Source: Candidatus Thalassarchaeum sp. (lineage in GTDB: Archaea; Thermoplasmatota; Poseidoniia; Poseidoniales; Thalassarchaeaceae). From it: 42,565 nt of DNA. The notes below the pieces were generated by a model that did not search any database, had not been told where the DNA came from, and saw only the letters and a list, made by a program, of their open reading frames with translations. Of the stretch, positions 1 through 42,565 are shown piece by piece. The stretch's first letter is position 1, and every line of letters starts with the position of its first letter. Where the stretch lies: NCBI GenBank assembly GCA_030748335.1, contig JASMMD010000010.1, positions 1-42,565 of the forward strand. Direction: 5' to 3'. The translations under genes were made by a program, and so were the position numbers.

Positions 1-1
1 G

Positions 2-364
2 TTGGAAGAAAAGGAAATGGCGTACATATTCGATGAACCATCCTTAGTAAAACTCAACTCATTGATTGACAGCATGGCCCCATCCAGTAGCGATTTACAG
101 TGCCCAATATGTGATGAGAAAATGGGAACTTTCTCTGTGCCCTACATTCCTGCAGATGATGAGACTCATCTTCGAATTAATCGTGTAGGTTATGATGCAG
201 ATAAAATTGTAGTTGGATGGGCATTGAACCTTGTTGTGGCTGGAGTGAAAGCAGCCATACCCAATGCCGAGGAAACAATTGATCTGGACTCCTGTGTTGA
301 TTGTAGGGTGATTTGGTTTGACGGCTCAGAGAAAAATAAGCTGGGCTCTGGCACAATAAACTAG
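2..364 (+). CDS. Small zinc-ribbon-like protein (CPIC...CxxC..WFD), possibly 5'-truncated by window edge; alternative ATG start at 17
   Basis: ORF with CPICDEKM ... DSCVDCRVIWFDG, a split zinc-ribbon pattern with a hydrophobic middle segment; same layout as the C-terminal part of the 20455-21471 protein. Confidence 0.6.
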   Translation: MEEKEMAYIFDEPSLVKLNSLIDSMAPSSSDLQCPICDEKMGTFSVPYIPADDETHLRINRVGYDADKIVVGWALNLVVAGVKAAIPNAEETIDLDSCVDCRVIWFDGSEKNKLGSGTIN

Positions 365-429
365 ACCTTTAGAATACATGAATTCAAGGACATCCTCGCG
401 CACGCATGCTTCCATAAGGAAGTTCAGAC

Positions 430-3411
430 ATGGCTAAGCGATTGAAGAACGGCGCATCCAAGGATGGATGGATAGAGGTTCGAGGGGCCCGTACCCACAA
501 TCTCCAGAACATCGATGTCAAGATTCCAAGGGGTAAGTTCGTCGTTCTTTCAGGTGTGTCCGGCTCAGGCAAGTCGAGCCTGGCCTTCGACACTCTGTAC
601 GCTGAGGGCCAACGTCGCTACATCGAGAGTCTGAGCTCCTATGCGAGGCAGTTCTTAGGTCAGATGAAGAAGCCCGACTGCGACAGCATCGAGGGATTGT
701 CCCCTGCCATCAGCATCGACCAGAAGCAAGGTAGCCACAATCCCCGCTCGACCGTGGCTACCGTGACCGAGATCATGGATTACATGCGCCTGCTCTGGGC
801 AAGAGTGGGCCTTCCTCACTGCCCCGATTGCGGCAGGGAGGTCGCCAGACGAACGGTGCAGGAGATCGTCGATGACGTACTCTGGAGGTTTGAGGGCCAT
901 GCGGTTGCAGTCTGGAGCCCGGTGGTGCGTAACCGCAAGGGCACCCACGCGGACCTGTTCAGGGCGCTTGTCGAGCAGGGTTACCTCGAGGGCAGGGTGA
1001 ACGGCCGCGATGCCAATTTCGAGAACCCACCGGAACTCGAGAAGAACCTAAGACACGACATAGACGTCAGGATTGACCGAATAAAGCTCGAGAGGGCGAG
1101 CCGACAGCGCCTGACCGAAGGTGTCGAGGCCGGTCTCAGACTGGGTGCCGGCGCGGTCGCGATTGAGAGCCTCAAGGCGCCCAAGCCGAGGAAGTCCGAC
1201 GACCCAGGAGAGCAGAGGTTCCAGACGGCGCAGGACGAGTCGATTGCGTACTCTGAGGAGTTCGCTTGCCCGGAGCACGGGGCATTCCTACCTGAGATGA
1301 GCCCACGGGTGTTCTCGTTCAACAACCCACTCGGTGCGTGTCCCTCATGCCAGGGCCTCGGCGTCCAGAGGAACTTTTCCCCAGACCTCGTCATAGACAG
1401 GCTCGCCACCGTCGAAGAGGGATGCATCACACCGTTCCGTCGCTCGATGATGTCCGGGTGGTACAGGACCCAGATGACGCAGACCTGTGAGCACTTCGGG
1501 ATTCCTCACGACGTCCCGTTCGGGCAGTTAGACTCAGATGCACAGGGAATTCTGTTGAACGGCTCGGGTGAGGTTGACATCAACTTCAACTTCGTATCTC
1601 GAAAAGGCTCCTCTTACCAGATGGTACGCCCTTGGGAAGGCGTCTTCCCACGTCTCCGGAGGACCTACACGGACACCAGTTCGAACCGGACCCGCTCCCG
1701 CCTCACCTCATACATGACCGACGAGCCGTGCTCGGACTGCGGTGGGAAGAAGTTGAACAGCGCCGTCAGCATGGTCACGGTGGGTGGGATTTCCCTTCCC
1801 GATATCTCCTTCTGCAGCGTCCTCGAGGCACTCGCAGTCGTCCAGAACTGGCGCATAGGAGGCCTAGATGATACTTGGGATAGGCTAGACAGGGAAGAGC
1901 CGGACACTCCAACAGTTTCGAAGTGCGAGCAACTCGACGAGAGGTCGCTCTTCATCGCTCAGGAGGTCATCAAGGAGATTGAGTCTCGTCTCAGGTTCCT
2001 TGCGCTTGTTGGCCTCGACTACCTCACCCTCGACCGGCGGGCCAGCACACTCTCGGGCGGCGAGTCACAGAGGATTCGCCTAGCCACCCAAATTGGGACA
2101 CGCCTGACAGGGGTGATGTACGTCCTCGACGAACCCAGTATAGGACTTCACCCGAGGGACAACGGGAGACTGTTGGAGACCCTGAGGGAGCTGACCTCGC
2201 TTGGTAACACCCTGCTGGTGGTTGAACACGACGAGGCGACACTCCGGCAGGCCGACTGGCTAGTCGATCTCGGTCCAGGCGCAGGCAAGGAGGGCGGCTG
2301 GATAGTCGTCAACGGTGATTTCGAGGAACTCATCAATAGCAAGGAGAGTGTGACCGGGGCCTATCTGTCTGGCAGGAAGAGCATACCCCTGCCCGAGGAC
2401 CGAACCACACCAGAGGATGATAGGTGGCTCGTGGTGACGGGCGCCCGGCAGAACAACCTACAGGACATAGACGTCAGAATCCCCCTCGGTTGCATCGTCG
2501 CTGTGACCGGCGTCTCGGGGTCGGGCAAGTCTTCATTGGTCACCTCCACCATAGCCCCATCCCTCCAGCGGGAGCTGCACGGCTCCGATACCACCCCGGG
2601 CAGCCATGACAGAATCGAGGGCCACGAGGACATCGACAAGACCATCGTCATAGATCAGTCACCAATCGGCCGCACACCCCGCTCAAACCCCGCCACTTAC
2701 ACAGGAGCGTTCTCCCCGATACGCGAACTATTCACTCAAACCAATCTCGCAAAGGAGCGCGGCTACCAGCCGGGGCAATTCTCCTTCAACGTCAGGGGAG
2801 GTAGGTGCGAAGCCTGCAAGGGCGCCGGCTCCACCAAACTGGAGATGAACTTCCTCCCGGATGTTTGGGTGGTATGTGACGTCTGCAAAGGCAAGCGCTA
2901 CACACGCGAGACCCTAGAGGTCGAGTGGCGAGGCAAGAACATACACGACGTCCTCGAGATGAATGTCGCCGAAGCCTGCGACTTCTTCGCTAACCAACGT
3001 TCCATCTTCCGCATCTTGTCGACCATTAGGGACGTCGGTCTGGGGTACATCCGCCTCGGCCAACCCGCGACGACTCTCTCAGGAGGGGAGGCTCAGAGGG
3101 TCAAACTCGCCACGCAGTTGCACCGCCCGGCCACCAAGCACACGGTGTACATCCTCGATGAGCCGACGACCGGACTCTCCCTTGCGGATGTGCACCAACT
3201 GATCGAAGTTCTGCTCCGCTTGCGGCGCAACGGACACACCGTCATCATCATCGAGCATCATCTAGATGTAATCAAATGCGCCGATTGGGTCTTGGATCTC
3301 GGACCGGAAGGCGGCGAAATGGGAGGACTGGTGGTCGCCGAGGGGCCCCCAGAAAAAATCGCCAAGAACCCGGATAGTTACACTGGACAACATCTTATCG
3401 AACTCGTTTGA
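430..3411 (+). CDS. uvrA: Excinuclease ABC subunit A (UvrA)
   Basis: 993 aa; two ABC ATPase halves ([51 protein letters not shown]), two LSGGE(S/A)QR signatures, UvrA zinc modules ([28 protein letters not shown]). Confidence 0.97.
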
Positions 3412-3461
3412 GTAGTGTATCGGGCTAAGCCTTGAGAAGGACCACCTTGTCAGTGAGGCAG

Positions 3462-4223
3462 ATGTACCGCTCAGGCAACCCCGCTCTCAGTGATTCGACG
3501 TTTGACAAGAGCAACTACTCAGAGGCCCCATGGTGGGACGGTGTGGAGAGCAATTTGATGACGATAGAAGGGGTCGCTGAGAAGACCGGCATCCTCCTAC
3601 TGATTACCGCAACCACGGGATTACTCACGGCATTTTCCATGCCATCCTCAGCACCGCTGATACTGCTAGGTATCTTGGGTGGTTTCGTCATTGCAATGAT
3701 GGTGATATTCTCGGGCTCGATGAATCCGATTCTGATTTGCGCATATGCCGCCTTGGAAGGTCTTGCGCTAGGTGGGTTCACTTGGTACTTCGAAGTACCA
3801 CTACAAATGCCCGGCATAGGTCTCATAGCGGCCCTTCTGACATTCTTGATTCTTGGAGCCATGATAATGATCTACAGGGCTGGCCTGATTGCATGGGACC
3901 AGAACACCCGAATCGCGGTTACATCCGCGTTGATTGCCATTGTCCTGATCTACATTGTCTCTATCATTGGCTCGTTCAGCGGTTGGTACCACGTCCCCTA
4001 CATCCATGGAGCAGGCCCAATTGGCATAGGCTTCTCTCTATTCGTCGTAGGGATAGGAGCTCTATGTTTGGTCGCAGACTTCGACTTCATCGAAAAGGGA
4101 GTGGAGAGAGGAGCCCCCAAACAATTGGAGTGGAGAGCGGCCTTTGGGCTGATGGTCACACTAATTTGGCTCTATCTAGAGATTCTCAAACTACTAGCCA
4201 AGATTGCAGCCTCGAGGCGCTAG
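3462..4223 (+). CDS. Bax inhibitor-1/YccA-like multipass membrane protein
   Basis: N-terminal 'MYRSGNPALSDSTF' and about 7 hydrophobic segments typical of the BaxI_1/YccA-like family; ORF open from TTG 3432 but ATG 3462 fits the family N-terminus. Confidence 0.75.
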   Translation: MYRSGNPALSDSTFDKSNYSEAPWWDGVESNLMTIEGVAEKTGILLLITATTGLLTAFSMPSSAPLILLGILGGFVIAMMVIFSGSMNPILICAYAALEGLALGGFTWYFEVPLQMPGIGLIAALLTFLILGAMIMIYRAGLIAWDQNTRIAVTSALIAIVLIYIVSIIGSFSGWYHVPYIHGAGPIGIGFSLFVVGIGALCLVADFDFIEKGVERGAPKQLEWRAAFGLMVTLIWLYLEILKLLAKIAASRR

Positions 4224-4226
4224 GAG

Positions 4227-4862
4227 ATGGATACTGAGGTCATAGCACAATTGGCCGCTGCCGGGATAGCCCTCGGAATCATCGAGGGCATCAAACCAGG
4301 CCCGCTTCTGACTATGGTCATCAGGGAGTCCCTTTCGAAGGGCCTGAAGGCTGGCATGTGGACGGCCGCGGCCCCCATCTTCACCGACGGCCCGATGATA
4401 ATCGCTAGCCTCTTCCTCGCTGGCTGGATGGCCACGCAACCCCCTATTCTATTCTCGATATCTCTCTTAGGAGCCTTGTTCTTAGCAAAAATGGGCTTCG
4501 AGTGCTTCTCCTTGGAGCCCCCTGACCCAGACTCCGAACCCGACGCCTCTGGCTCGTTCAAGCGAGGGGTGCTGACCAATCTTCTGAACCCCAATGTGTA
4601 CATGTTCTGGTTCTTGATCGGAGGTCCCCTGATGGCCTCGGCAGCGGAACAGGAGCCTCTGGCACCTATCTTGTATGCCATATGCTTCCTAATCACCATA
4701 ATTCTAGTCAAGGCATCCATTGCTTGGCTTTTCGTCGGTGGCGGCACCTGGTTGTCCCCCAGTAAGTACCGCATCGCTATGGTCATCTGCGGGTTGGCGA
4801 TGCTCGGCTTCGCCGTCAGCTTCGCATATCAGGCCTATGGGCTGTACCCGGACGTGTTCTAG
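4227..4862 (+). CDS. LysE/RhtB family translocator
   Basis: 211 aa, 'GIIEGIKPGPLLTMVIRESLSKGLKAG' N-terminal LysE-type motif, multiple TM segments. Confidence 0.8.
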   Translation: MDTEVIAQLAAAGIALGIIEGIKPGPLLTMVIRESLSKGLKAGMWTAAAPIFTDGPMIIASLFLAGWMATQPPILFSISLLGALFLAKMGFECFSLEPPDPDSEPDASGSFKRGVLTNLLNPNVYMFWFLIGGPLMASAAEQEPLAPILYAICFLITIILVKASIAWLFVGGGTWLSPSKYRIAMVICGLAMLGFAVSFAYQAYGLYPDVF

Positions 4863-6313
4863 AGGGTACCCGGACCGCCGATTGGCAGTTCGGTCAGGGT
4901 GCCGTTGCCGCGCAGCGAAGGACCGATTGTCATGGTGCCGAAGATACCAATCTCACCACCCACGTTGTGAGCGAGTCCGAACCATGCCCTACCATACTGA
5001 TCAATGATGATGTCATTGAAGTCGCCGAAGCCACCGCACCTGTTGAAACCGCAGTCGGCTGTGGTGTCGAGAGGGTCCCCCCACGCATTGACCTGCACCG
5101 TGGTCATCAGAGGCATCGGGCTGAACGCGTCGGAGATTACAGTCAGGTAACCATTCCACGTATCCCCCCCAGAGTCCCCTAGGTATCCCAATGCGACCTG
5201 TCCGGGACCACCCGCGGTCAGAACGGGGAAACCAGTTCCGTTGAGACCGATTGGCGGAGCCACCATCAACGGCTCACTCCACGTATCTCCCTCGTTCATT
5301 GAGTACGAGTAGTAGGGCATGTTGTCAGAACCCATCCACATCGCGTGGACATTGTTCTCCGAATCTGGGTAGACCTGCGCCTCCTCGAAGTTCCAAGTCT
5401 CCGCCGTCCCGGTGGTCTCCGTCGGCAGTGGGTGCTCGGTCCATGTTAGGCCACCGTTCGTGCTACGGTAGATGGAGTAACCTTCACCGTCATCACAGCC
5501 CCTGTTACCGCGGTAGAAGTTGCCGTTGTCAGATCCCATGATATGTCCCGTGAGACCACCACTGTTGCAGCTCGTCGGTGCACCCGGGACCTCCGGACCC
5601 CATGTCAGACCACCATCATTGCTTGAAGAGCAAACTGGATAGGGATAGTTCCCGTTGACGCAGAAAACCCACGTTGTCGGATGGAATAGCGCTGGGTAGG
5701 GCGAGGAAGCGATGGTCTGGTGGTCCTGCACTGACCAGCCAGTCGCAACGGATGGGCCAGTCCAACTACCTCCTTCGTTGTCTGACCACTCCACGGTCAT
5801 GCCTAGGAGAGCATGCATGTCGAACTTCATCACCCGGTCTGTCCATGGGTCGACGTAGACGTACGGATCGTTGCTGTTGGCTACGGGCGCGAACACGCTG
5901 TACACATCTTCGCAAACGTAGTCGCTGACGTTCATCATTCCAATCAACCCGGAGCAGCGCACAATCGCTGTCGAGCCCGAATCTCCGTTGCCCCAACTGG
6001 TCATGTACAGGTTGTCGGCCGACGTGACCCCTATGGTCGGCTCGAAAGTGGTCATCCCGATTCCATAGTAGGTGCCGACTGCGCATGCAGGGGCGTTGTT
6101 GCCAACCAGCACAGAGGTCCCGTTGAACACGTCCGAGATTTTGGTGGCATCGCTGGCGTTGGCATAGTGGTACCAGGTGTTGTTGGCGATACCCTCAGGA
6201 CACAACTCATCGAATACCCCCTTCTCCACAACCACAACCTTCTCCTCGCTGAAGCAGCCCCCGAGGGGGGCTGAAACCACCACCAACACGAGCATCATCG
6301 CTGTGACACGCAC
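4859..6313 (-). CDS. Secreted lipoprotein with sialidase/BNR (Asp-box) beta-propeller-like repeats
   Basis: Signal/lipobox 'LVVVSAPLGGCFSEE'; Asp-box-like repeats SNDGGLTWG, STNGGLTWTE, SMNEGDTWSE. Confidence 0.75.
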   Translation of the reverse strand: MRVTAMMLVLVVVSAPLGGCFSEEKVVVVEKGVFDELCPEGIANNTWYHYANASDATKISDVFNGTSVLVGNNAPACAVGTYYGIGMTTFEPTIGVTSADNLYMTSWGNGDSGSTAIVRCSGLIGMMNVSDYVCEDVYSVFAPVANSNDPYVYVDPWTDRVMKFDMHALLGMTVEWSDNEGGSWTGPSVATGWSVQDHQTIASSPYPALFHPTTWVFCVNGNYPYPVCSSSNDGGLTWGPEVPGAPTSCNSGGLTGHIMGSDNGNFYRGNRGCDDGEGYSIYRSTNGGLTWTEHPLPTETTGTAETWNFEEAQVYPDSENNVHAMWMGSDNMPYYSYSMNEGDTWSEPLMVAPPIGLNGTGFPVLTAGGPGQVALGYLGDSGGDTWNGYLTVISDAFSPMPLMTTVQVNAWGDPLDTTADCGFNRCGGFGDFNDIIIDQYGRAWFGLAHNVGGEIGIFGTMTIGPSLRGNGTLTELPIGGPGTL

Positions 6314-6357
6314 GACCCACGGTCAGGACTCGCATACATCAGATGAACGGCAGCGCG

Positions 6358-7884
6358 TCATCCCATCAGCAGTGTTGTGTTGCCACCAGAAGGGAGCACA
6401 GGGAGGTATGTGAGATCGCCATACAAGGCGGGCCCCTCAGTCAAGGTCCCGATGACTGCTTCGTCAAAACCGGCCGCGTTGTGAGCGAGGGCTATCCAAG
6501 GACGCCCCTCATCATCGATTTCGACGTCGATGAAGTCACCGAATCCACCGCAACGAACGTTGCCGCAGTCGGATGTAATATCCAGAGGATCGTCCGGCAG
6601 ATTCACCGCCACACTGGTAATCAAAGGGTGCTCGGCGAACGCATCGGTCATTATCGCCATGTACCCCCCCCAACCGACACCCCCCACGGTCGAGTTGTTA
6701 GCACCCACGTCGTTGACCTCGCCGATGTAGCCGACCACCACTCTCCCCTCCGCGCCTGCGAAGATGGTCGGGAAACCGGTCTCTGTCACACCCGGAGCTG
6801 CCACCATCATTGGCTCGCTCCAAGTGTTGCCCTGATCCCGAGAGTAGGCATACCATGGCATCTGGTCGTTGCTTATCCAAGTCGCATGGAGATTGCCTCC
6901 ATCATCAACAGCCGTGGCGACCTCATGTGAGTGCCAACCCTGCTGCATACCGACTTCCGTAGTTATCGTATGCTCTGTCCAGGTATACCCCCCATCCAGA
7001 GAGCGGTAGACGGCCGGCCCCTCACACGACGGGTTGCCCCTGTAGACAGCGCCATCTATGCCACCTGCTACATGGCCATGCAGTCCCGAGCACTGTGGGA
7101 AGCTACTGCTTGGAAATCCGATTCTCTGCACATCCCAAGACAGCCCACCATTCAGCGAACGTGAGCACTGTGCTCCCGCTGCTGGTGAGCCAGTGTTGAT
7201 GCAGTAGACGTAGATCACCTCATGGAAAGCCGTTACACCGGGTGGCGGGGGCATCGAGGCGATGCTCTGGTGGTCTTGGGTAACGTAGTATCCCTCTACG
7301 GGGTACGGTGCGCTCCAGGTGTCGCCGTCGTTGTCCGAGTACTCCACGAACATCGCTGCGAGAGCGTGCATGTCGAACTTGACTAGCCTATCAGTGAACT
7401 TATCCACGTAGATGTAGGGGTCGTTTGAGTTAGGGGTCTGCCCAGAGTCTTCATCTATCGTTCCGAATGGTCCAACATCCTCCCAAGTCTGTCCTTGGTC
7501 CCGAGATCTGATGATGTGAGTACCATCACCTAGACCGTTCCAGCTAGTGAAGAATATAGCCCCCGAGGCGGTGATTCCGATAGTCGGCTCGAAGGTGTCG
7601 AATCCAGTCCCATAGTAGGTGGCGTTGGAGAAGTATGGAGTACTGTTACCGCTCAAGTTTGCTGTGATGTTTGCCGCAGACAAAGCAGCCTCATCGGTGG
7701 CATCAACGGCCCATGGGGCTGATACCGAGCCGGGATAGTGGTACCAGGTCGTGATGGGGATTTCCTGATCAAAGATGAAGGGGCCCTCCTTGACATACAC
7801 TTCCTCCTCATCGTCCCACCAGAGACATCCGGTGATAGTGGAACTCAACATCAGCAGCACGAGCAGCGAAGCAATCCTCCTCAT
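6358..7884 (-). CDS. Secreted lipoprotein with sialidase/BNR-like repeats, tandem paralog of 4859-6313
   Basis: From internal Met: 'MRRIASLLVLLMLSSTITGCLWWDDEEE' lipobox; SRDQGQTWE, SLNGGLSWD, SLDGGYTWTE, SRDQGNTWSE; shared 'DCG..RCGGFGDF.D..ID..GR.W..LAHN' with neighbour. Confidence 0.75.
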   Translation of the reverse strand: MRRIASLLVLLMLSSTITGCLWWDDEEEVYVKEGPFIFDQEIPITTWYHYPGSVSAPWAVDATDEAALSAANITANLSGNSTPYFSNATYYGTGFDTFEPTIGITASGAIFFTSWNGLGDGTHIIRSRDQGQTWEDVGPFGTIDEDSGQTPNSNDPYIYVDKFTDRLVKFDMHALAAMFVEYSDNDGDTWSAPYPVEGYYVTQDHQSIASMPPPPGVTAFHEVIYVYCINTGSPAAGAQCSRSLNGGLSWDVQRIGFPSSSFPQCSGLHGHVAGGIDGAVYRGNPSCEGPAVYRSLDGGYTWTEHTITTEVGMQQGWHSHEVATAVDDGGNLHATWISNDQMPWYAYSRDQGNTWSEPMMVAAPGVTETGFPTIFAGAEGRVVVGYIGEVNDVGANNSTVGGVGWGGYMAIMTDAFAEHPLITSVAVNLPDDPLDITSDCGNVRCGGFGDFIDVEIDDEGRPWIALAHNAAGFDEAVIGTLTEGPALYGDLTYLPVLPSGGNTTLLMG

Positions 7885-7891
7885 CTTCTTC

Positions 7892-8923
7892 TCACTTATC
7901 CTTCTCAAGCAGGCCCGGCACCGAATCGAGCACCGAATCTCTGGCCGACTTCCATGACATCCCCAACTCCCGCTCCGCCGGCGTTGCATCCCAGTACAGC
8001 TTCCTTCTCAGATGCTGTCTTGCCCAGGACAGTGTTATTCGCTTGTCGAAGAGCGGACCAAAGACCAATGCAATCAGGTAGGGGACAGTGAATTTCGGGG
8101 TCTTGAGTTCTGGGTACTCCTCCCTTAGAGTCCTCGAAATCTCAGAGAACTGCATATCCCCGCTCACCGTCAGGTACCTCCCGGCGTTCCGACCCATGGT
8201 CAATGCCCTCACATGAGCCTCAGCGACATCTCTCACATCGACAATGTTGATTTGTATAGGAATCAACAGGGGAACTTTTCTCTTGACCAAGGCGTTCAGG
8301 AAAGAGAGCGATCCTCGCAGGTGTATCTTGCTCAGTGGAGGGCCGAAGACCACACTCGGGTGGATTGTAACCATCCTAGGCTTCCCTTCTCCTCCATCCC
8401 TCGAATGCCAATCTCTCACAACCCTCTCTGCCATCACCTTGGCCAACCCGTATGGGTTGCCGTCAAGCGTCGCATCGTCAGCCCAAGTTTCGGTGGTCAG
8501 TGTCTCCCCATCCCTCCACTTCATCGGCCTTATCGCCGCAGTTGATGAAGTGTGGACCAATCTCTCCACAGTCCCTGTGGCATCGATTGCCGCAATTACA
8601 TTCTGAGTGCCTATCACACTGGGATCGACAATTTGTCTCTGTGGGTCCTTTGCACTAATCCTCACCGCCGCAGCGGTGTGTATCAGATCAGTGCACCCGG
8701 CGATGGCAGCATGCACCGAATCTGCATCAAACAAGTCCATCTCGACAATCTCGAGCGACCCACCTTCGGCTATCGGCAATGCTCTCAGGTGTTCGACCCT
8801 GATGGGGTCTGAGGAGTCCCTAACGGTCGCTCTGACGTCCCTACCACGGGCGAGTAGGTTCGCTACCACGTGACTGCCGATGTAACCACTTGCCCCAGTA
8901 ACCGTGACAACTCCACCGCTCAC
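7892..8923 (-). CDS. NAD-dependent epimerase/dehydratase (extended SDR, dihydroflavonol-4-reductase-like)
   Basis: VTGASGYIGSHVVANLLARG Rossmann motif; HTSSTAA; 'NPYGLAKVMAE' YxxxK motif. Confidence 0.88.
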   Translation of the reverse strand: MSGGVVTVTGASGYIGSHVVANLLARGRDVRATVRDSSDPIRVEHLRALPIAEGGSLEIVEMDLFDADSVHAAIAGCTDLIHTAAAVRISAKDPQRQIVDPSVIGTQNVIAAIDATGTVERLVHTSSTAAIRPMKWRDGETLTTETWADDATLDGNPYGLAKVMAERVVRDWHSRDGGEGKPRMVTIHPSVVFGPPLSKIHLRGSLSFLNALVKRKVPLLIPIQINIVDVRDVAEAHVRALTMGRNAGRYLTVSGDMQFSEISRTLREEYPELKTPKFTVPYLIALVFGPLFDKRITLSWARQHLRRKLYWDATPAERELGMSWKSARDSVLDSVPGLLEKDK

Positions 8924-8961
8924 GATTCCGGCAGGGGCTGGTGTGATTGAGGGTTTCTCCC

Positions 8962-9747
8962 CTATCTGGCTAGCTCGGCAACTGAGCCGACTACCAAACT
9001 AGGACTCTGGGTAGCCGCTTCGAGATCTTCCCTCGTGGCCTCACCACTCAGGACCAGCACCCCGTGGACACCCGCCCTCTCCGCCATCTCTATGTCGGTG
9101 TAGAGACGGTCTCCCACCATCGCGCATTGATCGGGGCGCAGCCCCAACGCCTCGACCTTGTGTAGTATCATCCCGGCGTTCGGCTTGCCGCAAACATGCT
9201 CGGGACGCACTCCTGTGGTCGCTTCGAAGAGCTCCATGTAGGCCCCGGTGTCAGGCAGGCCACCATCTGGCGAAGGGCAGACTGTGTCGGGATGACTCGC
9301 GACCATCGGGATCCCCTTGTGGAGGTGAATCGAAGCCGTGCTGAGCTTCTCGTAGGTGATTTCGGTATCGTAGCCCAGCACGACGTACTGCGGATTCGTC
9401 GAATCGGTCGAGACGCCAGCATCCTCGAGCATCTGGCGCATCCCTGCCGTCCCGACCAGGTAGGTCTCGGAAACGCCGTTCGAGTCCAGCCACGAGAGCA
9501 GGTCGTGTGTAGAGAGAAGGACGTCTTCCGCCGACGCCGGCACTCCCATCCCCTGTAGCTTCTCGACGTACTGGTCGACGGAACGACTCGAGTTGTTCGA
9601 CAGGAAGAAACGTCGAGTCCCTGATCCCTCCAGCCGAGCGAGGAAGTCGAGTGCACCTTCGATTAGTTGGTCACCCAGATATAAGGTACCGTCGAGGTCG
9701 AGGAACACGGCCTCTATTCCTTCCAGAGTCTGGTCTATCCCTGCCAT
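8962..9747 (-). CDS. HAD-superfamily hydrolase, NagD-like
   Basis: AVFLDLDGTLYLGDQLIEGA, FFLSNNSSRS, 'CGKPNAGMI', 'MVGDRLYTDIEMAERAG' HAD motifs. Confidence 0.9.
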   Translation of the reverse strand: MAGIDQTLEGIEAVFLDLDGTLYLGDQLIEGALDFLARLEGSGTRRFFLSNNSSRSVDQYVEKLQGMGVPASAEDVLLSTHDLLSWLDSNGVSETYLVGTAGMRQMLEDAGVSTDSTNPQYVVLGYDTEITYEKLSTASIHLHKGIPMVASHPDTVCPSPDGGLPDTGAYMELFEATTGVRPEHVCGKPNAGMILHKVEALGLRPDQCAMVGDRLYTDIEMAERAGVHGVLVLSGEATREDLEAATQSPSLVVGSVAELAR

Positions 9748-9756
9748 CTGATCATC

Positions 9757-11136
9757 TCATGGGAGCATTATAGTCTTGAAAAGGAACCACTTGCTGAAGA
9801 GCTTTTCCTGAGCATCCTTGCTAGCGATCATCTCCGACATCATCTTGCCAATCTCCTCCTTCCTCGAGGCCTTCTTGATGAAGAAGTTAGAGATGAGCTT
9901 CCACTTCATCATCCCCTGCAACCTCTTCGAGTTGGTCAATTCCTTGCCCAACTCACCCCACATCTCCTCCATGTAAGCCACTGCAGCATCCTCAGGGAAC
10001 CCATCAGAGTGCAACTCCTTGTCGAAGTGCCTACTACTCATTTTGGCTGTCAGCAACGCGTTTCCTATGCCCTCCCCGCTGAATGGATCGACAAGGCTGG
10101 CTGCGTCCCCAACGGCCATGGCCCCAGCCATCGCCGCTCTTCTGGGCTGGTACGAAGGCGCATCCTTCCTCGGAGAGCCGAATGGGAGCTGCCACCCTTT
10201 CTGTGAGTTTGGGACTAAGGTAGCGTTCGCAAACCTCTTTTTGAATACAGGATGCTCCTCAATGACCCACCTCTGTATCTGCTTGAGGGAACTCTTCTTC
10301 CCCTTCTTTTTCTGCTTTCTCTGTTCGGATATGAGCATACCACATCCGACATTAATCACTCCCTCTTTGACCGGGAAGAGCCAGAAGTATCCGGGAAGCA
10401 CCTCGTCAATGAAATGAATCTCAATCGGTCCTTCTGAGCCCCCCAATCCCTCCACATTCTCCCAATACTCGCGGTAGCCTCCGCAGAAGTGCTCGTCGTC
10501 CCTATGCGGCTCTTCGTGAATCTCAGTGATCTTGCGCGACACAGGGCAGTTGTAACCTCCAGCACCTACTGTCAAGGGAGCTGAGAAGGAGATCTCAGGC
10601 TCCTCGGAACGCGCACCTCCAGTTTTACCACTGACCCCAACTATCCTCTGTTCTCCATCTTCCACCTCAACAGCGACATCATTCACAGAGAAACCTTGGA
10701 TTACCGATCCCCCGGCTTCTAACACCATCTCAGTGGCGCGCTTGAACAGCATGTAGTCGAATTGAACTCTTGGTAAGGCATAGCCCGACAGCAAACCCTT
10801 CGCCTCGTAGGACTCCTTGGGCAGCATCACCCTTACTTCCGAGCCATTCGGACTCCCGAAGACGATTGAGTCGACGACGTAATGGGGAGTGGATTCGACC
10901 ATAGGGAGTACGCCGAGTTCCTCGACGTGGGACAGCGACTTGCCACCAACCGCGTCACCACACGGCTTGTCACGTGGCCAGACCTCCTTCTCGAGCAACA
11001 GTACACGGCAGCCGTTCAACGCGTTGTACGCAGCCGCGGCTGAGCCCCCTGGCCCCCCACCTACGACTATTACATCGAATGCGGAACCGTCATCCGGCAC
11101 AACTCCCGTGTCTATAGGATGCTCCCACTGCTCCAT
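9757..11136 (-). CDS. FAD-dependent geranylgeranyl reductase family protein
   Basis: VIVVGGGPGGSAAAAYNALNG, 'KPCGDAVGG', 'VGDAASLVDPFSGEGIGNALLTAK'; ORF open upstream to 11199, internal ATG 11136 chosen. Confidence 0.85.
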   Translation of the reverse strand: MEQWEHPIDTGVVPDDGSAFDVIVVGGGPGGSAAAAYNALNGCRVLLLEKEVWPRDKPCGDAVGGKSLSHVEELGVLPMVESTPHYVVDSIVFGSPNGSEVRVMLPKESYEAKGLLSGYALPRVQFDYMLFKRATEMVLEAGGSVIQGFSVNDVAVEVEDGEQRIVGVSGKTGGARSEEPEISFSAPLTVGAGGYNCPVSRKITEIHEEPHRDDEHFCGGYREYWENVEGLGGSEGPIEIHFIDEVLPGYFWLFPVKEGVINVGCGMLISEQRKQKKKGKKSSLKQIQRWVIEEHPVFKKRFANATLVPNSQKGWQLPFGSPRKDAPSYQPRRAAMAGAMAVGDAASLVDPFSGEGIGNALLTAKMSSRHFDKELHSDGFPEDAAVAYMEEMWGELGKELTNSKRLQGMMKWKLISNFFIKKASRKEEIGKMMSEMIASKDAQEKLFSKWFLFKTIMLP

Positions 11137-11346
11137 CGACTCACCGTATTCACCTAAGGGACTCCTTGCATTCAAACTATGCATCGATTCGATTCGCACC
11201 CCAAATCTTGCTGGGGGAGGCTTTCAGCACCCCGGGCCACTCCGATTGGGTTCAAGGCTGAAGTCCCATCGTGTGCCATGGGCGTGCTTTCCTTACTACG
11301 CCCGGCCAAGGAGGTCCCCACTACTTGGTGGAGCGCCACCGACCCG

Positions 11347-11958
11347 ATGACCATCAGACCACCTCTCAGGACCCTGCTGATTCTGGTCTTCGGTCTCTGG
11401 GTCTTCGGGACAGGTGACGCCATCCTCATTGCAGCGGGCATTGGGAACACCCCTTGGACGGTACTAGCTGAGGGGATAGCCGTAAACATAGACTGGTCCG
11501 TCGGCCAAGCCACTTTCCTCGTCAGCGTCTTGGTGCTATTGCTGTGGATTCCTTTGAGGGAGAGGCCAGGAATCGGCACCATCCTCAACGCAATACTGAT
11601 TGCAGCCGCAATAGAGGTCATGGTGCCACGCCTCCCAACCCCCGAGACACAGGCCATGGCAATCGCACAGGTCCTCATTGGCGTACTCCTGATTGGCATC
11701 GGCAGTGGGATCTACCTCACAGCCAACCTTGGTCCAGGACCTAGGGATGGCTGGATGACCGGCCTGCAGAAGGTGTCCGGAGTACCGATAGCTAGGGTCC
11801 GGGGGGCTATCGAGATCACGGTTCTCGTAGTCGGGTGGATGTTAGGGGGAACATTCAGGGAGGGCACCATCCTATTCGCCGTCCTCATCGGACCCGTCGT
11901 GGCAACCTGTCTCAATCTCGCAGGCCGCTTCGGCAAGCCGGGTGAGGTTCATGGCTGA
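11347..11958 (+). CDS. YczE/YyaS/YitT-like multipass membrane protein
   Basis: ORF 11179-11958; hydrophobic segments and 'ANLGPGPRDGWMTGLQKVSGVPIARVRGAIE' motif; start uncertain (11179/11278/11347). Confidence 0.65.
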   Translation: MTIRPPLRTLLILVFGLWVFGTGDAILIAAGIGNTPWTVLAEGIAVNIDWSVGQATFLVSVLVLLLWIPLRERPGIGTILNAILIAAAIEVMVPRLPTPETQAMAIAQVLIGVLLIGIGSGIYLTANLGPGPRDGWMTGLQKVSGVPIARVRGAIEITVLVVGWMLGGTFREGTILFAVLIGPVVATCLNLAGRFGKPGEVHG

Positions 11959-11976
11959 AACCCATCAGGCGAGACC

Positions 11977-13038
11977 ATGGTGGGCCACGGTGTGATAAGG
12001 CGCTATCGCGAGTTTCTGCCGGTATCAGAGCATACCCACGTGGTCTCACTCAACGAAGGCGGCACCCCACTCATCGAGGCCCCGGGAATCGTCAACGAGA
12101 TTGGAGGCAAGTTCCGTCTCCTAGTCAAGCATGAGGGACTCAACCCAACGGCCTCCTTCAAGGATAGGGGAATGACCTTGGCCATCACCAAGGCGGCTGA
12201 GAGGGGGGCGAGCATAGTGGTGTGCGCGAGCACGGGGAACACCAGCGCATCCGCAGCGGCCTATGCAGCCGCCGCAGGGATGACCTGTCTCGTCCTGATA
12301 CCAGAGGGCAAGATCGCCTTCGGCAAGATGGCTCAGGCATTGATTCACGGAGCCCAGACGCTTGAGGTCAGGGGAAACTTCGATGATGCTCTGGAGATTG
12401 TTCGGCAGTTGGGCGAGAGGGACGAGATCGAAATCGTGAACAGCATCAACCCGTTCCGGATACAAGGCCAGAAGACGGCGGCCTTCGAGATCTGCGACGA
12501 CCTAGGCAGCGCCCCTGACATGCACTTCCTGCCGGTGGGCAACGCCGGCAACATCACCGCCTACTGGCTCGGCTACAAGGAGTACCTCGAGGCCGGCCGT
12601 AGCAGCGGGTTACCTCGGATGATGGGCTGGCAAGCCGAGGGGTCCGCTCCGATAGTCCGAGGAGCTCCAGTTGAGGAACCCGAGACCATCGCCACTGCGA
12701 TACGCATCGGCAACCCAGCTAGCTGGCAGAAGGCGGTCGAAGCCGCGAGTGAATCCTCCGGGTCCATCGGCATGGTCAGCGACGAGGAGATACTGGACGC
12801 CCAGCGTCTGTTGGCTCGCACAGCAGGGATCTTCGTCGAGCCCGCCTCCGCGGCCGGAATAGCCGGCCTTGTGAAGTACCACGCAGCAGGCGGCGTGCCC
12901 ACGGGCAGCACCGTGGTTGTCACCGTCACGGGGCACGGTCTGAAGGACCCTGACGTAGCAGTCGAGAACTCTCGAACTGAGCCCACTCTGGTCAATTCCG
13001 ATCTCGATTCGGTGTTGGCCGCAATCGGTCTCGATTAG
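11977..13038 (+). CDS. thrC: Threonine synthase
   Basis: [12 protein letters not shown], '[19 protein letters not shown]' PLP lysine motif, '[18 protein letters not shown]', 'PVGNAGNI'. Confidence 0.93.
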
Positions 13039-13505
13039 CTGAGCGCCTTCGCCTCGCCATCGTAGTTGTAGAACGACACTAGGGTCTGCGTGTGGCCGAC
13101 ACCTGGAACATCCGAGAGGTCGTCTAGGATAGAGTCCCCGAGGTCTTCCATATTCCTCGCTAGAACCTCGACGATGAAGTCCCACTGGCCGGTGACTATG
13201 TGGCATCCGACGACGAATGGCATGCTACAGATCTCTTGGGCCACCTCTCGTCTATCGGTTTGCCCCCTCTCGCCCGCCCAGTTAGCTAGGATGAAGGCGT
13301 GCAGACTCCACCCAAGCTCCTCTTTTCCGAGTTCCACTGTGAAGCGGCGCACCACCCCTCTCTCCTGCAGCCTCCTAATCCTGTCATGAACAGTAACTCT
13401 CGGCATTCCTAGGGCATCGGCTATGGCCTGCGTGCTGGCACGCGAATCTTCCTTCAACATCCCTACTATCTTGGCGTCCTTGGCGTCCAAATCGGATGTG
13501 GGCAT
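13035..13505 (-). CDS. Lrp/AsnC family transcriptional regulator
   Basis: N-terminal HTH '[52 protein letters not shown]' plus RAM-like C-terminal domain. Confidence 0.93.
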
Positions 13506-13639
13506 GATTTCTGGAATGACGGATGAAAATTAAATATTCCGTCAATTAGTCGAGAATATCCTATTTCTTAGTGAATAATTCGACATTATTCAATGATTAC
13601 CGGCGTATAGTTGATGACACTACCACTATTCGGAGTTCC

Positions 13640-14842
13640 ATGAGCGACGAGCACTCCGACAAAAGATTCGCTACACGAGCAGTATGGTCAGGCGGGCAGA
13701 ACATAGAGGGGGCTGCCTCTACACCAGTTTTCCTCACTTCGACTTACCAACTCACCGACGAGCGCTACCAAGGGTGGGCCGACGGGGCCCAGCACACCGA
13801 GCTGTACAGCCGTCTCTCAAGTATCAACTCGGAAGCTGTCGCTGCGAAGGTAGCGGCCTTGGAGGGAGCAGAGGATGGGGAGACCTTCGCCAGTGGGATG
13901 TCGGCAGTCAGCACGACCCTGTTGGCTCTGCTTTCGAAGGACGACCACATGGTAGCGAGTGCAGACTGCTACGGTGGTACGTACGGTTTGATTACCGAGG
14001 ATCTTCCGAGATTCGGCATCGGCGTTTCGATGGCTGACATGAGGGACCCGTCTTCCTACGAGGCGGCAATCCAGGAGAACACCAAGGTGCTCTACGTCGA
14101 GACACTTACGAATCCCGTCCTCAAGGTATGTGACCTCGAGGCCATGGCCGCGATTGCCAAGAAGCACGGACTCATCGCCATTGTTGACAATACCTTCGCG
14201 ACACCGTGGGCCTGCAACCCCATCCCGATGGGCTTCGATTTGGTGATCCACTCAGGTACCAAGTACCTCGGTGGCCACTCCGACTTGATTGCGGGAATCG
14301 TCGTCGGTCGCAAGGATCTGGTTGCTGAGATATTCGCCAAGAAGGTGCATCTCGGTGGAGCCGCTGATCCTCACATGTGTTACCTGCTTGAGAGGGGAAT
14401 GAACACACTCCACGCTAGGATGCCGATACATGCGGCCAACTCCGCCGAACTCGCTAGGAGGCTGGAGGCCCACCCGATGATCGAGAGCGTCAATCACTCC
14501 TCCCTGCCTAGTTACGTTGACTATGAGGTGGCGCAGAGGATCATGCCTAGAGGAACCGGGATGCTGTCCTACGTGGTGAAGGGCGGCGACGATGCCGCTT
14601 TGCGCTTCATGAGGACTCTCGAGTTGGTCTTCGAGGCAACCAGTCTCGGTGGGACGCAGAGCCTAGTCGAGTGCCCGTTCAACTCCAGTCACATGTTCGT
14701 GCCCGAGGAGGTGCGCAGGGAGGCAGGTGTAGTGCCTGGTTTCGTGAGGATGAGCGTGGGAATAGAGGACGTCGAGGATATATGGGCAGATATGGACAAG
14801 GCCTTGGCCGCAGCCGGTGCCTTCCTCGAGAGCCGTGCCTGA
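13640..14842 (+). CDS. Cys/Met metabolism PLP-dependent enzyme (cystathionine gamma-synthase / gamma-lyase / sulfhydrylase family)
   Basis: FATRAVWSGG, 'YSRLSSINSEAVAAKVAALEGAE', 'VDNTFATPWACNPIPMGFDLVIHSGTKYLGGHSDLIAG' PLP-Lys motif; ORF open from 13571 but ATG 13640 fits better. Confidence 0.92.
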   Translation: MSDEHSDKRFATRAVWSGGQNIEGAASTPVFLTSTYQLTDERYQGWADGAQHTELYSRLSSINSEAVAAKVAALEGAEDGETFASGMSAVSTTLLALLSKDDHMVASADCYGGTYGLITEDLPRFGIGVSMADMRDPSSYEAAIQENTKVLYVETLTNPVLKVCDLEAMAAIAKKHGLIAIVDNTFATPWACNPIPMGFDLVIHSGTKYLGGHSDLIAGIVVGRKDLVAEIFAKKVHLGGAADPHMCYLLERGMNTLHARMPIHAANSAELARRLEAHPMIESVNHSSLPSYVDYEVAQRIMPRGTGMLSYVVKGGDDAALRFMRTLELVFEATSLGGTQSLVECPFNSSHMFVPEEVRREAGVVPGFVRMSVGIEDVEDIWADMDKALAAAGAFLESRA

Positions 14843-14851
14843 GGCTTCGGC

Positions 14852-15451
14852 ATGGAGACCGACCTGCTTCTGGCCACCCTTGCCTTCATCATCCCGATGT
14901 GCTTCACACCCGGTCCCAACAACGTGCTGTGTGCTGCGCACGGCTCCCAGCACGGCCTGAGAGGGACCATGCCCCTGATTCTGGGTATGGCGATCGGTTG
15001 GTCGACACTCGGTATTTTCGTAGGCGCCGCCACCGTATTCATCGAAGAGAATGAGGAATTCTTCCGACTCCTAACCTACGTGGGCGCTGCATACATCGCT
15101 TATCTGGCGTACAAACTGGCTACATCGTCCCCCATTGCCACCGAGCACGAGCAAGCGGACCGCTTAGGCTTCCGGACCGGCCTAGTTCTTCAGGTGGTCA
15201 ATGGAAAGGCCTGGATCCACTTTCTAGTCCTCATGACCGCCTTCGGCGGCCTCTTCGGGAACGGCTTCACTGCGAAGGCCTTACTGGTCCTACTCAACCT
15301 GACTTTCGGTCTTCCCGCAGTCATCACTTGGGCGGCCTTCGGAACCCTCCTTAGACGAGTCTTCAGCACTGAGAGATCCGCGAGAAACCTCAACACGGCG
15401 ATGGGCGTGGCGCTGTTTGCAGTGGCAGTCTGGATAGCAATGCCTCATTGA
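14852..15451 (+). CDS. LysE family translocator
   Basis: 'FIIPMCFTPGPNNVLCAAHGSQHGLRGTMPLILGMAIGW' LysE/RhtB motif, multiple TMs. Confidence 0.88.
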   Translation: METDLLLATLAFIIPMCFTPGPNNVLCAAHGSQHGLRGTMPLILGMAIGWSTLGIFVGAATVFIEENEEFFRLLTYVGAAYIAYLAYKLATSSPIATEHEQADRLGFRTGLVLQVVNGKAWIHFLVLMTAFGGLFGNGFTAKALLVLLNLTFGLPAVITWAAFGTLLRRVFSTERSARNLNTAMGVALFAVAVWIAMPH

Positions 15452-17152
15452 TTAGGGCAATTCGCCCGAACCGCTGACCTCAGCTAACCACTTCATCGCT
15501 GCTTTGTAGTCCTGAACCGAGTCCTCGTTGTCGTTGAGGAGTAAATCCTCGGCAGCGTCCCAAACCGCCTGCAGCGCCGGGACCCAGTCGCCGCCCTTGT
15601 CCCTACTCGCCTCGTCGAAACGCCAAGCATCCGACTCCGTTCTGTCGTGAACGTTGAGCCAGGCCCACCCCATCGCCATGTCCAGGCCCTTGCCCTTGCG
15701 GGCTTTGGAGACCGTGGAGGCGACCCCACTTTCCACCGATTGCCTGACTAAGCCGTCTGCGAAAGCCAGTGGTCCAGGAAGGGTGGCGGCATTCCATGGC
15801 AACCGTTCCAGACGTCTTGCTGTGGATCGACTGTCCCCAAGCTCGCGCAGGAATGCCCCGAAGCCCTGCTTACGCCTCTCCTGCTTGCTCAGGATGCTCT
15901 CGGCCTCCTCGTCGACCAATCCATACATCTCCTCCAGTACGGTGAGGCCGTGTTCGGGCCAGAGGGAGACTAGGTTAGGGTGGCATGCAGAGTCCTCGAA
16001 TCGGACCACGTCGGCCTCGATTTCGAGAACCACACCATCGGTCCTGACATGCACCCCTGATTCTAGAGAGTCTAGTATGCAGGCCAGAGCATCTCTCTCC
16101 TCTGTGGTTCCAGTCATGTGCTCGAGGAAATCCACTCGGGCGTCCTCCGCGAACCAGTGACTGCCAACGACATAACCGTCGTTGATGGAGTTCAGGATGC
16201 TGCTTCTACAGGATCTCGCTAGAACAGAGTCCTCGAGAGTCAACCCGAGCCAGGCACCCAAAACTTCCTCGAGCAGCTCGACACCTTCCTCAGGCAGATC
16301 CCTGTCTTCCGGCCAACCTTCCGGCCTCCACATCCACTCAACACTCGCCACCTCGCTCAGACGGGGGGGTAGCATGCCCCAGGCAACGCTCTGGGTGAAC
16401 TGTTCCTCGGTCTTTGCCAGAGCCGTCTGAGAGACGCCCACGGTGGTCCCATCAATGAACTCCATGCGCAGCCATCCGGCCTTGGTCAACTCGCCTCCGG
16501 CAACGGTGCCCTCATCGAGTCCCTTGCTCCATCTAACCTCGTCACCAGTTAGTTCGATTGATGAGTTGTCAAGACTCCAATCCACCCATTCGGCTGGAGG
16601 GGATGGTGTCCTCCCTGTGAAGACGAAACCTCCATCCCATGAAAAGAACCACTGGCCCGACTTGGCATGCTCATCCCAGACCAGTAGACGCATCTTCGGA
16701 TGGGTGTGGTTCTGGATTCCAGCCAAATGACTCTGCTTGCCACTGCCTCTGCGGATGTAGCTTGCGACACCGAATACTGGATTATTGAACACAGCGACGG
16801 TGGATCGGTCTTCCTCCGAAGCGGCAACCAGACTGCCAGCCAAAGCGCAGCATACCGGGTCCCCTCCCTTCTTGCCCATGCGCTTGCGAAGCCACCTGGG
16901 GTCGTTGCGCTTCGAGGCCACTACGGAGAGTTCCTTGAGCGTCTTCGCCATCCTGTCCTTGGTGAAGAACGAATTATCCACCTCTCCTCGTATTTCCGGT
17001 ACGAAGATCTCAGGGTCGTCCATCAGTTCCTCGAGGTTCTTGTCCAAGCGGTGCTGAATCTCCTTGGAGGCCTTCTTTATCCCCCTCATTCGAACCTTCT
17101 TACGGCGATTCTTGTCGCCCGGGAAGCTGACTTCAGCGGGGGGCTTCGCCAT
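15452..17152 (-). CDS. Hypothetical protein, no recognised domain
   Basis: Long ORF (569 aa from 17161; Met at 17152), basic N-terminus 'PGDKNRRKKVRMRGIKKASKE'; no family motif recognised. Confidence 0.8.
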   Translation of the reverse strand: MAKPPAEVSFPGDKNRRKKVRMRGIKKASKEIQHRLDKNLEELMDDPEIFVPEIRGEVDNSFFTKDRMAKTLKELSVVASKRNDPRWLRKRMGKKGGDPVCCALAGSLVAASEEDRSTVAVFNNPVFGVASYIRRGSGKQSHLAGIQNHTHPKMRLLVWDEHAKSGQWFFSWDGGFVFTGRTPSPPAEWVDWSLDNSSIELTGDEVRWSKGLDEGTVAGGELTKAGWLRMEFIDGTTVGVSQTALAKTEEQFTQSVAWGMLPPRLSEVASVEWMWRPEGWPEDRDLPEEGVELLEEVLGAWLGLTLEDSVLARSCRSSILNSINDGYVVGSHWFAEDARVDFLEHMTGTTEERDALACILDSLESGVHVRTDGVVLEIEADVVRFEDSACHPNLVSLWPEHGLTVLEEMYGLVDEEAESILSKQERRKQGFGAFLRELGDSRSTARRLERLPWNAATLPGPLAFADGLVRQSVESGVASTVSKARKGKGLDMAMGWAWLNVHDRTESDAWRFDEASRDKGGDWVPALQAVWDAAEDLLLNDNEDSVQDYKAAMKWLAEVSGSGELP

Positions 17153-17196
17153 CTTTCTCACCTACCCCAAGTAAGACCCCTGTTTGAGTCCGTCGT

Positions 17197-18009
17197 CTAA
17201 TGGGGAAGCCTGCGCCGCTCGAATGCGGCCTCCTCCATACCACTGAATCCTGAGGGGAGGATGAATGCGTGAACGTATCCGGTATCGATATGCGACAACT
17301 CATCAAGGGCACCTGAGACCACCCGCTCCTCCTCGGTCCCGAGGTCACTAAGTAGCATCCCCGGCCACTCCCTGATGGCCTCCTCGTCCGCTGAATCGTC
17401 CTCGGAGTACTGACTCATCCTCTCGAGCAGGGCCACGGCTTCGCCGGGCATCATCGGGCGCGGCTCCTCGACACCCATCCCGGTCGGGTCGAGATCGAGC
17501 AGCACTAGGGTGTGCAGCCCAGATTCCCTGTTGTCGCGAATCATCTGCAGAGGTGATGTCGGCAGATACTCGCCCACCGAGAAGGGAATGGTCACCTGAC
17601 GGCCGAACCTGTACGACTGCAGCCCGGACAGGGAGACGGCTAGGGCGGTGGCAGTCAGCCCGGGGATTACGTGGAAACCGATTCCCTCCTCGACACAACG
17701 ATCCTCCAGATCGATGTGCGTGGTCGCCTGCATCGGGTCGCCGACCACGAGTAGCGCCACGGGATCCAAGCGGGCGAGGTCGAGCAGCTTCTCGGGCTTC
17801 TCGACTTCGTCCCGCATCACTCTCTCCCACTCCCCAACAATCGACTCCAACCGCCCCTCCTCTCCGGGTGGTAGGACCGCAGTATAACCCTCTAGGAACC
17901 TCTTGGAGCATCCTCTGGCAACACTTCTGGCCCGTTCAGTCATGTGGTCGAGATCGCCCGGCCCGATGCCAATAAGCCAGAGCCCCGGGGCCACTTCCTC
18001 ATCCGTCAT
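17197..18009 (-). CDS. dphB: Diphthine synthase
   Basis: LWLIGIGPGDLDHMTERA, 'GDPMQATTHIDLEDRCVEEGIGFHVIPGLTATALAVSLSGLQSYRFGRQVTIPF'; start placed at MTDEEV within a longer ORF. Confidence 0.9.
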   Translation of the reverse strand: MTDEEVAPGLWLIGIGPGDLDHMTERARSVARGCSKRFLEGYTAVLPPGEEGRLESIVGEWERVMRDEVEKPEKLLDLARLDPVALLVVGDPMQATTHIDLEDRCVEEGIGFHVIPGLTATALAVSLSGLQSYRFGRQVTIPFSVGEYLPTSPLQMIRDNRESGLHTLVLLDLDPTGMGVEEPRPMMPGEAVALLERMSQYSEDDSADEEAIREWPGMLLSDLGTEEERVVSGALDELSHIDTGYVHAFILPSGFSGMEEAAFERRRLPH

Positions 18010-19222
18010 GGTGAAGCGCGCTGCCCCGCTGCCCACCATGAACGTGATGCGCCATCTCTCAGTCCCCAATCGGCAGGTCGAGCGTGCTCTAGGCATGATT
18101 CGCGAGCATGGGCTACTCGCTCCCGGCATGCGGGTGTTCGAGTCCGAGGATGGCGAATCTAGGCTCATACCGCTGGATTTCGGGGCCCCACCCTCGCTTC
18201 CCGACGGTCTAGCGGGATTCGAGGTCGTCGAGCATGAGGGAGAGCCCGACGAGAGGGTCGACACCGATTGGTGGGGCCACCTCAGGAACCTCTTGGGTGA
18301 CGAAGTCGTCGATGCCGGCGGCGAAGCGTGGCCATCCTCGCACGAGTTCTTCGGTGACATGATGATTGTTAGGTTAGATGAGGAGATTATCGAGTACTCA
18401 CGGGAGATCGCGACCGCCAAACTCCTTTCGCACCCTCACATCAGGCTGGTCCTGTCTGACAGGGGAGTACTAGGAGAGCTCAGGATCCGAGACCTGACAC
18501 CCATCGGGGCAAGGCTCGACGACGAGATCTTGCTGGACGTCATCCCGGACGACATCTCCAGCACCAGGGTGACGGTCAGGGAGTCCGGTAGGAGCATACT
18601 GTGCGACCCCACTCGGGCGTACTTCTCGACCAAGTTGCAGTCTGAGAGGCTTGAGACCCTGGCTCTAGCCAAGGAGCTGCGCTCCTTGCTAGGTCGACCA
18701 CTGCGCGTTTGCGACCCGTTCTGCGGGGTCGGTCCGGCTCTGGCCACTCTACTGGGGGAGCCCGACCTCGTGGGCGACGTGCTCGCTTCAGACCTCAACC
18801 CCGACGCAGTGGAGATGCTGCTGGACAATCTTCGTCGCTGGGACCGCAAGGAGTACCCGGCCGAGCCCGCCCCCATCTCAAGGCTCCACGAGGACAGGAT
18901 AGCAGGGCTGGCGGATGCGACCAAACTGCAGCACGACCCCAACCTCGCCGGTCGTTGGGACATGATTCTGGTCAATCTGCCACACCGGACCATCGAGTTC
19001 CTACCTTCTCTCGTGCCCCTGCTCGACAGGACGGGACCGAGCATGGTTAGGGGGAGGGTGATAGCGGCTGAGGCTGACATCCCTGAGGCCGACCGCGCGA
19101 TACGCCAGGCTCTGCCGCCAAGACTCGAGGGGATGCCCGAACCGTCGCTGCGAATCAAGCGCGACTACAGCTCCACGCTCCGTCTTTGTTCGTTTGAGGC
19201 ATGGTTGGCCCCCACGCCGTAG
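18008..19222 (+). CDS. Class I SAM methyltransferase, Trm5/TYW2-like tRNA methyltransferase
   Basis: 'LRVCDPFCGVGPALATLL', 'ASDLNPDAVEMLLDNLRRW', 'DMILVNLPHRTIEFL' Trm5-type motifs; alternative start at 18038. Confidence 0.82.
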   Translation: MVKRAAPLPTMNVMRHLSVPNRQVERALGMIREHGLLAPGMRVFESEDGESRLIPLDFGAPPSLPDGLAGFEVVEHEGEPDERVDTDWWGHLRNLLGDEVVDAGGEAWPSSHEFFGDMMIVRLDEEIIEYSREIATAKLLSHPHIRLVLSDRGVLGELRIRDLTPIGARLDDEILLDVIPDDISSTRVTVRESGRSILCDPTRAYFSTKLQSERLETLALAKELRSLLGRPLRVCDPFCGVGPALATLLGEPDLVGDVLASDLNPDAVEMLLDNLRRWDRKEYPAEPAPISRLHEDRIAGLADATKLQHDPNLAGRWDMILVNLPHRTIEFLPSLVPLLDRTGPSMVRGRVIAAEADIPEADRAIRQALPPRLEGMPEPSLRIKRDYSSTLRLCSFEAWLAPTP

Positions 19223-19223
19223 G

Positions 19224-19233
19224 CATATTTATC
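19224..19233 (+). promoter_or_regulatory. Candidate TATA box (catatttatc) about 30 nt upstream of ATG 19258
   Basis: AT-rich archaeal TATA-like element after GC-rich trm5-like 3' end; spacing compatible with a (near-)leaderless transcript. Confidence 0.45.
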
Positions 19234-19257
19234 GCTCCAATCACTATCAAAATAGAC

Positions 19258-19542
19258 ATGCCCGCTCCTCTTCTCGAACTTCTTTGTTGTTTGTTGGATA
19301 TAGGGTCAACTGCCGCGATGGCTGGTGGTTTGAATTCAGCAATGACTCCTAGTACCAAATTGAATACCCCCCAGCAAAGACGCGCCCAGCAAGTCAGAAC
19401 ATGCGCATTCGACGGCTGCAACGCCCTGTCATTCAGATCCACTGACCACTGCTGGAGACATCAGGACGAACCCCTCTCAGACCCAGAACCGGAGCCCGAG
19501 CCCGAAGCAGAAGCCAACTGGTGGGAAGAAGAATCGGATTGA
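19258..19542 (+). CDS. Small protein with C-terminal Cys/His knuckle and acidic PE-rich/NWWEEESD tail
   Basis: ORF 19201-19542; C-terminus 'CAFDGCNALSFRSTDHCWRHQDEPLSDPEPEPEPEAEANWWEEESD'; ATG 19258 follows TATA-like element. Confidence 0.7.
   Translation: MPAPLLELLCCLLDIGSTAAMAGGLNSAMTPSTKLNTPQQRRAQQVRTCAFDGCNALSFRSTDHCWRHQDEPLSDPEPEPEPEAEANWWEEESD
19420..19542 (+). repeat. Copy 1 of knuckle + PE linker + WW-tail module
   Basis: 55 nt identical to 19871-19925, then one mismatch and further identity; tail portion 19498-19533 matches 20406-20441 with 1 mismatch. Confidence 0.95.
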
Positions 19543-19552
19543 TGAGACCATC

Positions 19553-19987
19553 ATGAAAATTTCAACAAAACAATATTTTGAACTTGGGATGCTTATCTAC
19601 ATGCTGCCAGCAGCCCTCATGGGTATTGGAGGTGGCTCGGCCACCACACTCCTCGGCTCGTTTACCATGGCATACATGGGGGGACTGATTCCTTGTATCA
19701 TTGGGATTGTTTTATTATCGCGCGACGAAGAATATCGACCTCACTCACTCTTCATTCTTACACAACAAGAACGCGACCAACTGAGGGAAGATGAGATTAG
19801 ACCCAAGATTGAGACGTCCCCTACAGAAAGACAAAATAAACTCAGTCAAAATTGTTCTAGAGAGGGTTGTAACGCCCTGTCATTCAGATCCACTGACCAC
19901 TGCTGGAGACATCAGGACGAACCCCCCTCAGACCCAGAACCGGAGCCCGAGGCAGAGGGCAACTGGTGGGAAGAACAAACGGAGTGA
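19553..19987 (+). CDS. Small membrane protein with C-terminal Cys/His knuckle and NWWEEQTE tail
   Basis: Two hydrophobic segments, then 'CSREGCNALSFRSTDHCWRHQDEPPSDPEPEPEAEGNWWEEQTE'. Confidence 0.78.
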   Translation: MKISTKQYFELGMLIYMLPAALMGIGGGSATTLLGSFTMAYMGGLIPCIIGIVLLSRDEEYRPHSLFILTQQERDQLREDEIRPKIETSPTERQNKLSQNCSREGCNALSFRSTDHCWRHQDEPPSDPEPEPEAEGNWWEEQTE

Positions 19988-19991
19988 TGTT
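19871..19991 (+). repeat. Copy 2 of knuckle + PE linker + WW-tail module, through stop codon into next gene's translation-start region
   Basis: Near-identical to copy 1; 19961-19991 matches 20424-20454 with 1 mismatch, spanning the TGA. Confidence 0.95.
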
Positions 19992-20450
19992 GTGGAGAAC
20001 GAGCAGGAGCAGGAACTCCTTTCCGATAACGAACAAGAACCCAAAGCGGAACCCGAGCCTGTATTTGCTAGGGGCTCCAGGAGGATTCACCCACTTCAGG
20101 TAGTGGCAACCCTGTTGATTACGATAGCGCTCTTTCTCTTTCACGCCGGCTCAGCTCCGACTTGTGATTATGGGGACCCTCCCTCTCCTTGGGAGTTACA
20201 TGGCGTGTGGGAATTTGACGAACCAGACTGTGAACCCGACGGATGGGACGAATGGGGCGATGACTTCCTAGACGCCACTGGCTTCTCCAAGTCGACAAAA
20301 AACATCATCGGTTTTGTATTCTTCATGTTGGCTTTCTATTGTTGGTCGTACCACCGCGAGACTCAGAAGAACGAAGAGCCTGAGAAATTACCAGAATCTT
20401 TCTCCGAGCCCGAAGCAGATGCCAACTGGTGGGAAGAAGAAACGGAGTGA
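19992..20450 (+). CDS. Small two-TM membrane protein with NWWEEETE tail (no knuckle)
   Basis: GTG start after repeat junction; 'VVATLLITIALFLFHAG' and 'NIIGFVFFMLAFYCWSY' TM segments; C-terminus 'SEPEADANWWEEETE'. Confidence 0.72.
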   Translation: MENEQEQELLSDNEQEPKAEPEPVFARGSRRIHPLQVVATLLITIALFLFHAGSAPTCDYGDPPSPWELHGVWEFDEPDCEPDGWDEWGDDFLDATGFSKSTKNIIGFVFFMLAFYCWSYHRETQKNEEPEKLPESFSEPEADANWWEEETE

Positions 20451-20454
20451 TGTT
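20406..20454 (+). repeat. Copy 3 (tail only) of the WW-tail repeat
   Basis: GAGCCCGAAGCAGATGCCAACTGGTGGGAAGAAGAAACGGAGTGATGTT matches copies 1 and 2. Confidence 0.93.
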
Positions 20455-21471
20455 ATGAAAAAGGACGGCACGGTTCAGGGATACATTGGGGCCGGGATAG
20501 TTTTCTATTGGTTAGGAAGCCCGTGGTGGCCTTATTTATCCGCACTTGATGACCCTGATCGCAACTGTGCCCCCATGGGTTGCTACGATATTTTTATCGT
20601 CCCGTTCATCTTTCTGTTTGTTTTATTCTGTACATTCATATCGTTCCTCTTCTGTAGATTTCTTGGGCGGATCTATTACGAAAATAGGATGTCGAGTGCG
20701 AAATATTCGAGCGCCTGGGGCCCGGAGCGCGCGGAATGTCCTCGTTGCACAAATAAGAGTGGAAAGTCAAACCGCAAGCTCACCTACTATCCATCAGACT
20801 CCGGTGTTATCAACTACTGGGAAAACAGGATACGCCGCCTTGGCACATATCGCTGTGGCCGGTGCGATGGAGAACTCATCAACGCAAAGCAGGCCGCGTA
20901 TGCCTTCGAAAATCACCCTATCACTCCTAATGAAATCCTCGAGCAGGGCTCTCCGTGCGGTTTGGACTGCCCCATATGCTCATCGGAGATGGTTGAGACC
21001 ACCCTGCTTCATATCAGGAAGAAGGAATCATACGGCCTGCCCGGATCCGTACCTAGCCCAAGCCACCCTGTGATTGACGCCATCGTGCTGGGTATTGTCG
21101 TCTTTGATTTTCTATCTCACCAGCAGCTAGAGAAGAAGGATAACCGAACTGAGGCGATCAAACTCAACGGTTGTACCGATTGCGGCTCTTTTTGGTTCGA
21201 CTACTTCGAGATGTCCGCAGTCGAGAGCGCCGCCAAAGTCACCGAGGCGGATTCAGCATCCTTGGAGATGCTGGTGGAGAGGGAGAGAGGCGTGTCCGAG
21301 CGTGAACCATCTAGACAGGCCCGAACCCGAGCCCGCCGCGCCTGGTCCGGAGGAAGGGCGCAGAACACAAACTGCCTCCACATCGACAATAGGACAAGCA
21401 AGAAGTGCCGCAGGGTCACCTATCGAAGCAGTGAGTACTGCTACGTGCACCAATCACAGGGATCCAAATGA
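20455..21471 (+). CDS. Membrane-anchored multi-zinc-motif protein (CPRC/CGRC ribbon, split CPIC...CTDC ribbon, C-terminal Cys/His knuckle)
   Basis: TM segment 'IFIVPFIFLFVLFCTFISFLF'; 'CPRCTNKS...YRCGRCDGEL'; 'CPICSSEM...NGCTDCGSFWFDYFE'; 'CLHIDNRTSKKCRRVTYRSSEYCYVHQ'. Confidence 0.78.
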   Translation: MKKDGTVQGYIGAGIVFYWLGSPWWPYLSALDDPDRNCAPMGCYDIFIVPFIFLFVLFCTFISFLFCRFLGRIYYENRMSSAKYSSAWGPERAECPRCTNKSGKSNRKLTYYPSDSGVINYWENRIRRLGTYRCGRCDGELINAKQAAYAFENHPITPNEILEQGSPCGLDCPICSSEMVETTLLHIRKKESYGLPGSVPSPSHPVIDAIVLGIVVFDFLSHQQLEKKDNRTEAIKLNGCTDCGSFWFDYFEMSAVESAAKVTEADSASLEMLVERERGVSEREPSRQARTRARRAWSGGRAQNTNCLHIDNRTSKKCRRVTYRSSEYCYVHQSQGSK

Positions 21472-21472
21472 G

Positions 21473-21548
21473 TGGCGCCCCGACCGGGATTTGAACCCGG
21501 GTCGCAGCCTCGACAGGGCTGCATGATAGGCCACTACACCATCAGGGC
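21473..21548 (-). tRNA. tRNA-Asp(GTC), CCA encoded
   Basis: Reverse complement GCCCTGATGGTGTAGTGGCCTATCATGCAGCCCTGTCGAGGCTGCGACCCGGGTTCAAATCCCGGTCGGGGCGCCA; 7-bp acceptor, anticodon stem CAGCC/GGCTG with loop CTGTCGA. Confidence 0.95.
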
Positions 21549-21626
21549 AGGGCCTCATCGACAAGGCCACTCTTTTTCAATCTTTGACAGGGTATTGTTC
21601 ATCATCCGGCCGCACTGCGGTTTGGC

Positions 21627-22220
21627 ATGGACGACACCCCTCTTGTCATCGATGTCATCGACAATGGGGGCCAGTGGACGCACCGTGAGTGGCGGATGCT
21701 GCGCTACCTCGGCGTCGATACCCAGATCCTACCCAACAAAACCCCTCTAGACGAGCTCCGCGAGGTCGACGGGCTCATCCTGTCGGGAGGTGCGGCCCGG
21801 GTCGGCCTGACTGGCGAGTTGGGCAACTGCGGGGGCTACCTCGGCCTAGACGTTCCAATCCTCGGGATTTGCGCCGGCCACCAGTTCATGGCCGGTTTCT
21901 ACGGAGGCAGGGCGGCCGAGGCACCAAAACCGGAGTTCGGAGCCGCGACGATAACGCTCGTCGATGGCGGTGGGGCGATGTTCGAGGGGACGCCTGACAA
22001 GCAGACAGTATGGGAGAGCCACAACGACGAGGTCGTACAGGCCCCTCCCGGTTTCGTGATAACGGCGCAAAGTGAGTCCTGCGAGGTTCAGGGGATGGAG
22101 AACGAGGCTGGTGACCGATTCGGGCTGCAGTTCCATCCCGAAGTGAATGACTCGGAGTACGGCGCGAGGATTTTCGAGAACTTCGTCACAGTGTGCAAAC
22201 GGGCCCATAGGGCCCGCTGA
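21627..22220 (+). CDS. guaAA: GMP synthase (glutamine-hydrolysing) glutamine amidotransferase subunit
   Basis: 'VIDNGGQWTHREWRMLRYLGV', 'ILGICAGHQFMAGFYGG' nucleophile motif, 'GLQFHPEVNDSEYG' His/Glu motif. Confidence 0.93.
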   Translation: MDDTPLVIDVIDNGGQWTHREWRMLRYLGVDTQILPNKTPLDELREVDGLILSGGAARVGLTGELGNCGGYLGLDVPILGICAGHQFMAGFYGGRAAEAPKPEFGAATITLVDGGGAMFEGTPDKQTVWESHNDEVVQAPPGFVITAQSESCEVQGMENEAGDRFGLQFHPEVNDSEYGARIFENFVTVCKRAHRAR

Positions 22221-22263
22221 GCCATAGGACAGATTGAAGAAGGCCCGCTAGGTCGCCGGCTCG

Positions 22264-22533
22264 ATGTCGAACGAAGCAGACCGTCTCATACTCCACAAGT
22301 GCAGGAACTGCAACCGCACCGATCGAAGGGGCTGGAGTCCCACTGAGCTGCCCAAGTGCAACCACTGTGAATCGACCATGGACCCACTCGAAATCCGATA
22401 CAAGTGCCTGCGCTGCGGCGCCCTGACCTGGAGCGAGGCCGGAACCACCGGCCAGTCCTGCCGCAAGTGCGGATACAGGGTCTTCGTCAAGCCCCGCAAG
22501 GAAGGCCGTCACAAGACCCTGAAGGCCGAGTGA
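22264..22533 (+). CDS. rpo12: DNA-directed RNA polymerase subunit P (Rpo12) with N-terminal CxxC/CxxC extension
   Basis: C-terminal 'YKCLRCGALTW...GQSCRKCGYRVFVKPR' matches Rpo12/RpoP; N-terminal 'CRNCNRTDRRGWSPTELPKCNHC' extra. Confidence 0.75.
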   Translation: MSNEADRLILHKCRNCNRTDRRGWSPTELPKCNHCESTMDPLEIRYKCLRCGALTWSEAGTTGQSCRKCGYRVFVKPRKEGRHKTLKAE

Positions 22534-22573
22534 GCAGCGCGGTCTTCAAGTCCCGCCAATCCGACGACCCCTC

Positions 22574-23713
22574 ATGACCGGCTGGCTGAACACTCACTCC
22601 CCTCGTACCTTCGAGCAGTTGGCCATCCCCGACAAACCACGGCAGACACTGCTCGCAGCCAGTGTTTCGGCCGATCCACCCCACCTGTTAATCACCGGCC
22701 CGGTAGGGGTTGGCAAGACCGCGGCTTGGCGTCTGGTGGCCCGACAGGTCCTCGGCAGCGGCTGGCGTTCCACCACGCACGTGCTGCAGTGCCGCGACCT
22801 CGTTCGCCAGCGCGGCGCCATGAAGACGTTCGAGGACTTCCTCAGGCCGGGCGGAACCGGTTCCAAGGACACACTGGCCGGGAGGCTCAGCCTTGACGCC
22901 TTTGACAGGGGGATATCAACTGGCTCGTCTGACGACCTAGCACCAGCCGGCGAGGAGACCGAGATCGAACCCGGATTCCTGCCAGTCAGCCGACTCATAG
23001 TACTCGAGGACGCAGACCACCTTGGCTCGATTAGGCAGGCCTACCTGCGCAGGATGATGGAGACCGTGGGCATCGCCTCGAGATTCGTGCTTGTGGCTAG
23101 GGCACCGTCGAGAATCATCGACGCACTACGCTCCCGAACCCAGATGATTCGGATTCCTGCGACCCAGCGCGAGACGATGCTGTCTGCCATGCGGTCCATC
23201 GCACAATCAGAAGGCGTGAAGACAGCCGATGGCGTTCTCGATGACATCGCGTACATCTGTGAGGGCAATCTCAGGAAGGCCCTGTTCACGCTGGAGATGC
23301 TGCATCTTAGGGGGCTCGCCGACGACCGCTCGGCGGTACATACTCTGGTTCAATCGACCACCCTGCAGTCTGGTAGGCATCTGCTGGAAATGGCTCTCAG
23401 GGGTAGGGTGGTCGAATGGAGGTGGGAGAATCGGAGAGGTCGCAAGAAGAAGGTACTGGCAGGAGCCCTAGCCGAGATAGACCGGATGATGAACGATCAC
23501 GGTATGGACTCCGACGACGTGGTCCACCAACTCCACGACGTTCTTGTTGGCCGCAGACTCTCTCTCCCCGACCCCTTACGCGAGCAGCTACTCGCCGCAC
23601 TCGCAGATTGCGACGCCCAATTGAAGCGCTCTATGCACGCCAGAATACCGTTCGAGAACTTCCTGCACAGGACCGCAAGAGCGGGCAAGGACCACGGTCT
23701 CGCCTTCGGTTGA
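22574..23713 (+). CDS. AAA+ clamp-loader (replication factor C subunit)-like ATPase
   Basis: 'PHLLITGPVGVGKTAAWRLVARQVLG' Walker A, 'LIVLEDADHLGSIRQAYLRRMME' Walker B-like, 'GNLRKALFTLEML' sensor 2-like motif. Confidence 0.82.
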   Translation: MTGWLNTHSPRTFEQLAIPDKPRQTLLAASVSADPPHLLITGPVGVGKTAAWRLVARQVLGSGWRSTTHVLQCRDLVRQRGAMKTFEDFLRPGGTGSKDTLAGRLSLDAFDRGISTGSSDDLAPAGEETEIEPGFLPVSRLIVLEDADHLGSIRQAYLRRMMETVGIASRFVLVARAPSRIIDALRSRTQMIRIPATQRETMLSAMRSIAQSEGVKTADGVLDDIAYICEGNLRKALFTLEMLHLRGLADDRSAVHTLVQSTTLQSGRHLLEMALRGRVVEWRWENRRGRKKKVLAGALAEIDRMMNDHGMDSDDVVHQLHDVLVGRRLSLPDPLREQLLAALADCDAQLKRSMHARIPFENFLHRTARAGKDHGLAFG

Positions 23714-23716
23714 GGA

Positions 23717-23794
23717 TGGCGGACGCGGCAGGATTCGAACCCGCGGTCCCCGGCTTAGGAGGCCGGTGCATTATCCGGACTATGCTACGCGCCC
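23717..23794 (-). tRNA. tRNA-Arg(CCT), CCA encoded
   Basis: Reverse complement GGGCGCGTAGCATAGTCCGGATAATGCACCGGCCTCCTAAGCCGGGGACCGCGGGTTCGAATCCTGCCGCGTCCGCCA; cloverleaf pairs in all arms, loop CTCCTAA. Confidence 0.94.
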
Positions 23795-23867
23795 GCTTCC
23801 GCCAAGCTATCCCCCCCAAGAAAGGTGACCCTAGCAGAATCACCACATTTAGGTCGAGATTACGCCG

Positions 23868-25352
23868 ATGCCATCAAGCATCCAACGTCCTCCGAACAAT
23901 GTGGAAGATCCCATCTCCAAGCTACCAACCCCCTATTCGGACTCGAGCGAGTTCGGATCCTCAAGGGAACGAGCTCTCCAGCGCAGGGTCGCAGCCAGAG
24001 ACGCTGGCCGTCGCCTTTGGACCCGCGTCTCAGTGTCCTTCCACACTCCTCTGATTCGACGGGTACTGGCCCTTCTAGCTCCGGCAACTGCTGCTCTCCT
24101 GCTGGTTGATTGGGACTTCGCCTCCTACGATGCCGCCATAGCTGCATACGCTGTGCTAGCAGCGCTTCTGATTCCCACCAACCTCGCGGCCACGTTCGCT
24201 AGGATGTCCGCTCGGGACCGACTCAAACTGCGTGATGGTGGGCAGAGATCGATGGACGCATATCCAGGTGTCGAGAGGATTCTGAACACCCTGAGAGAGA
24301 GGGCCCTGAGGGAGAAGATTCGCCTACTATCGGCAACGCTCGGGGCGTTAGCGATAATTGCGGTCAGGGACCTTGACACTGGAGAGACCCTCGGCTCATT
24401 GCTCCTCGGGCTCTCGATGGCTCTGGGGGCGCTGTGCCTTCTCAACTCCCTGATGCTTGACGACTCGATACCCATGCGTTCGAAGGCATTCCCCCTGCTC
24501 TCGCTGCACGCCCCGACCCTGCATGACAGCACATTGGACAGACCACTGTCCGACCTGATGGTAGCGCATCTCGACCCGGAGACTGCTGCCGCTTGGGACG
24601 AATGGAAACAGTCACTTTCGGACAGCGTTAGGGGTGAGCAGACACCCGATTCCGCCGTGGAGCACCTGTTGCGGGCATTGCACCTCAACGAGCGGGGACT
24701 ACTCGATGACGACAGACTAATCACCGAGGCGAAACGCGTCTTCAAGGTGACAACAATCGACGACCTGAATGACCGTTCCAACAAGTTCGGCCTCAGGTCC
24801 CTACGAACCTTGCTGGCGCACACCAAGGCATGGGAGCCTGGACTGTTCAGGTTAATCGACAGGCTGCAGGACTCGGCCATCAGGGGCGACCACACGTTGA
24901 ATGAGATGCCGTGGAGGCTGGACCTTGACCTACCTCCACGCTGTTCTCAGGGCCAAGCCGACTTGTTCGTTGTACTGCACAATTACACCGGGACCACTGC
25001 CAAAGCCAAGGTCGACGTCGTTGTGGCTGAGGGGGAGCCTGCCTTGCAGACCATCAGGGTGGTGGCACGCGCCTCGACCCGCCTCGATAGTAGAAGGGCC
25101 ACCGATCAGGTCGATTCGTTGGGGCGTCTGCTGGATGACGCCACCGTGCTCTGGATAGGGCTGGCATGGCCTGACTCCGAGACCGGCTCGCACCCGGTGC
25201 AAGTCACCCTGAGAGGGGAGCAGGGCGAGACACTCTCCTCGGTCGTGGTTAAGACCACTCTATCGTCGAAGGCACAGAAGGAGAGCGCTGACCAGCGCAT
25301 GTCCGATGCGGCCTCTGCGGTTCGTAGGCTGGCTCTGTCGATAGCCGATTGA
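23868..25352 (+). CDS. Hypothetical membrane protein
   Basis: 494-aa ORF with hydrophobic segments ('VLALLAPATAALLLVDW', 'AAIAAYAVLAALLIPTNLAA', 'LLLGLSMALGALCLLNSL') and a long soluble C-terminal half; no family recognised. Confidence 0.8.
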   Translation: MPSSIQRPPNNVEDPISKLPTPYSDSSEFGSSRERALQRRVAARDAGRRLWTRVSVSFHTPLIRRVLALLAPATAALLLVDWDFASYDAAIAAYAVLAALLIPTNLAATFARMSARDRLKLRDGGQRSMDAYPGVERILNTLRERALREKIRLLSATLGALAIIAVRDLDTGETLGSLLLGLSMALGALCLLNSLMLDDSIPMRSKAFPLLSLHAPTLHDSTLDRPLSDLMVAHLDPETAAAWDEWKQSLSDSVRGEQTPDSAVEHLLRALHLNERGLLDDDRLITEAKRVFKVTTIDDLNDRSNKFGLRSLRTLLAHTKAWEPGLFRLIDRLQDSAIRGDHTLNEMPWRLDLDLPPRCSQGQADLFVVLHNYTGTTAKAKVDVVVAEGEPALQTIRVVARASTRLDSRRATDQVDSLGRLLDDATVLWIGLAWPDSETGSHPVQVTLRGEQGETLSSVVVKTTLSSKAQKESADQRMSDAASAVRRLALSIAD

Positions 25353-25359
25353 GACTGTT

Positions 25360-25394
25360 TCGGGACGAAGTCCCGAGCGTCACGTTCATGACGC
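25360..25394. other. Two back-to-back inverted repeats (stem-loops) in intergenic region
   Basis: TCGGGAC-GAA-GTCCCGA (25360-25376) followed immediately by GCGTCA-CGTTCA-TGACGC (25377-25394). Confidence 0.8.
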
Positions 25395-25422
25395 CGTTAC
25401 GATTGCGAGCAAATGAGCGAAC

Positions 25423-26859
25423 ATGGAGTCGTGGGACATCATCGTCATCGGCAGTGGCCCGGCGGCTCTGCGGGCAGCCGTAGCTTCCGCCGACGCAGGC
25501 ACGACTCCCTTGGTCATCGACTCCTCTGGTGTCGGCTCAGGCTCCGGTGCAGCCCCTTTGTCAGGCCTAGCGGCCTCAATTGACGAACTCGACTCGACAG
25601 CCCATCACGAGGACACGATGGCGGCCGGCGGCGATTCCACTGACAAGGTCGCAGCAGCTCGATTCTGCGGCGAGGCCGCCTCTACTCTGGCAGAACTCGA
25701 GAGATGGGGATTGGTGCTACGCCGCAGTGACGGAGGCCTGCCCCACACATCAGAGGCACCGGGCCACAGTAGGCCCCGCTTGACGGGCTGTGGGGACAGC
25801 ACTGCTAGAGAGATCACTCGCTTGCTGGAGGAGCAGGCCATCAAGAGAAACATCCCACGCCGTTCCGACTTGCTCCCACTATCACTAGTCATGGATAACC
25901 AGCAGGTGAGAGGAGTTGTGGTTCTGGACTTGCTTTCTGGAGAGATTTCCTCAATCCAATCGAAAGCCGTGGTTCTCGCCACCGAAGGGCATCAAGGAAT
26001 CTGGTCCACCCCCTCCAACGGTCCAGGGACCGGAGCCGCTCTGGCCGCTGCCGCAGGAGTGAGGTTGTCTGGCATGGCCAATTCTCCTCGGCACCCTCTC
26101 ACCATCCGTGGCACAGCCATCCACCTACCTCTAGACCTGCTCGGATCCGGAGGTAGGATACGAAAGGAGAGCGGCGAGGATGTCGGTCCCGAAACGGTCC
26201 TTGATGGCGAGGGCTGCATCCTCGACCTGCGTTCGATGGACTCCGCATCCGCTCCTTGGTTTACCCAGACAGCTAGGAGAGTCAGGGAGGGAGCCGGGCT
26301 GGACATGGCTACTGAGGTCATCCCCCTCTCAGCGTCCATAGCATCGACGACGGGAGGCGCTCCTGTCGATGAGAACGGAAGGGTGACGTTCGATGGAGGG
26401 GGAATGTGGTTCACTGGCCTCTACGCGGCAGGACGCTCCGCCAACACCGGCATGCACGGCGAGGGCATGCTTGCAGGGAATCAGCTGCTGGAGGATCTAG
26501 TTAGCGGCAAGAGCGCCGGTGAGCACGCCGGAGACTGGGCTTCAGGCCAGACCTTCGCCGCCTCTTCGATGATTTCCGACGCGACGGGTGTGCAGAAGGC
26601 CAGAGTGGCCTCATTGATGGGCGGGAGCGGAGAGCCAGTGGGGCGTATCTCATCTGCTGTCTCATCGATCATGGCCAACCTCAACGGCGCTCGTGACGAG
26701 AATTCCCTAGAGGCCGCTGCAGCCGGTATAGCCGGGCTGCGAGAGGGAGGAATCAAGGTCACGGACTCGTCAATGGTGATGAACACCGAACTGGCGACCG
26801 CCATCCATCTTGAGGGGATGCTGACCCTCGCCGAGGCCATAGTAGGCTCGGAGGGATAG
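25423..26859 (+). CDS. FAD-dependent flavoprotein, succinate dehydrogenase/fumarate reductase/aspartate oxidase family-like
   Basis: 'DIIVIGSGPAALRAAVASADAG' FAD Rossmann motif; 'GLYAAGRSANTGMHGEGMLAGNQLLEDLVSGKSAGEHAG' resembles the SdhA/FrdA/NadB C-terminal FAD motif. Confidence 0.78.
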   Translation: MESWDIIVIGSGPAALRAAVASADAGTTPLVIDSSGVGSGSGAAPLSGLAASIDELDSTAHHEDTMAAGGDSTDKVAAARFCGEAASTLAELERWGLVLRRSDGGLPHTSEAPGHSRPRLTGCGDSTAREITRLLEEQAIKRNIPRRSDLLPLSLVMDNQQVRGVVVLDLLSGEISSIQSKAVVLATEGHQGIWSTPSNGPGTGAALAAAAGVRLSGMANSPRHPLTIRGTAIHLPLDLLGSGGRIRKESGEDVGPETVLDGEGCILDLRSMDSASAPWFTQTARRVREGAGLDMATEVIPLSASIASTTGGAPVDENGRVTFDGGGMWFTGLYAAGRSANTGMHGEGMLAGNQLLEDLVSGKSAGEHAGDWASGQTFAASSMISDATGVQKARVASLMGGSGEPVGRISSAVSSIMANLNGARDENSLEAAAAGIAGLREGGIKVTDSSMVMNTELATAIHLEGMLTLAEAIVGSEG

Positions 26860-26860
26860 T

Positions 26861-27286
26861 ATGGCAAGTCCCGACCCGAGCATTTTCACACTAATCATCC
26901 AAGGCGAGATTCCGTGCCACAAGGTGTATGAGGACGAGTACGTCTTTTCCTTTCTGGACATCAATCCCTGCAGCGTCGGTCACACCCTAGTGGTGCCTAA
27001 GGAGCAGTGCGCCTCGCTCGACGAGCTGTCCGATGAGGCATCCGCAGCTGTCGGAAGAGTCCTTCCCAGAATCTCCAGAGCTGTCCTAGCGGCGTCCGGC
27101 GCGCGGGATTTCAACGTCCTACAGAACAACGGCGAGGCAGCTTACCAATCAGTGTTTCACGTCCATTTTCACATAATCCCCAAGCACGATGATGGCAGTG
27201 GCTTAGCATGGCCTTTCGCCACCACTCAGCTCGACCCCGCGCAGGGCGCAATTTTAGCCGAACGCATCCGCAGCCACTTGGAATGA
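26861..27286 (+). CDS. HIT family protein
   Basis: 'IIQGEIPCHKVYEDEYVFSFLDINP', 'VFHVHFHIIPK' HIT triad. Confidence 0.95.
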   Translation: MASPDPSIFTLIIQGEIPCHKVYEDEYVFSFLDINPCSVGHTLVVPKEQCASLDELSDEASAAVGRVLPRISRAVLAASGARDFNVLQNNGEAAYQSVFHVHFHIIPKHDDGSGLAWPFATTQLDPAQGAILAERIRSHLE

Positions 27287-28806
27287 CCCGGTGCGTTCTC
27301 AACCACCGGCCCCCTGCGGACATCATGTCCGACTCGCGCGAAGCGCCCGATGTTCTGCCTCGGCTGTCAGACAGCGCTACGAGGGTCAATGTCGGAAAGC
27401 TGGAGCGCGTACCGTGGGACCACAGCGGCAGGCACCCCGGAAGCCGACCGTTCTGGGAGGTGATCCGCAGAGTCGTCGATATAGCTTGGTCATACATCAT
27501 CAGGAACTCGGAGATGGACAGCCCACCCGAGCTCGAGGGTGGTTCCGTGTACGCCTCGATGCACCTCAACGGTTTGATCGACCCGTTGGCCATCATGAAG
27601 TCTCAGGACCGCCGAATCATCGCTATCGGCAGGCACGACATCATGACCATGCCTGTCATCGGCTGGCTCACTCGCCGGATAGGCTCGCAGCCGGTAATTA
27701 GGAGGGCCGAGTTGGAGAGGGGGGTTGGTGACCCCGGGTTCGCCAAGAGAATCAATCAGAGAAGCATGCTGACCATGGCCAACTGCATCGCCTCGGGCCA
27801 TGCAGCCATCGTGATGCCTGAGGGCAAGTCGCATCAGGACTCTAAGCTTCACGCACTTAGGACCGGAGCCCTCCGATTCACCCTTAATGCTGCCAGCATC
27901 GCACACGAGCGTGGCCTACCTCAACCCGTGATCCAACCGGTCGGTCTGCATTTTAGATGCCACTACTGGTTCCGCACGGACGTCTTCGTCGAGTTCGGAG
28001 AGCCAATAGCGATTCCACTACTCGACGACTCCCAACACCACACCGCTCTCGCAAGAGGGGAGTGGCTTGAACCACCAGCAGAGCAAGTCATCCCCTTGCG
28101 TGATGAGTTGTACGAGAACCTGTCTCACATTACTCCAGACGCCCCGGATTGGGAGACGTACCGGGCGTGGCACCTGCTGGCCCATCTGAGGGCGAACTCC
28201 TCTTCGACACCCCTCGGCTCGCTGAAGCAGGAGGTCTTGGCCGCCCGCGACATTCGGGAGAGGATGACCCAATTCGAGGACTCCGAAGACCTAGTCGAGG
28301 GCGCCAAGGAAGCCGCGCAGATATTGCACTCAAGGGAGTTGGACGCCCGCACCTTAGACATCCAAGGGAGGATTAAACGAGAATCCAAACTCATCAATGG
28401 AGTGCTAGGAGTCATGGCAATGCTCCTCGCTGCCCCCATCAGCGTGCCATCGACCGGTTTGCAGGCTCTGGTCGGGTGGTATACGGGTAACAACTCTGAC
28501 GAGGGCATCGACGCTAGGACGACGCATCACATGATTGGCGCAATCCTCTCTCCCCTAGTATTCTGGCCGTTGATCTCACTCGCCTTCCTCTACTCTATTT
28601 TCGGTGCAACGGCAATCCTCCCTCTGTACCTCGCGGCCTCTATCCCGACCATTCACCTGTCCAACCTGATTTTCCTCAGGGGCTACGACATGTGGACCGA
28701 CTTCGGTGATGCTCGGAGGAGGAGAAGCCTCGCCTCCTCACCTCTTGGCACTCGCTTGGAGGAGTTAGTACTCCACCTGTCTCCCAGACTCGGCGTTCTC
28801 AAATAG
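27283..28806 (+). CDS. PlsC-like phospholipid/glycerol acyltransferase with C-terminal TM region
   Basis: 'ASMHLNGLIDPLAIM' acyltransferase motif, 'AIVMPEGKSHQDSKLHALRTGALR', C-terminal hydrophobic segments; start 27283 or 27325. Confidence 0.78.
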   Translation: MTRCVLNHRPPADIMSDSREAPDVLPRLSDSATRVNVGKLERVPWDHSGRHPGSRPFWEVIRRVVDIAWSYIIRNSEMDSPPELEGGSVYASMHLNGLIDPLAIMKSQDRRIIAIGRHDIMTMPVIGWLTRRIGSQPVIRRAELERGVGDPGFAKRINQRSMLTMANCIASGHAAIVMPEGKSHQDSKLHALRTGALRFTLNAASIAHERGLPQPVIQPVGLHFRCHYWFRTDVFVEFGEPIAIPLLDDSQHHTALARGEWLEPPAEQVIPLRDELYENLSHITPDAPDWETYRAWHLLAHLRANSSSTPLGSLKQEVLAARDIRERMTQFEDSEDLVEGAKEAAQILHSRELDARTLDIQGRIKRESKLINGVLGVMAMLLAAPISVPSTGLQALVGWYTGNNSDEGIDARTTHHMIGAILSPLVFWPLISLAFLYSIFGATAILPLYLAASIPTIHLSNLIFLRGYDMWTDFGDARRRRSLASSPLGTRLEELVLHLSPRLGVLK

Positions 28807-28827
28807 GACGGGCACCCCAAACCCTCC

Positions 28828-29460
28828 ATGAACTCCCGCGAGGCTGCCGACAAGGTGCGCGAGTGGCTGCAGAGTGAGCATCTTGAAGCCCGCGACGTCG
28901 CCGACCAACAGGCCTTGATACATTTGCATGTCAGATACCCCCCTACCAAGCAGGGCCACGTGTTCAACGTCGTCATCCCGAAGAACCGGAATCTAGTCCT
29001 AATCTACTCAGTCACTCGGGTCGACGAGGGCCAGCAGATGGAGATGACAGAGCACTCCGAGGGCGAGCCAGGAGAGTGGGAGAGGTGGCTGCACGACACT
29101 AGGATACATCTGACTCAAGCTGACCTCGATTGGGTTCTCCACGTGGGCAAGAAGAATAACGGTGTACCCGGCCCTCTGCAGGCCTTCAATCTCTCTCGAC
29201 CGATTTGGCTGGACGGGCTCACCCAGAACGAGTTCATGCACACGATGCGCCACCTATGGCTCACAAAACTCGCTCTGATTCACAAGATCAAGTTCGCCTA
29301 CGGACCTGGCATCGGCAAGCCCGGGCCGGTCGACGACTGGATTGCGAAGAAGGCCCAGAGCAGGGACAGTCAGTCCCCTGCGCAACCAGAGGTCACCGAG
29401 ATAGACACAGATGAGACCGGCGGCTTCGGTCGTGACTTCGATCCCTCAGAATGGGTGTAG
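28828..29460 (+). CDS. Hypothetical protein, possibly DUF2299-like
   Basis: 210-aa ORF in good coding context; family suggestion from general resemblance only. Confidence 0.65.
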   Translation: MNSREAADKVREWLQSEHLEARDVADQQALIHLHVRYPPTKQGHVFNVVIPKNRNLVLIYSVTRVDEGQQMEMTEHSEGEPGEWERWLHDTRIHLTQADLDWVLHVGKKNNGVPGPLQAFNLSRPIWLDGLTQNEFMHTMRHLWLTKLALIHKIKFAYGPGIGKPGPVDDWIAKKAQSRDSQSPAQPEVTEIDTDETGGFGRDFDPSEWV

Positions 29461-29574
29461 ATCTGGTGTCCTCGCGGGTGCGCGCTCTCGCGCGCGGGTG
29501 ACGGCAGGGGGTCGAGGTTAAGTATCGAGGGAAGCCAAACTGTGGCATTACAGCAGCTTGCTGGAGGGTTGAAA

Positions 29575-32500
29575 ATGGAAACTGCGAAGATGAGAAACAG
29601 CGTGACGATGGTTCTACTGATGGTTATGAGTACGTTTGCGGCGATAGAGATCCCGCAGGCCGAGGCCAGCGAGGTGGTACTGACCGACGCGATTCAGATA
29701 GTCAACGGAGGCTCGGCGAACGACAAGATGGTGGCTACCGATGCCGACTCGATGGGCAATGTGCATTTCATCTGGAGTCGCAACACCCAGCACCTGTGGT
29801 ATCAGATGCACAACCCGAGGGGTGACGTGCTGATTTCCGAGACTCAGATATCCAACCCCGGAGCACATCGTGCATGGCACCCAGATATCAGTGTCGACAG
29901 TGATGACAACCTGCACATCACTTGGACCGACAAGGCCGCACAGTGGACCATTATGTACACCATGATCGACCCGTCACAGGATGACCAGAACGGCGATGCT
30001 GCAATCGACAGCGTAATTTCCATAATCGATGACTTCGAAGTCTCGGTACACACCCAGAACCGTGACTGGCCGGCAATCGACACGGATTCTGAGAACAACG
30101 CCCACATAGTCTGGGAAGACTCGTTCGAGCCTCTCGACAAGTTCTACCAGCAACCGCAGATTTACTACTCTATGGTACAGCCAGACCTGAATTCTCGCGA
30201 GGCCGTGGTCGCCGTCGGCGAGACCCTACTCACCCCGATAATCGGCCACAAGGGTCACCCCGACGTCGCCGTCGATGCCGACGACTTCGTCCAGATCGTC
30301 TGGGACGACACCCGTGGAGGTAAGGTCGAGATGGTGGCTCCGATAGACACCTCGGGTTCGATGAATACCGAGTGGGCCGATATGTGCGTGGTCTTCTACG
30401 GCGGCTACTTCGCTAGCGGTGGCTACTTTGAGGGACTGAAGCCAATGCTGCTGCGAGCCAACATGACAGTCTACGAGACCCTGTATGCACTCAGTGGTAA
30501 CTGGCCCAGTGCGGCCACTAGTGGTAACTGCGCCGCTGCGTATCAGACCGGCGGGTCGGGCAGTCAAGGACCTAGAGGCACTCCACTGGGCCTGACCCCT
30601 GGAGATGACTCCGGCGGCATCAGGGAGCTCACAGAGGTAGTGTACAACAACGGAGCAGTCAACCTGCCGCAGGACGGCGGTTACTACAGCGAGTTCTGGG
30701 GACCCGGCTCCACCTGGGCGTGCCTGTCATGGCGTGACTCCAGCGGCAACGTTCCCGGCAACCCCCCTACTCAATTGGACCACCACTGGAACCCGAACGC
30801 GACTAAGATTGTCATCCCTATCTCCGATGAGGGCCCCTATGGCGGCGACCCCGCTCAGCAGTCCGACGACACCCAGAGTATCAACGAAGCCCACGACGCA
30901 TGCGTGATTGCCGGAATCATACCGGTCCCACTTCTGGCGGCCGGCTGGGGCCAGGGCTCGACAAACGTCGGTTCACACATGATGGATCTCGCCCAGTGTC
31001 CAAACGGCTTTGTCAGTCTGAACACGAGGACGTGTCCCGGGTCGAATATCCGCCTGACCGACGCGGAGGGCCAGATGTACAGCTTCCCTACTTCATCCTC
31101 TGCCTCAACCGAGTTGCAGTTGATGGTGGAGGCCATGGTCTACCTATCTACCAACAACTCCCGCGAGATCTACATGACCGTGCTAGATCCCCTTTCCTTG
31201 ATTCAGAACCCACCTCCTACCTGGCAGATGGGCGACTCTGGCACCTTCATCGACACAACCGCAGACAGGTACATCGAGGACCTCGGTCCCTCAATCGATG
31301 GTCTGGGCTACGGAAACCTCGTCGTTGTCAATGACACCAGAATCACCCTAAATGACGCATACAGCCTGCATCCAGCGATCTCGGTCGATACGTCGGGTAA
31401 CACCCACTTGGCGTGGATGGATGGACGTGCCTATGGATTCGACATCGACGTGAATTACGAGATATACTACACGAGGCTGCGACTCAGGGGAGCGGGCGAG
31501 TGGGACGGTGCCCCCGATGGGTTGCCCTCTTACGGAATCAAGCAGATTGTCGATTCAGCGGTATCTAACGTCGAGGGAATCGATGGGATTCCGACGGGTC
31601 GACCATTCGGGGCCAATTCGCACATGCCCGCAATTCTCACTGACTCTTTCGACAACGTGCACCTGACGTGGCTGGACAACTACAACGAAACACAGGGCGA
31701 GACCATCGTTTACACTAGGCTGAATCACACCAACGACGACTACCCGGAGGGCTTCCCCCTCAACTCACTGGCCGCTGGCGTCCTCGACCCGTGGGAAGTA
31801 ATCCCGATCACTGAGTGGCAGTCCGACAAGCTCGGTCCGAACTCGCCCGCGGTTCCTGATCTGGGCCAGCCACCGGCATTCGCCAACGACCTCGGCAGCG
31901 GAGCACACATCGCCTGGTCCGACACCAACAAATGCAGTGACACCAGTAACGGAGGAACCTACACCCTGTGCTACGTACATGTCCTGACCGGCCTAGTCGA
32001 GGTCGCCCTCACAGAGACGGAGACCTACTACCACACCATCGAGCCCGGTGAGCAGACTCTGTACAACATGACAATATCCAACCCGACACCGGGCCCCGCG
32101 GAACTCGTCGCTGACACCTTCACCGTGACTATGGAAGGAGTTCCCAACAATTGGACTGCTACGCTGTTCTTTACTACCAACCACACGCCGATTTTTGACT
32201 CCACCCCGGTGTTCCTGCGCGGTGGCGACGTCATTCAAATGTACATGCGCGTCCGCGCCCCGTCAATCTACCAAGCTCACGCAGACGAATTGGCTTCGAT
32301 TACCGTGACCGCGATTTCCCACAAAGATCCGGCCATCAGGGATGATAGAATCACTCTGACCTTGATGGACGTGGTGCATGGCATCGATTTGGATACCAGT
32401 CACTACCAGGTCGACGTCGAACAGGGAGAATCCGCATTCTTCTCAATCACGGTCAGCAATACCGGTAACGTGTACGATACGTTCGCGTTCTACGACCCAT

Positions 32501-34686
32501 CCACTTTAGAGGGACAGGTCGAATGGGCCTTGCCATTTGGCTGGGGTCTCACGTTCCCGACGTCGTTGTCATTGGATCCCGGCCAGTCTGTGACTAGGAA
32601 CCTGCAGGTCAGCGTCCCGACGTCACAGGAACCCGGGACCTTCGTCATCTACCTGAAGGGGTGGTCCACCGGCGAACCGGTGCTGTCCATTGATCAGGGA
32701 ACTTTCGATGTACTCGAGCTCTGGATCAACGTCTCGATCAAGAGCACAGGGAACATAGTCTTCCAGATGGGCGATACAACTCAGTACGTCCTGCCCGGAG
32801 AATGCTCCAACTTTGACATCGAGGTCACCAAGCACTTCACTCCGGGTCACTTGATATTCACCACACCAGGGGGTCCTGAGGAGAGACCTCCCGAGATATC
32901 CGAGCAGACTTGGAGGTTCGACCACTGGACTGTCGATTTGGACTTCTCGCAAGCCCCGGGAGGCAATGGGATTTCTGATAACGCGCCACGCTATTGGTCA
33001 ATAATCGACACACCATACACCGTCACGGCAATCATGTGCGCGCCCTATAATGCCACTGCGGGCCTAGGTGACTCGGTCACCGTCAAGGCCCACTTGGAGG
33101 GCGCGCCTCGCGTCAGAGACTCCGTGGTCCTACTGACCAACGTAATACAAGAGTACGACTTGGAGGGCAGTGTTCCCGAGAGCATACTATCACTGCATCC
33201 CGGTCAGACATACCAACTGGACACGACAATCAACAACCAAGGCAACGGAGCTGACAGGTTCGACATAACAGTGGGTTCTATCACCGACTCGTTCGGCGGA
33301 TCGCACGTATGGGACATCAACATACCCAGAATCCTGTTTACCGAACTGGACCGGGATGATTCACAGACTGTCCCCATTCTCATCGGCGTGCCCGAGAGGA
33401 CCCACGCGGGACAGTACACCATAATCCTGCATGTGCTCAGCGAGGAGTCCTATGAGGGGACTAGACTGAGGGACGTCATAGAGTTGCAAGTGGAGATTAT
33501 CGAGTTCCATGACATGAGGATAGAGGTCGATCCGATGGTCGAGAGCAGAATCAAGACCACCGCTCCGGGAAGAATCGTCCGATTCACCATGAATATCACC
33601 AACTTCGGCAACGTGAACGACCAACCGACGCTGCACAATCACACCCTCTACGACAGCAGCGACCAATTTTCCTGGCAGACTACCCCCACCATGGGCCCCT
33701 TGCTGGACACTTGGCAGATCAGCTACGCATTGCTCGAAGACTTCGACACTGAGTACCCGGTAGAGAGGACATGCGTCACCCAGATTATCGGTGAGGAACC
33801 ACCTGCCGATGGCTGCTACCTATCAGCCCAGACGAATGCTTGGACTTTGCCAGTCATGGAGGCATACTCGACCCTTCAGATTGTCGTCATCATTCAGATT
33901 GACCCAGCCGCAACCCTAGCCAATAGGGAGATTGGAATCAAGGTCCTCTCCATGTCCGGGTCCTCCGAAGAAGGCGGCGACCACGACGAGACTGCGGTGT
34001 GGGACGACTCCTGCACCCTCGATGCTAACAGGGACGGCCTGCCGGACAACTACCGCCCCAACTGCGACACTAACGAGCAGGTCATCGAACTGAGACTGCG
34101 GGCACCGGACTTGATCATCCTAGATGTCCACGCTGCGGTCTACACCGGTGATGTCGGGGAGATGCTGTCAGTCAATGTCCAGGTGGTCAACGCGGGCAAC
34201 GCCCATGCCACTGATGTAAACATCATACTGTGCGTCGACCAGTCCGTATCTGACATCAAGAAGAACGGCTGTGACGAGGAGAATATTGTCTACCGGCAGA
34301 TTGTCGAGGCGATTATGCCGTGTGATAGTCCACAGACCAACTGCCAAGGCGAGGATCCACCACAGATAGCATTGCTCTACATGGTTGAGGCAGGTAGTCA
34401 CGACGTCGTCGTCGTCATTGACCCCGACAACGTCATCGTCGAGACTAACGAAGCCAACAACATTCAGAAAGTCTCGAAGAAGATGGGCTCGAACCTAGGC
34501 GTCCTCGACGTGGGCGTCGAGGTCATAGCCCAATACACCGTGCCTGCCATTGTCCTCGGAGCGACCATGGCTCTAGCTGGAGTGGTCGCTGTGGTCATGA
34601 CGGGTCGAAGGGAGGAGGCGAAGATCCGCTTTGCTGAAAAGTCCAGTATGATCTCGAACCTAGACGATGAGGACATGGTCTTCTGA
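29575..34686 (+). CDS. Very large secreted/cell-surface protein: signal peptide, beta-propeller-like repeats with vWA domain, Ig-like/NEW3/CARDB-type repeats, C-terminal TM anchor
   Basis: N-terminal signal 'SVTMVLLMVMSTFAAIEIPQAEA'; repeats 'VDSDDNLHITWTD'; vWA MIDAS-like 'PIDTSGSM'; 'AVYTGDVGEMLSVNVQVVNAGNAHATDVNI...DPDNVIVETNEANN' CARDB-like; TM 'VPAIVLGATMALAGVVAVVMTG'; RBS-like GGAGGG before ATG 29575. Confidence 0.85.
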   Translation: METAKMRNSVTMVLLMVMSTFAAIEIPQAEASEVVLTDAIQIVNGGSANDKMVATDADSMGNVHFIWSRNTQHLWYQMHNPRGDVLISETQISNPGAHRAWHPDISVDSDDNLHITWTDKAAQWTIMYTMIDPSQDDQNGDAAIDSVISIIDDFEVSVHTQNRDWPAIDTDSENNAHIVWEDSFEPLDKFYQQPQIYYSMVQPDLNSREAVVAVGETLLTPIIGHKGHPDVAVDADDFVQIVWDDTRGGKVEMVAPIDTSGSMNTEWADMCVVFYGGYFASGGYFEGLKPMLLRANMTVYETLYALSGNWPSAATSGNCAAAYQTGGSGSQGPRGTPLGLTPGDDSGGIRELTEVVYNNGAVNLPQDGGYYSEFWGPGSTWACLSWRDSSGNVPGNPPTQLDHHWNPNATKIVIPISDEGPYGGDPAQQSDDTQSINEAHDACVIAGIIPVPLLAAGWGQGSTNVGSHMMDLAQCPNGFVSLNTRTCPGSNIRLTDAEGQMYSFPTSSSASTELQLMVEAMVYLSTNNSREIYMTVLDPLSLIQNPPPTWQMGDSGTFIDTTADRYIEDLGPSIDGLGYGNLVVVNDTRITLNDAYSLHPAISVDTSGNTHLAWMDGRAYGFDIDVNYEIYYTRLRLRGAGEWDGAPDGLPSYGIKQIVDSAVSNVEGIDGIPTGRPFGANSHMPAILTDSFDNVHLTWLDNYNETQGETIVYTRLNHTNDDYPEGFPLNSLAAGVLDPWEVIPITEWQSDKLGPNSPAVPDLGQPPAFANDLGSGAHIAWSDTNKCSDTSNGGTYTLCYVHVLTGLVEVALTETETYYHTIEPGEQTLYNMTISNPTPGPAELVADTFTVTMEGVPNNWTATLFFTTNHTPIFDSTPVFLRGGDVIQMYMRVRAPSIYQAHADELASITVTAISHKDPAIRDDRITLTLMDVVHGIDLDTSHYQVDVEQGESAFFSITVSNTGNVYDTFAFYDPSTLEGQVEWALPFGWGLTFPTSLSLDPGQSVTRNLQVSVPTSQEPGTFVIYLKGWSTGEPVLSIDQGTFDVLELWINVSIKSTGNIVFQMGDTTQYVLPGECSNFDIEVTKHFTPGHLIFTTPGGPEERPPEISEQTWRFDHWTVDLDFSQAPGGNGISDNAPRYWSIIDTPYTVTAIMCAPYNATAGLGDSVTVKAHLEGAPRVRDSVVLLTNVIQEYDLEGSVPESILSLHPGQTYQLDTTINNQGNGADRFDITVGSITDSFGGSHVWDINIPRILFTELDRDDSQTVPILIGVPERTHAGQYTIILHVLSEESYEGTRLRDVIELQVEIIEFHDMRIEVDPMVESRIKTTAPGRIVRFTMNITNFGNVNDQPTLHNHTLYDSSDQFSWQTTPTMGPLLDTWQISYALLEDFDTEYPVERTCVTQIIGEEPPADGCYLSAQTNAWTLPVMEAYSTLQIVVIIQIDPAATLANREIGIKVLSMSGSSEEGGDHDETAVWDDSCTLDANRDGLPDNYRPNCDTNEQVIELRLRAPDLIILDVHAAVYTGDVGEMLSVNVQVVNAGNAHATDVNIILCVDQSVSDIKKNGCDEENIVYRQIVEAIMPCDSPQTNCQGEDPPQIALLYMVEAGSHDVVVVIDPDNVIVETNEANNIQKVSKKMGSNLGVLDVGVEVIAQYTVPAIVLGATMALAGVVAVVMTGRREEAKIRFAEKSSMISNLDDEDMVF

Positions 34687-35424
34687 TTAGCGAGCTAACC
34701 ACCAGGGTAGAGGCGTGCCCTCGCGTGCTGCGACGAGGCGGCCTTGGTTGGCTGCGAAATCACGCATGAGGCGTTCGCGCAGGGTTTCCATCATCTCCTC
34801 CGCGTGCATCGACTGGATGCGCAGGCCCTGTGAGAAGGCATCTAGATCGAGCGGCCTGCGAGGATGACTCATCATGGCGTGCGCCAACTGCCTCTCCTCG
34901 TAGGTTCCGGACTGCTCTGAGATACTCGGGGAGACCTTCTTCATCACTTGCTGGTGCAACGCTATCACAGCGTCACGATGTCCGTCGATACGCTCGAGCG
35001 CGGAATCCAACTCGGACAGAACTCCCATGGCTTCGACCATGGGCAACTTACGACGAGTACCCAGCCTGTCGACCACTCCATCTAATTCGGGAGGCAGCCT
35101 GTTGGACAGGCGCATCGGTCCACCTGAGGGAATACTCCTGTGCTCCGCGCGGAAGAGGTCCGGCCCCAGATCGAGACGCAGCGAGAATGACTGGTTTACC
35201 GTATACATCTTCTTCGGCGGCCCTCCCTTCTCCGAAGGGACGCGCTCGGAGTCGACGAACCCCGACTCTTCAAGGACTCTGAGGTGTTTCACTACGGCCT
35301 GCTGGCTCACATCCAGCAACTCGGAGAGCTGCAGGGGGTAATGCGGCTCCTTGACCAGCCTCCTGAGAATCTGGCGTCTGGTGGGATTCTCAAGTATCGC
35401 CAGCGCCTCGTCGAAATCGACCAC
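34687..35424 (-). CDS. Winged-helix HTH (ArsR-like) transcriptional regulator
   Basis: 'LAILENPTRRQILRRLVKEPHYPLQLSELLDVSQQAVVKHLRVLEESGFVDSER'; GTG start. Confidence 0.88.
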   Translation of the reverse strand: MVDFDEALAILENPTRRQILRRLVKEPHYPLQLSELLDVSQQAVVKHLRVLEESGFVDSERVPSEKGGPPKKMYTVNQSFSLRLDLGPDLFRAEHRSIPSGGPMRLSNRLPPELDGVVDRLGTRRKLPMVEAMGVLSELDSALERIDGHRDAVIALHQQVMKKVSPSISEQSGTYEERQLAHAMMSHPRRPLDLDAFSQGLRIQSMHAEEMMETLRERLMRDFAANQGRLVAAREGTPLPWWLAR

Positions 35425-35430
35425 TTACTT

Positions 35431-35447
35431 CCCAACCCGGGGTTGGG
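35431..35447. promoter_or_regulatory. Inverted repeat CCCAACC-CGG-GGTTGGG upstream of HTH regulator
   Basis: Perfect 7-bp arms ending 7 nt from the regulator start codon; extra half-site CCCAAC at 35468-35473. Confidence 0.55.
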
Positions 35448-35513
35448 TAGTGGAGGCCTTCTAAAAACCCAACTTGAGCATAGGATAATATCTGTCGAAC
35501 TGGTAAAACCGCC

Positions 35514-35807
35514 ATGGGGACCGGCAGAACGGTGCTAGTCACTATCCTAGTCATCGCCGGTGTGCTGTTGCTGGTCCTTTCTTGGGGCGCGTCTTTCGCC
35601 GACGATTACCTCGAAGACAGGATAGCCGAGGATTGCGATGATGAGGTTGGGACGATCGGACAGATAATCGGTGCCGACGAAGGCCAGTGCCAAGACGCAC
35701 GAGACTTGCGAGACCAAGTCGCTTCCGTCGGCCAGATGCTCCTATACCTCGGAGGCGGCTCTTTACTCGCCTCAGTCGCGTTGGTCGTAATGGGTAGAAG
35801 GCAGTGA
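35514..35807 (+). CDS. Small two-TM hypothetical membrane protein
   Basis: 97 aa, 'VLVTILVIAGVLLLVLSWGASFA' and 'MLLYLGGGSLLASVALVVMG'. Confidence 0.7.
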   Translation: MGTGRTVLVTILVIAGVLLLVLSWGASFADDYLEDRIAEDCDDEVGTIGQIIGADEGQCQDARDLRDQVASVGQMLLYLGGGSLLASVALVVMGRRQ

Positions 35808-36577
35808 TTAGCCTTCGTCCCAACCACGCCATCCCCCCTCATCTTGAGCAGGGGGTTCATCGGCGGCTTTGGTCTGCCCCGGGAACGGATCGGCCACCGT
35901 CTCAGAAACCTCAGCCATGGGCAGGCCGTGGTGCTGCCGGTACAACTCGTCAGTGGTCGGCAACTTGCCTTCTTCAGTAAACACCACCTCCCCTCCTACC
36001 TTCTTGCTCTGGCCTCTTCCCACCAGAGTTAGGACGATTGCGACGATGCCCAGTGGCAGACCTAGGCAGCATCCGAAGAACATCATCACGAACCAACCAT
36101 TCCCGAACAGCGCACTCTGCGCAGAGACATCATCCACGAACCACAGAGTGGTGCTCGCATCGTTGTACAGCGTGTATTCTCCTGCCGGCGCGGTTCTGAA
36201 CACCCTGACCGGAGCATACATCGTACCGTCCTCACCGGGTCTCTCAAGATCTAGGGCGGTGGGCGCAGAACCACTTTCCTCCGCACCCGAGGAGTCAATC
36301 AGCCTGAGGTCGCCCCCCTGCTCATCCTCCCCTGCTACTCGCAGAGCGACGTACTCGCCGAACTGACTCAAGGAGACCTCCCCACTCTCTCCTGGCTCCA
36401 GCTCCAGCATGTGCCTCTGCGCCGGGTCCAATTCGTCGAACATCACCGGCATGGCGTTGTAGTAAGACACAACACCCAGCAACACCAGCAGTATCGAAGC
36501 TCCCGAGAGCCTCTTGGCCCATACCGACACGTCTGCCACGCTTTGAGGTGGAGCCCTCTTGCTATCAGACTTCTCAA
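35808..36577 (-). CDS. Hypothetical two-TM membrane protein with acidic Trp-containing C-terminal tail
   Basis: ORF open to 36722 overlaps top6A 3' end; real start near 36530-36577 (non-ATG); TM segments 'LSGASILLVLLGVVSYYNAM' and 'WFVMMFFGCCLGLPLGIVAIVLTLVG'. Confidence 0.65.
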
Positions 36578-37690
36578 TCAGTAGGGCAGACCCACATCGG
36601 GGTGAGCCAGCTTCTCCGGCAGATAGGTATCGGTCACGAAATCCAGACCGTACTTGGCCAGAGACTGCTGCTCCGCCTTCTTCCCCATCTCCTTCATCAG
36701 ATCGATTTGTTGCTGCCACCAACCGGTGGAGAATCTGGGATCCGACAATTCGGCCTCTAGAGCTCCTAGGTCCTGCTTCGATAGATCATCGCTTGGCAGG
36801 TCGTAAGCAAGGATGTCGTCCGCGGTTATCCCGAGGTAGATAGCGCCCTTGCTCGCTAGGTACTCTGAGATGTGAGCCGTCTTGATGGCCCCGTATGCTA
36901 TGCTGGCGTATATCCTGAATGACCACGGGTCGCAGTCAGCGAAGACCACAATCGGTTTTTTCCACTCGTCACTCATTCTTCGCATGATTCGGCGAGTGGA
37001 GCGTGCGGGCTGGCCCTTAAGGTGGACAAGAGCGCAGCGGGCCTCCTCGTCGAAACCATTCTCCACCAGCCTGTCAAACATTCCCCCGGTCTCTATCGCC
37101 ATGACGAAATCGACATCCTCTTCGATGAGTCTGAGCTTCTCGGACTCCACGTTGTATGGGACCCCGTAACCCGAGTCGCCCACGTCGTCGCGGCAGTTTA
37201 TCCTCATCCAATCACCACGTCGGTTACGCTCCTCGAAAGTCACGTTCCCGATGATTCTCGCCCCGTCCTCCTCAGGCCTGAGTCGGAAGTCCTCACGCAG
37301 GCACTTGGTGACAATCTCGAGGTCCTCGGCAAGGTTATTGCTCTCGTTCTGCGAATGGAACTTGCCATTGCCCCACGCCTCGGAGATGTAGTACATCTCC
37401 CTGAGGGTCGAGGACTTGCCACTGTTGATCATCTCTTCGATGAACTCGGTGACGTGCAGAGAGCGCAGCAACTGTCTCGCGGAACCGAGGCTTTTAGCGT
37501 CTCGAACCGTCCTCTTCTTGCCATACTTGTAGACTCCCAACTTCTGGTCGAAGCCTATGTTGCTCTTCGAGCGCACGGGCAGCGTCATGGTGGGAGGTGT
37601 ACCCTTCGACATCTTGTCATGCATCTCTGAGGCCACATTGTGGAGCGCTTCAATCACCTCCTCCTTGGACTTCTGCCTACTGTTGCTCAT
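36578..37690 (-). CDS. top6A: DNA topoisomerase VI subunit A
   Basis: 'LREMYYISEAWGNGKF' catalytic Tyr region, 'ETGGMFDRLVENGF', 'PIVVFADCDPWSFRIYASIAYG' TOPRIM DxD-like. Confidence 0.96.
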   Translation of the reverse strand: MSNSRQKSKEEVIEALHNVASEMHDKMSKGTPPTMTLPVRSKSNIGFDQKLGVYKYGKKRTVRDAKSLGSARQLLRSLHVTEFIEEMINSGKSSTLREMYYISEAWGNGKFHSQNESNNLAEDLEIVTKCLREDFRLRPEEDGARIIGNVTFEERNRRGDWMRINCRDDVGDSGYGVPYNVESEKLRLIEEDVDFVMAIETGGMFDRLVENGFDEEARCALVHLKGQPARSTRRIMRRMSDEWKKPIVVFADCDPWSFRIYASIAYGAIKTAHISEYLASKGAIYLGITADDILAYDLPSDDLSKQDLGALEAELSDPRFSTGWWQQQIDLMKEMGKKAEQQSLAKYGLDFVTDTYLPEKLAHPDVGLPY

Positions 37691-39762
37691 TCATCCACCC
37701 CCGATTCGGGGGCTATAGAACCCCAGTCAGTTTCGACGGCCCCCTCTGAGACCTCATCGGATGACTCCCCCGCTCTCTCGGCCAGACCTACCATGGCATC
37801 GTCTTCGCTGCCCCTTGCCTCCTCTACCGCAGCATCCAGTGCCTCCTTCTTCCGCATCTCTCCGAGCAGATTTTCATCGATCTTGGTGGCCCCGATTATG
37901 TCACCGTTGCCTCTGAAGAAGATCTCCATGTCAACCCAATCTCCCTTGCCGAGACCGGAGACGGAGAATGATATCACGGCTGAGGAGCCTGGGTCTAGGG
38001 TGTCCAGTCGCCAAGCCCATAGGCCATGAGTCTCTTTCCGCCCCCCGAGTGGGTTGTAGACCATTTCCACGCCATCGCCCTCAGGCCATTTTGCCAGTAT
38101 GGTGTAAGCCCGAGCCCGGGCGGTGTAGTTGAACACGGTGATGTCACAGGTAGTGAGCTTCCCATCCACATTCCATCCGAGAGCCTCCTCGCAGAATACC
38201 GCGTTCATGATCTGGGTGATTACAGGGGCGAGGTCAGGCTCCTCCCTGCCCAGAAGCTGTGAGGACTTCTGAGAGATCTCCGGCAGGATGACGTTGATCA
38301 GCTCGAACTTCTCTCGGGCTTTCTTCCTCTGTGAACTCTTCTTCAGGTGGTTCCTCAGCCCGCGCCCTACCTCCAGTAGGGCCCTCCTTATCTCATCGAT
38401 GACCTCCTCGTTGGAAGCCACCGCCTCCTTGGCCTCGCTGGTGAATTGGACGTTCGTGGAGGCTAGGTGAATCAGCACCGCAGCAGGCCCCTTTGGGACT
38501 CCCTTGCCTCCGGGCTGGTCCAACCCGTATCTCTTCCAATCAACCGATTCAATGGCCTTCGTCAACAGACAACCTCCTTGTTGGTACATCAGTGGCACCC
38601 GATTGGCGAAGCGGAGTATCTCTATGGGACTGTCAGCTGGCATGTCCCCACCGAACACCAGACCGACCTCAATCTGGAATGGGTTTCCCTGAGTTACCCT
38701 GGTGTCTCTGGTCACAGTCGAGGCGAAGCGGGAGTCGATTGCCTTTGATAGCCCCTTCTTGATCAACAGGTCCTCGATGGGGGAGAGGCAGTCGGTCGGT
38801 GGATTCAGCAGCTTGACCTTCTGGAACGAGTCGAGCACGGCCTGTGCCTCCTCGGCTCTGATTCTACGTGGCTGCCGACTCTCCTCCAGACCCGCTTTCT
38901 TGAGTATCTCCCGGGCCGCCCTCATGCTGACGCCGGAGAAGTTGTGCCTCAAGAACGAGGTCATCTTCCTCTCCTCGGACTCGCGCAGCATCCTTTGCAG
39001 TGTGCCCAAGTGAATGCCATGAGGATGAGGCTTGATCTCCTCGACCACCCTAGGTAGACGATCGGTAGTGCGGGGCCAGTCCCCTTCCTCTATCACTCCG
39101 CCGTCACGGTCCTTGACAGTCAGGCTGATGGAGGCATGAGGATTCACGATTGAAGTCATTCTGAGGTACTGGTAAACCGACTGCCTACCCCGTTGGTACT
39201 TGGCCTTCATCTCAGTACGTATCTTCAAGCCGTGTCTGACTTCCTCTCCCGTGACCTCGTCTACCCAGACTTCTCTGTTCTCGCCACTCTTGATTGCCTT
39301 ATTCTTCCTAGTGTCGATGCCAAGATCGACCCTGACCGCAGAGGACTCCTCGATCACCTTTGAGACAACCGTCGTCTTTGATCCCGTGGTCAACTGACTG
39401 TACATGACCACCCCAGTGATTCCGATTCCCTGCTGGCCACGGGTCTGCCTGATTGCGTGGAACCTAGAGCCGAGCAGGAACTTGCCGAACACGTGTTCGA
39501 TCGAGCCCCTCGGTATGCCAGGCCCATTGTCTTGTGATATCAGCTCTATCCGATCATCCTTGAGTCGATTTATCTCCACTCTAATATCGGGCAGAATCCT
39601 CTCCTCCTCGCAGGCATCGAGGGAGTTGTCGACCGACTCCTTCACTGCCGTGATGATGGATCTCTGCAGAGAGTCGAAGCCCAGAAAGTGCTTGTTCTTC
39701 TCGAAAAATTCGCTTATCGCTATCTGCTTCTGTTTGCCGGTTGGTGGTTTTTCCTCACTCAT
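37687..39762 (-). CDS. top6B: DNA topoisomerase VI subunit B
   Basis: GHKL ATPase motifs 'AVKESVDNSLDACEEE', 'ISQDNGPGIP', 'RGQQGIGITGVVMYSQLTTG'; overlaps top6A start by 4 nt; ORF open to 39843 but MSEEKPP at 39762 fits. Confidence 0.96.
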   Translation of the reverse strand: MSEEKPPTGKQKQIAISEFFEKNKHFLGFDSLQRSIITAVKESVDNSLDACEEERILPDIRVEINRLKDDRIELISQDNGPGIPRGSIEHVFGKFLLGSRFHAIRQTRGQQGIGITGVVMYSQLTTGSKTTVVSKVIEESSAVRVDLGIDTRKNKAIKSGENREVWVDEVTGEEVRHGLKIRTEMKAKYQRGRQSVYQYLRMTSIVNPHASISLTVKDRDGGVIEEGDWPRTTDRLPRVVEEIKPHPHGIHLGTLQRMLRESEERKMTSFLRHNFSGVSMRAAREILKKAGLEESRQPRRIRAEEAQAVLDSFQKVKLLNPPTDCLSPIEDLLIKKGLSKAIDSRFASTVTRDTRVTQGNPFQIEVGLVFGGDMPADSPIEILRFANRVPLMYQQGGCLLTKAIESVDWKRYGLDQPGGKGVPKGPAAVLIHLASTNVQFTSEAKEAVASNEEVIDEIRRALLEVGRGLRNHLKKSSQRKKAREKFELINVILPEISQKSSQLLGREEPDLAPVITQIMNAVFCEEALGWNVDGKLTTCDITVFNYTARARAYTILAKWPEGDGVEMVYNPLGGRKETHGLWAWRLDTLDPGSSAVISFSVSGLGKGDWVDMEIFFRGNGDIIGATKIDENLLGEMRKKEALDAAVEEARGSEDDAMVGLAERAGESSDEVSEGAVETDWGSIAPESGVDE

Positions 39763-39781
39763 TCGCAACCCTCCATCAGGT

Positions 39782-39828
39782 CCTCCCATACCCGAATGGC
39801 ATGGGGCCTCTTGTGGATGGGAGGCCCC
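39782..39828 (-). promoter_or_regulatory. Alternative, mutually exclusive stem-loops in top6B leader
   Basis: GGGGCCTC (39803-39810)/GAGGCCCC (39821-39828) and CCTCCCAT (39782-39789)/ATGGGAGG (39817-39824) share 39821-39824. Confidence 0.6.
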
Positions 39829-39843
39829 GAACGTAGGACGCAC

Positions 39844-41871
39844 TTAACCCTGTGCGAAGATGTCAGGATCCCAAGCCGAGATTTTCCCGACAAAGGCACT
39901 AGCCATTACTGTCAAGGGACTAGCGAGATACAGCTTGCCGGGTCCGGAGCGACCCTGGTAGTTCCGGTTGATTGCTGAGATGGTGACCTGTTCAGCGTCG
40001 TCACTAATCCCCGGCCCAGCACCTATGCAGGCGCCGCACCCCGGGTCAATCAGCTCGATTCCGGCGCGTTCGAACATCTCACTCCAGCCGTTCTTCTCAG
40101 ACAGATCCTTCACCGTCTTAGAGCCGAACTGGATGTAACAGTCCACTCCCTCAGGGATTCTCACACCGGCATCGAGGGCCGCCTCGGTGACCTGAGCGTA
40201 GTATGCGAAATCGTCGTCCTTCCCGGCGGTGCACGAGCCGGCGTAGGCGATGTCTATGCTGATTTCTCCGAGATCATCGATGTAAGCGCCGTTTGTCGGG
40301 TCTGAGGGTATCCCCTCGTCAGGGTTACCTGGGTGTGCAACCATCGGACGAATTTCCGATAGATCGATGGTGTGGACCCCACCGTGGTACTCCGCTCCCT
40401 CGTCGGGCAGGACAAAGGCACCACGCACCACCTCCTCGCTCAATCCCGGTCTGCGCTTCAGCAGCCAATCCACTGTACGGTCGTCTGGCTCGCATATCCC
40501 AGTCTTGGCGCTGCACTCAGTTGCCATGTTGCATAGCGTCGCTCTCTCATCCATCGACAGATTGGTCAGTCCCGGGCCGCCGAACTCCATGCTCCTGTCG
40601 AGCGTCTCCGAGTTAGCGGCGTACCTCCACAGGATGTGCAGGATGACGTCCTTGGCTGTGCACCCGGGGTCGAGGGCACCCTCCAATTCGAAGCGAATAC
40701 TCTCCGGGACTTGTACGAAGGCGAACTGGTTGTGTACTAGATTAGCGTACTCGGTCGAGCCAACGCCATAGGCCAAGGCATTGGTCGCCCCACCCATGCA
40801 GGTATGCGAATCGGTGGCTTGGATGAAGTCTCCCACATCAATGAACTCCTCTCGGGCGACCTGATGGCAGATGCCCGGGCTGATGCCATCCTCGGCCGAG
40901 TAGTCACGCACGCCCGTGTGCTGCTGGAATACGCCCTGCAAATCACGCAGTGTCTGAATTTTCTCGGCGAATCGACCGAACCTCGGCACACCGGTGGCGT
41001 ACAGCAGATGATCCTCGAAGACCGCGTACTTCGAGGGATTTGGAAGCGTGTAGTCGTCACCGTACTCCTGCTTGAGAAACTCGTGAACTTGCCCCGTCGT
41101 GAACTCGTGCGAGTACCCTCCGTCGACCTGTGAGAGCACTGCGTCCCCTGGTTTGACGTAGCGTGCAGAACCGTTCTTCCCGAGCAGCTTGTTCGAGACC
41201 ATTTTCTCCACCATGGTCATCGGGCGTGGCCCAGTGTTCAGTTCAGGCAGGCTCACTTCTCCGTCACCAAGCCTCCTAGCGAACGGCAGGATGCCACCGT
41301 TCTCGACAATCAGTCGGGTCACTGGGTCGTACTGCGAGGTGAACTCATTCAGGGGGATGCTTTCGCCTGCCTGCAGTTTCTCCAGCATCTCGTGGTCCCC
41401 CATTAACTGCCCGAGATTGATGTTGTTGCGCTCGTGTATAGGCGCGAAGGACGCAGCGATGACGACCCTGATTCCAGACCAGCGCTCGCACTGAGCGGCA
41501 GTCTCACGACTCGATCCGGTACCCTTGCGATGGCCGGACACTATGACCTCGAACCCACCGTCCAGCAGGGCGTGAGGCTCGAATACGCGCCTACCTTCGT
41601 GAATCAGCCCGGCGTAGGCGTTCTCGGCTATGACCGCCGGCTCGTGGTCGAAGCAGACCCAAGCTGGAGTCATGACGTCGGTGTTGATATCGTCGAGCAG
41701 ATCCTCAACACGGAGATCCGTCATACGTAGGTCGAGACCCTCGTAGAGTTGCCTGCGAATCAGTTCGAGGTCCTTCGTGAGGAAGAGCACCCTCTTGCCG
41801 GGGGTCAGGGATATTCGCTGCGGGGGCCACTTCTCGGACAGGGTCACACCACCTTCTTCGATTGGTGTCAA
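39844..41871 (-). CDS. Aconitase-superfamily hydro-lyase, swivel (small) domain N-terminal to catalytic (large) domain
   Basis: N-terminal 'LLDDINTDVMTPAW', 'GHRKGTGSSRETA'; C-terminal 'ATDSHTCMGGATNALAYGVGSTE', 'AGSCTAGKDDDF', 'IDPGCGACIGAGPG' Fe-S cysteines. Confidence 0.88.
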   Translation of the reverse strand: MTPIEEGGVTLSEKWPPQRISLTPGKRVLFLTKDLELIRRQLYEGLDLRMTDLRVEDLLDDINTDVMTPAWVCFDHEPAVIAENAYAGLIHEGRRVFEPHALLDGGFEVIVSGHRKGTGSSRETAAQCERWSGIRVVIAASFAPIHERNNINLGQLMGDHEMLEKLQAGESIPLNEFTSQYDPVTRLIVENGGILPFARRLGDGEVSLPELNTGPRPMTMVEKMVSNKLLGKNGSARYVKPGDAVLSQVDGGYSHEFTTGQVHEFLKQEYGDDYTLPNPSKYAVFEDHLLYATGVPRFGRFAEKIQTLRDLQGVFQQHTGVRDYSAEDGISPGICHQVAREEFIDVGDFIQATDSHTCMGGATNALAYGVGSTEYANLVHNQFAFVQVPESIRFELEGALDPGCTAKDVILHILWRYAANSETLDRSMEFGGPGLTNLSMDERATLCNMATECSAKTGICEPDDRTVDWLLKRRPGLSEEVVRGAFVLPDEGAEYHGGVHTIDLSEIRPMVAHPGNPDEGIPSDPTNGAYIDDLGEISIDIAYAGSCTAGKDDDFAYYAQVTEAALDAGVRIPEGVDCYIQFGSKTVKDLSEKNGWSEMFERAGIELIDPGCGACIGAGPGISDDAEQVTISAINRNYQGRSGPGKLYLASPLTVMASAFVGKISAWDPDIFAQG

Positions 41872-41963
41872 GGTCGCGCTCTATTTCATCATTCTCAATA
41901 CCGGCATTGCTCTCAACAGCCTCTCAGTAAAGCGGTTATTCCTGTTTTACATGAACTATTACT

Positions 41964-41973
41964 CTTAAATAAG
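41964..41973 (+). promoter_or_regulatory. Candidate TATA box (CTTAAATAAG) of TFB gene
   Basis: AT-rich element about 51-60 nt upstream of ATG 42024. Confidence 0.5.
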
Positions 41974-41993
41974 ATGGTCTGTCGGGATTTATT

Positions 41994-42011
41994 ACCTTTG
42001 CGAGCAAAGGT
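41994..42011. promoter_or_regulatory. Inverted repeat ACCTTTGC-GA-GCAAAGGT between TATA box and TFB start codon
   Basis: Perfect 8-bp arms, 2-nt spacer, 12 nt upstream of ATG. Confidence 0.65.
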
Positions 42012-42023
42012 GGAAGTGAGGGA

Positions 42024-42565
42024 ATGGCAGACGATGGATATCTAGTGGAAGACACTGTGAAGTGCAGCGAGTGCGGTAGCAGGAACCTAAACAGGGATGA
42101 GACCAGAGGAGAGGTAGTCTGTGATGACTGCGGCTTGGTGCTGGAGGATAACGTAATCGACCAAGGCGCTGAGTGGCGCGTCTTCAGCCCCGAGCAGGGC
42201 GACCAGCGCGCGCGTACAGGAGCGCCTATGACGGTGATGCTGCACGACAAGGGACTGTCCACCGATATCGACTGGCAGAACAAGGACTACTCCGGCAAGG
42301 CGATTTCGAGCCGCTACCGAAGCCAGTTCTACCGCATGAGGAAGTGGCAGAAGCGTTCTCGAGTCAGCAACGCCACCGAGCGAAACCTAGCAATGGCTCT
42401 GGCCGAGCTTGACCGCATGGCCAGCCGCCTGGACCTTCCGAAGTCGATTCGCGAGTCGGCTGCTGTGAACTACAAGAAGGCCGTCGAGGCCAGACTCATC
42501 CGCGGACGCTCCATCGAGGGAGTCGCCGCAGCCAGCCTCTACGCAGCCTGCAGGCAGTGCAACAA
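42024..42565 (+). CDS. tfb: Transcription initiation factor IIB (TFB), 3'-truncated by window end
   Basis: Read directly from ATG 42024: [58 protein letters not shown]..., TFIIB zinc ribbon, B-finger and cyclin repeat '[19 protein letters not shown]'. Confidence 0.96.

Follow-up and report, generated by a model that had tools for sequence, protein, structure and literature searches.

The gap between a tRNA methyltransferase gene and tRNA-Asp in Candidatus Thalassarchaeum sp. is probably a slot in which genes are swapped by recombination and whose products are membrane adaptor or sensor proteins; the recombination half of this claim is stronger than the functional half. The window analysed here is a 42,565-nucleotide stretch of DNA, whose positions are used throughout. 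A preliminary description of this DNA had reported four co-directional ORFs between a methyltransferase-like gene and tRNA-Asp, and the layout proved to be as claimed (+ strand, 19258-21471), including the TATA-like element at the start of the block and the single nucleotide between the ORF4 stop codon (21469-21471) and the CCA end of the tRNA. The block was also AT-rich as described, with a GC content of 0.50-0.53 vs ~0.60 in the flanks and a GC3 of 0.55 vs 0.71. The features of the slot and its flanks are as follows.

17903..19222, + strand: left flank, Trm5/TYW2-like tRNA methyltransferase gene (TRM), with PF25133 (TYW2_N_2) and PF02475 above cutoff, syntenic in relatives; coordinates are those of the longest ORF, and the true start may be downstream
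19224-19233, + strand: TATA-like element CATATTTATC, ~25 nt 5' of the ORF1 ATG
19258-19542, + strand: ORF1, 94 aa, with N-terminal hydrophobic segment, knuckle, PEPEPE linker and NWWEEE tail
19402..19461, + strand: predicted zinc knuckle of ORF1, C-x4-C-x10-C-x2-H (profile A1)
19483..19536, + strand: PEPEPE/NWWEEE tail of ORF1 (profile A3)
19553-19987, + strand: ORF2, 144 aa, with predicted TM hairpin, knuckle, acidic linker and NWWEEQ tail
19853..19912, + strand: predicted zinc knuckle of ORF2 (profile A1)
19928..19984, + strand: tail of ORF2 (tail profile A3)
19992-20450, + strand: ORF3 (GTG start), 152 aa, with acidic N-terminus, TM segment, Cys-containing loop, TM segment and NWWEEE tail, knuckle absent
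20406..20457, + strand: tail-junction DNA, 52 nt, identical in G007, where another gene precedes it; the exchanged block has its left edge here
20455-21471, + strand: ORF4, 338 aa, with TM hairpin, double TFIIB-type zinc ribbon and C-terminal long knuckle
20737..21210, + strand: double zinc-ribbon core of ORF4, C95 to E252, with a hydrophobic stretch between; invariant C/W/F/D/E columns in a 15-sequence alignment
21373..21450, + strand: C-terminal knuckle of ORF4, C-x10-C-x10-C-x2-H (profile A2)
21473-21548, - strand: intact tRNA-Asp (gtc), which anchors the slot on the right (ARAGORN)
21627..22220, + strand: right flank, class I glutamine amidotransferase gene (GAT), PF00117, syntenic in relatives

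The minus-strand orientation of tRNA-Asp turns its 3' end towards the cassette. Beyond the amidotransferase gene come one gene for a small, zinc-ribbon-like protein rich in Cys and one for an RFC-like protein. CTTATC-like boxes also follow the methyltransferase stop in the relatives' loci L036, L037, L038 and L048, with CTTATTT in L045, and the spacing of CATATTTATC, a putative functional element, suggests that the transcript would be leaderless.

The variability of the slot was established by comparing 20 loci from relatives across the same interval; the genus relatives (12) are mostly MAGs, 66-97% complete, and complete genus loci are few. The interval was near-empty in G012 (72 bp), G015 (11 bp), G017 (19 bp) and G033 (35 bp), held ORF1 only in G004 and carried ORF1-ORF4 in G005. 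A single MAG, G006, yielded three alleles (ORF1-ORF3-ORF4; ORF1-ORF3-490 aa gene; ORF1-466 aa gene) that differ in their genes while their flanks are 93-97% alike, and that may partly reflect MAG mixing. An S15-peptidase lipoprotein gene lies 5' of ORF1 in the G007, G009 and G011 slots and is also present in the G002 slot; the G010 slot, spread over two contigs, holds ORF1, an ORF2-like gene, a DUF3592-type gene and ORF4. Of 40 genomes, three (G006, G008 and G010) had the DUF3592-type gene, always in the slot, and in most loci of the genus the first such slot gene was ORF1. The gene pool is small: besides ORF1-4 and the S15-peptidase lipoprotein it comprises the DUF3592-type gene and a gene of 470-490 aa. 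The earlier view of a lineage-specific variable block was upheld by this comparison of the tRNA-Asp locus across genomes, with syntenic flanks, empty sites in relatives and contents that differ both between and within species.

Several alleles showed individual peculiarities. Two G006 genes (L037 4064-5536 and L038 936-2336) encode a common C-terminal domain behind different N-termini, with a DUF3592-like part and NWWEG in one case and a knuckle and LWWTGED in the other, an arrangement that looks like domain joining at the tail; in L037 a frameshift seemingly splits the DUF3592 part. The amidotransferase gene of G006:C52 (L038 210-803) showed 92% DNA vs 71% protein identity, suggesting a frameshift in this allele. 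The near-empty G012 site (L044 9840-9911) has what may be the remnant of a tail, namely a TGGTGGGAG stretch with GAGTGAGTGGCGCC after it at the tRNA. The G002 allele (L039 1765-2709) is incomplete because a run of N, an assembly gap, interrupts its lipoprotein gene.

Transfer between species was evident from ORF4, whose DNA is 96.6-97.0% identical between the window and G005, G006 and G007, whereas the flanking genes U5, TPM, TRM and GAT show 71-81% DNA identity between the window and G005/G007. Correspondingly, dS was 0.023-0.051 for ORF4 vs 1.3-1.8 for GAT in the window-G005 and window-G007 pairs. Given this near-identity and low dS across species with diverged flanks, we conclude that ORF4 was exchanged recently. 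Both edges of the exchanged block could be located: against G007 and against G005, the sequences change from unrelated to ~100% identical at the tail DNA (20406-20457), although the preceding gene differs, and on the right the identity is down to ~70-85% no more than ~100 bp past the tRNA. For G002, identity is 93% on the GAT side and 73% on the TRM side, and the tract crosses or abuts the tRNA. The position of these edges, at tail DNA and past the tRNA, indicates homologous recombination. The tail DNA, which is coding, recurs at gene junctions as well as marking one edge of an exchanged block. In the same order, the Poseidoniales, single-locus overwrite replacement by horizontal transfer has been reported for proteorhodopsin (PMC6461757); there, too, a resident locus is replaced by the copy of another lineage, but the slot differs in that gene number and order change and in having an internal repeated junction.

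The preliminary description had read all four proteins as combinations of a C-x4-C-x10-C-x2-H knuckle, a linker and an NWWEEE tail. Their modular build is supported, but the modules are not on every protein: this knuckle occurs in ORF1 and ORF2 only, ORF4 having the longer C-x10-C-x10-C-x2-H form and ORF3 none, and the tail is present on ORF1-3 and missing from ORF4. The knuckle and linker DNA of ORF1 and ORF2 is 94% identical over 95 nt, and 62 nt of tail DNA are common to ORF1, ORF2 and ORF3 at 82-85%, both far beyond chance. Hydropathy indicated one strong hydrophobic segment in each of ORF1-3 and two in ORF4, additional TM segments being assigned by eye. When 293 genomes of the phylum were searched with the knuckle profile, 31 gave matches: 28 belong to Thalassarchaeaceae and two to the sister family, and one was marginal. 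The knuckle is carried by many proteins, at either terminus and often beside TM segments; the predicted zinc knuckle is a lineage module of Thalassarchaeaceae that occurs genome-wide.

The NWWEEE tail, by comparison, is nearly private to the slot. Its profile identified 24 sites in 60 genomes, 22 of which lie between the methyltransferase gene and tRNA-Asp (assigned by the methyltransferase side only for G008, G010:C33 and G025:C120, and by the tRNA side only for G025:C32); the two others are G005:C9, a relative of ORF3, and G015:C15. Diverged tail-like ends were also present in genus g7 at another locus, and therefore the tail peptide itself appears to be kept. GAA is the first Glu codon after WW in 18 of 19 tail copies; GAA accounts for 23% of Glu codons in flanking genes and 55% in cassette genes, and the bias at the tail Glu is consistent with DNA copying, though cassette genes are richer in GAA overall. 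The G005:C9 gene (L121 1492-1974) encodes a diverged ORF3 homologue (52%) beside a UvrC-like gene and retains an NWWED tail. Genus g7 has, at a conserved site (L092 6251-6529; L093 5483-5767), a knuckle gene that resembles ORF1 and ends in a WW tail, flanked by an NDK/IF2-like cluster with a lipoprotein on one side and an L7Ae-like gene on the other.

ORF4 belongs to a paralogue family with a double TFIIB-type ribbon core and a knuckle at the N-terminus, the C-terminus or both. Its predicted metal sites are invariant: the C/P/C and C..C..WFD..E columns did not vary across 15 aligned ORF4-family sequences, and ORF4 contains the CPxC...CxxCGxFWFDxxE ligand pattern of zf-TFIIB. Carriers of ORF4 homologues include Ca. 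Thalassarchaeum betae and the MGII MAGs MED-G34, RS814 and CM1_200m.P32, which places the window in Thalassarchaeum (MGIIb Poseidoniales) or close to it. The 3' part of a second ORF4-like double-ribbon protein, 27% identical to ORF4 and close to a knuckle paralogue in G007:C24, is located at window positions 2-361. The omega of ORF4 was 0.5-1.8 (near 1, not shown to exceed 1) vs 0.03-0.07 for the amidotransferase, and 20 of the 38 variable ORF4 residues fell in the 97 membrane/loop residues (Fisher p = 0.001, regions drawn post hoc); the knuckle and the second ribbon hardly varied. Because of this range of omega and the post hoc grouping, diversifying selection on ORF4 is suggested and not claimed more firmly. 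The G005 ORF4 has an in-frame nonsense codon. An AlphaFold model of ORF4 from three near-identical rows was uninformative (pLDDT 35).

No curated family explained the slot proteins, in line with the earlier statement that no recognised defence, toxin or transport family accounts for the block. ORF4 scored 18.5 bits against zf-TFIIB (PF13453; cutoff 22), and it shares the CPxC and CxxCGxFWFDxxE signatures with this family, as do its paralogues; unlike zf-TFIIB, however, its ribbon is doubled and split by a hydrophobic stretch, with a TM hairpin and a knuckle added. The knuckles resemble DUF5763 (PF19067), WRC (PF08879) and Zf_WRKY19 (PF24906) in the spacing of three Cys and C-x2-H, but the full-length slot proteins matched none of the three in the Pfam scan, and the matches of single knuckle peptides were weak and below cutoff (best E 0.00085 for DUF5763, 0.021 for WRC and 0.012 for WRKY19; ORF1 knuckle vs WRKY19 10.9 bits, cutoff 27); the slot knuckles are moreover archaeal and joined to TM segments. 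The ORF4 knuckle peptide had no Pfam match, and PDB sequence searches with both knuckle profiles found none. A G010 slot gene, absent from the window, matched DUF3592 (PF12158) above cutoff (31.1 vs 25.3 bits), but differs from this family by an outer-domain insert and by ending in the slot's NWWEAQTE tail. RseC_MucC for ORF2 and DUF5993 for ORF3 were rejected, since both matches were below cutoff and covered the hydrophobic segment only. A virus or phage origin was likewise set aside, as ORF3 and ORF4 had no relatives in IMG/VR and ORF2 and ORF4 none in phage records; ORF1 had one IMG/VR match of 15 residues. The literature searched held no account of the tRNA-Asp slot locus and none of DUF5763.

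Fast interspecies exchange, presence/absence polymorphism and a concentration of variation in the membrane/loop parts of membrane proteins would all suit a locus for anti-virus defence or superinfection exclusion, in which interchangeable membrane effectors are combined with cytoplasmic zinc sensors. We consider this somewhat unlikely, given that PADLOC returned no defence-system match for the slot and that no nuclease, NTPase or known effector is among its genes. A niche-dependent nutrient or zinc function of the envelope, in which the slot proteins would be accessory to uptake or sensing together with the S15-peptidase lipoprotein of some alleles, is improbable. The modules are of a zinc-binding type, the lipoprotein occupies the G002, G007, G009 and G011 slots, and zinc transporters vary with depth in Poseidoniales (PMC6461757), but the Cys/His sites resemble structural knuckles, no transporter or enzyme is common to all alleles and the lipoprotein is missing from most of them.

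The slot is like tRNA-associated genomic islands in having variable accessory genes that abut a tRNA 3' end, AT-rich content, interspecies transfer and presence/absence among close relatives; it is unlike them in that its turnover is apparently anchored in tail-coding DNA and the flanks. The suggestion that the block is accessory DNA inserted at the 3' end of the tRNA was not supported: the longest match to tRNA-Asp in the 3.6 kb to its left was 9 nt (chance mean 8.9), no second tRNA-Asp copy or fragment was found at the left edge, no integrase ORF was recognised in the slot intervals read, no recombinase was among the Pfam-scanned slot proteins, and the block is bounded by tail DNA and the tRNA/flank. 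An att/integrase island was rejected on the same repeat and integrase results, and since integrase and att-like tRNA duplicate are both missing, homologous recombination through tail DNA and the tRNA/flank is likely rather than site-specific integration. A degenerate or non-autonomous integrative element, with its integrase in trans and its att repeat lost, would share the site, base composition and variable cargo, but is quite doubtful in view of the same results, of a block edge at tail DNA instead of a fixed left junction, and of the lack of convincing relatives in viral and phage collections; a rare mobile element that leaves neither integrase nor repeat may also be involved. Neutral turnover, in which ORFs under weak selection drift in a gap that tolerates recombination and duplication spreads the tail incidentally, agrees with the omega of ORF4, the G005 nonsense codon and the viability of empty sites, but is likewise quite doubtful, as the metal-site columns are invariant in all copies and paralogues and the tail peptide is retained outside the slot and, diverged, in genus g7.

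For the preferred reading, a gene-swap slot for membrane adaptor or sensor proteins, we infer the recombination mechanism, membrane topology, docking role and selective agent as follows. The gap between the methyltransferase gene and tRNA-Asp carries zero to four small membrane-protein genes, in some genomes with a lipoprotein hydrolase. Having no integrase of their own, these genes would be gained, lost and swapped between species through homologous recombination at the tRNA/flank on one side and at the flank or the repeated tail-coding DNA of gene junctions on the other. Judged from their sequences, the proteins would be zinc adaptors or sensors that are anchored in the cytoplasmic membrane, face the cytoplasm and have exchangeable outer parts. 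Their Cys-containing loops would lie outside, and the zinc knuckles or ribbons would lie inside together with the acidic NWWEEE tail; knuckle and tail may serve as docking modules through which interchangeable membrane parts assemble into a single adaptor or sensor complex. An outside pressure, most likely viruses or competitors, would drive both the exchange and the variation of the loops. We tentatively suggest, as a possibility, that the tail DNA is at once the code of the docking tail and the recombination joint of an integrase-free archaeal cassette system, in which captured genes would gain a tail and plug into the membrane complex; compared with an integron-like cassette array, the tail DNA repeated at gene junctions might correspond to the recombination sites between cassettes, but it is coding and would need no site-specific recombinase.

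The uncultured MGII archaea abound in surface seawater, and the slot is a concrete site of between-species genome exchange in them. The NWWEEE tail peptide is a possible bait for finding partners, and the knuckle a lineage-specific module. Should the tail DNA prove to be the joint, it would offer a simple route to modular protein systems without a dedicated recombinase.
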